Source: Polynucleobacter asymbioticus (GTDB lineage Bacteria > Pseudomonadota > Gammaproteobacteria > Burkholderiales > Burkholderiaceae). Taken from it: a stretch of 64,000 bases of DNA. Below, in pieces: positions 1 through 64,000 of this stretch. The first letter of the stretch is position 1; every line of letters begins with the position of its first letter. The translations under genes were made by a program, and so were the position numbers. The notes under the pieces were generated by a model. It searched no databases and had not been told where the DNA came from. It saw only the letters and a program-made list of their open reading frames with translations. The stretch spans positions 186,001 to 250,000 of the forward strand of contig NZ_CP061297.1 in assembly GCF_018687575.1 (NCBI RefSeq), in the 5' to 3' direction.

Positions 1-1
1 T

Positions 2-433
2 ATTGTGGATTTTTTTCAGAATAAGTTAGATTCTTCATTACACCCTTACTTTGAAGAGATTGCGGATCAAAAGGTATCAAGTCATTTCTTGATTTCACGC
101 GGTGGTGAGGTGTATCAGTTTGTCTCCACTCAAAACAAAGCCTGGCATGCTGGCGTTTCATCCTTCTTGGGTCGTGAAAAGTGCAATGATTTCTCCATTG
201 GGATCGAGTTAGAAGGCGATAGTGAGCATCCTTTTGAGGATATTCAATACTCGGCTCTTGCTAAATTAAGCGCTCAACTCAATGCTACCTACCCGAATCT
301 TCACTTTGCTGGGCACAGCGATATTGCCCCAGGAAGAAAGGCTGACCCAGGCGTGCAATTTGATTGGAAAAGGTTTCAGAATAAAAACAACATTCCCGTC
401 GAAAAATTACCGTTTGGTTTAGACCCGCGCTAG
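2..433 (+). CDS. ampD: AmpD-type 1,6-anhydro-N-acetylmuramyl-L-alanine amidase, 5' truncated by the window edge
   Basis: Zinc amidase that removes the stem peptide from anhydro-muropeptides during cytoplasmic peptidoglycan recycling. The open frame runs off the left edge, so the N-terminal part (about 40 residues in a usual AmpD of about 180) is missing; the GTG at 5 is not a credible start because the preceding codon continues the homologous stretch before FF. Seen: KAWHAGVS, REKCNDFSIGIELEG and the C-terminal GHSDIAPGRKADPG, whose His and Asp fit two of the zinc ligands; the first His ligand lies outside the window. It is followed by an A+T-rich gap and nrdA on the same strand. Confidence 0.93.
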   Translation: MVDFFQNKLDSSLHPYFEEIADQKVSSHFLISRGGEVYQFVSTQNKAWHAGVSSFLGREKCNDFSIGIELEGDSEHPFEDIQYSALAKLSAQLNATYPNLHFAGHSDIAPGRKADPGVQFDWKRFQNKNNIPVEKLPFGLDPR

Positions 434-524
434 GTCTCTAAATTAGTATGTGAGCACACGCTCACTTTCTTGCCCTTTGGCTAAAAAGGGCTGCAAAAAT
501 TGCACCAAATTGAGCCCTAATTTA

Positions 525-553
525 TTGAAAATATAGGGAAAAATACTTATAAA
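525..553 (+). promoter_or_regulatory. candidate sigma-70 promoter upstream of nrdA
   Basis: TTGAAA at 525-530 and TATAAA at 548-553 are separated by 17 bases, close to consensus. It lies upstream of the NrdR-like boxes and would give a leader of about 145 bases. A second possible -10 element, TATACT at 594-599, lies inside the first NrdR-like box, so the site actually used is uncertain. Confidence 0.45.
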
Positions 554-597
554 TATTCGTCAGAAATATCTTACTAAATTCCGAATATTTCCCTATA
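532..597. repeat. inverted repeat tatagggaaa / tttccctata in the nrdA leader region
   Basis: Ten-base perfect arms at 532-541 and 588-597 flank 46 bases. The left arm falls between the -35 and -10 of the candidate promoter and the right arm overlaps NrdR-like box 1. It may be a further operator or chance in A+T-rich DNA. Confidence 0.4.
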
Positions 598-636
598 CTT
601 AGTGTCAAATGCACTTCGAGACACTAGATGTAGTGT
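590..636 (+). promoter_or_regulatory. tandem NrdR-box-like palindromes controlling nrdAB
   Basis: Two 16-base elements at 590-605 and 621-636 (the second reads acactagatgtagtgt) resemble the NrdR consensus acaCwAtATaTwGtgt. Their starts are 31 bases apart, about three helical turns, which is the usual arrangement of paired NrdR boxes. Box 1 contains a TATACT that could be a -10 hexamer. NrdR is an ATP-cone repressor of ribonucleotide reductase genes; nrdR itself is not in this window. The match was made by eye. Confidence 0.75.
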
Positions 637-707
637 TTGAATACAGCAATACCCTATTGTTTTTTAACGATTTTTTGTCCAAATAACTATATAAAAGCAG
701 GAAAAAT

Positions 708-3674
708 ATGACATATGCCAACCCCCAGACAGCAGGACAGACTGCAGGCACAAATAATCCAGGAATGAACCCCTCCGAAGCCATGAACCAAGCCCCTTCT
801 GCTGGCTTTGTTGCTGGCGGTGTTGGCGGTGGTCAAGCAACCCAATTATCTGATTACAAAATCATTCGCCGTAATGGTTCGGTGGTGGCGTTTGAGCCAT
901 CCAAGATCGCGATCGCGGTTACTAAAGCATTTTTAGCGGTTAATGGTGGTCAAGGCGCGGCTTCTGCACGCGTTCGTGAGCAAGTAGAGCAATTAACCCA
1001 CGCAGTAGTGCGCGCCTTGTTGCGCAGCCGCCCAAACGGTGGCACTTTCCATATTGAAGATATTCAAGACCAGGTTGAGTTGGCATTGATGCGTAGTGGT
1101 GAGCACAACGTTGCTCGTGCCTATGTTCTGTATCGCGAGAAGCGCAATCAAGAGCGTGCAACACAGCAAGGCATTACTCAAGAGACGCAAGCTGCAACTC
1201 AAGTTGGTGAGTCTGGTATCAAGGTAACTGACAACGGTGTAGAGAAGTGGTTGGATATGGCCGCTTTGCGCACTATTATTGGCGCGGCATGCGAAGGTCT
1301 TGGCAACAATATTGATGCAAGCCCAATCATCACTGAAACCATCAAGAATTTGTACGATGGCGTACCAATGGCTCAGGTGTATGACTCCGCAATTTTGGCA
1401 TCACGTACATTGATTGAAAAAGATCCTGCGTACAGTCAAGTCACTGCACGCATCTTGATGCACGTGATTCGCAAAGAAATTTTAGGTCGCGAAGTATTGC
1501 AAGGCGATATGCAAGCGGAATACAGCACTTACTTTGCTAAGTATATTAACGAAGGTATTTCTGCTGAACTCTTAGATCCGCGTATGCGTGAGTTTGACCT
1601 GCCACGTTTGGCTGCCGCTTTGAATGCTAGCCGTGACTTGCAGTTCAACTACCTCGGTCTGCAAACTTTGTATGACCGCTACTTCTTGCATATTGAAGAT
1701 CGTCGTATTGAAATGCCACAGGCTTTCTTTATGCGCGTTGCAATGGGCTTATCTTTGAATGAGTTAGATCGTGAGCGTCGTGCAATCGAGTTCTATGAAA
1801 TCCTCTCTACATTTGATTTCATGTCCAGCACACCAACTTTGTTTAACTCAGCAACAACACGCCCACAGTTATCCAGCTGCTACTTAACGACAGTGGACGA
1901 TGACCTTGATGGCATTTACGAAGCTTTGAAAGAGAATGCACTCCTATCTAAGTTTGCCGGTGGTTTGGGTAACGACTGGACAAATGTGCGCGCTTTGGGC
2001 AGTCATATCAAAGGCACTAACGGTAAGTCACAAGGTGTGGTGCCATTCTTAAAAGTAGTGAACGACACAGCGGTTGCTGTGAACCAAGGTGGTAAGCGTA
2101 AAGGTGCGGTTTGTGCGTACCTAGAAACATGGCACTTAGATATTGAAGAGTTCCTCGAGCTGCGTAAGAACACCGGTGATGATCGTCGCCGTACGCATGA
2201 CATGAACACTTCTAACTGGATTCCAGATTTGTTCATGAAGCGCGTGATGGAGGGTGGTGAGTGGACATTGTTCTCGCCTTCAAATACACCAGACTTGCAT
2301 GACAAATTCGGCAAGGCATTTGAAGAGGCTTATGTTGCCTATGAGAAAAAAGCGGATGCTGGTGAATTGAAGCCATTCCGTCGTATTCCTGCGCAACAAT
2401 TGTGGCGCAAGATGTTGGGCATGTTGTTTGAAACTGGTCACCCATGGATCACATTTAAAGATCCTTGCAATATTCGCAGCCCACAACAACACATCGGTGT
2501 AGTTCACTCCTCTAACTTGTGTACAGAAATTACTCTGAACACAAACGAGAGCGAAATTGCAGTATGTAACTTGGGTTCTGTGAATTTGACAGCGCACATG
2601 ACTACCGATGCATCTGGCAAGATGATTTTGGATCACGAAAAGCTCCAGAAAACAATTCGCACCGCAATGCGTATGTTGGATAACGTGATTGATATCAACT
2701 ACTACGCTGTTGCTAAAGCGCGTAACTCGAACTTGAAGCATCGTCCAGTTGGTATGGGCATCATGGGCTTCCAGGATTGCTTGCACATGCAGCGTATTCC
2801 TTATGCTAGTGATGAAGCAGTGAAGTTTGCAGATTCTTCAATGGAAGCAGTTTGCTACTACGCCTACCAAGCCTCTAATGAGTTAGCTGAAGAGCGTGGC
2901 GTTTACAGTACATACAAAGGATCCTTGTGGGATAGAGGTATTCTTCCACAAGACTCAGTTGCATTGTTGGCAGCAGAGCGTGGCGGCTACCTTGAAGTAG
3001 ATGGCTCTTCCACAATGAATTGGGATGGTTTGCGTGCCCGCATCAAGCAGCACGGCATGCGCAACTCCAACTGTGTGGCGATCGCACCAACTGCAACAAT
3101 TTCTAATATTATTGGCGTGTCAGCTTGTATCGAGCCAACTTTCCAGAACTTGTTTGTGAAATCCAACCTTTCAGGTGAGTTCACCGTAGTAAACGAGTAC
3201 TTGGTTCGTGATTTGAAAGATCGTGGCCTCTGGGATGAAGTCATGATTGCTGACTTGAAGTACTTTGATGGCACTTTGTCCAAGATTGACCGTGTTCCAC
3301 AAGACTTACGTGACTTATATGCCACGGCATTCGAAGTGGAGCCAAGTTGGTTGGTTGAAGCTGCCTCACGTCGTCAGAAGTGGATTGACCAGGCACAGTC
3401 ACTCAATATTTACATGGGTGGCGCATCAGGCAAGAAATTGGATGACACCTATAAGTTGGCTTGGTTGCGTGGCTTGAAGACCACTTATTACCTCCGCACA
3501 ATGGCTGCAACGCACGTTGAGAAATCGACTGTTGCAAGCGGCCAGCTAAATGCAGTATCTAGTGGTGGCGGTGTGAATGGTACGGATGCATCAGCAGCAC
3601 AGGAATTAGACGGTCCTGCTTGCACAATGCGCCCAGGTGACGCTGGATTTGAAGAATGTGAAGCATGTCAGTAA
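708..3674 (+). CDS. nrdA: class Ia ribonucleoside-diphosphate reductase, alpha subunit
   Basis: Reduces ribonucleoside diphosphates to deoxyribonucleotides together with NrdB. At 988 residues it is much longer than the 761 of E. coli NrdA. After a low-complexity Ala/Gly/Gln-rich lead of about 45 residues there is an ATP-cone at about 50-145, then a second, degenerate cone-like region at about 165-262, then the catalytic barrel. Active-site residues seen: Cys391 (QLSSC), Asn603/Cys605/Glu607 (SNLCTEI), Cys620 (IAVCNLGS), and a C-terminal CxxC (Cys984, Cys987) for re-reduction by thioredoxin or glutaredoxin. The ATG at 708 is preceded by AGCAGGA at 696-702. nrdB follows after 47 bases. Confidence 0.97.
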   Translation: MTYANPQTAGQTAGTNNPGMNPSEAMNQAPSAGFVAGGVGGGQATQLSDYKIIRRNGSVVAFEPSKIAIAVTKAFLAVNGGQGAASARVREQVEQLTHAVVRALLRSRPNGGTFHIEDIQDQVELALMRSGEHNVARAYVLYREKRNQERATQQGITQETQAATQVGESGIKVTDNGVEKWLDMAALRTIIGAACEGLGNNIDASPIITETIKNLYDGVPMAQVYDSAILASRTLIEKDPAYSQVTARILMHVIRKEILGREVLQGDMQAEYSTYFAKYINEGISAELLDPRMREFDLPRLAAALNASRDLQFNYLGLQTLYDRYFLHIEDRRIEMPQAFFMRVAMGLSLNELDRERRAIEFYEILSTFDFMSSTPTLFNSATTRPQLSSCYLTTVDDDLDGIYEALKENALLSKFAGGLGNDWTNVRALGSHIKGTNGKSQGVVPFLKVVNDTAVAVNQGGKRKGAVCAYLETWHLDIEEFLELRKNTGDDRRRTHDMNTSNWIPDLFMKRVMEGGEWTLFSPSNTPDLHDKFGKAFEEAYVAYEKKADAGELKPFRRIPAQQLWRKMLGMLFETGHPWITFKDPCNIRSPQQHIGVVHSSNLCTEITLNTNESEIAVCNLGSVNLTAHMTTDASGKMILDHEKLQKTIRTAMRMLDNVIDINYYAVAKARNSNLKHRPVGMGIMGFQDCLHMQRIPYASDEAVKFADSSMEAVCYYAYQASNELAEERGVYSTYKGSLWDRGILPQDSVALLAAERGGYLEVDGSSTMNWDGLRARIKQHGMRNSNCVAIAPTATISNIIGVSACIEPTFQNLFVKSNLSGEFTVVNEYLVRDLKDRGLWDEVMIADLKYFDGTLSKIDRVPQDLRDLYATAFEVEPSWLVEAASRRQKWIDQAQSLNIYMGGASGKKLDDTYKLAWLRGLKTTYYLRTMAATHVEKSTVASGQLNAVSSGGGVNGTDASAAQELDGPACTMRPGDAGFEECEACQ

Positions 3675-3721
3675 GCTATTTGCTAACTGATCTATAAAAG
3701 AAAAGAATTTAGGAGATTGTT

Positions 3722-4906
3722 ATGTTGAATTGGGAAGAAGAAGTTGCACCGGCACTAGCGAAAGCGGGTCTCGCACAGCAACCAGTTGTGGCTGAGCCGC
3801 AACGCCCACAAGCAGATGAGGTCGCAATTGCACCTCAAGTTGTGGCACCTGCAGCAACTGCGAGTGCAGCGTTATCTGGTGGCGCAGCTTTGCGCGTCAA
3901 CGCTGCCGATAAGCGTGTGATTAATGCCAAGACTGACGTAAATCAGCTGGTTCCATTTAAATATAAGTGGGCTTGGGAGAAATATCTGGCCGGTTGCGCA
4001 AACCATTGGATGCCACAAGAGATCAATATGAATCGCGATATCGCGCTTTGGAAGGATCCTAATGGTTTAACTGAAGATGAGCGTCGCATTATTAAGCGCA
4101 ACCTCGGTTTCTTTACAACTGCAGATTCTTTAGCGGCCAACAACATTGTTTTGGGCACTTATCGCCACATTACTGCCCCAGAATGCCGTCAATACCTATT
4201 GCGCCAAGCGTTTGAGGAGGCAATTCATACTCACGCCTATCAATATATTGTCGAATCTTTGGGTTTAGATCAGAGCGAAATCTTTAATGCGTACAACGAA
4301 ATTGAGTCTATTCGCGCCAAAGATCAGTTCTTAATTCCCTTTATTGATGTGTTGACTGATCCCAATTTCAAAACCGGGACACTAGAAACTGATCAAATGT
4401 TGCTTAAATCATTGATCGTTTTTGCCTGCGTAATGGAAGGATTATTCTTTTATGTTGGTTTTACGCAAATACTTGCAATGGGTCGTCAAAACAAAATGAC
4501 GGGTGCTGCTGAGCAGTATCAATACATCCTTCGCGATGAGTCTATGCATTGCAATTTTGGTATCGATTTAATTAATCAAATCAAGCTGGAGAACCCGCAG
4601 TTATGGACTTCTGCGTTCAAAGATGAGATCAAAGCCATCTTCGAAAAAGCAGTGGAATTAGAGTACCGTTATGCAGAGGATACGATGCCTCGTGGAGTGC
4701 TCGGATTGAACGCGCCGATGTTCAAAGGGTACCTAAGATACATCTGTAATCGTAGATGTTTGCAAATAGGACTTGACGCGATGTTCCCAAATGAAGAGAA
4801 TCCATTCCCATGGATGTCAGAAATGATTGATCTGAAAAAAGAGAGAAACTTTTTTGAGACACGCGTTATTGAGTATCAAACTGGCGGTGCGCTAAGTTGG
4901 GAATAA
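3722..4906 (+). CDS. nrdB: class Ia ribonucleotide reductase, beta (radical-generating) subunit
   Basis: Houses the di-iron centre and the stable tyrosyl radical passed to NrdA. Expected ligands are present: Asp135, Glu166, His169, Glu239, Glu273 and His276, with the radical Tyr at 173 in [10 protein letters not shown]. The protein has 394 residues; the first 65 or so form an Ala/Pro/Val-rich extension before the conserved ferritin-like fold. The start at 3722 has AGGAG at 3711-3715. It shares the nrdA promoter region and is followed by a good terminator. Confidence 0.97.
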
Positions 4907-4997
4907 GTAGTTAATTAGAAAGCGCATGGCCGGCTAAATAGGAGATTAGACGGTTGGATAGTTTTAAAAGTCAGCAAAACCAGACTCAAATCCGAAA

Positions 4998-5013
4998 ACC
5001 CTTGTCCAAGGGT
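4998..5013. repeat. small hairpin downstream of nrdB
   Basis: Six-base arms accctt and aagggt around the loop gtcc. There is no T-tract next to it, so it is not a classical terminator; it could stabilise the 3' end of the nrdAB message. Confidence 0.35.
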
Positions 5014-5052
5014 GTCTGGACTACTCTCTCTATTTTTTCCAGCAAATTTAAG

Positions 5053-5085
5053 AAGCCGTTGTCCTTTGGGGCCACGGCTTTTTTT
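5053..5085 (+). terminator. Rho-independent terminator of nrdAB
   Basis: Stem AAGCCGT (5053-5059) and ACGGCTT (5074-5080), with a loop of 14 bases, runs straight into a T-tract ending at 5085. Confidence 0.8.
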
Positions 5086-5240
5086 CCAGGATTCATTAGC
5101 GTGCAGCACTTAGCATCAAGCCGCGCGCCGATGAATGGCTCGCTCGTCGGCTCCAATCGGTTGCAAAACCAGGCGGAAATGAATGGTCGGGTCTTCTTAA
5201 TCGGTAGTTTGTACTAATCCTCACGTGAAGGAGCATTACT
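5086..5240 (+). other. non-coding leader region before the histone H1-like gene
   Basis: With 4907-5085 this makes a 334-base gene-free stretch; the upstream half holds the hairpin and terminator listed separately. In 5086-5240 I see no convincing promoter hexamers. GCCGA (5127-5131) can pair with TCGGC (5147-5151), and overlapping CCGAT (5128-5132) can pair with ATCGG (5156-5160), so two exclusive short hairpins are possible. A ribosome binding site AAGGAG lies about 8 bases before the ATG at 5241. An open frame from a TTG at 4954 crosses the terminator and has no recognisable protein, so I do not call it. Confidence 0.4.
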
Positions 5241-5555
5241 ATGGCAATCGCCAAGAAGAAAGTTGCTGCAAAGAAACCAGCTGCGAAGAAAAAAGTAGCT
5301 GCTAAGAAGCCTGCTGCTAAAAAAGCTGCTGCTAAGAAGCCTGCTGCGAAGAAAAAAGTAGCTGCTAAGAAGCCTGCTGCTAAGAAAGTAGCTAAGAAGA
5401 AGCCTGCTGCTAAAAAAGCTGCTGCTAAGAAGCCTGCTGCTAAAAAAGTAGCTAAAAAGAAGCCTGCTGCTAAGAAAGTAGCTAAAAAAGCTGCTGCTAA
5501 GAAGCCTGCTGCTAAAAAAGTAGCTAAGAAGCGTGTAGCTGCAAAAAAAAAGTAA
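5241..5555 (+). CDS. histone H1-like DNA-binding protein (KPAAKK repeats), zero-frame product
   Basis: A 104-residue, extremely basic protein made almost wholly of Lys, Ala, Pro and Val in repeats such as AAKKPAAKK and KVAKK, as in the H1-like nucleoid proteins of betaproteobacteria and the eukaryotic H1 tail. It probably binds DNA through charge and affects nucleoid packing. The start has a strong ribosome binding site. The frame ends at TAA 5553-5555 immediately after AAA AAA AAG, yet the same repeat pattern continues in the -1 frame to 5677, ending in WPFPTGTRP. So either this short form is one of two products made by frameshifting, or the gene carries a one-base deletion in its A9 run. 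Repeat number is expected to vary between strains. Confidence 0.85.
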   Translation: MAIAKKKVAAKKPAAKKKVAAKKPAAKKAAAKKPAAKKKVAAKKPAAKKVAKKKPAAKKAAAKKPAAKKVAKKKPAAKKVAKKAAAKKPAAKKVAKKRVAAKKK

Positions 5556-5581
5556 GTAAGCCTGCTGCGAAGAAAGCGGGC
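5546..5581 (+). promoter_or_regulatory. candidate programmed -1 ribosomal frameshift signal
   Basis: Slippery heptamer A_AAA_AAG at 5546-5552, in the correct phase relative to the zero frame, is followed by a seven-base spacer (5553-5559) that begins with the zero-frame stop TAA, then by a stem GCCTGC (5560-5565) / GCGGGC (5576-5581) with one G-T wobble and a ten-base loop. This is the same heptamer as in E. coli dnaX, and the spacer length is in the range that stimulates -1 frameshifting. It is the only in-phase A_AAA_AAG in the gene despite dozens of Lys codons. There is no strong upstream Shine-Dalgarno-like stimulator. Function is inferred. Confidence 0.5.
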
Positions 5582-5677
5582 AAAGCTGTAAAAAAGCCCG
5601 TGGCTAAAAAAGCTGCCGCTTCAACAACGTTGAATCCTGCTGCTGCTTGGCCCTTCCCAACTGGCACACGCCCATAA
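5552..5677 (+). CDS. -1 frame continuation of the histone H1-like protein (C-terminal tail)
   Basis: Forty-one codons in the -1 frame read VSKPAAKKAGKAVKK..., then a short neutral tail TTLNPAAAWPFPTGTRP and TAA at 5675-5677. Composition and repeat units match the upstream part exactly, and the WPFPTG ending resembles the C-terminus I recall for betaproteobacterial H1-like proteins. Joined at the heptamer the product would have 145 residues. No start codon or ribosome binding site precedes it, so it can only be made by frameshifting, by transcript slippage, or as the relic of a frameshift mutation or sequencing error. The terminator at 5704-5732 follows it, consistent with one transcription unit. 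Confidence 0.7.
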   Translation, partial: VSKPAAKKAGKAVKKPVAKKAAASTTLNPAAAWPFPTGTRP

Positions 5678-5703
5678 GCTCTGCTTGTAGGCGGGTGAAG
5701 TTC

Positions 5704-5732
5704 AAAGGGATCTCTCGCGAGATCCCTTTTTT
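5704..5732 (+). terminator. Rho-independent terminator of the histone H1-like gene
   Basis: Perfect 11-base stem AAAGGGATCTC / GAGATCCCTTT with loop TCGC and a following T-tract up to 5732. It sits 26 bases before the stop of the convergent kinase gene. Confidence 0.9.
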
Positions 5733-5758
5733 ATTGGCACTTCCGAGAATGATTGGGT

Positions 5759-6718
5759 TTAGAGGGCAAATCCAAAAGCGGTTTTGAATTGAGCGGCGAT
5801 TTTATCTTTGCTCATTTGGTGATTTTGTGGTCCCTGATGGGTAATTTTGATTGAACCCATCAAGCTAGCTAAGCGGCCTGTGGTTTCCCAATCCATACCA
5901 TTTTCCAATCCAAACAATAATCCACCTCGGAATGCGTCACCGCAACCAGTTGGATCAACTACTTTTGAGGCTGGTACTGGTGGAATTGCAATACATTTGC
6001 CATCAAAGTAGATATCTGCACCTTCAGCACCCTTGGTCACAATCAAGGCTTTCACTCTTTCAGCCACTTTTGCCAAGCTCAGCCCCGTCCTTTGAGAAAG
6101 CATTTCGCCTTCATAGTCATTTACGGCGAGATAGCTCGCAATGTCTACGAGTTCTAGAAGTTCTGGACCGTTAAACATCGGCAAGCCTTGGCCTGGATCA
6201 AATACAAATGGAATGCCCGCCTCCGCTAGTTGATGGCAGTGCTCCCACATTCCTTGGCGACCATCTGGGGCAACGATGCCAAACTTTGCTGCACCTTTTG
6301 CATTTTTGCTACGTTCAGCTACTACCGCAGAAACTTGATTTAGATGAGATTCACCCATGGCACCTGGGTGAAAAGCAGTAATTTGATTGTTTGCTTGATC
6401 GGTGGTGATCATGGCTTGAGCGGTAAATGCCTGCTCAATTTGACGAATGTGCGTTGCATCAATCTTGAGTTGCTTGAGGCGATCAAGGTAAGGCGCTGCA
6501 TCACCGCCCACTGTGGCCATGATGATGGGATCGCCACCAAGTAGATTCAGGTTGTAAGCGATATTGCCTGCGCAACCACCAAATTCACGGCGCATTGTAG
6601 GAACTAGGAAGGCGACATTCAGGATATGAATCTGCTCTGGCAGGATTTGATCAGCAAATTTGCCTTCAAAGTTCATGATGGTGTCGTAAGCAATAGAACC
6701 ACAGATCAAGCTAGACAT
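5759..6718 (-). CDS. PfkB-family carbohydrate/nucleoside kinase (adenosine kinase or ribokinase-like)
   Basis: ATP-dependent kinase of the ribokinase superfamily, 319 residues. Seen: the N-terminal signature GGCAGNIAYNL (from residue 47) and the C-terminal DPTGCGDAF (255-263), whose Asp261 is the catalytic base. Similar proteins are often annotated as adenosine kinase, but the substrate cannot be read from sequence. It is the last gene of the minus-strand series, 57 bases after prmA. The ATG at 6718 has only a weak ribosome binding site, so translation may depend on the upstream gene. Confidence 0.85.
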   Translation of the reverse strand: MSSLICGSIAYDTIMNFEGKFADQILPEQIHILNVAFLVPTMRREFGGCAGNIAYNLNLLGGDPIIMATVGGDAAPYLDRLKQLKIDATHIRQIEQAFTAQAMITTDQANNQITAFHPGAMGESHLNQVSAVVAERSKNAKGAAKFGIVAPDGRQGMWEHCHQLAEAGIPFVFDPGQGLPMFNGPELLELVDIASYLAVNDYEGEMLSQRTGLSLAKVAERVKALIVTKGAEGADIYFDGKCIAIPPVPASKVVDPTGCGDAFRGGLLFGLENGMDWETTGRLASLMGSIKITHQGPQNHQMSKDKIAAQFKTAFGFAL

Positions 6719-6775
6719 AAATAATTACTTTCTAATAAAAATCAATTGAAATGAGTGTGAAGTGGAGTTTGGGGT

Positions 6776-8323
6776 CTACTTTTCGGGGTAAAAAATTCGG
6801 ACGCGATAGCCCGCAGCATTTTGTGGATGAGAAATTGGGAGTTCAGAGGAAAAAATTTCACCAGAAGGCGCACCTTGGCGTAAAAAATCAGGATGTGATT
6901 CTTGCCAAGTTCTTGGCAACCATTCTTGCGGAGTAAATTGAATGGTTTTGATCTCCGATTCTTCTGCATCAGTGAGAGAAATTTCTAAATTCGGGAATAA
7001 AACAGCTAAGGCAAGACGATTTTGTATTTCAACTTGCAATACAAATTGATTTGAAGCGTTTTTAAGGCCCTCTCGCGCGTTTTCAGGCGAAAGAGTGACT
7101 GAAGTTATTTTCCAAGCGGCAAAATCGCTTAGAGGGCGATCTACGCACCCTAGTGCACGACATAGTTGTTCATCTAACTTCTGCAAAAGAGAAAAGGCAC
7201 TGCTTGCAATCGGAGAAGAGCTGCCATCAACCCGTGTTGCTAATGTCGGCAGTAGAGAATTTCTAGAGAGGTGCTCGCCAAAAAACAGGAGCAAGAGTAA
7301 AAAAAGACCAAGAAAAATTAATTTAAGACTTTTTTTTTGAGCCGGCACTGAGATATCTGTGTTTTTGTCGGTCAGACTTACTTTGTTGCCCTGTGTAGCT
7401 AGCGTGCCGTGCAAACAGACCCAACCTTCACTTTCTTTCCAAACAGAAAGGTTTAACCATTGGCTGTAGGTGGCAATGACTTCCTCTGCTTGGCGCGCAA
7501 GCACGCCTGAGAGAACAATTTTTCCACCGGGGCGCATCTTGTTTACCAATGCTGGGGCTAAAACCTGCAGTGGATTGGCCAAGATATTGGCCATCACGAT
7601 GTCGTATTTAGTTTCTGCTGCGAGTTCTGGTGCATTTTCGTTAGGTAGGACAAAACGAATGCTTGTATTGTTGATTTCTGCATTGCTGCGCGCCGCAACC
7701 ATAGCTTGTGGATCAATATCAGTGCCTACCACTGGTTTGCATCCCAGTTTTGCAGCGGCAATAGCCAGAATTCCAGATCCACAACCGTAATCGAGCAAGC
7801 TTTGGTTCGCAAGCTGGGTATTTTGTTCAAGCCAAAGAAGGCAAAGGTGTGTAGTCGGGTGACTACCGGTTCCAAATGCTAAGCCTGGGTCGACTGCCAA
7901 GCAAATTGCGTTGGGGTCAGTAGGTGCTTCATGCCAGGAGGGTACTACCCAAATACGCTCACCAATCTGAATCGGCGCAAATTGGCTTTGGGTTAGGCGA
8001 ACCCAATCTTGTTCTTCAACAATCTTTTCTTGGGGGGCTGGGAGATTGAATCCCGCCTCCTTCAGAGCAGCAAGAAGCTCGGGGATAAAGTTCACCGCAT
8101 CCGAATCATCGATCTCTGGATTAAATAATGCGGTTACAGAAGAGCGATCCCAGGCCTGAACTTCAGGTGAGAGTCCTGGCTCGCCATAGAGCGGGTTTTC
8201 ATCATAGCCACCCGCAGCATCATCTTCCACCGTGACCGAGAGTGCGCCCACTTCCAATAAGGCATCACCCAAAGGCTCTGCAATCTCTGCTGGGACCGTG
8301 AAAACGAGTTCACGATAGGACAT
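6776..8323 (-). CDS. prmA: PrmA ribosomal protein L11 methyltransferase fused to a DUF3426-like membrane domain
   Basis: Residues 1-310 are a full PrmA: an N-terminal substrate domain, the SAM-binding loop DYGCGSG (178-184) and NILANPL (246-252); it trimethylates L11 in the cytoplasm. The same frame then continues through a linker to a hydrophobic segment LIFLGLFLLLLLFF (about 335-348) and a C-terminal domain of about 165 residues resembling DUF3426. In related bacteria I expect a separate gene here, coding for a zinc-ribbon (MJ0042) plus DUF3426 protein; here the zinc ribbon is absent. No stop, ATG or ribosome binding site marks a second gene at the junction. Total 515 residues against about 300 for PrmA. 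The start at 8323 has GGAG seven bases upstream. Confidence 0.93.
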   Translation of the reverse strand: MSYRELVFTVPAEIAEPLGDALLEVGALSVTVEDDAAGGYDENPLYGEPGLSPEVQAWDRSSVTALFNPEIDDSDAVNFIPELLAALKEAGFNLPAPQEKIVEEQDWVRLTQSQFAPIQIGERIWVVPSWHEAPTDPNAICLAVDPGLAFGTGSHPTTHLCLLWLEQNTQLANQSLLDYGCGSGILAIAAAKLGCKPVVGTDIDPQAMVAARSNAEINNTSIRFVLPNENAPELAAETKYDIVMANILANPLQVLAPALVNKMRPGGKIVLSGVLARQAEEVIATYSQWLNLSVWKESEGWVCLHGTLATQGNKVSLTDKNTDISVPAQKKSLKLIFLGLFLLLLLFFGEHLSRNSLLPTLATRVDGSSSPIASSAFSLLQKLDEQLCRALGCVDRPLSDFAAWKITSVTLSPENAREGLKNASNQFVLQVEIQNRLALAVLFPNLEISLTDAEESEIKTIQFTPQEWLPRTWQESHPDFLRQGAPSGEIFSSELPISHPQNAAGYRVRIFYPEK

Positions 8324-8350
8324 GCTTACTCCAAATCAACATCAATTGGC

Positions 8351-9721
8351 CTAAGACTTCGGGTTGCCGCGGCTAGCGGCTTGCTCTTCGAGACGATGCT
8401 CTAAGTAGTGAATGCTAGTTCCGCCTTCCATGAAGTTCGGATCAAGCATGAGTTCACGATGTAGGGGTACGTTAGTCGTAATGCCATCAATCACCATCTC
8501 GGAAAGCGCGATCTGCATACGACGAATCGCTTGTTCACGAGTATTACCGTAAGAAATCAACTTGCCAATCATGGAGTCGTAATTCGATGGCACCACATAA
8601 CCGCTATAGGCATGTGAGTCGACACGAATACCAGGACCGCCTGGCATATGGAATGAACTAATTTTTCCTGGGCTTGGCGTGAACTTGAAGGGATCTTCTG
8701 CATTCAGACGGCATTCGATGGCATGGCCACGGAAAACGATGTCTTTTTGGCGATAGCTGAGTTTCAAGCCAGCAGCAATACGAATTTGTTCTTGGACAAT
8801 ATCTACGCCGGTAATCATTTCGGTGACGGGGTGCTCTACTTGAACGCGGGTATTCATCTCAATAAAGAAGAATTCACCATCTTCGTACAAGAATTCGAAA
8901 GTACCTGCACCACGATAGCCAATTTTTCTACAGGCTTCAGCGCAACGCTCACCAATTTTGGCAATCAAGCGACGATCAATGCCTGGCGCTGGAGCTTCTT
9001 CAATTACTTTTTGATGGCGACGTTGCATAGAGCAATCACGCTCGCCCAACCAAATGGCATTGCCATGGGTATCAGCCAAAATTTGAATCTCTACATGGCG
9101 AGGCTTCTCTAAAAACTTCTCCATATAGACTTCTGGGTTGCCAAAAGCGCGACCAGCCTCTTCTTTGGTCATATTGACCGCATTCAGAAGGGCAGCTTCG
9201 GTGTGAACTACGCGCATACCGCGACCACCACCACCACCGGCAGCTTTAATGATGACCGGATACCCAACTTTTTTTGCAGTAGTAATAATTTCTTTTGGAT
9301 TGTCTGGCAATGCGCCTTCTGATCCCGGAACGCAAGGAACACCTGCTTTGATCATGGCGCGCTTAGCTGAAACCTTATCACCCATCAGGCGAATTGAGGC
9401 TGCAGTAGGCCCAATGAATGCAAAACCGGATTTCTCAACACGTTCAGCAAAGTCGGCATTCTCAGAGAGAAAGCCATAACCTGGGTGAATTGCTTCAGCA
9501 TCGGTTACTTCCGCCGCTGAAATGATGGCAGGCATATTGAGATAGCTCAGTGGTGAGGGAGCAGGCCCAATGCAGACGGCTTCGTCTGCAAGCTTCACGT
9601 ATTTAGCCTCTTTGTCTGCGGTCGAGTAGACCACCACAGTTTTAATTCCCAACTCGCGACATGCGCGTTGGATACGGAGAGCAATTTCTCCGCGATTGGC
9701 AATCAGAATCTTATCGAACAT
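8351..9721 (-). CDS. accC: acetyl-CoA carboxylase, biotin carboxylase subunit
   Basis: ATP-dependent carboxylation of the biotin on AccB, the first step of fatty acid synthesis. All 456 residues fit the family: the N-terminal [11 protein letters not shown], the glycine-rich ATP-grasp loop [10 protein letters not shown] (161-170), and [13 protein letters not shown] with the catalytic Arg and Glu. It lies 53 bases after accB and 27 before prmA, all on the minus strand, so accB-accC-prmA probably share a transcript. Confidence 0.98.
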
Positions 9722-9774
9722 GTCGGCTCTGAGTTAAGTAACGGTGGATTGGAATAAATCTAAGGAGAGGGCAA

Positions 9775-10236
9775 TTAAGCAATGATGAATAGCGGCTGAT
9801 CAAATTCAACGCCTTGACCGTTTTCACACAGAATCTGTTTAATGACGCCAGCTTGCTCGGATTCGATCTCATTGAGAAGCTTCATTGCTTCAATAATGCA
9901 GAGTGTTTGGCCCACTTTGACTGTATCGCCGACTTTGACAAAGTCTGGAGACTCAGGGTTTGGTGCGCGATAGAAGGTGCCGACCATAGGTGAACGAGCT
10001 ACGAAACCAGTATCTGCAGGTGCTTCTTCAGCAACTGGTGCAGCCGCTGGTGCAGCTGTGGGAGCAGCTTGCATTACTTGAGCTGGTGCAGGATTGGCGT
10101 AAACCACCTGACCAGCAGGGGCTGAAGATCCGGCATTCACAATGCGAACGCGATCTTCACCTTCATTCACTTCCAGCTCAGAAATTCCTGATTCAGAAAC
10201 AAGGTCAATTAGGGTTTTTAGTTTTCTCAAGTCCAT
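9775..10236 (-). CDS. accB: acetyl-CoA carboxylase biotin carboxyl carrier protein
   Basis: Carries biotin between the AccC and AccAD active sites. The 153-residue protein has an N-terminal dimerisation part, an Ala/Pro-rich linker (about 53-75) and a C-terminal biotinyl domain with EAMKLLNEIE; Lys119 is the biotinylation site. The ribosome binding site GAGAGGAAG lies about 8 bases before the ATG. It is followed by accC in the usual order. Confidence 0.98.
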   Translation of the reverse strand: MDLRKLKTLIDLVSESGISELEVNEGEDRVRIVNAGSSAPAGQVVYANPAPAQVMQAAPTAAPAAAPVAEEAPADTGFVARSPMVGTFYRAPNPESPDFVKVGDTVKVGQTLCIIEAMKLLNEIESEQAGVIKQILCENGQGVEFDQPLFIIA

Positions 10237-10272
10237 GGAAAGGCTTCCTCTCTTGTAATTCTTAATTAATCT

Positions 10273-10722
10273 TTACTTTTGTAAACGTGCAATTGCTGCT
10301 TGAAGGGCTAATTCGTAACCAATAGCGCCTAATCCACAAATAACGCCAGTGGCAATATCCGACAAATAGGAGTGTTTGCGGAACTCTTCACGTTGGTGAA
10401 TGTTCGACAGGTGTATTTCGGTAAAGGGTATGGCAACTCCAGCCAATGCATCGCGTAAGGCAACGCTGGTGTGGGTAAATGCACCAGGATTAATGATGAT
10501 GAAATCCACCCCGTCTTGTTTAGCCTTTTGTACTCGGTCAATGAGCTCGCCTTCGTGATTACTTTGGAAGGTAGATAAATCGACTGAGTGAGACTTGGCG
10601 ATTGCGCCAAGCTTTGTATGTATATCCGCTAGGGTAGTTTTGCCATAAACCTCTGGCTCACGAGTGCCCAGCAGATTGAGGTTAGGGCCTTGGATAACGA
10701 GAATTGAAGTATTTTTCGACAT
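10273..10722 (-). CDS. aroQ: type II 3-dehydroquinate dehydratase
   Basis: Third step of the shikimate pathway, a dodecameric cytosolic enzyme. The length of 149 residues is typical. Seen: [16 protein letters not shown] with the catalytic Tyr26, [16 protein letters not shown] and [17 protein letters not shown]. The start lacks a clear ribosome binding site. It lies 36 bases before accB, an arrangement often seen in proteobacteria. aroE, of the same pathway, is at 16542. Confidence 0.97.
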
Positions 10723-10793
10723 AAATCGATATTTTTAGAGGCAGTTAGGTTTAATTACGTTAATAAGGCATTTCTCTAAAACTGCTTACTTCA

Positions 10794-10809
10794 TGAAGAA
10801 TCTTCTTCA
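10794..10809. repeat. palindrome upstream of aroQ
   Basis: tgaagaatcttcttca is a hyphenated palindrome of two seven-base arms in the 249-base gap between the tlpA-like gene and aroQ. It could be an operator or a small hairpin. On the minus strand a TATACT (forward 10824-10829) lies upstream of it and could be a -10 element for aroQ-accBC, but no matching -35 is evident. The rest of the gap shows nothing I can name. Confidence 0.3.
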
Positions 10810-10971
10810 CCAAGCACAGGGAAAGTATACCTCCAGAACCTGATGACGAACTCAAAAAATAGGCTGAAAACTAGCTAATTTTAGTGATTTTAAGAGCAGA
10901 TATTGCAAAATTCAGATAAGAAATAAGTAATTCTCGCCTGAATGTTGAATACTAATTGTATCTAAAACACT

Positions 10972-11499
10972 TTATAAAGCTGATTTAATTGACTTTCTGA
11001 GCTCTTCTTCGCTTATCTTTCCTAATTTACTGCTAGTAGCTTTGCCTTGTGCATTAATGATGACGGTGTAGGGTAGGGCGCCTTGAGAGTTGCCCATCTG
11101 CTTGGAAAGATTGCTACCCTCAAGCCCGCCAATCACAATGGGATAGGAAACGGGGGTCATTTCTAGAAATTGACGAATGTTAGATGGTGAATCGATGCCA
11201 ATACCGACAAATAAGACATTTTTACTCTTGAACTCGGCTTGCAGCTTGTCCAAAGTCGGCATTTCTTCAACACAGGGAGGGCACCAGGATGCCCAAAAGT
11301 TCACCACGAGGACTTTTCCACGCCACTCCTGGGTATCGACTGATTTTCCATCCGGTGTTTGCCATGGATTCGCAAAAAAAGCTTTAATTGCAGGATCGTC
11401 TGCTAGTTCTGTTTTGAAGATCCATTGGGAGGTAGCGACTCCCGCAGCAAGGGCTACGAGGTTAAATCCAATGATGCTAATCCACTGTCTACGATTCAT
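10972..11499 (-). CDS. TlpA/ResA-like thiol:disulfide oxidoreductase
   Basis: Membrane-anchored periplasmic thioredoxin-fold protein of 175 residues. Residues 7-24 form an uncleaved or cleavable hydrophobic anchor; the redox motif is WCPPC (Cys73, Cys76) and the cis-proline loop is ALPYTV. It probably reduces disulfides in envelope proteins, for example apocytochromes, but the partner is unknown. A strong ribosome binding site AAGGAG precedes the ATG at 11499. Its start is only 26 bases from the divergent mpl start. Confidence 0.9.
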   Translation of the reverse strand: MNRRQWISIIGFNLVALAAGVATSQWIFKTELADDPAIKAFFANPWQTPDGKSVDTQEWRGKVLVVNFWASWCPPCVEEMPTLDKLQAEFKSKNVLFVGIGIDSPSNIRQFLEMTPVSYPIVIGGLEGSNLSKQMGNSQGALPYTVIINAQGKATSSKLGKISEEELRKSIKSAL

Positions 11500-11525
11500 T
11501 GCTACTCCTTAGCTAAAATTCCCCA

Positions 11526-12932
11526 ATGCATATTCATATCTTGGGCATTTGCGGTACTTTCATGGGCGGCATTGCCGCAATCGCTCGGCAGGCCGGACAT
11601 CGCGTTACTGGCTGTGATGCCAACGTGTATCCGCCAATGAGTACTCAGCTTGAAGCCCAAGGTATTGAGCTCATTGAGGGATTCTCGCCCGACCAATTAT
11701 TACAGTTTGAAACGATGCCGGATTTATTTGTCATTGGTAACGTCGTTTCTCGTGGCAATCCGCTGATGGAAGCCATCCTCAATCAAGGACTTCCTTACAC
11801 ATCTGGGCCACAGTGGTTGGGAGAGCGGGTACTCTTTGGCAGACATGTTTTGGCTGTTGCCGGGACGCACGGCAAAACAACTACCTCGGCTATGCTGGCC
11901 TGGATTTTGGAGTTCAATAATTACAAGCCGGGTTATTTAATTGGTGGCGTGCCATTGAATTTCACCGTATCGGCTCGCTTGGGTGAAAGCCAATACTTTG
12001 TGATCGAAGCGGATGAATACGACACGGCGTTTTTTGATAAGCGTAGTAAGTTTGTTCACTATCGTCCGCGCACTGCTTTGTTAAATAATCTCGAGTTTGA
12101 TCACGCAGATATATTCGCCGATCTGGCTGCAATCGAAACGCAGTTTCATCATTTGGTCCGCACGGTACCGGGCAATGGTCTCGTAGTGGTCAATGGTGAA
12201 GAGCCTGCTCTAGAGAGAGTGATTGCTAGAGGCGCTTGGGCGCCTGTTGAAAAGTTTGGCCAAGATAAAAATAATGCCTGGTCATTAATTTCTCAAGCAG
12301 CAGATGGCTTCATTGTTCTGCATGATGGTAAAGAAGTTGCAACGGTGACCTGGGCCTCAGACTCTGGTGTCATGGGTCGACATAACCAACTCAATGCATT
12401 GGCAGCAATTGCTTCCGCAAATCATATTGGCATTTCGCCGGCTGATGCGGCACGTGCGCTTGCTGGGTTTAAGAATGTGAAGCGCCGCTTAGAAACAATT
12501 GGCGTGGCGAATGAGGTGACGGTCTACGATGATTTTGCACATCACCCGACAGCAATTATTACTACGGTAGATGGCTTGCGCCGTCGTGTAGGCCAGTCTC
12601 GTATTTTGGCAGTCTTAGAGCCACGTTCTAATACCATGAAGCTCGGCGTCATGAAGGCCCAGTTACCAAATAGCCTAGAGGCGGCCGACAAGATTTTTGC
12701 TTATGGCGCCAGCTCTGGTAAAGATTCTTTAGGTTGGGATTTAAATGAAGTCTTGGCCCCATTAAATACGAAGAGTGACGATCGTGCTACAGCTTTTGAT
12801 GATCTATCCGCTTTGGTTGAGGCCGTTGCAAATGAAGCAAGGCCTGGCGACCATATCTTAGTGATGAGTAACGGCGGCTTTGGTGGTGTACACCACAAAA
12901 TATTGACCGCAATACAAGAGAAAGCAAAGTGA
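11526..12932 (+). CDS. mpl: UDP-N-acetylmuramate:L-alanyl-gamma-D-glutamyl-meso-diaminopimelate ligase
   Basis: Mur-ligase family enzyme that joins recycled tripeptide to UDP-MurNAc, working downstream of AmpD (first gene of the window). Over 468 residues it follows E. coli Mpl closely: [14 protein letters not shown] at the N-terminus, P-loop GTHGKTTT (113-120), [16 protein letters not shown] and [11 protein letters not shown]. The start fits the family, although no ribosome binding site is visible and the divergent gene starts 26 bases away. Its stop TGA overlaps the fabG-like ATG (TGATG). Confidence 0.97.
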
Positions 12933-13666
12933 TGGGCATGAGATTAAAAGATAAAGTAGCCATCATTACTGGGGCGGCAAAAGGAATTGGTTTTGCAACT
13001 GCAAAACGTTTTGCGCAAGAAGGCGCGAAGGTCATGATTACCGATGTCAATCCTGAAGCTGTTGAGACTGCGGTTGATCTGATTCCTGGCTCAGAAGCCT
13101 ATGTTATGAACGTGACTGATCGTGCAAGCGTTGAAGCGGCTGTTGATCAAATCATGCAGCGCCATGGACGCATTGATATCCTCATTAACAATGCTGGGAT
13201 TACACAAGATGCACGCTTAGTCAAAATGACAGAAGCGCAATTTGATGCGGTGATTGATGTCAATCTCAAAGGTGTATTCAATTGCACCCAATTGGTAGTG
13301 CCGCATATGTTGGAAGCAGGCAAAGGTGCTGTTGTTAATGCTTCAAGCGTTGTCGGTATTTATGGAAACTTTGGCCAGACAAATTATTCAGCCACCAAAT
13401 TTGGTGTCATTGGTTTTACTAAAACTTGGGCGCGTGAATTGGGTGCAAAAGGCATTCGGGTAAATGCAGTGTGCCCAGGCTTTATTGCCACTGAGATGGT
13501 CAAGGCTATGCCAGAAAATATTCTGAAGGATATTGAAAGACGCAGTTGGCTAGGTCGCTTAGGTACTCCCGAAGAAATGGCGAATGTCTATTTATTCCTA
13601 GCAAGCGATGAAGCTAGCTATGTGAATGGCGTAGCACTTGAGGCCAGCGGCGGGATCTCACTCTAA
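12932..13666 (+). CDS. SDR-family oxidoreductase, 3-oxoacyl-ACP reductase (FabG) type
   Basis: NADP(H)-dependent short-chain dehydrogenase. Cofactor motif [12 protein letters not shown], the catalytic Ser in VNASS and YSATK (Tyr152, Lys156 counted from this start) are all present, and the C-terminus [14 protein letters not shown] is FabG-like. It may serve fatty acid synthesis or another beta-keto reduction; being outside a fab cluster leaves the substrate open. Start chosen at ATG 12932, which overlaps the mpl stop by one base; GTG 12929 and ATG 12938 (giving MRLKDKVAI) are alternatives. The RNB gene follows after 2 bases. Confidence 0.9.
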
Positions 13667-13668
13667 CA

Positions 13669-15657
13669 ATGCATCTTTTATATGAAGAGGGTGGCGACAT
13701 TAAGGTCGCTACAGTCCAGTCTGCCTCTGGCGCTGGAGATGCTGAATCTTGGCAAGCAACTAGTTTGTCTGGAAAAAAGATTAAGTTAAAGGCAAAAGAA
13801 GTTTGGCTTCGTTTTGAAAAGCCAGAGCCTCAGGCGCTGATGGATGAGGCGAATGCTTTATCTAAAGAGATTGATCTGCAGTTCTTGTGGGACTGTGCCC
13901 CTGATGAAGAATTTGCTTTGGTGGATGTTGCCCATGAGTACTTTGGTGCACAAGCAAGCATTGTGCAGCAGACTGCATTAGCCATTGCCTTACAGGGTGC
14001 GCCAGTATTTTTCCGTCGGAAAGGGCGGGGACGTTTTCAGCGAGCGCCGCTGGAGCAACTACAGGCTGGTTTAGCAGCGCTTGAGCGTAAGCAAAAAGAA
14101 CTAGAGCAGCAAGCTGCATGGCAACAAGAGCTGGTGGCTGGCGTGTTTCCAGAAACACTCAAGTCTCAAGCAAATCAACTCTTATTTTCACCCGATAAAA
14201 ATACCTCTGCCTACAAAGCATTGATTGCTGCTTGTACTGAGTCAGGTGAATCGCCTGCACAGTTGATGATCCGCTGTGGCGCGATTGATTCGCCCTTGCA
14301 ATATCACCAGGGGATGTTCTTAAAGGCGCATTTCCCTCAGGGTGCTGCACATGACCCAAGTTTGGTGGTTGATCAGACTGCATTAGATGCAGCTATTTCA
14401 GAATTACCTTTAGCTAAAGTGACTGCATTCTCAATTGATGATTCGGGCACTACTGAAATTGATGATGCTTTATCGGTTACTGCACTTGATGGTGGCGGAC
14501 ATCGTATTGGTATCCATATTGCAGCGCCAGGCTTGGTGATTACGAAGGATGATGCCTTAGACAAAGTTGCGCGCACTCGCATGTCTACGGTGTATTTCCC
14601 CGGCGACAAGATTACGATGTTGCCCGATACAGTGATTGCACAGTTTTCCTTGGATGAGGGCGCTGCTCGTCCAGCTTTATCGATTTATGTGGATATCGAT
14701 GCAGCTGGAGTGGTCGATAAAGAGACTCTGCAGTTGCGCGCCGAGATGGTTCCGATGGGTGCAAATCTGCGCCTTGAGAATTTAGAGCATTTGGTGACAG
14801 ATGAAAGTTTGGCTGATGAATCAGCCGACTATGCTTATCGTCAAGAGCTCAGCGTCTTGTGGGCCGCAGCTAAGTTATTGCATGCAGGGCGCCAGGAACA
14901 GCGTGTGGCTAATGGATTGCGTGCTGAGCAATTAGGAGTATTGGATCCCAATGCCCTAGCGAGAGACTTTCATTTTCAAATTAAAGAAGTAGATGGTTCG
15001 CAGCGAGTAGACATTACTCCGCGTCAACGTGGCTCCATCCTCGATACCATCGTTGCTGAGTGGATGATTTATTGCAATAGCGCTTCAGGACGCTTGTTAG
15101 CAGATCATGGAATACCTGGTTTATTCCGTACTCAAAAGGGCTGGGGCCCTTTGCGTACACGAATGCAGACGACACCTGGTCCACATGAGGGATTAGGCTT
15201 GGACTACTACGCCTGGTGCACTTCACCCTTACGCCGTTATTCGGACTTAGTGAATCAGTGGCAGTTGATTGCGATAGCCAAGCATGGCATCACTGCCAAA
15301 ATGGTGGCGCCATTCCCTCCGCGTGATGCTGCATTAATGGGTATCGCCGCCGACTTTGAAGCTTGCTATTCAGCCTACGGCGAATACCAGGATCGTCTTG
15401 AGAAATACTGGTGTTTGCGCTGGGTTGCTCAGGACGAAGTTCCTAAACAAGTCTTTGCAAGACATCTCAAAGAAGGTATGTCTCGAGTAGAGCCCGTTCC
15501 ACTGCATTTACCAGTCCCAGAGTTGGCTTCGCACCCGCGGATGACTCGAGCTGAAGTGAGTATTGCTGATGTAGATCTTCTGCAGCTCACTGCGGGAGTA
15601 CGAGTAATTCATATCGAAACACCAGAAGTTCCCGAGAGTGATGCAAGTCCCACCTAA
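13669..15657 (+). CDS. RNB-domain exoribonuclease (RNase II family)
   Basis: Putative 3'-5' exoribonuclease of 662 residues. The RNB domain begins near 250: FSIDDSGTTEIDDALSV gives metal ligands Asp257, Glu263, Asp265 and Asp266, with Glu where E. coli RNase II has Asp207, a variant known in other RNB subfamilies. The signature TSPLRRYSDLVNQW (518-531) includes the catalytic Arg. The first 240 residues do not show obvious cold-shock domains, and the C-terminus after about 600 is a short S1-like or degenerate region. Translation is probably coupled: it starts 2 bases after the SDR gene, and the next gene starts within its 3' end. Confidence 0.88.
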   Translation: MHLLYEEGGDIKVATVQSASGAGDAESWQATSLSGKKIKLKAKEVWLRFEKPEPQALMDEANALSKEIDLQFLWDCAPDEEFALVDVAHEYFGAQASIVQQTALAIALQGAPVFFRRKGRGRFQRAPLEQLQAGLAALERKQKELEQQAAWQQELVAGVFPETLKSQANQLLFSPDKNTSAYKALIAACTESGESPAQLMIRCGAIDSPLQYHQGMFLKAHFPQGAAHDPSLVVDQTALDAAISELPLAKVTAFSIDDSGTTEIDDALSVTALDGGGHRIGIHIAAPGLVITKDDALDKVARTRMSTVYFPGDKITMLPDTVIAQFSLDEGAARPALSIYVDIDAAGVVDKETLQLRAEMVPMGANLRLENLEHLVTDESLADESADYAYRQELSVLWAAAKLLHAGRQEQRVANGLRAEQLGVLDPNALARDFHFQIKEVDGSQRVDITPRQRGSILDTIVAEWMIYCNSASGRLLADHGIPGLFRTQKGWGPLRTRMQTTPGPHEGLGLDYYAWCTSPLRRYSDLVNQWQLIAIAKHGITAKMVAPFPPRDAALMGIAADFEACYSAYGEYQDRLEKYWCLRWVAQDEVPKQVFARHLKEGMSRVEPVPLHLPVPELASHPRMTRAEVSIADVDLLQLTAGVRVIHIETPEVPESDASPT

Positions 15658-16501
15658 GTTTGCTAAGTTAGTGGAGCGCTTAGATAGCAGTTGGCGCCGC
15701 TACCCATTTCGCTATGCCTTGGGCCTCTCGATTTTGGCTCACTTGATTTTTCTATCCTTTCGCTGGGGTCTTGGTGAAATAGAAAATCGTCGTTTAAATA
15801 CGCCGCTTAGGGTTGTCTTAGTCAACGCTAGTAATCAAGTAGCACCTAAGCAGGCGAACAAATTGGCACAGGCAGATCTGCATGGGGGCGGCAATACCCC
15901 CAACCAAGATGCAAGCGCATTACACCGAGCAAGGCTTGGTGCGGATGCTCGCCTTGAAGTTTTGGAGAAACAGCAAAAGCAAATGTTGGCTAAGCTCGAA
16001 GCAGATCGAGCGCTCTCGGGTGGACGTAAAAGTGGTGATGAGAAAAAAGCGACATCGCAGTTGAACTCCTTAGAGGCTGAGCTGGCCAAGCGTTTACAGG
16101 TCAATGGTCGCGAACCCCGACGTAAGGTTTTAACTGGAGCTAGTACAAAAGCAGTTGTCTTTGCGCAGTATTACGATGCCATGCGTCAAAAGATAGAGGC
16201 TTATGGAAGTGCATTTTTCCCGCGAGCCAACGGACGTCCTTTGTATGGCAGTTTGGTAATAGTCGTGAGCGTCGATGCCCAGGGACGCATTGCTAACAAT
16301 GCTCAGGGTAAAGATGGCTTGAGCATTGGGCGAAGCTCTGGCAATCCTGAGTTAGATCGCCAAGCCTTGGCGATTGTTCGTGCTTCTGCTCCCTTTGGAG
16401 TTTTCCCTATAGAAATGCGCAATCAGATTGATGTCTTGGATTGGGTTTCCACTTTTGATTTCACGCGGGATGGATCTGATCGCTTAGATCTACGTCCTTA
16501 A
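15641..16501 (+). CDS. TonB-family envelope protein
   Basis: A 286-residue protein with a single N-terminal transmembrane segment (about 24-42), a long charged/coiled-coil-prone periplasmic linker rich in Gln, Lys, Glu and Ala (about 75-165), and a C-terminal TonB-like domain (about 190-280: GSLVIVVSVDAQGRI, LDRQALAIVRASAPFG). It may transmit proton-motive energy to outer membrane receptors, but no exbB/exbD are adjacent. The start ATG at 15641 overlaps the ribonuclease end by 17 bases; a GTG lies just before it. Confidence 0.82.
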   Translation: MQVPPKFAKLVERLDSSWRRYPFRYALGLSILAHLIFLSFRWGLGEIENRRLNTPLRVVLVNASNQVAPKQANKLAQADLHGGGNTPNQDASALHRARLGADARLEVLEKQQKQMLAKLEADRALSGGRKSGDEKKATSQLNSLEAELAKRLQVNGREPRRKVLTGASTKAVVFAQYYDAMRQKIEAYGSAFFPRANGRPLYGSLVIVVSVDAQGRIANNAQGKDGLSIGRSSGNPELDRQALAIVRASAPFGVFPIEMRNQIDVLDWVSTFDFTRDGSDRLDLRP

Positions 16502-16541
16502 TTCATAGGCATTACTCAATTTCGCTTATCCTGTAGTCACT

Positions 16542-17450
16542 ATGAGTCAAGCTACTTCCGCTGAGTTACATACCGACCCCACCCAATTTCCTGGTGTGGA
16601 TGTCTATGCGGTCGCAGGCAACCCCATCTCACATAGCAAATCGCCTGCCATCCATAAACGGTTTGCTGAGCAGTCAAATCAAAAAATGCATTACGGGCTT
16701 TTGCAGCCTGAACTTGGTGAATTCAAAACCGTTGTGCAAGCGTTCTTTGCTGCTGGCGGAAAAGGGATGAATGTCACCGTACCATTTAAGTTGGATGCCC
16801 AAGCACTTGCGGATGTATTAACACCGCGTGCGCAGCTCGCCGGAGCTGTAAATACTTTGCGCATTGAAGATGGAAAAATCTTTGGTGACAATACTGATGG
16901 TGCTGGCTTAGTCAGAGACTTATTGGCGCAGGGAATTCAGATTCAAGGTGCTCGAATCTTATTGCTGGGAGCGGGCGGTGCTTCACGTGGAGTGCTTGGA
17001 CCTTTGCTAGAGCAGTCGCCTAAAGAGCTCATCATTGCCAATCGATCGAATGCTAAAGCTGATGAATTAGTGCAATTGTTTCGTGATTCGGCTAGCTCCC
17101 TCAATGTTGTTCTACAAGCAGTGACTTTGGGTGACCTGGAGGATGCTGCTAAGACTACATCTCCTTTTGATCTCATTATTAATGCAACTGCAGCCGGCCT
17201 ATCCGATGCATCGCCGATTAGCGATCTAGCTGCAAGCAATATCTTTATTCCAAAATCGTTTGCCTATGACATGGTCTATGGCAAAGCTACTGCGTTTATG
17301 CAACAAGCATTACATCGCGGTGCACGGGTGAGTGATGGCTTGGGCATGCTAGTAGAGCAGGCTGCTGACGCCTTCTTAATCTGGCGCGGCTCTCAGTTTG
17401 CTGATGCGATTGATCCTCGCGCTGTATTGGCAGAGCTTCGTACTTCCTAG
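16542..17450 (+). CDS. aroE: shikimate dehydrogenase
   Basis: NADP-dependent reduction of 3-dehydroshikimate. Typical residues: shikimate site SHSKS (30-34), catalytic Lys83 in NVTVPFK and Asp119 in DNTDGAG, and nucleotide loop GAGGASRG (143-150). At 302 residues it is slightly longer than the E. coli enzyme (272) because of an N-terminal lead of about 20 residues before [10 protein letters not shown]. mtgA follows after 17 bases. Confidence 0.96.
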
Positions 17451-17467
17451 TTTCTGGCTGAGCTTTG

Positions 17468-18208
17468 ATGCGCTGGCTTTCTTATCTCCTGAAATGTTTG
17501 CTGGGTGGTTTTATTGCCATGCAAATCTACTTTGTCATTCAGATTGGAATGTGGGCGGCGCTGGATCCAAGTAGTACTGCATTTCAGAGGGCGGAGCGTT
17601 GGCGCCTTTGTGGCCTGTCTTGGTCTTGCTCAGTGAAGTCAAACTGGGTTCCTTACGAAAAGATCTCTAGCAATCTCAAGCGTGCTGTTTTAGTGAGTGA
17701 AGATGACATCTTCTTTCAGCATATGGGTGTGCGATTTGAGGATATGAAAAAAGCTTGGACTAAAAATGCACAGCTCAACCAACCAGGGGGTAAAGCTAAA
17801 ACCGCTTTACGTGGTGGCTCCACTATTACTCAACAACTAGCAAAGAATCTTTTTCTCTCTTCCGAGCAGAATTATTTTCGCAAAGGACAGGAACTCATCA
17901 TTACAGGCTTACTCGAGGTCATGCTGCCCAAGCAGAGATTATTCGAAATCTATTTGAACTCGGTAGAGTGGGGTGAAGGAATCTTTGGTATTGGCGCCGC
18001 CTCTCAGCATTACTATGGGGTTAAGCCGGCATTGCTTGATCGAGAGCAGTCTGCAGCTTTGGCTTCAGCATTACCAGCGCCGAAGTGTTTTGACAAAGCG
18101 CAATACTGTCGTAAGGCCAATATTCACTTCCCGACACGGCAAGACTTTATTTTGGAAAATATGGATAGAGTGGCTTTAGCGCCCACTCCAAAACCAAAGG
18201 CGCGATAG
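17468..18208 (+). CDS. mtgA: monofunctional biosynthetic peptidoglycan transglycosylase
   Basis: GT51 enzyme that polymerises lipid II into glycan strands, anchored in the inner membrane by the N-terminal hydrophobic segment (about 8-30). Family motifs: VSEDDIFFQHMG with the catalytic Glu, GGSTITQQLAKNLFLS, RKGQELIITGLLEV, EIYLNSVEWGEGIFGIGAAS. Length 246 is normal. The ATG at 17468 is preferred over the TTG just before it. It shares a wall-building role with mpl and uppP in this window. Confidence 0.96.
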   Translation: MRWLSYLLKCLLGGFIAMQIYFVIQIGMWAALDPSSTAFQRAERWRLCGLSWSCSVKSNWVPYEKISSNLKRAVLVSEDDIFFQHMGVRFEDMKKAWTKNAQLNQPGGKAKTALRGGSTITQQLAKNLFLSSEQNYFRKGQELIITGLLEVMLPKQRLFEIYLNSVEWGEGIFGIGAASQHYYGVKPALLDREQSAALASALPAPKCFDKAQYCRKANIHFPTRQDFILENMDRVALAPTPKPKAR

Positions 18209-18234
18209 GTCTGTTGTAACTCGATCTAACATTT

Positions 18235-19080
18235 TTATTTACTAGCTGCAGCACTTAACGCATCTCTAGTGGTGATGGCTGCTTTTCTAGCGGCTTCAGC
18301 AAAATCACTGCCTGAGCTCGCATACAAGATTGCTCTGGAAGAGTTGATCATCATGCCCGTGCCTGGCTGATTGGGGATGCCCCCAGCTTTAACGGTGGCA
18401 TCGATATCGCCACCCTGAGCACCAATGCCGGGAATGAGTAATGGCATCTTGCCCACAATAGATCGTACTTTGGCAATTTCTTCAGGGAAGGTTGCGCCAA
18501 CTACGAGACTAATTTGGCCAGAGGTATTCCACTGTTGTGCTGCGAGTTTGGCAACGTGCAGATAGAGCGGCTCACCATTCGGGGTGACATTCAGAAACTG
18601 AAGGTCAGAGCCCCCTGGGTTGGAGGTGCGGCATAAAACAATCACACCCTTGCCTGCGTGCTTTAGGTAAGGCTCGATTGTGTCAAAGCCCATGTAAGGG
18701 TTAACGGTCACCGCATCTGCACCGTAGCGCTCAAAAGCCTCTAGGGCATAGTGGTCGGCAGTGCTGCCGATATCGCCGCGCTTGGAGTCCAGAATAACGG
18801 GGATATGGGGGTATTTGTCTTTCAGGTATCGAGTCAGCTTTTCAAGCTGGGCTTCAGCTCTTTGGGAGGCAAAGTAAGCAAACTGGGGCTTAAAGGAGCA
18901 GACGGTATCCGCAGTAGCGTCAGCGATCTCGCGGCAGAACTCAAAAATCCCCTCAGTCTTACCCTGAAACACAGCGGGTAGACGCTGAGGATCCGGATCA
19001 AAGCCCACACACAACATGCTGCCTTGGGAAGCCCATGCAGACTGGAGTTGTTGGGTAAAGGTATTTGGGCTAGAGTTCAT
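18235..19080 (-). CDS. pyrF: orotidine 5'-phosphate decarboxylase (subfamily 2)
   Basis: Last step of UMP synthesis. The catalytic Lys/Asp network is visible in [13 protein letters not shown] (Lys100, Asp103), with [11 protein letters not shown] at the N-terminus and PGIGAQGGD near the C-terminus; 281 residues matches the longer subfamily 2. It is transcribed divergently from corA, 74 bases away. No clear ribosome binding site. Confidence 0.97.
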
Positions 19081-19154
19081 TGGGATTAGGCTTATTTTAG
19101 TGAAACTGTCATGAGCTATAGGATAAACTAGCGACCATTCCTTAGGAGTTCACC

Positions 19155-20126
19155 ATGATCAACTTGTTCGTCCTGCAAAATGGCCGCCTCTCTCAAGAGC
19201 AAGTGGAAGATCGCAATGAATTGTTGCAATACTCCAACCCTATCTGGATCGATGTAGTTGACCCTGAAGAGGAAGAGCTTCTATGGATTAAAGAGGCTTT
19301 TGGCGTTCTTTTGCCTGAATTGGATGATTTGGGTGACTTAGAAGCTTCTGCGCGTTATTTCGAGGCAGATGACGGCCACCTCCATATTCGTACTGATTTC
19401 CTATTGGATGAAGAAGAAACTTCTCGTAACGTGCGAGTTGCTTTCGTCATGACCAAGCAAGTTTTGTTCTCTATTCATGATGAAGATTTGCCAGTATTCC
19501 GTTTAGTGCGTTTGCGTGCCCGTTTGCGTCCTGGTTCAGTAAGTAATGCAAAAGACGTTTTATTAGATTTGTATTCCACTGATGCTGAGTATTCCGCCGA
19601 TGCTTTGGAAGAGGTTTATGAAAACCTCGAGCAAGCAGGTAAGCGCGTTCTGCAAGATGACATCACTGATAACGATGCAGAAGAAGTGCTCGAAACGATT
19701 GCCAAGGAAGAAGATACCAACGGACGCATTCGTCGTAATGTGATGGATACCCGCCGCGCATTGTCTTTCTTAATGCGAAGCAAGTTATTGTCTGATGAGC
19801 AGCAAGAAGAAGCGCGTCAGATTTTGCGAGACATTGATTCACTAGAAAACCACACTGCCTTCTTGTTCGATAAGATTAACTTCTTGATGGATGCGACAGT
19901 CGGTTTTATTAATTTGAACCAAAGTAAGATCATCAAGATCTTCTCAGTAGTATCTGTTGCTTTAATGCCGCCTACTCTATTGGCTAGTGTGTGGGGTATG
20001 AACTTCCGCTACATGCCAGAGCTAGAAGAGACTTGGGGTTATCCAGTCGCCATTATTTCTATGGTGATTTCAGCGATGATTCCACTAGGCTACTTCCGCC
20101 ATAAGGGCTGGTTAAGCTCACGCTAA
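19155..20126 (+). CDS. corA: CorA-family magnesium/cobalt transporter
   Basis: Pentameric inner membrane Mg2+ channel. The acidic N-terminal cytoplasmic domain (about 1-260) is followed by two C-terminal transmembrane helices with the selectivity motif GMN at 281-283 (YGMN-like SVWGMNFRYMPE) and a short basic tail. The 323 residues fit the family. The ribosome binding site TTAGGAG is well placed before the ATG. It ends at a terminator hairpin that overlaps the end of the convergent pncC. Confidence 0.95.
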   Translation: MINLFVLQNGRLSQEQVEDRNELLQYSNPIWIDVVDPEEEELLWIKEAFGVLLPELDDLGDLEASARYFEADDGHLHIRTDFLLDEEETSRNVRVAFVMTKQVLFSIHDEDLPVFRLVRLRARLRPGSVSNAKDVLLDLYSTDAEYSADALEEVYENLEQAGKRVLQDDITDNDAEEVLETIAKEEDTNGRIRRNVMDTRRALSFLMRSKLLSDEQQEEARQILRDIDSLENHTAFLFDKINFLMDATVGFINLNQSKIIKIFSVVSVALMPPTLLASVWGMNFRYMPELEETWGYPVAIISMVISAMIPLGYFRHKGWLSSR

Positions 20127-20137
20127 TTCTGTAGTAC

Positions 20138-20157
20138 TGCCTTATTAGGCATTTTTT
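20138..20157 (+). terminator. Rho-independent terminator of corA
   Basis: Short stem TGCCT / AGGCA with loop TATT followed by six T residues. It overlaps the stop codon of the convergent pncC gene. Confidence 0.6.
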
Positions 20158-20669
20158 GGTTTAAGTAATTCCAGAAATTTCGAGAGCGCAAAATCACGCG
20201 CTTGTTCTCGCACAATTTGGCGATCGCCGTTGAAGTGCTTAGTCAGCGTGGCGGTATTGATGACATCATTTCCAATACTTTCTTTAATCGCCCAGCCAAA
20301 GCAGACAGTGCCAACTGGTTTTTCTGGGGACCCACCTGTTGGCCCAGCAATGCCAGTAATGGAGATGGCAGCGTTGACATTGGCATTACGAAGTGCCCCC
20401 TCAGCCATGGCTTTAGCAACTTGCTCGCTAACCGCGCCAAAGGATTCAATCATTTCTACTGGAACATCTAAGCATTCAGATTTCGCAGCATTGCTATAGG
20501 TGATGTAGCCTCGCTCTAGCCAATCGCTTGAGCCAGCTAAATCCGTTAGAGTTCCGCAGACAAGGCCGCCGGTGCAGGATTCAGCCAGAGCAATTTTCCA
20601 AGCTCGACTGATTAAGGTCAGCGCAATCGCTCTCGCTAATTCATGCTGAGGATCGTTGTTATTTTTCAT
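20145..20669 (-). CDS. pncC: CinA C-terminal-type nicotinamide-nucleotide amidohydrolase
   Basis: Deamidates nicotinamide mononucleotide in pyridine nucleotide recycling. The 174-residue protein corresponds to the CinA_C domain alone: ALAESCTGGLVCG near the N-terminus and SITGIAGPTGGSPEKPVGTV in the middle. I chose the ATG at 20669 because it overlaps the pgpA stop (ATGA) and starts a sensible MKNNNDPQ; the longer open frame to 20765 lies inside pgpA. Translation is probably coupled to pgpA. Confidence 0.93.
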   Translation of the reverse strand: MKNNNDPQHELARAIALTLISRAWKIALAESCTGGLVCGTLTDLAGSSDWLERGYITYSNAAKSECLDVPVEMIESFGAVSEQVAKAMAEGALRNANVNAAISITGIAGPTGGSPEKPVGTVCFGWAIKESIGNDVINTATLTKHFNGDRQIVREQARDFALSKFLELLKPKNA

Positions 20670-21247
20670 GAGAGGTAGCTCAATCCAATATGTAAAAGCG
20701 CAATGGTGAGTAGGGTGAAAAATGCTGCAGCCAAATCGTCGGCAATGATTCCAAAGCCGCGCCAAAGTATTAAACCAAAATTGGATGGAGAGGAATTATC
20801 GCCATCTGCTAATTTTTTAAAGTGTCGATCAATCATTTCAATCGGACCTGGCTTGACGGCATCAAAGAATCTGAAAAGTACAAACGCCAAAATCTGCATC
20901 CACAAGTTTGTAGGCATGATGAAGATCAATACAAGCCAGAAGGCGACAACTTCATCCCACACAATTCCGCCAAAATCTTTTTTGCCTAACTCTTCGCTGA
21001 CTTGTCCGCAGATCCAGCAGCCTAGCAGTATTCCAGTTCCAATGATCCACAGCCAAGCTTCGGTAGAAAGAAAATATTCTCCTATCAGGAATGCGACCCA
21101 AGCCCATAGTGTTCCTGCGGTGCCAGGGGCGAATGGCGCTAAACCACTACCCATGCCGAATGCTAGGGCGCGACTAGGTTTACTAAATACCCATTTGAGG
21201 CTGGGATTTAATGAGGAGGAGTCTGGCGCATTAGTTCGGGTATTCAT
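20666..21247 (-). CDS. pgpA: phosphatidylglycerophosphatase A
   Basis: Removes the phosphate from phosphatidylglycerol phosphate in the inner membrane. Family motif APFAPGTAGTLWAW near the N-terminus, then WDEVVAFWLVL and several hydrophobic helices; 193 residues. The first 25 residues form a polar lead. Both ends overlap neighbours by ATGA (thiL upstream, pncC downstream), so the three genes form one coupled operon. Confidence 0.95.
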   Translation of the reverse strand: MNTRTNAPDSSSLNPSLKWVFSKPSRALAFGMGSGLAPFAPGTAGTLWAWVAFLIGEYFLSTEAWLWIIGTGILLGCWICGQVSEELGKKDFGGIVWDEVVAFWLVLIFIMPTNLWMQILAFVLFRFFDAVKPGPIEMIDRHFKKLADGDNSSPSNFGLILWRGFGIIADDLAAAFFTLLTIALLHIGLSYLS

Positions 21248-22266
21248 GCGAAGTGATCAAAAGATTTCAATAGTAAATTGGCTTCTTGAATGTTTAATGG
21301 TTTCCCATCGTTACCGATGATGTGTATCTCAGGTGTTGAGTGTTGCATGGATTTGATGCTGCCAATTTGAGTCAGCGGAAGATTGAGTTCTGCACTGATT
21401 TTGGCGATGGCATCTCGCTGATTACCAGGAGCGGTAAAACACAGCTCGTAATCATCCCCGCCACTTGCGGCGCATTGGTTTTGGATGGCTTGTGATTGCT
21501 TGAGTAGGATGCTGGATTTCGGAATTCTGCCTAAGAAGACTTCAGCGCTTTTGCCAGACTCATCGAGGATATGTTTGAGATCGCCTAATAGGCCATCAGA
21601 GACATCCAAAGCGGAGTTGGCAATGCCTCTTAAGGCAATGCCTAAATCCAGCCTCGGAGTTGGTCGATGCATGCGCCCTTCAATGCTTGCCAAATCCTCT
21701 TGAGGTAATTGAATTTCATGACGCAGTGCAGCAAGAGTAAGTCTGGCATCGCCAACAGTTCCTGAAACCCAAATGTCATCACCCTCTAATGCCCCTGATC
21801 TACGAATGGCTTTCTCTGTCGGAATACTGCCAAAAGCAGTGATACAAATATTGAGTGGGCCGGCAGTGGTATCGCCACCAATTAGCGGGCAGTTGTAATG
21901 ATTTGCAATAGCAAATAATCCCTTGCTAAAGGCTTCCAGCCATGCTGAATTAGGCCCTGGTAAGGCTAACGCTAAAGTAAAGCCCAATGGCTTAGCACCC
22001 ATGGCTGCCAGGTCTGAGAGGTTGACTGCTAGGGCTTTCCAGCCCAGCCACTCTGGATTGGCGTCCGGGAAAAAGTGTCTGCCTGAGACCAGCATATCGC
22101 TGGTTATGGCAATTTCTTCGCTAGGGTCGATTTTTAGTAAGGCGCAGTCATCACCAATTCCCAATTTCACGGAGCCGGGATTCTTTCTGAGCATGAGTTC
22201 TGACTGCGTTTTAAAGAAGCGCTGAATCAGGTCAAATTCGCCAAGTGAGGAAGTTTGAGATTGCAT
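21244..22266 (-). CDS. thiL: thiamine-monophosphate kinase
   Basis: Phosphorylates thiamine monophosphate to the diphosphate cofactor, which is also needed by transketolase encoded at 26275. Seen: GIGDDCALLK, LAVNLSDLAAMGAKPLG and GGDTTAG, all typical of the PurM-like fold. The start MQSQTSSLGEFDLIQRFF at 22266 gives 340 residues and keeps clear of the divergent maeB; a longer frame to 22386 would overlap that gene and add unrelated residues. The thiL-pgpA pair is a common operon in proteobacteria. Confidence 0.96.
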   Translation of the reverse strand: MQSQTSSLGEFDLIQRFFKTQSELMLRKNPGSVKLGIGDDCALLKIDPSEEIAITSDMLVSGRHFFPDANPEWLGWKALAVNLSDLAAMGAKPLGFTLALALPGPNSAWLEAFSKGLFAIANHYNCPLIGGDTTAGPLNICITAFGSIPTEKAIRRSGALEGDDIWVSGTVGDARLTLAALRHEIQLPQEDLASIEGRMHRPTPRLDLGIALRGIANSALDVSDGLLGDLKHILDESGKSAEVFLGRIPKSSILLKQSQAIQNQCAASGGDDYELCFTAPGNQRDAIAKISAELNLPLTQIGSIKSMQHSTPEIHIIGNDGKPLNIQEANLLLKSFDHFA

Positions 22267-22280
22267 GCCCCATTTTATGG

Positions 22281-22305
22281 CTCTTGGGAGTCCTCCACCC
22301 GAGAG
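22281..22305. repeat. hairpin-forming repeat between thiL and maeB
   Basis: CTCTTGGG and CCCGAGAG (one G-T wobble) flank nine bases in the 72-base divergent spacer. It would be in the maeB leader or serve as an operator. No T-tract follows. Confidence 0.3.
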
Positions 22306-22338
22306 GAATAGAATTAGAAGCTTGAATACGTCTGATTG

Positions 22339-24678
22339 ATGAGTGAACTGATGAGTAAACCAAGCAATAGCAGTAAAGAACAGCAAATAGCGGATTTAAG
22401 AGCAGCCGCTCTCCACTATCACGAGTTTCCTGTCCCAGGAAAAATCGAAATTGCCCCAACAAAGCAGTTAACCAATCAGCGAGACCTAGCGCTGGCCTAT
22501 ACACCTGGTGTTGCTGCAGCCTGCGAAGAGATTGCTAAAGACCCTGCCAACGCATTCCGTTACACAGCCCGCGGCAATTTAGTCGGCGTAATTACTAACG
22601 GTACAGCTGTCTTAGGCTTAGGAAATATTGGTCCATTGGCAAGCAAGCCGGTGATGGAGGGTAAAGCAGTTCTCTTTAAGAAATTTGCTGGTATCGATGT
22701 ATTCGATATTGAAGTGAATGAAAATGATCCAGACAAATTAGTTGAAATCATTGCTGCGCTTGAGCCCACTTTTGGTGGTATCAATTTAGAGGACATCAAA
22801 GCACCAGATTGTTTTGTAGTCGAACGCAAGTTACAAGCGCGCATGAAGATTCCGGTCTTCCATGACGATCAACATGGAACTGCGATCGTGGTCGCTGCTG
22901 CAATTCTCAATGGCTTGAAGGTTGTTGGTAAAGACGTGGGTAACGTGAAGCTAGTTACCTCGGGTGCTGGCGCTGCCGCATTAGCTTGTTTGGACTTATT
23001 GGTTGACCTCGGTATCCCACGAAAAAATATTTGGGTAACTGACTTAGCTGGTGTTGCCTATAAAGGCCGTAAAGAATTAATGGATCCTGAGAAGGAGCCG
23101 TTCTGCCAAGAGACAGAACTGCGTACACTCGATCAAGCAATTGAAGGTGCAGATATTTTCTTGGGTCTTTCTGCTGGCGGTGTTCTCAAGCAAGACATGG
23201 TCAAGAAGATGGCGCCTAAGCCATTGGTCTACGCCTTAGCAAATCCAACCCCAGAGATTCTTCCTGAAGAGGTAAAGGAAGTTCGTCCTGATGCAGTGAT
23301 GGCAACTGGCCGTACCGATTATCCAAACCAGGTTAATAACGTATTGTGCTTTCCATTCATCTTCCGTGGTGCATTAGACGTTGGCGCCACTACCATTACA
23401 CGTGGCATGGAAGTCGCCGCTGTTAAGGCTGTAGCGGAATTGGCACAAGCTGAGCAGAGCGAAGTAGTCACCTCTGTGTACGGTATTGAGAACTTATCTT
23501 TTGGTCCAGAATATTTAATTCCGAAGCCATTTGACCCACGTTTGATTACTGTTATCGCACCTGCAGTTGCTAAGGCGGCGATGGATGATGGTGTTGCTCA
23601 ACGTCCGATTAAAGACTTTGATGCGTACCGTAATCAGTTACAACAATTTGTGTACCATTCCGGCACCTTGATGAAGCCATTGTTTAGCATTGCTAAACGA
23701 GTGCCTGCTGCACAAAAACGTATTGTGTTTGCTGAGGGTGAGGATGAGCGTGTATTGCGCGCAGTACAAATCATCATTGACGAGCATTTAGCGACACCAA
23801 TTTTGATTGGCCGTCCTGCAGTCATTGAGCATCGCATTGGTAAGTTTGGCTTGCGCATTAAAGCGGGTGAAGATTTTGAGATTGTGAACCCGGAGAGTGA
23901 TTCACGTTTCCGTGATTTCTGGCAAACCTACTTAGCTTTGACAGAGCGTAAAGGTGTTACTGAATCTTTCGCTAAGCTTGAAATGCGTCGTCGTAATAGC
24001 CTCATTGGTTCAGTGATGATTACCAAAGGCATGGCTGATGGAATGATTTGTGGAACCGTTGGAAACTTAGCAACACACTTGAAATATGTTGACGAAGTAG
24101 TGGGTCGTGAACCTGGCGCCAATGTTTATGGCGCAATGTCAGGACTGATTTTGCCGGGACGCCAAGTATTTTTGTTAGACACCCACGTTAATATTGATCC
24201 AACTGCAGAGCAATTGGCTGAGTTGACATTGATGGCCGCGAGCGAAATGCGTAAATTAGGCTTGGCGCCTAAGGTTGCACTCTTATCCCATTCCAACTTT
24301 GGTTCAAGCAGCGCTCCTTCCGCAGTCAAAATGCGTGAAGTATTGGCTTTGATTCAAAAGGCAGATCCAACTCTCGAGGTTGATGGTGAAATGCATGGCG
24401 ATAGCGCTTTGGATGAAACCATTCGTGCTACTGCAGTGACTTCGTCTCCTCTAAAAGGCGATGCCAACTTGCTAGTGTTGCCGAATATTGATGCTGCCAA
24501 CATTTCCTACAACTTGCTCAAGACTGCTGCTGGTAACGGTATTGCAATCGGCCCATTGCTCTTAGGTGCTGCTAAGCCGATTCATATTCTGACGCCATCT
24601 GCTACTGTGCGCCGTATCGTCAATGTCACCACTTTGGCGGTAGTTGAGGCAGCAAGTAACGCCAGAGGTGTAGCTTAA
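22339..24678 (+). CDS. maeB: NADP-dependent malic enzyme with C-terminal phosphotransacetylase-like domain
   Basis: Oxidative decarboxylation of malate to pyruvate. Residues to about 430 form the malic enzyme ([41 protein letters not shown]), and about 450-775 form a PTA-like domain ([43 protein letters not shown]). Such hybrid enzymes of about 760 residues are standard in proteobacteria; the PTA part is usually regulatory (acetyl-CoA) rather than catalytic. The ATG at 22339 is used; TTG 22336 and ATG 22351 are alternatives. It is followed by AT-rich inverted repeats. Confidence 0.96.
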
Positions 24679-24695
24679 GGCTTAGTAGCAGACCT

Positions 24696-24731
24696 TTATT
24701 TATGTTAGTTAGCAATAACTAACATAAATAA
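24696..24731. repeat. long AT-rich hairpin downstream of maeB
   Basis: Sixteen-base perfect stem (core ATTTATGTTAGTTA / TAACTAACATAAAT) with loop GCAA, a GNRA-type tetraloop. The flanking sequence is A+T-rich, not a clean T-tract, so it could be a weak terminator, an mRNA-end stabiliser or a protein-binding palindrome. Confidence 0.6.
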
Positions 24732-24734
24732 TTA

Positions 24735-24759
24735 TTATATAAATCAATGGTTTATATAA
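24735..24759. promoter_or_regulatory. AT-rich inverted repeat upstream of the barstar-like gene
   Basis: TTATATAAA and TTTATATAA flank seven bases, 58 bases before the start at 24817. Both arms contain TATA stretches resembling -10 elements, so this may be an operator-promoter region. No -35 element is clear. Confidence 0.4.
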
Positions 24760-24816
24760 AATGTACTGTAAATGGGCTTGATTTGATGGCGTGTTAAGGG
24801 TAACCTAGCACCCATC

Positions 24817-25437
24817 ATGAATAATCGCTCTGAAAACGGCACTACAGTAAGCTTCGACGAACACAGTCGCGCTGAAAGTTGGGATAGTAACGATCGACTT
24901 GAAACAGAGTCGTCTGCTGCCAACATCTATGCTGAGGGTGGTTTATCTCGTTTACAAACCTATGCAGCAAATCAAGTTTCGGGGAAAAAAGTGACAGCTT
25001 CTTGGCGTGCCGCTTTGGCCGTTCGCGATGCCGGACCGCCGGCAATGTTGCGCAGTGTGCGCCCTAATATCGTGCAATCTATTCGTGCTTTCCGCACTCC
25101 TGATCTCCAGGAGGCGGCTACAGAGCTTGGTCAGCACTTCATTTACGCTAATTGTGCAAATGCAATGACTAAAGGCGAAGTGTTGGAAGCGATTGCGATT
25201 GCCTATACATTTACCAAGCAACAGGCTAAGAATTTCGATCCTTTGCTAGATGCTTTGACGACTACGGTTGATAAGTCTGGCCCACAGCCAGGTTTCGTAG
25301 TGGTACTAGAAGGTTTGCCTTGTACTCAGAAGTTTGACAAAGAAGCTCGCGAGACCCTCTTAGATGTATTCCGTGATGCTGTGGACTTCTGGTCTGAGCG
25401 ACGTACGCCTTATCGCGTGTTCTACTCTTTTGCTTAA
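24817..25437 (+). CDS. barstar-family protein
   Basis: Barstar-like fold in the C-terminal half (about 110-205): a helix with KGEVLEAIAIAYTF, then KNFDPLLDALTTTV, which mirrors the NLDALWD region of barstar, and FVVVLEGLP, then LLDVFRDAVDFWSER. Barstar inhibits the ribonuclease barnase by binding its active site. The first 110 residues are an extension of unclear role with no recognised domain. No barnase-like toxin is visible nearby, so the function in this organism is unknown. No good ribosome binding site precedes the ATG. Confidence 0.75.
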   Translation: MNNRSENGTTVSFDEHSRAESWDSNDRLETESSAANIYAEGGLSRLQTYAANQVSGKKVTASWRAALAVRDAGPPAMLRSVRPNIVQSIRAFRTPDLQEAATELGQHFIYANCANAMTKGEVLEAIAIAYTFTKQQAKNFDPLLDALTTTVDKSGPQPGFVVVLEGLPCTQKFDKEARETLLDVFRDAVDFWSERRTPYRVFYSFA

Positions 25438-25460
25438 GCAGTAAATCCATAAAACAGCAC

Positions 25461-25486
25461 AAATCGCCTCTACTTGAGGCGATTTT
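25461..25486. terminator. hairpin between the barstar-like gene and rsmE, possibly a bidirectional terminator
   Basis: Ten-base stem AAATCGCCTC / GAGGCGATTT with loop TACTT and short T runs on both strands. The stop codon of rsmE lies within the hairpin, so it forms the shared 3' end of the two convergent genes. Confidence 0.6.
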
Positions 25487-26231
25487 GCATTTCTGGATCC
25501 CAAATGCTATGAACAGCAGTAATTGCCACAATGCCAGCAGTCTCAGTTCTCAATACCCGGTCCCCTAAAGAAACAATCTGATAGCCAGCTGCTTGAGCTT
25601 GCGCCTCTTCTTCGGGCGAGTGTCCACCTTCAGGGCCAATCATCAAAATAATATCTTGTGGCGGACTGCTGATTAAGACTGAATACAGGCTTTTGTCGGT
25701 ATCAGGGCTTAAAAGTAGTTTAAGTGTTGCTTTTTGTGGCTTCTTTAGATAACTTTCAAAACTTTGTATGGGCTCTACTGAAGCTAAAACGGTTCGATCG
25801 CATTGCTCACAGGCTGCCTGAACAATGCCCTCCCAGTGCAAAAGGCGTTTTTGAGCCCGCTCCGCATCACTGGAGCGTGTTAATTTGATGACTGAGCGCT
25901 CACACTGCAGTGGGGCAATGACTTGAGCGCCGGTCTCAATAACCTTTTCTACCACCCAGTCCATCTTGTCGCCACCAGCTAGGCCTTGTGCAAGGGTGAT
26001 GGCGTAGGGGCTCTCACGATGGGTATCTTGACGAATATTACTTAACTCTGCTTCCCCCGACTTATTGCCAAGAGCAAGCAATTTTGCCTGGGCAACTTGG
26101 CCTTTGCCATCAAAGATTGGGAAGGATTCACCAACTTGGATACGTCGCACGCGCAAGTGATGTGCGAGCTCAGGGGTGAGGGTATTTGGCTTTTGGGTTT
26201 CCCATGGCCCGGGAAGATAAAATTGAGGCAT
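25470..26231 (-). CDS. rsmE: 16S rRNA (uracil(1498)-N3)-methyltransferase
   Basis: SPOUT-class enzyme that methylates U1498 of 16S rRNA. Features: N-terminal PUA-like part with HHLRVRRIQVGE, then KMDWVVEKVIETGAQ, and the knotted SAM-binding region LMIGPEGGHSPEEE with SLGDRVLRTETAGIVA. Length 253 is typical. It is convergent with the barstar-like gene and divergent from tkt, 43 bases from its start. Confidence 0.96.
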   Translation of the reverse strand: MPQFYLPGPWETQKPNTLTPELAHHLRVRRIQVGESFPIFDGKGQVAQAKLLALGNKSGEAELSNIRQDTHRESPYAITLAQGLAGGDKMDWVVEKVIETGAQVIAPLQCERSVIKLTRSSDAERAQKRLLHWEGIVQAACEQCDRTVLASVEPIQSFESYLKKPQKATLKLLLSPDTDKSLYSVLISSPPQDIILMIGPEGGHSPEEEAQAQAAGYQIVSLGDRVLRTETAGIVAITAVHSIWDPEMQNRLK

Positions 26232-26274
26232 TACTGAAATATAGCTAATTAATTTCCTAGAGACCCAATTTACG

Positions 26275-28269
26275 ATGTCAAACCTTCAAATTCGTATGGC
26301 AAACGCCATTCGTGCTTTATCCATGGATGCAGTTCAACAAGCCAATTCTGGGCACCCCGGAATGCCAATGGGTATGGCTGATATTGCGGTCGGTCTTTGG
26401 AATGAGCACTTGCAACACAACCCAACAGATCCGCATTGGATGAATCGTGACCGCTTTGTTTTATCTAATGGTCACGGCTCGATGTTGCTGTATTCCTTAT
26501 TGCATCTGACTGGTTATGACTTGCCGATGAGTGAGTTGAAAAACTTCCGACAGTTACACAGCAAAACTGCAGGCCATCCGGAATATGGAATTACTCCCGG
26601 AGTAGAAACCACTACCGGTCCCTTGGGTCAGGGTATTTCAAATGCAGTGGGTATGGCACTTGCTGAAAAATTATTAGCGCAAGAATTTAATCGCCCAGGT
26701 CATGACATTGTTGACCACTACACCTATGTATTTTTAGGTGACGGTTGTTTGATGGAAGGCATCAGTCATGAAGTATGTTCATTGGCTGGCACACTCAAAC
26801 TGAATAAATTGATTGCACTGTGGGATGACAATGGCATCTCGATTGATGGCAAGGTTGTTTCCTGGTTTAACGAAGATACGCCAAAACGTTTTGAGGCTTA
26901 TGGCTGGAATGTCATTCGTGATGTTGATGGTCATGATGCTGAAGCAGTATCTAGCGCCATTGCTAAAGCTAAGAAGAGTGATAAACCAACATTGATTTGT
27001 TGCAAGACGGCAATCGGTCAAGGCTCTCCTAATATGGCGGGCAGCGATAAGGTACATGGCTCGCCATTGGGCGCAGCTGAAATTGCTGCAACCCGTGTTG
27101 CATTGAACTGGCCATATGCGCCGTTTGAAATTCCAAATGATATTTATGAGGCTTGGGATTTCAAGAAGCGTGGCCAAGCTGCTGAGCATGAGTGGAATAA
27201 AGAATTTCAAGCCTACAAAAATAAATATCCAGAATTGGCTTCTGAATTACAGCGCCGTATGCAGGGTGATTTATCTAAAGACTTCTCTAAGACCTTAGAT
27301 GCTTACTTAAAAACTTGTGAAACCAAGGCAGAAACAATTGCTACTCGCAAGGCCAGTCAAAATGCCATCGAGGCATTGGCGCCAGCATTGCCGGAGTTCA
27401 TGGGCGGCTCTGCTGACTTAACAGGCTCTAACTTAACCAACTGGTCCTCATGTAAAGCTGTACGCGGTGACCAATGGGGTAATCACATCAATTACGGTGT
27501 GCGCGAATTTGGTATGAGCGCCATCATGAACGGTATCGCTTTACATGGCGGATACATTCCATTTGGTGGCACCTTCTTAACCTTCTCCGATTACAGTCGC
27601 AATGCCTTGCGCATGGCTGCATTGATGAAGTTGCGTAGCATCTTTGTCTTTACGCATGACTCAATTGGCTTGGGTGAAGATGGTCCTACACACCAGTCTG
27701 TTGAGCACGTCGCGAGCTTGCGTCTCATTCCAAACCTGATGGTTTGGCGTCCCTGTGACACCACCGAAAGTGCGGTTGCCTGGGGTGCTGCGATTGAACG
27801 TAAGCATGGCCCAAGTGCTTTAATTTTTAGTCGTCAAAATTGCCCATTTGTGTCACGCAATAGCCAGCAAGTAAAAGATATTGCGCGCGGTGGATATGTT
27901 TTGCGTGATCCCAAGAAATCCAAGATCGATGCAGTGATTATTGCCACTGGATCTGAAATTGCCTTGGCATTGCAAACGGCAGAGCGTTTGGAAGGTGAAG
28001 GCTTTGGTATTCGTGTGGTGTCTATTCCATCAACGACAGTATTTGATCAACAAGATGCCGCTTATAAAGCAACAGTCTTGCCGGCTGCTATTCCACGTAT
28101 TGCTGTTGAAGCGGGTGTGAGTGATTTCTGGTGGAAGTATGGTTGTGCAGCAGTGCACGGTGTTGATACCTTTGGTGAGTCAGCTCCAGCGCCTGTGCTC
28201 TATGAATACTTTGGCTTGACTGTGGATCAGATCACTAAAACCGTGAAGCAATGCATCGCAAAGAAATAG
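26275..28269 (+). CDS. tkt: transketolase
   Basis: Thiamine-diphosphate enzyme of the pentose phosphate pathway. Seen: [13 protein letters not shown], the ThDP motif [12 protein letters not shown]...[18 protein letters not shown], and [18 protein letters not shown]. All 664 residues align with the family. gap follows 54 bases later on the same strand, as often in betaproteobacteria, with no terminator between them. Confidence 0.97.
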
Positions 28270-28323
28270 AAAAGATAAGAAAAAGTATTTATTTAAGAAT
28301 TCAAAATTAGCAAGGGGAATGGA

Positions 28324-29352
28324 ATGACAATTCGTGTCGCAATTAATGGTTATGGTCGTATTGGTCGCATGGTCTTACGTGCTTTATATGAAGATCAAGT
28401 AAACGGCAAGCCAAGACGTGATATCAAAATCGTCGCAATCAATGCTATGGGCGATATCGATATCAATGCGCACCTGACGCAATATGATTCTGCGCACGGT
28501 CGTTTTCCTGCTGAAGTAAAAGTGGATGGTGATTGCATGGTGGTTAACGGCGATCGCATCAAAATGTTCTCCACTCGCAATCCTTTAGAAACTCCATGGG
28601 GTGAGTTGGGTGTGGACTTGGTGCTCGAGTGCTCTGGCAAGTTCACTTCAAAAGAAAAAGCCATGGTGCATATCTCCCAGGGTGCGAAGAAAGTATTAAT
28701 TTCTGCTCCCGGTGAAAAAGATGTGGATGCCACAATTGTTTACGGTGTAAACCAGCAAGTTCTCAAACCAAGCGATGTCGTGGTTTCTAATGCGAGCTGC
28801 ACAACTAACTGTTTGGCTCCATTGGTTAAGCCACTGTTAGAAAAGATTGGTATCGAGTCTGGCTTGATGACCACGATTCATGCATTTACGAATGACCAGG
28901 TTCTAACTGATGTGTATCACAAGGATATGCGCCGTGCGCGTTCTGCTGTGAGCAGCATGATCCCAACTAAGACAGGCGCAGCAAAAGCAGTTGGTTTGGT
29001 ATTGCCAGCCCTAGCAGGACGTTTTGACGGTTTTGCGATGCGCGTGCCCGTGATTAACGTTTCTGTTGTGGATTTAACCTTTGCCGCTAGCCGTGCTACT
29101 AGTGTGGATGAGGTGAACTCCATCCTCAAAACAGCAAGCGAAGGTGAATTGAAGGGTATCTTGGGTTTCAACACCTTGCCTTTGGTATCCATTGACTTTA
29201 ACCATGACCCACGCCCAAGTATTTATGACGCTTCCCAGACTCGCGTTTCAGCGGATGGCAAGCTGGTCAAAGTGCTGGCTTGGTACGACAACGAGTGGGG
29301 TTATTCAGTGCAGATGCTCAATGCCGCTGAAGCATTGATGGCTGTAAAGTAA
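28324..29352 (+). CDS. gap: type I glyceraldehyde-3-phosphate dehydrogenase
   Basis: Glycolytic/gluconeogenic enzyme. The NAD loop is [14 protein letters not shown]; the catalytic Cys159 lies in [12 protein letters not shown], and IHAFTNDQ and WYDNEWGYS are family motifs. The 342 residues fit GAPDH; confusion with erythrose-4-phosphate dehydrogenase is possible but less likely. The ribosome binding site AAGGGG lies before the ATG, and a strong terminator follows. Confidence 0.95.
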
Positions 29353-29404
29353 GTAATTAAGTGGGTTTTACCCCTAAAATCTCTTAAAAACTTACTTTAT
29401 ATGT

Positions 29405-29432
29405 AAAAAAGACCTCAATTGAGGTCTTTTTT
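29405..29432. terminator. bidirectional Rho-independent terminator between gap and fur
   Basis: Perfect palindrome AAAAAAGACCTC / GAGGTCTTTTTT with AATT in the centre, giving U-tracts on both strands; it serves the convergent gap and fur genes. Confidence 0.92.
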
Positions 29433-29457
29433 CATTATCTGCTCTTATCTTCCTAAA

Positions 29458-29916
29458 TTAGGGCTTGGGCTTATTGCGGCAATTCTTCTTTTGGCAGTGG
29501 CCATACATCGCCAAAGAGTGCTCCTGAAGCTTAAAACCGAGGTTTTTGGCAATGTCACGCTGCCTTTTTTCAATGGCCTCGTCGACAAACTCCTCTACAT
29601 GCCCGCAATCCAAGCAAACCAAATGGTCATGGTGCTGCCCCTCATTTAGTTCATAAATAGCTCGGCCATCGCCTTTGCTGGACTCAAAATGACTACGGAG
29701 CAAGAGCCCTGCTTGTTCAAACTGGGTGAGGACCCGATAAACCGTGGCCAAACCAATTTCTTTGTCTTCCTTGGCTAAGGCTATAAACACATCTTCAGCG
29801 CTAAAGTGGGTGCCGCCATTTTGATGGAAAAAGTCCAAGATTTTCATGCGCGGACCTGTTGCCTTAAGGCCAATGTCGCGTAAATCTGCCGGAGTTGGGT
29901 TTTGGTTCATATTCAT
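29458..29916 (-). CDS. fur: ferric uptake regulator
   Basis: Iron-responsive repressor. Winged-helix part with GLKATGPRMKILDFF and EIGLATVYRVLTQFEQAGLL; metal ligands in HHDHLVCLDCGHVEEF and YGHCQKKNC. The start MNMNQNPTPADLRDIG at 29916 gives 152 residues, close to the usual length; an open frame extends to 29961 but adds unrelated residues into the divergent gene. fur next to bamE (omlA) in divergent order is a known proteobacterial arrangement. Confidence 0.95.
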   Translation of the reverse strand: MNMNQNPTPADLRDIGLKATGPRMKILDFFHQNGGTHFSAEDVFIALAKEDKEIGLATVYRVLTQFEQAGLLLRSHFESSKGDGRAIYELNEGQHHDHLVCLDCGHVEEFVDEAIEKRQRDIAKNLGFKLQEHSLAMYGHCQKKNCRNKPKP

Positions 29917-29992
29917 GGGTTTGGGAGCTAAAATCAATGTCTTAATGATACGGCCTGCCATGCAAAATTGCCTTCAACTTTTTACCCGTCTA

Positions 29993-30679
29993 ATGAACTC
30001 CATTTATGGGCTTTTTGACCTCGCTCGGACAGGATTAGTAATTGCTGCGCTTGGCTCAGTAATGATTGTTACAGGTTGCACTAGCGCTGTTGATGATACG
30101 CAACGCGCTTGGATGAATAAAGTCTTTCAACCCTATGTTCCTGATGTGGTGCAGGGCAACTTTATTTCGAGTGAGCAGTACGCCAAGTTGCAAGTGGGTC
30201 AGAGTCGCGAGCAAGTCCGCCAAATTCTGGGAACACCTTTGTTGGCTAGCTATTTCCATGCCAATCGCTGGGACTACGTTTTTGAATTTAAGCGTGCTAA
30301 TCAGCAAATGAGTAAAGAGCGTCGCGTCACCGTATTTTTTGAGGGTGATAAGTTGGTGAAGTTCCAAGGTGATGCCTTGCCGACGGAAGTGGAGTTGGTT
30401 GCCGAGATTGATGGTTACGCAAAAACCAAACGCTCCTTCTGGGATGTCATGACCGGATCGAACAAGCCTCCAGTAAAAAAGCCATTACAGCAACCTGAGT
30501 TACTGGTGCCCAGTCCAACTAATAATTTGCCAGCTGGTGCAGCTGTGCCTGCGGCTCCCGCTGGCAGTTCTTTTTGGGACTTTTTTAGTTTTTCAAAAAA
30601 ATCGCCAGACGCTCAGCCAGTGCCTCAACAGTTAGGTCCTGGCGCTCTCAACGTTCCGCAGGCTAGTGAAGTTAAGTAA
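29993..30679 (+). CDS. bamE: outer membrane protein assembly factor BamE (SmpA/OmlA lipoprotein) with long C-terminal extension
   Basis: Lipoprotein subunit of the BAM complex. From the ATG at 29993 a 28-residue signal leads to the lipobox VTGC (Cys29). The SmpA/OmlA domain follows at about 45-135: GNFISSEQYAKLQVGQSREQVRQ, LGTPLLASYFHANRWDYVF and VTVFFEGDKLVKFQGD. Residues beyond about 140 are a Pro/Ala-rich extension with two SFWD motifs (SFWDVMTGS, SFWDFFSFS); E. coli BamE has only 113 residues. ATG 29960 is an alternative start but would make the signal too long. The ribosome binding site is weak. Confidence 0.92.
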   Translation: MNSIYGLFDLARTGLVIAALGSVMIVTGCTSAVDDTQRAWMNKVFQPYVPDVVQGNFISSEQYAKLQVGQSREQVRQILGTPLLASYFHANRWDYVFEFKRANQQMSKERRVTVFFEGDKLVKFQGDALPTEVELVAEIDGYAKTKRSFWDVMTGSNKPPVKKPLQQPELLVPSPTNNLPAGAAVPAAPAGSSFWDFFSFSKKSPDAQPVPQQLGPGALNVPQASEVK

Positions 30680-30696
30680 AGATAAAGTTGTGCTGA

Positions 30697-30718
30697 TGTC
30701 GAATGATTTCTTTCGACA
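30697..30718. repeat. hairpin between bamE and dapB
   Basis: TGTCGAA and TTCGACA flank eight bases. No T-tract follows, so it may be an attenuating or processing structure rather than a full terminator. Confidence 0.35.
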
Positions 30719-30744
30719 ACCTTGAATAAGAAACGAAGATACAA

Positions 30745-31548
30745 ATGATGAAAATCGCAATCGCTGGTGCAACCGGCCGCATGGGAAAAATGTTGATCGA
30801 GGCTGTGCTCAATTGCCCCGATGCTGAGCTAGTTGGCGCGTTGGATCATGAGTCTTGTCCGCTGCTTGGTGAAGATGCCGGTGCGTTCTTAGGAAAAAAA
30901 ACAGGCGTAGCCATTACATCGGATATTGCGAAGGCCTTGACTGGTGCTGAGTTCTTAATTGATTTCACTCGCCCAGAAGGCACGATGGCCCATTTAGCCG
31001 TTGCGCAAAAGACAGGCAGCAAAATGATTATTGGCACTACTGGTCTTAGCTCAGAACAAATTGATAGCCTGAAAAAAGCTTCTGCCAATTTGGCAATTGT
31101 TTTTGCGCCAAACATGAGTGTGGGTGTGAATGCCACATTCAAATTATTAGAAATAGCTGCAAAGATGTTGAACGAAGGTTACGACATTGAAATCATTGAG
31201 GCTCATCATCGCCATAAGGTAGATGCCCCATCAGGCACTGCACTCAGAATGGGTGAAGTAATTGCTGATGCACTTGGTGAGAAATTAGACGATGTTGCCG
31301 TCTATGCCCGCGAAGGTCACACCGGCGAGCGCAAAGCTGGCTCGATTGGTTTTGCAACGATTCGTGGCGGAGATATTGTGGGCGACCACACTGTGTTGTT
31401 TGCAGGTGAGGGCGAGCGGATTGAGATTAGCCATAAGTCTTCTAGCCGCCAGTCTTATGCCCAAGGCTCCTTACGTGCCGCACGCTTTTTACAAAGTCAG
31501 CATTCGGGCTTGTATGACATGCAAGATGTTCTTGGTCTGCGCAAGTAA
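30745..31548 (+). CDS. dapB: 4-hydroxy-tetrahydrodipicolinate reductase
   Basis: NAD(P)H-dependent step of lysine and meso-diaminopimelate synthesis, supplying the residue that Mpl substrates carry. Seen: [39 protein letters not shown] and the catalytic [15 protein letters not shown]. Length 267 is typical. leuS follows 54 bases downstream. Confidence 0.97.
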
Positions 31549-31602
31549 CTCACCAAATACGATTACCACTAACTAAAGAATAGAAGAAAAGAGTTGTATT
31601 GA

Positions 31603-34275
<2,673 letters not shown>

Positions 34276-34310
34276 ATTGTTCAAACGTACCTTAACTACG
34301 GGCTAATCAC

Positions 34311-34838
34311 ATGCACACCGACCTCCTTCGAAGAACTGTGCTTGGTATGTTAGTCACGATTCCGCTCAGTGGCTTATTAGCTTGCGGATTTCGCGTTAGG
34401 GGTATGGTCGATTTACCTTTTAAAGTAATAGCAATTACTGGTAATCCATCGCCACCATTGCGCACTGATCTACAGACAGCCATACTGACTGGTACCGATG
34501 CGAAGTTGGCAATTAATCCTAGGGATGCCGACCTTATCTTGGAGATTACCAATGATCTGAATGGTCGCGAGGTGTTGGCTTACAACTCGAATGGGCAGGT
34601 TTCTGCTTATCGCTTAAACATTCGTGTTGGATTTAGAGCCTATGATAATGCTGGGGCGGATATTGTTCCTGAAGCTGAAATTTATATGACTCGCGATATG
34701 GACTTCTCGGTATCGACTGTGTTGGCAACGGACGTTCAAATGCAGCAATTTCTATCTTTGATGCGTCGAGATCTTGCAGTACAAATTCTGCGTCGAGTCT
34801 CTGCATCTGCTCGAGCACCGCAGGCTCGCAGTTTTTAA
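34311..34838 (+). CDS. lptE: LPS-assembly lipoprotein LptE
   Basis: Outer membrane lipoprotein that plugs LptD for LPS export. The signal peptide ends in the lipobox LLAC (Cys25), then GFRVRG, typical of LptE; the mature part holds LNGREVLAYNSNGQVSAYRL, a fit to the family. 175 residues. Lies between leuS and holA, the classical position. Confidence 0.93.
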   Translation: MHTDLLRRTVLGMLVTIPLSGLLACGFRVRGMVDLPFKVIAITGNPSPPLRTDLQTAILTGTDAKLAINPRDADLILEITNDLNGREVLAYNSNGQVSAYRLNIRVGFRAYDNAGADIVPEAEIYMTRDMDFSVSTVLATDVQMQQFLSLMRRDLAVQILRRVSASARAPQARSF

Positions 34839-34857
34839 AAAATGATGAGCAAATCGC

Positions 34858-35919
34858 ATGGTTAAGAGCGATGCCCTGCAGGTTCATTTGAAGTCGCTTA
34901 ATTCGGCGGCTTCATTAAAGCCCCTCTACATATTTAGCGGTGATGAGCCTCTCCTCATGATGGAGGCGATGGACCAATTGCGTTCTACTGCCAAAAAAAT
35001 GGGTTACACCGATCGTGAAGTTTTATTGCAAGAGCGTGGATTTGATTGGGGTGCTTTATTAAGCGCAGGCCAAACCATGTCCTTGTTCGGAGACAAGCGC
35101 TGGGTTGAGCTGCGTATACCCACAGGTAAGCCTGGGCGTGATGGTGCAGATGCGCTGAAGCAGTTCTCTGCCCAAATTGGGTCTCAGTCAGTGGGGTCTG
35201 AGGGCCCAGACACCATTTTTTGCATCATTCTGCCCAAATTAGATGGGAAGACTAAAACCTCTGCTTGGTTTACTGCTTTGGATGAAGCAGGTATGGGGAT
35301 TCAATTGGATTCCTTGGATCGTACGCAATTGCCGCAGTGGATTGCAGGCCGTCTAAAAAAGCAGGGTCAAGAAGTTCAGTCAGGCCCAGATGGGCAGCGT
35401 GCTTTAGCCTTCATTGCTGAGCAGGTAGAGGGCAACCTCATTGCTGCTCATCAAGAAATTCAGAAGCTGGGTTTGTTGCATCCTGCGGGTGTTTTAACTG
35501 AGGAACAAATTCGGTCTGCTATTTTGAAGGTCGCTCGTTATAACATCTTTGAATTGACAGAAGCAATGTTAGCTGGCGATCTAGCTCGCCTTAATCGCAT
35601 GTTAGATGGCCTCAAAGGTGAGGGCGAGCCTTTGGTCTTGATTCTGTGGAGCGTAACTGAAGAGCTTCGGATACTATCGAAACTGAAGGCGGCAAGCGAT
35701 GCTGGGGAGTCGGTTCAGAATTTAATGCGTGCTAACCGCATCTGGGGTAACAAAGAGCGTTTATATCCGATGGCCTTAAAACGGGTGCAGCCTTTGAGGT
35801 TGCGCAGAGCGATGCAGGTGGCTGCAGGCTTAGATCGTCAAGCCAAAGGATTGCATGCGGCTGAATTACCAGCGGATCCTTGGGATGGTTTGCGTTTAGT
35901 GGGCAATCTATTGCGCTAG
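34858..35919 (+). CDS. holA: DNA polymerase III delta subunit
   Basis: Clamp-loader subunit that opens the beta clamp. The 353-residue protein shows SLKPLYIFSGDEPLLMMEA, LLSAGQTMSLFGDKRWVELR, EGNLIAAHQEIQKL and a C-terminal helical bundle with LRLRRAMQVAAGLDRQAKGL, all family-like. The ATG at 34858 follows lptE by 19 bases. proA follows 33 bases later. Confidence 0.95.
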   Translation: MVKSDALQVHLKSLNSAASLKPLYIFSGDEPLLMMEAMDQLRSTAKKMGYTDREVLLQERGFDWGALLSAGQTMSLFGDKRWVELRIPTGKPGRDGADALKQFSAQIGSQSVGSEGPDTIFCIILPKLDGKTKTSAWFTALDEAGMGIQLDSLDRTQLPQWIAGRLKKQGQEVQSGPDGQRALAFIAEQVEGNLIAAHQEIQKLGLLHPAGVLTEEQIRSAILKVARYNIFELTEAMLAGDLARLNRMLDGLKGEGEPLVLILWSVTEELRILSKLKAASDAGESVQNLMRANRIWGNKERLYPMALKRVQPLRLRRAMQVAAGLDRQAKGLHAAELPADPWDGLRLVGNLLR

Positions 35920-35952
35920 ATAAAACAAGATTAATTTTGACATAGTAAATAT

Positions 35953-37239
35953 ATGAGTAATTCAACAAATACCATTCAGCAAATGATGCAAGACATTGGC
36001 CGTCGTGCTCGTCAGGCTTCACGTGCCATGGCGCGAGCATCCAGCGAACAAAAAAACAAAGCTTTATTGCATATCGCCAAATTAGTTCGTGAGCGCTCTG
36101 ATGAAATTATGCGAGTCAATGCACTTGATGTTGCTCGTGCAAAGACCAATGGTCAAGACGCTGCATTTATTGATCGTCTCACCATGACACCAAAGACGAT
36201 CGAGTCGATGGCCTTGGGTTTGGAGCAAATTGTTTCTCTGGACGATCCGATTGGCAAAATAACGCCATTGCAAAAACAGACCTCCGGTATTGAGCTCGGT
36301 CAGATGCGTGTGCCTCTGGGTGTGATCGGCATTATTTATGAATCTCGTCCAAATGTGACGATTGATGCTGCTGCACTGTGTCTCAAATCCGGAAATGCAG
36401 TGATTTTGCGCGGCGGTTCAGAGGCGATTGATTCAAATGCCTTGCTAGCGCAATTGATTCAAGAAGGTTTGGATGCGTCCAATCTACCCATGGATGCGGT
36501 ACAAGTTGTAACCACCACAGATCGCGCTGCCGTTGGCGAAATGATCACCATGACTGAATATATTGATGTGATCGTTCCACGCGGTGGCAAAAGCTTGATT
36601 GCCCGTTTGATGGCAGAAGCGCGCGTGCCGATGATTAAGCATTTGGACGGCATCTGTCATACCTATATTGATGCTGATGCGGATGTCGCAATGGCAATCA
36701 AGGTTTGTGATAATGCAAAGACCCAGCGCTATGCGCCATGTAATGCGATGGAGACACTCTTAGTCAACAAAACTATCGCACCTCAAGTATTGCCAGCTCT
36801 TTGCAAAATCTATCAAGATAAAGGTGTGGAGTTGCGTGTTGATGTACAGACCAGAAACACTCTTGAGGCGGTAGGTTTTAAAGATTTAATCAATGCTACT
36901 GAAGAAGATTGGCAAACAGAATATTTGGCACCGATTTTGTCAATTAAGACTGTTGCGAATATGGACGAGGCAATGAGCCATATTGAGCAATACGGTAGCA
37001 AACATACCGATGCCATCATTACCAACAATCAAACGCAGGCCAATCGCTTCTTACGTGAAGTGGATAGTGCTAGTGTGATGGTGAATGCCAGCACCCGTTT
37101 TGCCGATGGCTTTGAATACGGTCTAGGTGCCGAGATTGGCATCTCGAATGACAAGTTACATGCCCGTGGCCCCGTTGGCTTAGATGGTCTCACTTCCCTT
37201 AAATACATCGTCATGGGTCATGGCGAGATTCGTACTTAA
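35953..37239 (+). CDS. proA: gamma-glutamyl phosphate reductase
   Basis: Second step of proline synthesis. Family motifs: [21 protein letters not shown] (positions about 118-138), [14 protein letters not shown], and the active-site Cys235 in [11 protein letters not shown]-terminus [16 protein letters not shown]. 428 residues. proB is not in this window. Confidence 0.97.
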
Positions 37240-37290
37240 TGAAGCCTTATTAACGAATTACAGAAAAATACAGAACGGAAATTATTCATC

Positions 37291-37716
37291 ATGGGCAATG
37301 CATATTTATGGACTAAGACACTTCACATTGTCTTGATTGCCTCTTGGTTCGCAGGTTTGTTTTATCTCCCGCGTATTTTTGTGAATCTCGCAGATGAGAA
37401 AAATCCAGAGGTGTATGCGCGTCTTCTCGGTATGGCCAGTCGTCTGTTTCGTTTTATGACTATTTTGGCTGTGCCTGCAGTCTTCTTAGGTCTAACACTT
37501 TGGTTGCATTTCAGGATTGGTGCTGGAGAAGTTTGGATGCATGCCAAATTTTTCTTTGTCATCTTGGTTATCGGCTATCACCATGCTTGTTGGAGCTTGC
37601 TTAAAAAGTTCCGCAATGGTGTCAATACCCGCTCTGGAGTTTGGTATCGCTGGTTTAACGAGGTGCCAGTAATTCTTTTGTTAATCGTGACAGCCTTGGT
37701 TGTGATTAAGCCTTAA
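37291..37716 (+). CDS. HemJ/CopD-like four-helix membrane protein
   Basis: A 141-residue inner membrane protein with four predicted transmembrane segments. It resembles the HemJ-type protoporphyrinogen oxidase family: His12 in TKTLHIVLIASWFAGLFYLP, Arg28, WMHAKFFFVIL (His84, Lys86) and GYHHACW. HemJ oxidises protoporphyrinogen IX in heme synthesis; the nearby hemL (39501) fits this, but CopD-family proteins look similar, so the role is provisional. Confidence 0.75.
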   Translation: MGNAYLWTKTLHIVLIASWFAGLFYLPRIFVNLADEKNPEVYARLLGMASRLFRFMTILAVPAVFLGLTLWLHFRIGAGEVWMHAKFFFVILVIGYHHACWSLLKKFRNGVNTRSGVWYRWFNEVPVILLLIVTALVVIKP

Positions 37717-37784
37717 CGCTGATCCCCAGCTAATTGTTGAATTGTTTTGATTTTTTACTTTCCCTTTTTTAGATTGCTAGCCTC

Positions 37785-39251
37785 ATGAGATTTTTTGTTG
37801 TTTGTCCAGGCGGACTGGAAGTGCCACTTGCACAAGAGCTAGCAAGTATTGCGCAGCGTCCTGACTGCAAGGCTTTGGGCGCTTGGGTCATTGACCCAAC
37901 ACCTACGAGCCCTACTGGTGGAGTGGGTTTGGCGGCTCCTATCTCTGCAGCGATGGCTTTGAACTTACATTCCCGCATTGCAAGTCGAGTCTTGCTGCAA
38001 ATGGCTGAATCCCCATATCGTCAGGAAGAAGATTTATATAAGCTGGCTAGCGGTTTAGCTTGGGAGGAGTGGTTTTCCTCTAAACAAACCCTGCGCGTTG
38101 ATGTCACTGCACATCGCTCCCCACTAAAGAGTTTGAATTTCGCAACTCTGAAGATTAAGGATGCGATTGTTGATCGTCTCCGCGATGTCACTGGTGACCG
38201 TCCAAGTATTGATACCGCGTTTCCAGATGTGCGTGTTCAGGCTCATCTGACGGCAACACATGCCACAATCTATTTGGATACTTCTGGTGAGGCCTTATTT
38301 AAACGGGGCTGGCGTGATGAAAAAGGTGATGCACCTTTAAAAGAAAATCTCGCAGCAGGCATCCTGTCAATTACTGGCTGGAAACCTTCACAATCTTTAT
38401 TCGATCCAATGTGCGGTAGTGGAACCTTTTTAATTGAGGCTGCACAAATGGCCTTAGCTATTCCGCCAGGGGCCATTCGGGCGGGGATGTATGGCGATGA
38501 TGCCAAGCCGAGCCGCTTGGCTTATCGCCCATTGGTTACTTCAGCCCATGGCTTTGGTTTTCAACGACTCAAGCCTTTTAATGAGGCTGCTGAGCAAAAG
38601 CGCTGGGGCTCTCTGAAAGACGCTGCACATGCTGAAATGATGGAAAAGCGTAAACAGTTCCCAGATTCAGAATCGTTGGGGATTAGCGGTGGCGATATTA
38701 ATGAGCGCCTAGTGGCCATGTTTAAGGGTAATTGGCAGCGTGCGCAGTTGCCTGGGCTGCCAGTGACTCGTCAGATTGACGCTTTAGCTAGCAAGCCCCC
38801 AGCAAATGCTCAAGGTGGTGTGATGCTCTTGAATCCCCCATACGGCGAGCGCCTAGTAATCAAGGGTGGACGAGGTCAAGATCGTAATGTAGGTGGCGAT
38901 ATAGAGCGAGATGACTATGAGCAAGCCGAGGAGCCAGAAGATCGCTATGCCTTTAATCTAGAGACAGGTCGTCAGAGCGCTAAACGCTCTAGCCGCGAGT
39001 CTCTCAAAAAGTTACAAGCTCAAGAAGAGCAAGATCCAAAGTTTGTCGAGTTCTTAAGACAGTTTGGTCAGCACCTTAAGGATGATTTTGGCGGTTGGAA
39101 TGTTTTTGTATTAACGGCAGATATGGCCTTACCAGGGCAATTGCGCATCAAGGAATCTAAGCGCACACCATTATTTAATGGCCCCCTGGAATGCAGGCTG
39201 TTCAAGTTTGAGATGCATCAAAAACGCGATGCAGTAGCAGATTTAAAATAA
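37785..39251 (+). CDS. THUMP-domain class I SAM-dependent RNA methyltransferase (RlmL N-terminal type)
   Basis: Probably methylates the exocyclic amine of a guanine in RNA, like the RlmL/TrmN family. An N-terminal ferredoxin-like/THUMP part (about 1-165) precedes the Rossmann domain with FDPMCGSGTFLIEAA (206-220) and the catalytic NPPY (350-353). After NPPYGERL there is a charged insertion of about 45 residues (GGRGQDRNVGGD..., EQAEEPEDRY) before the C-terminal strands. 488 residues. The target nucleotide is unknown. Confidence 0.87.
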   Translation: MRFFVVCPGGLEVPLAQELASIAQRPDCKALGAWVIDPTPTSPTGGVGLAAPISAAMALNLHSRIASRVLLQMAESPYRQEEDLYKLASGLAWEEWFSSKQTLRVDVTAHRSPLKSLNFATLKIKDAIVDRLRDVTGDRPSIDTAFPDVRVQAHLTATHATIYLDTSGEALFKRGWRDEKGDAPLKENLAAGILSITGWKPSQSLFDPMCGSGTFLIEAAQMALAIPPGAIRAGMYGDDAKPSRLAYRPLVTSAHGFGFQRLKPFNEAAEQKRWGSLKDAAHAEMMEKRKQFPDSESLGISGGDINERLVAMFKGNWQRAQLPGLPVTRQIDALASKPPANAQGGVMLLNPPYGERLVIKGGRGQDRNVGGDIERDDYEQAEEPEDRYAFNLETGRQSAKRSSRESLKKLQAQEEQDPKFVEFLRQFGQHLKDDFGGWNVFVLTADMALPGQLRIKESKRTPLFNGPLECRLFKFEMHQKRDAVADLK

Positions 39252-39275
39252 AAAATATAGACAAGGAAGACGGCG

Positions 39276-39446
39276 ATGGAATTTAAAACATACATGTGCT
39301 TAATTTGCGGCTGGGTTTACGACGAAGCTGCTGGCTTACCGGAAGAGGGTATTGCACCGGGCACGCTTTGGAAAGATGTGCCCATGAATTGGACTTGCCC
39401 AGAGTGTGGCGCACGTAAAGAAGATTTTGAAATGATGGCGATTTAA
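39276..39446 (+). CDS. rubredoxin
   Basis: A 56-residue protein with MCLICGWVYDEAAG and WTCPECGARKEDFE; Cys8, Cys11, Cys41 and Cys44 form the single-iron site. Rubredoxins are small cytoplasmic electron carriers. A good ribosome binding site AAGGAAG precedes the ATG at 39276. It lies 24 bases after the THUMP methyltransferase and 54 before hemL, an arrangement also seen in other betaproteobacteria. Confidence 0.95.
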   Translation: MEFKTYMCLICGWVYDEAAGLPEEGIAPGTLWKDVPMNWTCPECGARKEDFEMMAI

Positions 39447-39500
39447 TCGCTCCACATTAATTAACTACAAAAAATACTTTAGCGAAAGCAGGGCAGCATC

Positions 39501-40793
39501 TTGGGACAAAACGACATCTTATTTGAGCGTGCACAAAAAACGATTCCTGGAGGGGTGAACTCTCCAGTGCGCGCTTTTCGTCAGGTGGGTGGTACACCCC
39601 GTTTTGTTGCTAAGGCTAAAGGTCCTTATTTTTGGGATGCCGAAGGTACGCGCTATATTGATTTGATTATGTCTTGGGGTCCGATGATTGCGGGTCATGC
39701 GAATCCAGAAGTGGTTGAGGCGGTCAAGCAGGCAGCAGAAACCAGCTTTAGCTACGGCGCCCCTACCGAAGGTGAAATTGCATTAGCTGAACGCATCTGC
39801 CAGTTAGTCCCTAGTATTGAGCAAGTTCGTATGGTCTCGAGCGGAACTGAAGCCACTATGAGCGCTCTGCGTCTTGCACGTGGCTATACCGGTCGTGATC
39901 TCATTATTAAATTTGAAGGTTGCTATCACGGTCATGCTGATAGTTTGCTCGTTAAAGCGGGTTCGGGTCTTTTGACCTTTGCAGATTCCACTCAAAATGC
40001 TCCATCATCTGGTGGTGTGCCACACGATCTGGTAAAGCATACGATGGTGTTGCCATACAACGATGTGGCAGCGCTGAAGGAAGTCTTTCAGAAGCAAGGC
40101 AACCAGGTTGCCGCGGTGATTATTGAGCCGTTTGCTGGCAATATGAATCTCATTAAACCCTCAAAAGAATTTCTGACAACACTGCGTCAATTGACTAGCC
40201 AGCATGGCAGCGTATTAATTTACGACGAAGTGATGACGGGCTTTCGGGTTGCCTTGGGTGGCGCTCAATCTCTGCAAGGGATTACTCCTGACCTGACTTG
40301 TCTTGGCAAAGTCATGGGTGGCGGCATGCCGATGGCTGCCTTTGGCGGTAAAAAAGAAATCATGTCTAAGCTAGCCCCGCTGGGTAATGTGTATCAGGCG
40401 GGCACCTTATCAGGCAATCCGGTAGCCGTTGCTGCAGGCTTAAAGACCTTAGAGATTATTTCTAGAGAAGGTTTTTATGAGTGCCTGACTAGTCAAACTG
40501 AAAAGCTCATGGCTGGTTTAAAACTAGCTGCTGACGATGCGGGTGTGCCATTTTCGGTAGATAGCGTTGGTGGCATGTTCGGCTTTTACTTTGCCAATGA
40601 GGTTCCAACTTCTTTTGAAGCGGTGACTAAAACCGATATCGAAGCGTTTAAGAAATTTTTCCACCTGATGCTGGATCAAGGTGTGTATTTAGCACCGTCG
40701 GCATATGAAGCTGGATTTACCTCAATTACGCATGACAACGCCGTACTTGATGAAATCATTACTGCAGCAAAAACTGCATTTAAGAAGTTATAA
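39501..40793 (+). CDS. hemL: glutamate-1-semialdehyde 2,1-aminomutase
   Basis: PLP enzyme forming 5-aminolevulinate in the C5 heme pathway. Seen: [41 protein letters not shown], and the PLP-binding Lys270 in [16 protein letters not shown]. 430 residues. The best start is a TTG at 39501, which gives the normal N-terminal length ([13 protein letters not shown]); no ATG fits. Confidence 0.95.
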
Positions 40794-40826
40794 GAGAATT
40801 TCTTAGTAAGGAGCTGCTAGCAAGCA

Positions 40827-41666
40827 TTACATTCTGAGTGGATGGTCGTAGCCATCTACTTGGATAATCTTGAGATTCTTGCTGGGCTTGCCTGATTCTG
40901 GAATTTCCATTGCGGTGAGTTTTCCACCCCAGACGCAGCCTGTATCTAGTCCAATAACATTCTCATGTCGCAGTAGTCCTAGCGTTGACCAGTGCCCAAA
41001 GTAAATGAGGGAATCTTGGGTTTTTCTCTTGGGAGACTTGAACCAAGGGATATAACCCTTCGGACCATCTTCAAAACCTTCTTTACTCTCAAACTCCATG
41101 GTGCCTGTAGGGGTGCAAAAACGAATACGGGTTAGCGCATTGGTAATAGCGCGTAAACGGTCATACCCCTTGAGTGAGTTACTCCACTTATGGGGAGCAT
41201 TGCCATACATATTCGCTAAAAAATCTTTATAGGATTTTTTGCGAAGCACTTTTTCTACTTCTTGTGCGCACTCAATTGTTTGTTGGAGATCCCATTGAGG
41301 TACCACGCCTGCATGGACGGTCAATACCTTGCCATTGCTTAATGCCATGGGTCGATGGCGTAGCCAATTAATTAATTCCGCTCTATCGGGTGCATCTAGA
41401 ATGGGTTGTACGGTATCTAGCCCTTTAGTTCTTCGAATGCCAGCATCTACTGCAAGTAAATGAAGGTCATGATTTCCGAGAATGCACTCAATACGTTTTT
41501 CTTCTTGTAATTGCTTGAGGTAGCGTAAGGTGCCTAAAGAGTCGGGACCTCGATTAACCAGGTCACCCAAAAAAATCATCCTAGATTGAGTCGGGAGTTT
41601 TTTGACGAGTGCCTTCAAAGAGGGCGCGCAGCCCTGAATATCACCTACCGCATAAATCTTGTTCAT
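40827..41666 (-). CDS. apaH: symmetrical bis(5'-nucleosyl)-tetraphosphatase
   Basis: Metallophosphatase that hydrolyses Ap4A to two ADP. Motifs: VGDIQGCAPSLKAL, FLGDLVNRGPDSL, LGNHDLHLLAVD, and VHAGVVPQWD. 279 residues, typical. It is convergent with hemL and 36 bases downstream of phrB on the same strand. Confidence 0.95.
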   Translation of the reverse strand: MNKIYAVGDIQGCAPSLKALVKKLPTQSRMIFLGDLVNRGPDSLGTLRYLKQLQEEKRIECILGNHDLHLLAVDAGIRRTKGLDTVQPILDAPDRAELINWLRHRPMALSNGKVLTVHAGVVPQWDLQQTIECAQEVEKVLRKKSYKDFLANMYGNAPHKWSNSLKGYDRLRAITNALTRIRFCTPTGTMEFESKEGFEDGPKGYIPWFKSPKRKTQDSLIYFGHWSTLGLLRHENVIGLDTGCVWGGKLTAMEIPESGKPSKNLKIIQVDGYDHPLRM

Positions 41667-41702
41667 ACCCTATCTTAAAGCGGAACGAACTAAGACCCGC
41701 AA

Positions 41703-43202
41703 TTAAGTTACCGAATCCTCAGAAGTCACTTTTTTAACTACGCTATAGCGCACTAATGTCTTTTTGCGTGCTTGGTCATGATTAACAACTGGTAGGGGGT
41801 AGTCACGACCCAGAAGGATTCCAGCCGCTTCTAGTTCAATGTGACCAGCTTCCCAAGGCGCATGAATGGATTTTTTGGAGAGCTTGTCGAGTTGCGGTAA
41901 ATAGCGACGAATGAACTTTCCTTCGGGATCAAACTTTTGGGATTGGGTGATTGGGTTAAAAATGCGGAAGTAGGGTTGTGCATCACATCCTGAGGAGGAG
42001 GCCCATTGCCAGCCACCATTATTGGACGATAGCTCAAAATCGTTGAGGTGTTTTGCAAAATACATTTCGCCCCAGCGCCAATCAATTCCTAAATCCTTAG
42101 TAAGGAAGCTGGCAACTACCATGCGAAGACGATTATGCATATAGCCACTTTGATTGAGTTGATGCATTGCGGCGTCTACTAGTGGGTAACCAGTTTTGCC
42201 ATCGCACCAAGATTTAAATAGTTTTTTGGCAGTGGCACCACTTTCCCATTCGATATTGTCATAGTCTGCTTTGAAGGCTGCACCTTCAGCAAGACGTGGA
42301 TGGTTCGCCAGAATCATGAAATAAAAATCACGCCAGATCAGTTCGCTTAACCAGATCGTTGCACCCATGCTGCCTGCCAGCATGCGGCGGTGGGCTTCAC
42401 GTACCAAGCCTCTAATCGAGAGCATACCAAAGCGTAGGTGTGTCGACAGATAGCTCACGCCCTTAATGGCCGGGAAGTCGCGACCGATTTGATACTGATC
42501 GATGCGATGGAGGAAGTCTTCTAAGAAGCTCTGGCCACCCTCAGATCCTGGCGGGAGATAAGTTTCAATTCCAGTCGGGCTAAAGCCCATTGATTGTAGA
42601 GGTGGAATAGGAGATTCCAAAGTATGTGGGATGGCTGCGAATTGCCCTTTCTTAGGAGTGCAGTCATATGCTGCGATATCTTTTTCTTGTAGCGTTTTGA
42701 GCCAATTATTCTTATAGGGGGTAAAGATTGAGAACACCGTATTTGAGTTAGTTAGAATTTCTTTCTTCTCAAAAATCACTTGGTCTTTAAAAGAGTCGAA
42801 TTCAATGCCCCGCTTTTCTAGTGATTGCCTTACAGAGTCATCGCGGGCAATTGCCGATGGTTCATAGTCATGATTAGCATAGACGCTGTTGACGCCTAAT
42901 AATTTCGCGATTTTAGGAATGCATTCCGTAGGTTTGCCATGCTGTACAACAAGTCCGCCACCTTGTTTTCTTAAGGCTTCATCAATCTGTTTTAGCCCTT
43001 GCCAAATAAAATCTACACGTCGATCATGCCTTAAGCCTGTCTCGTCCAAATCCTCGCTGCGGAGTGGTTCTAGGATGTCAGTATCGAAAATAAAGGTCAG
43101 CCATACCTGCGCATTATTTTTAAGGGCATGATGGAGAGCGGCATTGTCATAGAGGCGAAGGTCACGACGGAGCCAAACGAGAGCTTTTTTCATAGCCAAC
43201 AT
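41703..43202 (-). CDS. phrB: deoxyribodipyrimidine photolyase (cryptochrome/photolyase family)
   Basis: FAD enzyme that repairs pyrimidine dimers with blue light. N-terminal photolyase domain ALVWLRRDLRLYDNAAL; C-terminal FAD-binding part with WLSELIWRDFYFMIL, NQSGYMHNRLRMVVASFL and FELSSNNGGWQWASSSGCD. About 499 residues, near the usual 470-480. Start at ATG 43202; ATG 43193 (MKKALVWLRR) is an equally sensible start. A photolyase suits a surface-water bacterium. Confidence 0.95.
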   Translation of the reverse strand: MLAMKKALVWLRRDLRLYDNAALHHALKNNAQVWLTFIFDTDILEPLRSEDLDETGLRHDRRVDFIWQGLKQIDEALRKQGGGLVVQHGKPTECIPKIAKLLGVNSVYANHDYEPSAIARDDSVRQSLEKRGIEFDSFKDQVIFEKKEILTNSNTVFSIFTPYKNNWLKTLQEKDIAAYDCTPKKGQFAAIPHTLESPIPPLQSMGFSPTGIETYLPPGSEGGQSFLEDFLHRIDQYQIGRDFPAIKGVSYLSTHLRFGMLSIRGLVREAHRRMLAGSMGATIWLSELIWRDFYFMILANHPRLAEGAAFKADYDNIEWESGATAKKLFKSWCDGKTGYPLVDAAMHQLNQSGYMHNRLRMVVASFLTKDLGIDWRWGEMYFAKHLNDFELSSNNGGWQWASSSGCDAQPYFRIFNPITQSQKFDPEGKFIRRYLPQLDKLSKKSIHAPWEAGHIELEAAGILLGRDYPLPVVNHDQARKKTLVRYSVVKKVTSEDSVT

Positions 43203-43226
43203 CTTAGGGCTTATTGATGAAAAGTG

Positions 43227-43254
43227 CTTGAATTCAGTGGAATTTCTGTAAAAT
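43227..43254 (+). promoter_or_regulatory. weak candidate promoter for the yqgE operon
   Basis: CTTGAA (43227-43232) and TAAAAT (43249-43254) are 16 bases apart in the 61-base spacer between phrB and yqgE. The match is modest and unsupported by other evidence. Confidence 0.3.
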
Positions 43255-43263
43255 CAATCCCAT

Positions 43264-43920
43264 ATGAGCATGGCCAAAAAAGCCTCCACAGAAGCCGTTC
43301 AGGCTTCGCATTTAGCTAAGATGCTAGATTCATCAATTTCCTTTTCTGCAAACCACCTTGCCAATCAATTTTTGATTGCTATGCCAGGGATGTTGGACCC
43401 CAATTTTGAAGGCTCTGTCATTTACCTTTTTGAGCATACCGAGCGCGGTGCCATGGGTTTGGTTGTTAATCGTCCGACCGAGGTCGATTTGGCAACTTTG
43501 TTTGATAAGGTTGAGCTGAAGCTAGAAATTACCCCATTATTGGATCAGCCCGTGTACTTTGGCGGTCCTGTCCAAATCGAACGGGGGTTTGTTTTGCATG
43601 AGACCTCCACAGAGGTGGCGTATAGCTCTTCATTATCCGTTCCAGGCGGCCTCACGATGACTACTTCTAAAGATGTGCTTGAGGCTGTAGCAGCAGGTAA
43701 TGGCCCCAGTAAGTTTCTAATGACTTTGGGGTATTCAGGCTGGGGTGCGGGACAGCTTGAAGAGGAAATTACCCTCAATGGCTGGATGAATGTTCCTCTA
43801 TCTCAGCAGCAAATGATCGATATTATTTTTGATACCCCCTCTAGTCAGCGCTACGAGAGAGCGATCAGTCATCTGGGCTTTGACCCTTCCTGCTTATCAG
43901 GTCAAACGGGGCATGCCTAA
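43264..43920 (+). CDS. YqgE/AlgH family protein (UPF0301)
   Basis: A conserved cytoplasmic protein of unproven biochemical role. Motif MPGMLDPNFEGSVIYLFEH with ERGAMGLVVNRPT is diagnostic; YFGGPVQIERGFVLH and GYSGWGAGQLEEEI follow. At 218 residues it has about 35 extra N-terminal residues compared with the usual 187. It is first in a yqgE-ruvX-pyrR-pyrB series. Confidence 0.93.
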   Translation: MSMAKKASTEAVQASHLAKMLDSSISFSANHLANQFLIAMPGMLDPNFEGSVIYLFEHTERGAMGLVVNRPTEVDLATLFDKVELKLEITPLLDQPVYFGGPVQIERGFVLHETSTEVAYSSSLSVPGGLTMTTSKDVLEAVAAGNGPSKFLMTLGYSGWGAGQLEEEITLNGWMNVPLSQQQMIDIIFDTPSSQRYERAISHLGFDPSCLSGQTGHA

Positions 43921-43924
43921 GGAT

Positions 43925-44335
43925 ATGGGCGCAAAAGAGTTAACCATCATGGCTTTTGACTATGGCACTCGCCGTATCGGCGTAGCAGTGGGCAATACCT
44001 TGACCCAAGCGGGACAGCCCTTGAAAACCATTACAGAGGCTTCTAGTGATGCAAGTTTTAAGGTGATCGAGGAATTGCTTAAGGAGTGGCTGCCTAACCA
44101 GTTAGTGGTTGGTTTGCCATGTCATCCAGATGGCACCGAACATGAAATGAGTGCAAGGGCGCGGCGTTTTGGCAATCAGCTTCATGGACGTTTTGGGTTG
44201 CCAGTAGCCTGGGTGGATGAGCGCTATACCTCAGCAGTTTTAGAATCAGACCCAGAGATGCGGGACAATTTAGATGCCAAGTCAGCAGCCTTAATTTTGG
44301 AGCAGTATTTTCTTGAAAAGAATTGGATTGGTTGA
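43925..44335 (+). CDS. ruvX: YqgF/RuvX family RNase H-fold nuclease
   Basis: Putative pre-16S rRNA nuclease and Holliday-junction-resolvase-like protein. Seen: AFDYGTRRIGVAVGN, LVVGLPCHPDGTEHEMS, VAWVDERYTSAVLE with catalytic acidic residues. From ATG 43925 it has 136 residues, normal for the family; ATG 43913 would overlap the yqgE end and is an alternative, but the open frame further upstream lies in yqgE. The pyrR start follows one base after the stop. Confidence 0.92.
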   Translation: MGAKELTIMAFDYGTRRIGVAVGNTLTQAGQPLKTITEASSDASFKVIEELLKEWLPNQLVVGLPCHPDGTEHEMSARARRFGNQLHGRFGLPVAWVDERYTSAVLESDPEMRDNLDAKSAALILEQYFLEKNWIG

Positions 44336-44336
44336 G

Positions 44337-44843
44337 ATGAATGCAGAGCGGTCGTATCGGAAACTATTAGAGGTAATCAAGCTTCGTAAAGATGCAAATG
44401 AGGTCTTTGAGTTGGCTGGTCTTGCGATGGGTGGTGCTTGGATTGCGGAGCGTTTGGCTGTCGATCTCAATTTGCCCCACTACGGTGTGATTAATGTGGC
44501 TTTTCATCGGGATGATTATGCAGAGAAGGGGATGACCGCGCTTCGTACTGCTAGCACGATGTCGACGAATCTTCCCTTTGAAGTAAATGGTGCAAATATG
44601 ATCTTGATCGATGATGTTTTATTGACGGGTCGTACAGTTCGAGCAGCCCTTAATGAACTATTTGATTTTGGTCGGCCGGCACAAGTGCAGTTGATGGTAT
44701 TGGCCGATCGTGAGAATCGTGAGTTACCAATCTCTGCTGATTTTGTGGGGGAGCAAGTGAGTGTTCCAGACAATAAAATATTAGTTTTAGAAAAAGATGA
44801 TGCTGGCAAGTTCAGCTTTCAATTAGAGGCGCGCACAGCATGA
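44337..44843 (+). CDS. pyrR: PyrR-type uracil phosphoribosyltransferase/regulatory protein
   Basis: PRTase fold with the PRPP loop [20 protein letters not shown]. In Gram-positives PyrR regulates pyr mRNA attenuation; in betaproteobacteria the role is uncertain, and I see no attenuator in front of pyrB. From ATG 44337 it has 168 residues ([14 protein letters not shown]). Its TGA overlaps the pyrB start by ATGA, showing coupled translation. Confidence 0.93.
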
Positions 44844-45832
44844 GTCTAGATACCACTTTAGTGAATACTCCATTGAGCAGCCCCGTAAACCAATTTAATA
44901 GTTCTGGTGAGCTAACTCATCTTCTCACCCTAGAGGGTTTACCTAAGGAGCAGATTCTACATATTTTGGATACCGCTCAGCAGTTTGTGAGCATTACGGA
45001 TCCTGCTAGAGAGGTAAAAAAAGTACCTCTACTGCGAGGTAAAAGCGTATTTAATCTCTTTTTTGAGAACTCTACACGCACGCGAACTACTTTTGAGATT
45101 GCTGCCAAACGTTTATCGGCCGATGTAATTAATCTGGATATCTCCACTTCTTCTACGGCTAAAGGTGAGAGTCTTTTAGATACCATTGATAACTTGGTAG
45201 CTATGCAGGCAGATATTTTTGTTGTACGCCACAGCGTCTCTCGGGCGCCGATTGAGATTGCTCAACATGTTCCACCACATGTGCACGTTGTGAACGCGGG
45301 TGATGGTAGTCATCAGCATCCTACGCAAGGCTTGCTTGATATGTATACGATGCGCCACTTTAAGAAAGACTTTAGTGGACTAAAGGTCGCTATCGTTGGC
45401 GATATCGTGCATAGCCGTGTTGCTAAATCCAATATCTGTGCATTGAGAACTTTGGGCTGTACTGATATCAGGGCTATTGGCCCTGAGAGCCTGCTACCAA
45501 GTGACTTGGATATGCTTGGGGTTAAGGTCTTCCATAGCATGGAGGAGGGTCTTAAAGGTGTTGATGTGGTGATGACTCTGCGTATTCAGAAAGAGCGCAT
45601 GGAAGCTGGTCAGGTACCTGAGGGCGATGCCTTCTTTAAGCAATATGGCTTAACCCCTACACGCCTAGCCTTAGCTAAACCCGATGCCATTGTGATGCAT
45701 CCAGGCCCAATGAATCGTGGCGTAGAGATAGATTCAGCAGTTGCAGATGGCCCGCAATCTGTCATCTTGAATCAAGTGACCTTTGGTATTGCGGTGCGGA
45801 TGGCGGTGATGTCGATTGTTGCGGGGAACTAG
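44840..45832 (+). CDS. pyrB: aspartate carbamoyltransferase, catalytic subunit
   Basis: Second step of pyrimidine synthesis. Carbamoyl-phosphate site [25 protein letters not shown] and aspartate site [11 protein letters not shown]. 330 residues, with an N-terminal lead of about 25. No pyrI regulatory subunit is present. In many Burkholderiaceae pyrC follows here; instead the polysaccharide locus begins 27 bases later on the other strand. Confidence 0.97.
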
Positions 45833-45859
45833 AGGCAATTCATGGCCTCAACAGCAGTT

Positions 45860-46924
45860 CTATGAAGATGTACCGTCTTGAATTTCTTTAAATTTAGCAA
45901 GAATAGTCTTTGCCATTTCATCATAAGAGAAGCGGCCTTCAATGAAATCTCTTCCTAATGCTGCAACATTCTCAATTTTTTTCTTGTCATCAAGCAGCAT
46001 AGAGAGTGATTGCTTGAATTCATCAATATTATTAAAAAGAATTAAGTTCTGATTATTAATTAATTCTGGATGGAGTTCATCGTAATTGTCAGAGCAAAGA
46101 ATTGATCCCGAAGCCAAAATTTCGTAAGGCCTCATGTTGATTCCGCTTTGAGCCTCTAGTGCATTTTCTGGCCTTGCAATAATGCTCAGAACAACTTTGG
46201 ATGAGTTGTAGAGCTTATTTAACTTTTCCCCATAGCATTCAATGCCTTTGATTGCTTTAAGTAGCGACGGCTTAGATAAAGCAGGTGCCACCCACCTTGA
46301 GCCATAGAGACTAACTTTATTGGTTACCTCTAATGCCGCTAGAATAAATTTCTCCCGGTGTACGCTATGTTTGCCAACAAACGAGATATCAATTGATTTT
46401 TTAGTGCCAGGAATATAGCGGAATTCATGATGATCGACTGCGTGTGGCAAATAACTTGTATTTGTAAATCCCAGCTCATTCAATACTCTTATCGCAATCT
46501 TGCTATAAGAAAAATACCAATCAAGATCCTTAGAAAATAAAGCTAGTCGATTAGGGTCTTGAACTGGGTCAACTAACCAGGCAATCTTAGGGACATTAAT
46601 TTGGGTGAGCGTTGATTCTGAATAATGAATGCCGTGTATAAAAAATACGAAATCAGGATTATTTTCTTTGTAAAACTTCACTAGCTCTGTATTGAGATAG
46701 TTCCAATGCGTTAATGGGTGTCTTGAAAAAAGAAACTTCCCCTTTTTAAGAATCCGAAGGTTGTGAGCCCACTTATTAATCGCGTGGAATACGTACTTAT
46801 CGACCCAATGGTGATGTTCATTTGCCAGGAAGGTAATTGTTTCTACCCCAGCATTTTCAAACCCCTTTTCCAGTCCTGGAACGATGGCTGGCTTAGATTG
46901 ATAAACAATAAGAATACGGGTCAT
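45860..46924 (-). CDS. CgeB-like glycosyltransferase (GT-B fold)
   Basis: A 354-residue protein with two Rossmann-like halves: ILIVYQSKPAIVPGL at the N-terminus, and a C-terminal part with DISFVGKHSVHREKF, GINMRPYEILASGSILCSDN and ELHPELINNQNLILFN, as in CgeB/spore-maturation-like glycosyltransferases. The sugar donor and acceptor are unknown. Codons look A+T-richer than those of pyrB. It opens the surface polysaccharide region. Confidence 0.72.
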   Translation of the reverse strand: MTRILIVYQSKPAIVPGLEKGFENAGVETITFLANEHHHWVDKYVFHAINKWAHNLRILKKGKFLFSRHPLTHWNYLNTELVKFYKENNPDFVFFIHGIHYSESTLTQINVPKIAWLVDPVQDPNRLALFSKDLDWYFSYSKIAIRVLNELGFTNTSYLPHAVDHHEFRYIPGTKKSIDISFVGKHSVHREKFILAALEVTNKVSLYGSRWVAPALSKPSLLKAIKGIECYGEKLNKLYNSSKVVLSIIARPENALEAQSGINMRPYEILASGSILCSDNYDELHPELINNQNLILFNNIDEFKQSLSMLLDDKKKIENVAALGRDFIEGRFSYDEMAKTILAKFKEIQDGTSS

Positions 46925-47022
46925 GAGGGGTGAGGCCTTGGTGGCGATGATTTGTAAGTTTACAATGCCATTGAATACTTCTTTTGTTGCTAAGAGAAAC
47001 TTTAATCAATGCCAGAGGCTAT

Positions 47023-47637
47023 ATGAGGCTCCTAAAGTATTTTAAAACCCTGAAAATGATGTTTCGGTCTCTTAGCCATATTGTAGATATGGAAGAGGTT
47101 GAAGATTTAGAGCCTTTCTACTCTAAATTCCGCGCCAAAACGTCTAGCAATACAAATTCTAAGACTTTGGATCTAGGGTGCGGGGGTATTCCTAGGAATC
47201 CATTTAAGGCAGATCTTCTTTATGGGATTGATATCCGAGATAGCGCTAATCCCAACATTACTAGATCTGATCTTGCGCAAGAGGGAATTCCCCATGGGGA
47301 TGCCTCCATGGACTACATTACCGCATTTGATTTTATCGAGCACGTCCCTCGGGTTGTTTATTTGCCGCAAATTCGCTACTCTTTTATAGAGTTAATGAGT
47401 GAGATTTATCGCGTTCTTACTCCTGGAGGGCTCTTTCTGGCTCAAACCCCTGTGTACCCATTTTCCGCATGCTTCACAGATCCAACCCATATCAATCCAA
47501 TAACGAGCGAAACGTTCTCCCAATATTTTGATGATCAGCTTCAGTGGGGGAGGATGTATGGATTCAATGGCGCCTTCAAGATAGAGAGTCAAGTTCGCCA
47601 TTCGACCCATTTAATCAGTGTGCTGAGAAAAGTTTGA
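47023..47637 (+). CDS. class I SAM-dependent methyltransferase
   Basis: A 204-residue methyltransferase of the Methyltransf_11 type: LDLGCGGIPRNPFKADLLYGID as SAM loop, FIEHVPRVVYLPQ and IYRVLTPGGLFLAQTPVYPFSA. Probably methylates a sugar or glycan end in the adjacent polysaccharide. Start at ATG 47023, with AGAGG just upstream, rather than the earlier TTG 46984. Its 3' end abuts the next gene on the same strand. Confidence 0.8.
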   Translation: MRLLKYFKTLKMMFRSLSHIVDMEEVEDLEPFYSKFRAKTSSNTNSKTLDLGCGGIPRNPFKADLLYGIDIRDSANPNITRSDLAQEGIPHGDASMDYITAFDFIEHVPRVVYLPQIRYSFIELMSEIYRVLTPGGLFLAQTPVYPFSACFTDPTHINPITSETFSQYFDDQLQWGRMYGFNGAFKIESQVRHSTHLISVLRKV

Positions 47638-47666
47638 GCTTGGTGAGAGACGCTGCACTCGAATCT

Positions 47667-48638
47667 ATGGTGGAGGCCAATAAAGTATTGGTGCTCTACC
47701 ATTACTTTGAAAAAGACCAGTCATACATTGATAACTTTGCCCACTTTTTGAGATATGGGTATGACCCAAGCTTAAATTATTTAATTATTGTTGCCGGAGA
47801 ATATTCAATTGAACTGCCAGTTTTGGATAATATTGAGTACCTATTTACTGAAAATAAAAATTTTGACTATGGCGGGTATTGTGTGGCCATAAAAAATTTA
47901 GGTCTATGGCGACAATACGATTTTTATTTCTTTATTAACTCATCCGTGCGCGGCCCTTTTCTTTTGGGCTACTGCAATCAAAAATGGACTGACCTATTCA
48001 TTGAGAAGTTTTCGGATGATGTTGGAATCGTCGGATCTGTTATCAGCATTACTCCCCATGAGCATTCTATTGCAAAGATGTACTATCAAAAGTACGGAAT
48101 TCTTGACCGAAATGATCGGTTCTTGGGTCATGTTCAAACCACGTGTTATGTATTGAGTCGTCATGTTCTCAACCGGCTTATTGAGAGCGGTTTTTATGAG
48201 GGGGTTGACGCTCTCAGTAAGGATGAAACGGTACGAGACTATGAAATTCGGCTCTCTCAACTCATTTTGGATATGGGTTTGAATTTTCAATGCATGCTTC
48301 CTGAATACAACCAAGTAGATTACCGAGAAGCCTTGGTAGATATAAATCCTAGCTCAAGAGAGGGGGATAGTGGGTTTCAGGGTTCTTATTTTGGGAGAAG
48401 TGCCCACCCTTATGAGACCACCTTTATTAAGACAAGTAGAAATACTTTTTCTGATGAAGAGTTGCAGCGTTTTGCATTTTCTATGTCGACTCAATTTAAA
48501 GCTAATGACTATTTAGCGCAGCAAGGTCTAATAATGACCTATATTCAAAAAATTCAATCTTGCGCATTGAGGGTGGATGAAAATACAAAGCTGAATCAGC
48601 GCAATTTACTTAAACATTTTTTTAGGAGATTTAAGTAA
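47667..48638 (+). CDS. rhamnan synthesis protein F (RgpF-like) family protein
   Basis: Contains the family pattern NKNFDYGGYCVAIKNLGL then DFYFFINSSVRGP, found in RgpF-like putative glycosyltransferases of rhamnose-rich polysaccharides. From ATG 47667 it has 323 residues; GTG 47643 is an alternative and the open frame extends back into the methyltransferase gene. dTDP-rhamnose genes downstream fit a rhamnosyl role, but substrate is inferred only. Confidence 0.72.
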   Translation: MVEANKVLVLYHYFEKDQSYIDNFAHFLRYGYDPSLNYLIIVAGEYSIELPVLDNIEYLFTENKNFDYGGYCVAIKNLGLWRQYDFYFFINSSVRGPFLLGYCNQKWTDLFIEKFSDDVGIVGSVISITPHEHSIAKMYYQKYGILDRNDRFLGHVQTTCYVLSRHVLNRLIESGFYEGVDALSKDETVRDYEIRLSQLILDMGLNFQCMLPEYNQVDYREALVDINPSSREGDSGFQGSYFGRSAHPYETTFIKTSRNTFSDEELQRFAFSMSTQFKANDYLAQQGLIMTYIQKIQSCALRVDENTKLNQRNLLKHFFRRFK

Positions 48639-48646
48639 ATTTCGAA

Positions 48647-49621
48647 TTACTTGCAGAAGTAATCGGCGATTTGTTGTTTGAATATTCTCGGCTCATCTTG
48701 TAACCACTTCCTATAAGTGCCAAAGTCTACATAGTGTTTTGGAAAGTTTTCCATCACATCGTTAGCGAGTTCACCGAAGGCTTCCACAAAGTTTGGGGCA
48801 TTGCTATCAAATTTGTATTGCGATGGTATCGGTAGGTCGATTGCATTTCCGGCTGAACCCAATTTTCCTGTGATCAAGCAGCATCCATGCATTGCCGCCT
48901 CGCGTGGCATACGGTCCCTACCAGGATGGTGCCCAAAATCAATATATAACTTTGCGCTGTAGAGTTTTTCTGAGAGCTGGTCTCGGTTTAAACCCTTGAG
49001 GGGCAGAAATTGCCATTGAGGATAGCGCGCAATCAGTTGTTGTGTCACCTTCCAACCCTTGGTTGGGTTGTACAAAATAATATTTTTCTTGTGATCAATC
49101 TTGTCTAGATATTTATCCGTGAGGAAATCTTCATTGATGGAGTCGATTAATGGAATTGGGTCAATGCCACACGATTTTAGGTATTGAGTAGAATGCTCGG
49201 TCTGTGAAAAGTGCAAAAGACTTTTGAGATTCTTTGCTCCACCCCAGGGCCTCCGCTTTTGCAGGACTCGCTTGAAGTAACGTACGCGATCATGAAGGGG
49301 CCAAATATGTCGGCGTTCCAAGAAGTTTTCTAAGGATAACCACCAAAGAGCGGCTTTTGCATGCTTAACCTTAAGTGCAAGCATGGGATCCACTTCAGGG
49401 AAAATGATCAGGTTGCCTGGCGCATCCTCATAGGGTGCTGATTGAGTTTGATAGCGCTCATAAGGTGCGGGTGGCTTTGCTGTCTCTGAGAAAGGGAGGT
49501 AGCACATATAGGCTGGTAGGCCTAGACTGTTCATGTGTGCTGTCAGTTGGTGCAGCGCTTCGGGGCCGCCGGTAACTGCGCCAGCCGGGCAAACTACGAG
49601 TATCTTTTTATAGTTATGCAT
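48647..49621 (-). CDS. glycosyltransferase-like protein, GT-B fold, uncertain family
   Basis: A 324-residue protein with KILVVCPAGAVTGGPEALHQL at the N-terminus, LYNPTKGWKVTQQLI and a C-terminal LYIDFGHHPGRDRMPREAAMHGCCLITG, which resembles a GT-B donor-binding half. I cannot name the family or the sugar. Lies 31 bases downstream of galE on the minus strand. Confidence 0.65.
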   Translation of the reverse strand: MHNYKKILVVCPAGAVTGGPEALHQLTAHMNSLGLPAYMCYLPFSETAKPPAPYERYQTQSAPYEDAPGNLIIFPEVDPMLALKVKHAKAALWWLSLENFLERRHIWPLHDRVRYFKRVLQKRRPWGGAKNLKSLLHFSQTEHSTQYLKSCGIDPIPLIDSINEDFLTDKYLDKIDHKKNIILYNPTKGWKVTQQLIARYPQWQFLPLKGLNRDQLSEKLYSAKLYIDFGHHPGRDRMPREAAMHGCCLITGKLGSAGNAIDLPIPSQYKFDSNAPNFVEAFGELANDVMENFPKHYVDFGTYRKWLQDEPRIFKQQIADYFCK

Positions 49622-49652
49622 CTAAAAGTATTTGATTCTCAGTAAGTGATAT

Positions 49653-50666
49653 TTAAGACTGTGCTGAATCTAATTGCTTATAGAAGCGCCAAGTATCCTC
49701 GCACATTCGCTCAATTCCATGTTTTGCTTCCCAGCCTAAGACTGTTTTAGCTAGGTCTGAATTTGCATAATACTCCGCCAAATCTCCAGATCTCCGCTCT
49801 ACTAAATCGTATGGAATTTTCTTGCCACTGACTTTTTCAAAGGTGGCAATCATTTTAAGAACACTATAGGGTTTTCCAGTTCCCAGGTTGACTGTGAGTG
49901 CCCCAGGGTGATCCTCTAGATGCTGTAAGGCCAGTAAATGGCCTTGGGCTAGATCATCCACGTGGATATAGTCTCTGAGGCCAGTGCCATCTGGTGTTGG
50001 GTAATCATTTCCAAAGACTTTCAATTTTGGGAGGATGCCTAAAGCAATCTGACCAATATAGGGCATTAAGTTATTCGGTGTCCCAACAGGGTTCTCGCCA
50101 ATCAAGCCTGATAGATGGGCTCCTACGGGGTTGAAGTAACGTAAGCAGGCGACTCTGAGTCCAGGATTGGCTTTTGCACTATCCCTGAGGATTTCCTCAA
50201 CCATGAGTTTGGTGCGGCCATAGACATTAATAGGGGCGGTAGGCATACCCTCTTGGTATTGAGTAGTCCCTGGCTCTCCATATACGGTTGCAGATGAAGA
50301 AAATACAAAGGTATCTACTTTGGCTTGAATCATCTCTTCTAGGAGTGTGATGCTGCCAGCCACATTATTATCGTAATACTTAAGTGGCTCGCTTTGGGAC
50401 TCGCCCACCGCCTTTAGTCCTGCAAAATGAATCACCCCATCAATAGGGTGATTTGCAAAGATATTCCTCAGTAAAGTGCGATCTCGAATATCACCTTGGT
50501 AAAAAGTAGGGGCTTGGGCGCTAATTTTTTCAATACTGTTAAGGGTGATTGCTTTGCTATTGCAAAGGCTATCTAGTATCACAACTTTATAGCCACTCTC
50601 TTGCAGGGCTACTACAGTATGTGAGCCTATGTATCCCGTTCCACCAGTGACCAAAATTGTCTTCAT
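49653..50666 (-). CDS. galE: UDP-glucose 4-epimerase
   Basis: Interconverts UDP-glucose and UDP-galactose. Rossmann motif VTGGTGYIGSHTVVAL, catalytic YGRTKLMVEEIL, HFAGLKAVGES and LRYFNPVGAHLSGLIGE are diagnostic; 337 residues. Supplies galactose for the polysaccharide. The ATG has AGAGAA nearby as ribosome binding site. Confidence 0.97.
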   Translation of the reverse strand: MKTILVTGGTGYIGSHTVVALQESGYKVVILDSLCNSKAITLNSIEKISAQAPTFYQGDIRDRTLLRNIFANHPIDGVIHFAGLKAVGESQSEPLKYYDNNVAGSITLLEEMIQAKVDTFVFSSSATVYGEPGTTQYQEGMPTAPINVYGRTKLMVEEILRDSAKANPGLRVACLRYFNPVGAHLSGLIGENPVGTPNNLMPYIGQIALGILPKLKVFGNDYPTPDGTGLRDYIHVDDLAQGHLLALQHLEDHPGALTVNLGTGKPYSVLKMIATFEKVSGKKIPYDLVERRSGDLAEYYANSDLAKTVLGWEAKHGIERMCEDTWRFYKQLDSAQS

Positions 50667-50732
50667 ATTTCTCTAGATATTAAAAGTAAGGTGACGCTAG
50701 GTTCCTAATGGTATTCTCTCTATGGAATGTCC

Positions 50733-50788
50733 CTGGGGAGTCGAAAACACATTAATTAGGCATTATTTCCATAAATAATAATCCCCAG
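50733..50788. repeat. inverted repeat CTGGGGA / TCCCCAG in the galE-ligase spacer
   Basis: Seven-base arms at 50733-50739 and 50782-50788 flank 42 A+T-rich bases in the 156-base divergent spacer. It could be an operator or chance. No clear promoter hexamers were found around it. Confidence 0.3.
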
Positions 50789-50822
50789 CAACTGATGATT
50801 ACAGTAAATTTCTAGAATACCC

Positions 50823-52127
50823 ATGAAACAGAATATAAATCACACGTATACAAAGCTCGACTGGTTTGTAATTTTGTGTGTTTTTATGTTCCCAGTGACA
50901 TTTTTAACTGTTCGTCATGGCGTGCATGTCTCATTATTCGCTTTGCTCCTGGTTGCTGCTTTTCAGTTCTGGCATGCTGGTGTAAAAAATATCCAACTTG
51001 ATTACCCGCGGGACTTTTTCATCCTGTTCATTTTTTCGGGCTTGCTTCTTTCGGTTTTAATTTCCCAAATATTTCGTGGGGCCATTCATCCTGCAGCATT
51101 TGATGGACCATCCCGAATCTTGTTTGCCGGGGCAGTCTTTTTATTGCTTAAGAATCTAAACATTCCTTACATAAAAATATTGGGTATGGCGATCCCAATT
51201 GCACTTATATGTATTTTTACTGTGATTATTTTGAGCCCCCTTGATCCACATTGGATGGGTAGATACTCCATGTATTTTGTTGATCCGAATACCTTGGGAT
51301 CTCAAACCTTCATTCTTGGCCTCCTATCTCTCCTGATGATTGGTTGGAGTGGAAAAAAATCCGCCTTATTAATTGCCTTGCAAGTGCTTGGCGGCTTGCT
51401 GGGCTTATATGTTTCTATTGGCTCTGGATCGCGCGGTGGCTGGCTCACTGCACCATTTATCCTTTTGCTTATTTTATTGCTAAGGCTTGGTGATATTTCT
51501 CATGCCAGCCAATCGCAAAAGCAGAAAATGTGGCTACAGACGATTGCGGTTTGTATTGCTATCTTCCTTGTATTTTTAATGGGATTTTATTTTTCAGAAA
51601 AGCTATCTACTCGAATTATTAGCGGTTATTTTGAAGTTCTCCATTGGTTTAGTGGGGCTAATTTAGATACATCTGCTGGTACTAGACTAAGTATGTGGAA
51701 GTTTGGCTTTCAGTTTGCAAACGAGAGTTTGTTATTTGGCTACGGCGAAGAGAAAAATATGATGCAGGTTTTACAAAACAGCCCGCTTAATATCGCTGCT
51801 AACGAAACTGCCATTAACACTATGGCATTAACTGGCCCACACAGTGATATTCTGAGCAAGCTCTTGTCTGCAGGCCTCTTTGGATTGGGTGCTTATTTAG
51901 GCCTATTGCTCGTACCATTTTCTATCTTTTGGAAGCAGCGTAATGCCCAGGATTTCAACGTAAAGCAAGCCGCCAGAATTGGTCTTTTTTATATCACTGG
52001 CATATTGATTGCTGGGCTTTCAAATGAGCAGTTGTCCCTCAAGTACTTATGTACTTTTTATGGGCTGATGATTGCTGTGCTATTGGCGCAGGTACTACAT
52101 AAGCCTTCAGCAGGGCGTATCAATTAA
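50823..52127 (+). CDS. O-antigen ligase/polymerase (WaaL/Wzy)-like membrane protein
   Basis: A 434-residue integral membrane protein with about ten to twelve hydrophobic helices and a larger periplasmic loop near 265-340 (SAGTRLSMWKFGFQFANES, GPHSDILSKLLSAGLFGLG). The topology and the loop resemble the Wzy_C/O-antigen ligase family. It could join O-antigen to lipid A-core or polymerise repeat units. No Wzx or Wzz partner is visible in the window. Confidence 0.8.
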   Translation: MKQNINHTYTKLDWFVILCVFMFPVTFLTVRHGVHVSLFALLLVAAFQFWHAGVKNIQLDYPRDFFILFIFSGLLLSVLISQIFRGAIHPAAFDGPSRILFAGAVFLLLKNLNIPYIKILGMAIPIALICIFTVIILSPLDPHWMGRYSMYFVDPNTLGSQTFILGLLSLLMIGWSGKKSALLIALQVLGGLLGLYVSIGSGSRGGWLTAPFILLLILLLRLGDISHASQSQKQKMWLQTIAVCIAIFLVFLMGFYFSEKLSTRIISGYFEVLHWFSGANLDTSAGTRLSMWKFGFQFANESLLFGYGEEKNMMQVLQNSPLNIAANETAINTMALTGPHSDILSKLLSAGLFGLGAYLGLLLVPFSIFWKQRNAQDFNVKQAARIGLFYITGILIAGLSNEQLSLKYLCTFYGLMIAVLLAQVLHKPSAGRIN

Positions 52128-52141
52128 TGTGGCTTTGATCT

Positions 52142-53245
52142 ATGACTGATGCAAAAGTCATTCTATTTTCTGACTCGTCTATCAATATTGGTGGTCAAGA
52201 GTTGCAAGAGTTACAGCAAATGCGCTCGCTCAATGCATTGGGGTTTCAAACAATTTTGCTATGCAAACCCATGAGTGCAATATCTACTCGTGCCAAGAGT
52301 GAAGGCTTGGATGTAATTGAGATTCGCTTTCGAAATGCTTTTCATATTCCGAGCTTGCTGCAGCTCTTCCGCTTGGCCAAGGAGAAAAATCCCACAGCAA
52401 TGTTTTGTCATGGCAGTCATGACGCATTAATTTCTGCGCTAGTGGGTATGGTGCAAGTGCTTCTTGGTCGTAAGCGTATTCCTGTTTTTCGAGTAAAAAC
52501 TTTTCAGCATGGTTACCCGCTATCGTTTGCCTATAACTATCTTTTTTCTGGGACGGTAATTCCTAGTGACTACCTACGTTCACGGTTTTTGGCGAATTCC
52601 GCCATCAACCCTCAGAAGCTCAAGGTTGTTTATCCGGGAATCGATTTTTCAGCACTGGATTGCTTGGCAGATCAACTGCCAGATCCTGTTTTGAATTGGT
52701 TAGATACCCATCCGGGACCGGTGATATCGCATGGCGCAATTCTGAGGAGTGAAAAAGGGCACAGCACGATTTTGAAGGCTCTCGTTGAGGTAAAGAAGGT
52801 GATCCCAGATGTGCGCTATTTAATCGCGGGAGAGGGGCAAGATAAGCCGCTGTTGGAAGCCGAGATTGCAGCGCTTGGTCTTGGTGAGAATGTATTGTTA
52901 ACGGGAATATTAAAAAAGATCGCGCCATTACTCAGGAAGAGTGACTTAGCTGTTTTTCCTTCTTTAATTGAGCCTCTGGGGATGTTTCAGATTGAAGCGC
53001 AATATTTAGAGGTGCCGACTATTGCAAGTAAGGTGGGTGGCATTCCAGAAACGATGCTAGATCAAGAGACTGGCCTGATGATTGAGTCCGGCAATGTTGA
53101 GCAGTGGGCTAAGGCCATCGTCTGGATGCTATCGAATGCTGACCATGCAAAGCAGATGGCAAAAGCAGGAAAACACATGGTTGTGGAGAAATTCTCTCTT
53201 AATGCAAATACCAAAAGCCTGATTAGCTTGTTTGAAAAAGCTTAA
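52142..53245 (+). CDS. glycosyltransferase family 4 protein
   Basis: GT-B glycosyltransferase of 367 residues: SDSSINIGGQELQELQQMRSL at the N-terminus, and C-terminal GEGQDKPLLEAEIAALGLGENVLLTG, then FPSLIEPLGMFQIEAQYLEVPTIASKVGG, the GT4 donor-binding signature. The sugar is unknown. It starts 14 bases after the ligase-like gene and ends exactly where the convergent GT2 gene ends. Confidence 0.9.
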   Translation: MTDAKVILFSDSSINIGGQELQELQQMRSLNALGFQTILLCKPMSAISTRAKSEGLDVIEIRFRNAFHIPSLLQLFRLAKEKNPTAMFCHGSHDALISALVGMVQVLLGRKRIPVFRVKTFQHGYPLSFAYNYLFSGTVIPSDYLRSRFLANSAINPQKLKVVYPGIDFSALDCLADQLPDPVLNWLDTHPGPVISHGAILRSEKGHSTILKALVEVKKVIPDVRYLIAGEGQDKPLLEAEIAALGLGENVLLTGILKKIAPLLRKSDLAVFPSLIEPLGMFQIEAQYLEVPTIASKVGGIPETMLDQETGLMIESGNVEQWAKAIVWMLSNADHAKQMAKAGKHMVVEKFSLNANTKSLISLFEKA

Positions 53246-54070
53246 TTAAATCCACTCAAAGGCATTATTTTTTCTGAGTCCATGTATGGACATGCCATGC
53301 TCTTTGACTTCATTTCGGCTCGCTTCAGCTTGTTGCTTTTTAGCTTGAATCTTCCCAAGCTTTCTTTGCATCCAGCTCTGATTCAGTAATTTGTAGTTGT
53401 AGCGATTCGCTAAGCCATCTTTTTCTGCGAGCCCTCTTTCTTGTTTCATAGCAGTTTGGGTGATCGAGCCAAAGTGATGTAGCCACGATGCACCAGTAAT
53501 CGCAGTTTGAATATTCGACTTCTTGAGCTCATTGAAGAACAAGGTGTCTTCATAGCCAAGGAGCTTAGGGATTGGCTGGAAATAGCCTACGTCCATCCAG
53601 ACTGACTTATGAATGGCTAGGCACACTGCATGCTTACTGCCAAAGCGATGTACATCCTTCATTTCTGAGCTAGCGTGAAGGTTGAATGCTTCAAAGTCGT
53701 AGTCCAGTGGCCCCTCAATGAGCGCTGGGCTAATGACTTTGAGGTTTTTGGATTCTGCAGCGTGAATCAGGTTCTCAATCCACAGGGGTGACACGAGAAC
53801 ATCATTGTTCATGATGATGCTCCATTCGCTTTGAAGTGCGAGCGCCCCTTGATTCCAGGCTGTCCCACATCCCAAATTAGTGGAGTTGAGGATTCTTCCG
53901 CCTAAAGGCAGTGTCGAGAGGTAGTCGCGCGTCCCGTCGGTAGAGTAGTTGTCCACCACTACAAGCCGATCTAATGGGGTGCCATGCTTCACCATGCTAT
54001 CAATACACATTTTTGTGTATTCAACAGAGTTGTAGCAGGCAAATGTCAGGCTATATTTGTTAGGATTCAC
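53246..54070 (-). CDS. glycosyltransferase family 2 protein
   Basis: GT-A fold: YSLTFACYNSVEYTKMCIDSM, VVVDNYSTDGT, and IIMNNDVLVSP containing the DxD-like metal motif (NND). The 274-residue protein starts with GTG at 54070. It is convergent with the GT4 gene; the two stop codons abut as TAATTA. The sugar is unknown. Confidence 0.85.
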   Translation of the reverse strand: MNPNKYSLTFACYNSVEYTKMCIDSMVKHGTPLDRLVVVDNYSTDGTRDYLSTLPLGGRILNSTNLGCGTAWNQGALALQSEWSIIMNNDVLVSPLWIENLIHAAESKNLKVISPALIEGPLDYDFEAFNLHASSEMKDVHRFGSKHAVCLAIHKSVWMDVGYFQPIPKLLGYEDTLFFNELKKSNIQTAITGASWLHHFGSITQTAMKQERGLAEKDGLANRYNYKLLNQSWMQRKLGKIQAKKQQAEASRNEVKEHGMSIHGLRKNNAFEWI

Positions 54071-54206
54071 GATTTGATGGTGGTAATGTTTTGTTAAAAT
54101 GTACTTATAAGCTGAAATTCAGGGTTGTAGGGCTTTAATCTGAATTAAATAATGCTCTTAGCTATCCTTATCGTATTACATTTCGCACTTCATTTATTGG
54201 TAAATC

Positions 54207-55265
54207 ATGATTTTAATAACGGGCGGTGCAGGTTTTATTGGTAGCAACTTTGCCCTAGATTGGCTGGCCGATCCAAAGGCTGAAGGGCTGATTAATCTCG
54301 ATAAGCTGACCTATGCCGGCAACCTGGCTAATTTAGCGGCCCTGAAGGATGATCCCCGCCATATTTTTGTTCATGGGGATATTGGCGATAAAGAGTTGGT
54401 TGCCAGCTTGTTAAAAGAGCATCAGCCCCGTGCCATTGTCAATTTTGCTGCTGAGAGCCATGTGGATCGATCAATTCATGGTCCTGCTGAGTTTGTGCAA
54501 ACCAATATTCTGGGTACCTTTAACTTACTGGAGTGCGCAAGAGCTTATTGGAATAGCTTGGATGAGTCTGCCAAGAAAGCATTTCGTTTTCACCATGTCT
54601 CCACTGATGAAGTGTATGGGTCTTTGTCATCCACCGATCCTGCTTTTACCGAAAAGAATGCTTACGAGCCCAATAGTCCTTATTCTGCATCTAAGGCTGC
54701 TTCAGATCATTTAGTGCGTGCTTGGTTCCATACCTATGGTTTTCCGGTAGTCACTACCAATTGCTCCAATAACTATGGCCCATATCACTTCCCAGAAAAG
54801 TTGATCCCGCTGGTAATTCTCAATGCCCTGAATGGCAAGCCTTTGCCAATTTATGGTGATGGTCAGCAGATTCGTGATTGGCTTTATGTTAAAGATCACT
54901 GCTCCGCTATTCGTGAAGTTTTAGCTCAGGGCTCATTAGGTGAGACCTACAACATTGGTGGCTGGAATGAAAAAGCCAATATTGATGTCGTAAAAACGAT
55001 CTGTACGATCTTGGATGAACTAAAGCCACGTGCTGATAACAAGTCCTATGTAGAGCAAATTACTTTTGTTACAGATCGCCCTGGTCATGATCGCCGCTAT
55101 GCGATTGATGCTAGCAAGGTGGAGCGCGAGTTAGGTTGGCGGCCTGCTGAGACATTTGATACGGGGATTCGTAAGACAGTGCAGTGGTATTTGGATCATC
55201 CAGCCTGGGTAGAGGGCGTTGTTAGCGGCAGCTATCGTGACTGGTTACAGAAACAGTACAGCTGA
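54207..55265 (+). CDS. rfbB: dTDP-glucose 4,6-dehydratase
   Basis: Second step of dTDP-L-rhamnose synthesis. NAD loop [24 protein letters not shown] and catalytic [16 protein letters not shown], with [14 protein letters not shown]. 352 residues. First of rfbB-rfbD-rfbA-rfbC, all on the plus strand with short gaps or overlaps. Confidence 0.98.
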
Positions 55266-55289
55266 ACCGCTGAACCACACAGGCCTCCA

Positions 55290-56258
55290 ATGAATATCCT
55301 CATATTTGGTAAAGATGGGCAGTTAGGTAAAGCATTTCAAGTTCTATTGGATTCGCTAATACCCACTTTGGTGGAAAAGCCTCATGTTCAATATATTGGA
55401 CGCGCTGAATGTAATTTATCGGATGCTACTAAATTAAATTCTCTCTTAAATCAATCCAATCCTCAGTTAATTATTAATGCCTCAGCGTATACCGCTGTTG
55501 ATAAGGCAGAGACTGAGTCGGAATTAGCATTTGCAGTGAATGCAACAGCACCTGCGCTGATGGCTCAATATGCGGTTCAGCATGGAGCTACTTTTTTGCA
55601 TTACTCCACAGATTATGTTTTTGATGGCGAGAAGTATGGTTTTTATCTAGAGGATGACATGCGAAATCCTCTCGGTGTTTATGGCAAGAGTAAGGCGGCT
55701 GGAGAAGAAGCTATTGCTCAAGCATTTGCAAGCGGTTCCTCAGGAAGCGCTGGTCAATATGCGATTTTTAGAACAAGCTGGGTGTATGGAGACGGCGGTA
55801 ATTTCATTCGTACGATTTTGCGATTGGCAAAAGACCGAGATGAGCTGAAGGTGATTGAAGATCAATATGGCGTTCCCACCAGTGCTCAGTGGCTTGCGCA
55901 AGTGAGTTTAGGTTTGGCAATAAACGAAAAAGGGTATTTGAGTGCATTCCCGTCCGGTATCTATCATGCCGTTCCAGTCGGTGAGACAAGTTGGCACGGT
56001 TTAGCCTGCTGGGCTGTTCAAGCTGCTTTAGATGCTGGGGTGTCGTTGAAGGCGCCCCCCCACGCTATTAAGCGAATTCCTGCAGTGGAGTACCCTTTGC
56101 CAGCCCCACGGCCCATGAATTCACGGATGTCGACAGATAAGCTCCGGAAGGTCTTAGAGGATCAGGGTGATATGTCAAAATTGGAACTATTAAATCAGCC
56201 CTGGGATGGAGCCGTTCGCTCTTATGTCCACCATTTGGCTAAAGATGGATCTATCTAA
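55290..56258 (+). CDS. rfbD: dTDP-4-dehydrorhamnose reductase
   Basis: Final reduction to dTDP-L-rhamnose. [36 protein letters not shown] and [11 protein letters not shown] are family motifs; 322 residues, slightly longer than usual. It starts 24 bases after rfbB; rfbA starts 10 bases after it. Confidence 0.96.
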
Positions 56259-56268
56259 AGAGAGAGCT

Positions 56269-57207
56269 ATGGCAGTAAATCAGATGAATCGCAAAGGCAT
56301 TATTTTGGCAGGGGGTTCCGGTACCCGTTTGTATCCAGTGACCCAAGCTGTTTCCAAGCAGTTAATGCCTGTATATGACAAGCCGATGGTGTATTACCCA
56401 TTAACCACCCTGATGCTTGCAGGCATTCGAGATATCTTGTTAATCTCTACACCCCACGACACTCCGCGATTTGCGGAGTTGCTTGGTGATGGCTCGCAAT
56501 GGGGTTTGAATATTGAATATTGCGTACAACCTTCGCCAGATGGTTTGGCACAAGCATTCACACTAGGAAAAAACTTTGTTGGCAATAACCCAAGTGCTTT
56601 GGTGCTAGGCGACAATATTTTTTACGGCCATGAGTTAGTTGATCAGCTTGATAGCGCTAATGCTCGTCATGATGGCGCAACTGTATTTGCCTATCATGTC
56701 ACTGATCCAGAGCGTTATGGCGTTGTTGAATTTGATAAAGATTACAAGGCGCTTTCGATTGAAGAAAAGCCCCTCAAACCCAGAAGTAGTTATGCTGTAA
56801 CAGGACTGTATTTCTATGACAACCAGGTATGTGATATCGCTTCGTCCATCAAGCCAAGTGCACGTGGTGAGCTCGAGATCACGGATGTCAATCGCGTTTA
56901 CCTAGAAAAGAATGAACTCAGTGTAGAAATCATGGGCCGTGGTTTTGCATGGCTAGATACTGGAACACATGATTCATTATTGGATGCTGCTGGTTTTATT
57001 GCCACATTACAAAAGCGCCAAGGCCTCATGGTGGCATGTCCTGAGGAGATTGCTTATCGCCAAGGTTGGATTAGCGTCGAAGATGTGCTTAAAGTTGCCG
57101 CTCAATTGAGTAAGAATAGTTATGGTCAATACCTGAATAAGATTGTGAATGAGCTCAATAACTCCGCTCAACCCGTTGCTTTATCTCACAAGAAGATGAT
57201 TGGATGA
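56269..57207 (+). CDS. rfbA: glucose-1-phosphate thymidylyltransferase
   Basis: First step of dTDP-rhamnose synthesis. [20 protein letters not shown] is diagnostic, with [11 protein letters not shown] and the metal-binding Asp. The ATG at 56269 ([10 protein letters not shown]) gives 312 residues and leaves a sensible gap after rfbD; the longer frame lies in the rfbD coding sequence. The TGA overlaps the rfbC start (ATGA). Confidence 0.97.
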
Positions 57208-57770
57208 GCACAACTTCAAACCTAGTGCTTACGCCGACAGCTATTCATGATGTGCTGATTATTGAGCCTAAAGTATTCGGTGATGAACGTGGTTGGTTCA
57301 CTGAATCTTTTAATGCGCAAGACTTCTCCGCTGCTACAGGTTTGAACATCGATTTTGTACAAGACAATCATTCTTTCTCTCGCCAATGGACTTTGCGTGG
57401 TTTGCACTATCAACTAGAGCAGACTCAGGGTAAGTTGGTGCGTGTTGTGACTGGTAGTGTCTTTGATGTTGCAGTTGATATCCGAAAAGATTCGCCAAGC
57501 TACGGTAAGTGGGTAGGCGTTGAGTTAAGCGCACAAAACCACAAGCAAATGTGGATCCCGCCTGGCTTAGCGCATGGTTTTTTAGTGCTATCTGAGACGG
57601 CCGAGTTTCTATACAAAACTACTGATTACTATCACCCCCAAAGTGAAGCCTGCTTAGCATGGAATGATCCTAGTGTTGGCATTCAGTGGCCGCTACCCCA
57701 GGAAGTGACTCCCAATATGAATGCCAAAGACTCGGCTGGCCTATCGTGGGATGCTGCCCCCAAGTTCTAA
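57204..57770 (+). CDS. rfbC: dTDP-4-dehydrorhamnose 3,5-epimerase
   Basis: Third step of dTDP-L-rhamnose synthesis. Cupin-fold motifs [31 protein letters not shown] with the catalytic His, [15 protein letters not shown]. 188 residues. The start overlaps the rfbA stop, consistent with translational coupling. Confidence 0.97.
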
Positions 57771-57811
57771 TTAAATTTAGGTGCATTTTCAAAAGATAAG
57801 ATAATGCCCGC

Positions 57812-58843
57812 ATGAGCGCTTCTCCTAAAATCCTGTTAGTAAAGCTATCCTCTCTCGGAGATGTTTTGCATAATTTACCGATTGTGTGGGATTTGCGTGC
57901 GCGCCTACCACATGCTCAAATTGATTGGGTAGTAGAGGAGGGTTACGTCTACTTACTTGAGCCCTTATTATCTCGTGATGGTTTTAGAGGGATTGATCGT
58001 ATCATTCCTTTTGGACTTCGTCGCTGGAAGAAGAATCTGTTCAAACTGTCTTCTTGGAAAGAGTTTTTCTCTTTTAGAAAAACACTCCAATCCACCACCT
58101 ACGATGTATTAATCGAAACCCAGGGCCTATTGAAGTCTGCCGTTGTGTGCGCCTTGGCTAAGAAGAGTTCAGGATCGGTCGTTGCCGGCCTTGCTAATGC
58201 CACTGAGTTTTCAGGCTATGAGCCTCTCGCAAGAACGTTCTATAACCAGTCAGTCCAAGTGCCAACACACTGTCATGCAGTAGATCGCTCACGTTGGGTC
58301 ACGTGCTCTGCCTTAGACTGGCCTTTAATAGAGCGAGATCATGCACCTCAGTTTTATCCCTCGGAATGCATTGCAGGCATTTCAAAGAATGTCATCCTGG
58401 GCTTAAGGACTCCTTATGTCCTGTGCTTTCATTCGACTGCTAGACAGTCTAAGCGTTGGTCCCATAGTCATTGGATTGAATTTGGTAATGCACTTTCTGC
58501 TCTGGGATACCAAGCCGTTTTTCCATGGGGCAGCGCCTCAGAAAGGGTGATCAGTGAATTGCTGGCTGCGCAGGTAGCCAATGCTTTTGTGCCGCCTGCA
58601 TTTTCTATTGAGAATGCATTCTCTGTAATTACAGATGCTGCGTTAACGGTAGGTGTAGATACTGGCTTGACCCATTTAGCTGCAGTGCTCGGTAAACCTA
58701 CAGTAGAAATCTATTGCGACTCACCGCGCTGGAAAACTGAAGGTTATTGGTCTAATTGCATTGCTAATGTGGGCGATATTCAAAATCCACCAAGCGTTCA
58801 AGAGGTTCTTGATGCCTCGTTGAGACTTCTGCAGCAAGCTTAA
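57812..58843 (+). CDS. waaC: lipopolysaccharide heptosyltransferase I
   Basis: GT9 enzyme that adds the first heptose to Kdo in the LPS inner core. KILLVKLSSLGDVLHNLP and WVVEEGYVYLLE at the N-terminus, and VGVDTGLTHLAAVLGKPTVEIY near the C-terminus. 343 residues. Follows rfbC by 41 bases and closes the polysaccharide block on the plus strand. Confidence 0.95.
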   Translation: MSASPKILLVKLSSLGDVLHNLPIVWDLRARLPHAQIDWVVEEGYVYLLEPLLSRDGFRGIDRIIPFGLRRWKKNLFKLSSWKEFFSFRKTLQSTTYDVLIETQGLLKSAVVCALAKKSSGSVVAGLANATEFSGYEPLARTFYNQSVQVPTHCHAVDRSRWVTCSALDWPLIERDHAPQFYPSECIAGISKNVILGLRTPYVLCFHSTARQSKRWSHSHWIEFGNALSALGYQAVFPWGSASERVISELLAAQVANAFVPPAFSIENAFSVITDAALTVGVDTGLTHLAAVLGKPTVEIYCDSPRWKTEGYWSNCIANVGDIQNPPSVQEVLDASLRLLQQA

Positions 58844-58865
58844 AACCCCTACTTGTTTTTAGTGC

Positions 58866-60482
58866 TTAGCGTAGTAAGGTATTGATAGAAATCAGATCTT
58901 CATCTGATAGTGCGGCAGCATGTGCTTTTAACTTAATAGCGTTGAGAATGGTGCTGTAACGTGCCTGCTGTAGTTGTGAGCGAGTAGTAATTAGCGTATC
59001 CAAGGCAATAAGCACATCAATGTTAATGAGTGTGCCTACTTGGAAGCCTAGCTTGCTCGATTCCAGCGCAGAGCTGGATGAGCGCTCTGCTGCTTCATAA
59101 GCTTTAACACTAGCCAAGCCTCCGTAAAAGCCAGTAAATGCTGCTCTCGTATTTTGTGCCGCAGTACGCCGAGCATTATCGTAATTCGCTTTAGCGGCAT
59201 CTAGTAATGCAGCATTTTGACGAATAACAGAGCTATTAAACCCGCCAGAGACTAAGGGAATGGTCATTTGCAATGCAATAGTGTTGTTGTAAATGTTCGT
59301 TTGTGCAGGCGTTAAGCTATTGGATGTTCCATTGGAGGTGTTATATCCAGCTGTTCCCACAAAGTTTAATGAAGGGTAATTAAGTGACTGTGATGCTCTA
59401 TAAGAGCTCTCTGCTAAGTTGACAGAAAGCTGACCAGCCAATACGTTGAAGTTTGCAGTCTCTGCTTGCAAAATCCAGTCATCTAAAGTTTGGCCTTTTG
59501 GTAGTTGTGGGTTAACGCTATCGGCAATCGGAACACTATTGTTATCTTTATTTTTTGAGCGAGGATCTTTTAAAACCCCATCAATTTTTGCTTCTTTAAC
59601 AAGGGGCTTTAAAGGGCCAACTGGGCGGCCAGTCAATTGCTCTAAGGCGCCGCGCTTCACTACAAGATCTGCCTGAGCGGCTATTTCTTGAGAATTCGCA
59701 AGATCCAGTCCCGCTTGAGCTGTATTGACGTCAACAATGGTAGCTAGGCCAGCATCAAATTTAGCTTGCGCTATCTCAAGCTGTTGCTTAATGAGACTTT
59801 TCTTATTTCGAAAAAGTTCGACATTGTCTTGGCTGGTAAGTGCATCAAAGTAAGCTTGTGAGACTCTCAAGATCAGATCTTGTTGCGCTAAGTAAAACCG
59901 CATGTCTGCGATTTTGGTGTTGAGGTCGCCTTGCTTAAATGCTTCTAGTGCAGCCATATTGAAGACGGGCTGCGTCAAGGTGACGGTGTAGTTTTTTTGG
60001 TCGTAGACCCGGGAGCCTGTTACAGCCCCAGCGGGTGCATTGCCTGCGGTGTGCTGATAGTAGCGTGTGCCTCCAGGCACTGCATTTGCTTGCGGCAGCA
60101 ATAGTGATAAGCCTTGCCAATAGAGTTCTTTACTTGCCTGGTAGTTGAAACGTGCCGCATTGAGGACGGGGTCACTAAATGCAGCCTCCTGATATAGGCG
60201 GATCAGGTCTGAAGCCTGACTTATACCAGCGGCTGTGTTGTTTCCATTTAGGTTTGAGGGTGCAGTAGCAGTCGGTATGGCCTGCTTAGAAATGAATGCC
60301 ATTTGCGGGGGTATTTCTAGCCCAACCAAGGTCTGAGCACTCATTGGAGTGGGTAGTGATGGCTTTACCCCGTTGGCAGCTTGTGCAAATGCATGGTTTG
60401 AGGTCAAGCCTAGCCCAAGCACCTGTCCCAGGATCAAACCTAGGGCGCTGAGTTGCGAGCGGCGAAAACGGACTGAGGTCAT
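58866..60482 (-). CDS. TolC-family outer membrane efflux protein
   Basis: Trimeric outer membrane channel for type I secretion or efflux. The signal peptide ends near AFA (about residue 33). A periplasmic alpha-hairpin repeat architecture follows: LIRLYQEAAFSDPVLNAARF, NVELFRNKKSLIKQQLEIAQ, VDVNTAQAGLDLANSQ and the repeat-like FQVGTLINIDVLIALDTLIT. 538 residues, with an N-terminal linker of about 55 residues after the signal. Convergent with waaC. Confidence 0.92.
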   Translation of the reverse strand: MTSVRFRRSQLSALGLILGQVLGLGLTSNHAFAQAANGVKPSLPTPMSAQTLVGLEIPPQMAFISKQAIPTATAPSNLNGNNTAAGISQASDLIRLYQEAAFSDPVLNAARFNYQASKELYWQGLSLLLPQANAVPGGTRYYQHTAGNAPAGAVTGSRVYDQKNYTVTLTQPVFNMAALEAFKQGDLNTKIADMRFYLAQQDLILRVSQAYFDALTSQDNVELFRNKKSLIKQQLEIAQAKFDAGLATIVDVNTAQAGLDLANSQEIAAQADLVVKRGALEQLTGRPVGPLKPLVKEAKIDGVLKDPRSKNKDNNSVPIADSVNPQLPKGQTLDDWILQAETANFNVLAGQLSVNLAESSYRASQSLNYPSLNFVGTAGYNTSNGTSNSLTPAQTNIYNNTIALQMTIPLVSGGFNSSVIRQNAALLDAAKANYDNARRTAAQNTRAAFTGFYGGLASVKAYEAAERSSSSALESSKLGFQVGTLINIDVLIALDTLITTRSQLQQARYSTILNAIKLKAHAAALSDEDLISINTLLR

Positions 60483-60586
60483 CTAATTTAGTTACTTTTT
60501 GTGTGCCATGAAGTTTAAGGCCTATTTAAGTGAAACGTCTTAATCCAAGCTCATTTTGCCAAATCCTCTACAGGACTTCATCTATC

Positions 60587-60592
60587 TATAAA
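60587..60592 (+). promoter_or_regulatory. candidate -10 element (TATAAA) next to the uppP start
   Basis: TATAAA lies eight bases before the ATG at 60601, so transcription from it would begin at or next to the start codon. No good -35 and no ribosome binding site are seen. Leaderless translation is possible but speculative. Confidence 0.3.
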
Positions 60593-60600
60593 ATTATGCA

Positions 60601-61449
60601 ATGGATCTAATTTTGCTAGGTAAAGCTTTAATACTGGGGATAGTTGAGGGCTTGACAGAGTTTTTACCCATCTCCAGTACAGGGCATCTGATTTTGGTTG
60701 GCGACTTGCTTAACTTCAATGATGAACGGGGAAAGGCCTTCGAGGTCATTATTCAGTTTGGTGCCATTTTGGCTGTCTGCTGGGAGTTCCGCGAAAAGCT
60801 TTGGAAAGTGGCATCTACCGCTCGAACGAGTTCCAGCTCCCGACGCTTCATCCTCAATCTATTAATCGCCTCAATCCCCGCAATGGGCTTAGCCTTCATT
60901 TTTGGTAAGCATATTAAAGCCGTTCTATTCGCCCCTATTCCAGTAGCTAGCGCTTTTATCGTTGGCGCTTTGATTATTTTTTGGGCTGAACGTCGGCAAG
61001 CTAAATTAGTTCATTCGGGCAAATCCTATATTCAGTCTGTGGATGACCTCACCCCATTGGATGCTTTAAAGGTAGGGTTAGCGCAATGCGCTGCGTTAAT
61101 TCCAGGAACCTCTCGCTCAGGTGCGACCATTATTGGCGGCATGTTGTTTGGTTTGCCTCGTGCGGTAGCTACCGAGTTTTCCTTCTTCTTGGCTATTCCG
61201 GTAATCGGTGGGGCAACCGCATATGAACTGCTCAAGCTTTGGAAGAATCCAGTCCCCCTCTCAGGAGATTTTGCTTGGGCCATTGTGATTGGCTTCATCG
61301 CCGCTTTTATTTCTGCATTTATTTGTGTGCGCTGGTTAATTAGTTATGTTGCAGGACATAATTTCATTCCATTTGCCTGGTATCGAATTGTCTTTGGTGC
61401 GCTGGTATTGTTGAGTGCATATAGTGGTTTAGTTGCTTGGTCTCATTGA
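60601..61449 (+). CDS. uppP: undecaprenyl-diphosphate phosphatase
   Basis: Integral membrane phosphatase that recycles the undecaprenyl carrier, needed for peptidoglycan and for the glycans of the preceding locus. Signatures [18 protein letters not shown] and [14 protein letters not shown]; seven or eight transmembrane helices. 282 residues. No ribosome binding site precedes the ATG. Confidence 0.97.
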
Positions 61450-61489
61450 GGTAACGCTTAGAAACATAAACAGATCGACTGGAATTCTC

Positions 61490-61948
61490 ATGGATGTCTC
61501 AATAGACGCAATCACGAATAATATTCAACTAGCTTTAGCCCCAGTGTTTTTACTGACGGCAGTAGCTACCTTAATTAATGCCATTTCTGCTCGCTTAGCG
61601 CGTTCAGTGGATCGTATGCGCGCCATTCAGCATCGTATTCAGGAGGGCGGCATTCAGGATCAAGCAATTTTGACTCATATGATGAAAGAGGCTAATGAGG
61701 CAAAAGTAAGGGGGCGTCTTTGTACGGCTGCGATTTTCTTTGATGTGCTGAGCGGTGTCTTCATTTCCTTAACGGTCCTAGAGCTATTCTTTTTTCAGGC
61801 TGGCGCAGTAAGATCATTGCAGGCTACTTATGTCATTTGGACATTTGTACTGGGATTGATATCGTTTATGACATCACTCTCTATTGTCTTGGGTGAGGTG
61901 GTGTATGCCTATCGTTCAGCAGGCTGGAACACACCTTTCCCGAAATAG
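61490..61948 (+). CDS. DUF2721 family membrane protein
   Basis: A 152-residue protein with three hydrophobic segments (near 11-31, 83-105 and 115-140) and a basic/acidic loop between the first two ([19 protein letters not shown]). It resembles the DUF2721 family, function unknown. Start at ATG 61490, since the longer frame overlaps the uppP 3' end. Downstream is trmB. Confidence 0.82.
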
Positions 61949-61986
61949 AAGATCAGAAATCTATAAAGTATGAAAGTATTTTTCTC

Positions 61987-62784
61987 ATGAATTTTTCAAG
62001 AACTGAGCGCATTCGCTCTTTTGTTTTAAGGGCTGGCCGAACCACTGCTGGTCAACAGCGTGCCATAGATGAATTAGGCCCTCAGTTTTTAATTCCGTTT
62101 CAGGAATCCGCCCTAGATCTGCTACAAGTATTTAATGGCTCTTTGCGTCCCAAGATATTAGAAATTGGCTTTGGCATGGGTGAGACTACCGCCAAAATTG
62201 CTGCCTTACGCTCTGAAGATGATTTCCTGGCAATTGAGGTACACCCTCCAGGAGTAGGCGCTTTGCTGAAATTGATTGGCGAGAACAATCTCACCAATTT
62301 GCGTTTGATTCGTCATGATGCCGTTGAGGTTTTGGAAAAAATGATTGCCCCAAGCTCGTTGGATGGAATTCATATTTACTTCGCAGACCCATGGCATAAG
62401 AAGCGTCACCACAAACGTCGCCTGATTCAAGCGGGGTTCGTAAGACTGCTGATTTCTCGTTTAAAGCCTGGGGCCTATTTGCATCTTGCTACTGATTGGC
62501 ACAATTATGCGGAGCAAATGCTTTTAGTTTTAAATGCTGAAACTGAATTATCAAATACATCAACCCAGCAAATGAGTGTTGAAACTTTTTTAGCTGCTGA
62601 TATTGCTAGCGAGAGTGAGCTTGCCAAAGGGTCCTTTAAAGAATTCAAGCCGACTCTTGAGCAGTTAGAGGCTAAACATCCTGGGTACGTCGAGAGACCT
62701 GCATATAGACCAACCACCAAGTTTGAAACCCGCGGTATTAAGCTGGGGCATGGTGTGTGGGATTTGGTCTATAAGAAAAAATAA
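61987..62784 (+). CDS. trmB: tRNA (guanine(46)-N7)-methyltransferase
   Basis: Makes m7G46 in the variable loop of tRNAs. SAM loop [29 protein letters not shown] and catalytic [16 protein letters not shown]; 265 residues with an N-terminal lead of about 55. It lies 38 bases after the DUF2721 gene and ends 18 bases before a bidirectional terminator. Confidence 0.96.
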
Positions 62785-62802
62785 AGTTGGGTTGATGTTA
62801 AA

Positions 62803-62837
62803 AAAGCCGCTCACTTAAGCTAAGAGAGCGGCTTTAT
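62803..62837. terminator. bidirectional terminator between trmB and gabD
   Basis: Ten-base stem AAAGCCGCTC / GAGCGGCTTT with an inner CTTA/TAAG pairing in the loop. The six A residues before the stem give a strong T-tract on the minus strand for gabD; the plus strand has a weaker one for trmB. Confidence 0.85.
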
Positions 62838-62854
62838 TAGTTTCTGATCTTGAC

Positions 62855-64000
62855 TTACAAACCTAGACAAACATATTTGAGTTCCAGGTATTCATCCATA
62901 CCGTAGGCGCTCCCTTCACGACCTAAGCCCGACTGTTTAATTCCACCAAATGGTCCTACCTCATTGGAAATGATTCCAGAGTTGACGCCCACGATGCCGT
63001 ATTCAAGGGCTTCAGCGGCTTTCCAGATACGACCAATATCACGGCTATAAAAATAAGAAGCCAATCCAAATTGGCTATTGTTAGCCAGCCTAATTGCTTC
63101 TTCATCGCTTTCAAATGGAATGATTGGGGCAACTGGCCCAAAAGTTTCTTCATGGGTGATGAGCATGTCATTGGTGACATTGGACAAAATAGTGGGCTCA
63201 TAAAAAGTGCCGCCTAAAGGAGAAGGTTTGCCACCAGCAACAAGTTTTGCACCCTTACTAATGGCATCAGCTACATGCCTCTCCACCTTCTCAAGGGCAG
63301 CCTGCTCAATCAATGGTCCTTGGGTATTGCCAGCTTCCATGCCATTACCCATCTTAATCACTTGAATCGCTTTAGCAAACTTCTCGACAAACTCATCCTG
63401 TACTTTTTTATGCACATAGAAGCGATTTGCACAAACGCAGGTTTGACCAGAGTTGCGATATTTAGACGCCATCGCACCAGAAACCGCCGCATCAATATCG
63501 GCATCTTCAAAAACAATAAAAGGGGCATGACCGCCTAGCTCAAGACCTAATTTCTTAACCGTGGGAGCGCATTGCGCCATCAAGATTCGGCCAACTTCGG
63601 TGGAGCCTGTGAATGACAGGTGGCGTACTGTAGGTGATGCGCAGAGTGTTTTGCCAATCTCAATAGAGTGATTAGCATCTGCAGTGAGAATATTAATAAC
63701 CCCTGCCGGAACCCCAGCGCGCTCAGCAAGCTCTGCCAGTGCTAGTGCGCTCAGTGGCGTGAGTTCGGCTGGCTTAATCACAATAGTGCAGCCTGCTGCC
63801 ATTGCCGGTGCAATCTTGCGCGTAATCATAGCGATTGGGAAATTCCAAGGCGTGATGGCAACGCACACACCAATTGGCTGCTTCATGACGATCATGCGCT
63901 TATCGCTCCAAGTGGTGCTTGGAATAGATCCAGCAACCCGCTTGGCCTCTTCAGCAAACCACTCTACAAAAGACGCGGCATAGGCTACTTCACCAGCTGC
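62855..64000 (-). CDS. gabD: NAD(P)-dependent succinate-semialdehyde dehydrogenase, 5' end beyond the window
   Basis: Aldehyde dehydrogenase oxidising succinate semialdehyde to succinate in GABA breakdown. The open frame continues unbroken to the right edge ([19 protein letters not shown] before MIVMKQPIG), so the N-terminal 100 or so residues are missing and the ATG at 63895 is internal. Seen: [35 protein letters not shown] with the catalytic Glu, [10 protein letters not shown] with the catalytic Cys, and [16 protein letters not shown]. Assignment over other aldehyde dehydrogenases rests on the close match to E. coli GabD throughout. Confidence 0.93.

Follow-up and report, generated by a model that had tools for sequence, protein, structure and literature searches.

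The closest described systems for the locus considered here are E. coli dnaX and the insertion sequences, in which –1 frameshifting takes place on the heptamer A_AAA_AAG in the presence of a single tRNA-Lys with the anticodon UUU. Combined with a stimulator, A_AAA_AAG ranks with the most efficient motifs in E. coli (PMC4066793), and this efficiency is credited to tRNA-Lys UUU (PMC4066793; PMC5009743). Frameshift structures usually begin 5–8 nt downstream, and a stimulatory structure is not present in every prokaryotic case (PMC4066793). Shifting yields the shorter of the two products in E. coli dnaX, while in some other dnaX genes a stop codon lies directly past the site and the shift gives the longer one (PMC5009743). 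Concerning the proteins, KPAA repeats like those treated here occur in AlgP and PhaF of Pseudomonas; AlgP is associated with polyphosphate granules, peptides from its C-terminus bind DNA, and the word “frameshift” is absent from that text (PMC9239181). The NCBIfam family NF038053 (hist_H1_lk_Burk) combines K/A/P repeats with the C-terminus ...LNPAAAWPFPTGxRP. An earlier, sequence-only reading of the DNA analysed here knew of no described frameshifted bacterial H1 protein, and likewise the literature searched showed no case of frameshifting in nucleoid proteins of bacteria, H1-like or other.

The window, a stretch of 64,000 nt of Polynucleobacter asymbioticus DNA, lies inside a complete contig of 1.84 Mb and carries an H1-like gene between an upstream gene that we take to be nrdB (3722–4906, +) and a downstream gene presumably coding for a PfkB-type sugar kinase (5759–6718, –), by which the nearest named records belong to Polynucleobacter. 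A Shine-Dalgarno (SD)-like AAGGAG motif at 5228–5233 (+) stands 7 nt 5′ of the ATG, and the zero-frame ORF (5241–5555, +) encodes a product of 104 residues made of K/A/P repeats, with the terminal codons GCA AAA AAA AAG TAA. This product matches Pfam HC2 (PF07382) with 48.3 bits (cut-off 40) and, taken alone, reaches 37.3 bits with NF038053, below the cut-off of 80, which an in-frame relative (L104/L168) passes with 83.8 bits. The family-typical C-terminus (...LNPAAAWPFPTGTRP) is found in the –1 frame and not in the zero frame. As the sequence-only reading had described, the zero frame ends in A_AAA_AAG followed directly by TAA (A9 run 5543–5551, heptamer 5546–5552, stop 5553–5555, all +), the –1 frame carries on for 41 codons to a WPFPTGTRP end, and a GC-rich stem-loop follows seven bases past the heptamer, folded by RNAfold as a 7-bp stem (5560–5566 with 5575–5581). 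The extension, VSKPAAKK...LNPAAAWPFPTGTRP (5552–5677, +), consists of 41 new codons spanning 5552–5674 and of a TAA at 5675–5677; the –1 frame here reads K-VSKPAAKKAGKAVKKPVAKKAAASTTLNPAAAWPFPTGTRP-stop, and the extension would form the C-terminus of a 145-residue long form. Past the long frame, the hairpin scan placed an intrinsic-terminator-like hairpin with a T-tail at 5704–5729 (+), two terminator-like sites being counted in the stretch scanned against a shuffled mean of 1.0; no promoter-like site was found in 4900–5770. Three further segments of the window’s genome (G000:C1:489031-489264, 787734-787831 and 1109571-1109639) resemble the repeats of the H1-like gene.

The locus shares with E. 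coli dnaX and the insertion sequences both the A_AAA_AAG heptamer and the single tRNA-Lys UUU: among the 37 tRNA genes found in the genome, the only tRNA-Lys has the anticodon TTT (UUU). The candidate stem, 7 nt downstream, falls within the usual 5–8 nt of known –1 sites. Unlike in E. coli dnaX, the stop adjoins the heptamer, so that the long form needs the shift, as in the dnaX genes in which shifting gives the longer product. The site also differs from the dnaX and insertion sequence systems in its host, an H1-like gene, in having no SD-like element that we could see, and in a stem without covariation support; an SD-like stimulator was rejected as a candidate, the upstream sequence being variable and none being recognized by eye. 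In the family search, those of the listed matches outside the genus that extend to the C-terminus are in one frame, whereas here the C-terminus requires a shift, and AlgP differs from the H1-like protein in its N-terminal helical domain.

The survey of the genus covered 121 Polynucleobacter genomes, sampled from a larger group, of which 117 gave a kinase match; the stretches adjoining that match were read in 115 of these 117 loci, G056 and G102 being left out for their short kinase pieces. A tail is present in 113 of the 115 loci, L182 and L197, at contig ends, showing none; 95 of the 113 are split between two frames, 16 are in frame and two are in-frame pieces at a contig end (the junctions of L142, L154, L167 and L023 were set by hand and are counted here). 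An in-phase start codon lies inside the contig in 88 of the split loci; six are cut upstream, yet their K/A-rich frame is in phase, and one (L143) is out of phase. All three elements, the heptamer, the stop next to it and the –1 tail, are kept in 94 of the 113 loci. The 80 named genome records, fetched separately and covering largely the species of the genus survey, comprise 74 split loci, three in frame, one in-frame piece and two without tail. A K/A-rich frame of at least 20 codons leads in phase into the heptamer and stop in 71 of these 74, the exceptions being L102 (cut by a contig end), L045 (mis-set through an additional A in its tail) and L076 (whose heptamer is out of phase). In L023/L045 the A9 junction is unchanged and one further A occurs later in the tail, near the contig start, either as an error or as a second break. 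An identical break at the identical place in 95 of 113 tail-bearing loci can, on this comparison, be taken to exclude chance. The sequence-only reading had named relatives with one uninterrupted frame as evidence against it; such relatives exist as a minority, 18 of the 113 loci against the 95 split ones.

In 94 of the 95 split loci, the window included, A_AAA_AAG, a heptamer of the X_XXY_YYZ form, stands in the zero frame and is directly followed by a stop, TAA in 93 and TAG in one (L175). The A-run at the site measures A9 in 88 loci and A8 or more in 93. L135, L145 and L148 have A8 with a T before it, and L154 (AGA AAA AAG TAA) and L175 have A6, all of them retaining heptamer, stop and –1 tail, while the run of L166 is A10, with GAA replacing GCA. 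Heptamer, stop and –1 tail are kept in these loci and the length of the run is not (A6, A8, A9, A10); the heptamer is what slipping by the ribosome requires, and a long run is what slipping by the polymerase requires. L175 (also L111), split and with a TAG stop after its A6 heptamer, is ambiguous because another run, A10, lies 5 nt upstream, which leaves L154 as the one clear A6 locus of the genus survey. L143 (G103) and L076 have A8 after GC, which puts the heptamer out of phase, so that A_AAA_AAG cannot serve there; their upstream frame runs to a second TAA, and the tail, in the +1 frame, is still open.

As a background set, the window has 58 ORFs with a length of 120 aa or more, the H1-like gene itself being too short to be among them; they contain four in-frame A_AAA_AAG against a codon-shuffled mean of 2.9, and none of the 58 ends in A_AAA_AAG and a stop. 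Another in-frame A_AAA_AAG is missing from 82 of the 95 split genes, a set that includes truncated genes and the out-of-phase L143, and GCA precedes 13 of 217 internal AAA_AAG, compared with 382 of 3051 Ala codons overall; these counts point weakly to an avoidance of further heptamers in the H1-like genes. Besides the A9 of the site, the window has one other run of A or T that reaches nine or more. Elsewhere in the window, a single ORF at 6776–8323 (–) joins what we take to be a PrmA-like methyltransferase to a C-terminal part that includes a membrane-like segment through a linker containing a C-A9-GT run (T9 at 7330 on the + strand), and the distance from its GCGSG motif to the stop ranges from 320 to 359 residues (bins) in 49 named loci with full flanks, being 336 in the window.

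The tail bears the marks of a coding sequence. Among 34 unique 41-codon tails, pairwise differences in the –1 frame are 2853 synonymous and 2634 nonsynonymous, the corresponding figures for the two remaining frames being 615/4728 and 637/4780; a synonymous excess is thus confined to the –1 frame, and by these counts the tail evolves as a –1-frame protein. At the same time, codons 1–17 of the tail vary little even at synonymous positions: in 52 genomes their mean majority-codon fraction is 0.982, while the kinase of the same genomes has a mean of 0.656 and 0.890 in its top 17-codon window, the kinase being an imperfect control because the codon bias of the H1-like gene differs from its own. VSKP..KK.G is matched by 60 genomes (named records and window), and the 52 used are those in which the motif search also located the kinase, which it did not in the other eight (it failed at 13 of the 130 loci; another search found 130 of 130). 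The start of the H1-like gene, by comparison, varies, its per-codon fraction ranging from 0.51 to 1.0 over 50 genomes. The Ala codon GCG, used 13 times in 3051 in zero-frame ORFs, makes up 266 of 1092 in the tails (94 tails, L023 dropped) and clusters at codons 5 and 8 of the tail, where it is the usual choice and which lie in the loop and the 3′ arm of the candidate stem, and also at codon 16 in 42- and 38-codon tails. Taken together, this pattern indicates that the 5′ part of the tail is constrained beyond the protein. A separate start for the tail was considered and rejected: the –1 ORF of the window (from 5528) has no ATG, its sole GTG and TTG (5600 and 5630) standing 16 and 26 codons inside the tail; a GTG at codon 16 is present in 31 of 36 41-codon tails and in three of 31 42-codon tails, and the LNP that goes with the TTG is missing from the shortest tails seen.

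In the RNAfold prediction, the 73-nt stretch folds at –22.8 kcal/mol (z –2.09 against shuffles), and six of 200 shuffles fold at least as well. Two mutually exclusive stems are available, stem A (5560–5581, +), formed by the 7-bp pairing given above, and stem B (5576–5601, +), which pairs 5576–5581 with 5596–5601. In an alignment of 32 of the 49 unique 65-mers, from which the more divergent ones were left out, 96.0% of the cells are paired in stem A, with no two-sided change, and 97.9% in stem B, with one two-sided change (L116), neither value being above shuffles; the stem arms hardly vary among loci, and the 5′ arm GCCTGC stands at +7 in 82 of the 95 split loci. Compared with synonymous nulls, folding is moderately better on average: the mean z is –0.89 over 48 unique stretches, and in 84 tails the mean z is –1.4 and the median p 0.07, with p < 0.05 in 25%, the sequences of both sets being related and non-independent. 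The fold is weak in some clades; the twelve weakest tails range from p 0.31 to 0.87 and include L170, L171, L174, L175, L178 and L143. The stem is damaged in L143, whose heptamer is also out of phase, and not in L076. We regard stem A as likely and as a plausible candidate for the stimulator.

The distribution of the split in the phylogeny suggests how it may have arisen. The family search gave a match in 128 of 150 genomes, and outside the genus each of the listed matches that extend to the C-terminus is free of internal stops. In the kinase tree the six deepest members of the genus are in frame, and the sequence at the site is GC-A10-GTAGTT in L192, L194, L195, L196 and L198 (among the deepest, not L191) and also in L168. 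The loss of one A from GC-A10-GTAG gives GCA AAA AAA AAG TAG, and as deep single-frame relatives carry A10, the site probably arose in this way. A clade of 94 tips (total branch length 12.4) contains 90 split loci, two in frame and two without tail; by our count, one gain and five losses fit the kinase tree as well as three gains and three losses do, and under both the clade begins split. Its in-frame tips, L097 and L264, retain the tail and are not returns to A10. The in-frame states of the crown, as we read them, differ from each other: L149 (L264) has A7, L158 (L097) one additional A ahead of its run, L168 A10, and L173 and the L180 group another repeat arrangement. Some of the one-frame lineages are probably returns from the split. 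These patterns suggest that the split is old and has been maintained by selection in the genus. Since one-frame relatives from further genera of the family have the C-terminal motif, the protein was probably long at first, and the short form would be the later innovation.

The conserved site, the –1-frame selection on the tail and the additional synonymous constraint support the view of the sequence-only reading, a programmed –1 frameshift yielding forms of 104 and 145 residues. To a conserved programmed –1 ribosomal frameshift in the Burkholderiaceae-type H1-like gene of Polynucleobacter we assign a probability of about 0.8. At GCA_AAA_AAA_AAG_TAA, two copies of tRNA-Lys (UUU) would re-pair one base back, from AAA AAG to AAA AAA, perhaps aided by the stop codon next to the heptamer and by the GC-rich RNA structure that begins 7 nt beyond it. 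Without slipping, ribosomes would terminate at UAA and release the all-basic short form, while those that slip would give the long form with the conserved ...WPFPTGTRP end of the family. That the sole tRNA-Lys is UUU, that the motif is efficient in E. coli and that dnaX offers a precedent make ribosomal –1 frameshifting the most likely route; the slipping, its rate, the need for both forms and their action in a set ratio are inferences. Transcriptional slippage might add to the long form in the A9 species.

Other explanations account for parts of these data. Errors in sequencing or assembly are common in homopolymers, and the further A in the tail of L023/L045 may be one, but a true A10 with a single frame is refuted as a general explanation, and practically negligible in the comparison, as the break recurs in 95 of 113 genus loci and 74 of 80 named records, A6 and T-A8 variants occur, and A10 is read in the single-frame deep relatives. 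The single missing A (A9 for A10), with which the sequence-only reading had accounted for the break without recoding, accordingly fails as an error and survives as the probable evolutionary origin. It is also very improbable that the gene is decaying, with only the short form made and the tail a remnant: the short form still matches HC2 and a few loci have drifted (L143 and L076 are out of phase, L023 is broken again), whereas over the 94-tip clade and its branch length of 12.4 the tail has stayed open under –1-frame selection, synonymous constraint lies beside the site, and the in-frame tips L097 and L264 retain the tail.

If RNA polymerase slipped on A9, some mRNAs would carry A10 and read into the tail with no ribosomal shift. 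Bacterial runs of nine A or T are reported to slip, and in Buchnera and Blochmannia poly(A) rescue likewise bridges a one-base A-run indel during expression (PMC5009743); the prevalence of A9 (88 of 95 split genes, with A8 or more in 93) agrees with such a mechanism. However, the endosymbiont rescue is transcriptional and belongs to reduced genomes, whereas here heptamer, stop and RNA context are kept and the run length varies, down to A6 in L154/L175 and T-A8 in L135/L145/L148, and slippage by the polymerase requires neither an adjacent stop nor downstream synonymous constraint; as the sole route it seems unlikely. A ribosomal shift could also act only as a saviour, the long form alone mattering and a fixed one-base deletion being tolerated as slipping is efficient enough. 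This idea agrees with an origin in which A10 lost one A, and also with the one-frame lineages, part of which are probably returns; we consider it doubtful, though well within reach, and its weight overlaps that of the two-product frameshift because the mechanism is shared. A long A-run should mutate readily, yet L097 and L264 in the 94-tip clade are not A10 returns, and stop and RNA context are kept; these observations suggest selection on the split itself.

If the programmed frameshift does yield both products, the tailed and tail-less forms may differ in partner or in polyphosphate or nucleoid binding, which is a guess. As a further, rather improbable conjecture, the deletion may have been captured as a recoding switch across most of the genus, with tRNA-Lys slipping setting the ratio of tailed to tail-less protein, so that tRNA charging or modification (lysine supply, growth state) could tune the packing of the nucleoid or of polyphosphate. 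With single-frame outgroups available next to the split clade, and several exceptions in frame, the passage of a deletion into a kept recoding signal can be followed in stages here. If cells do produce the long form, the real C-terminus of the H1-like protein would escape ordinary ORF calling in most Polynucleobacter genomes.
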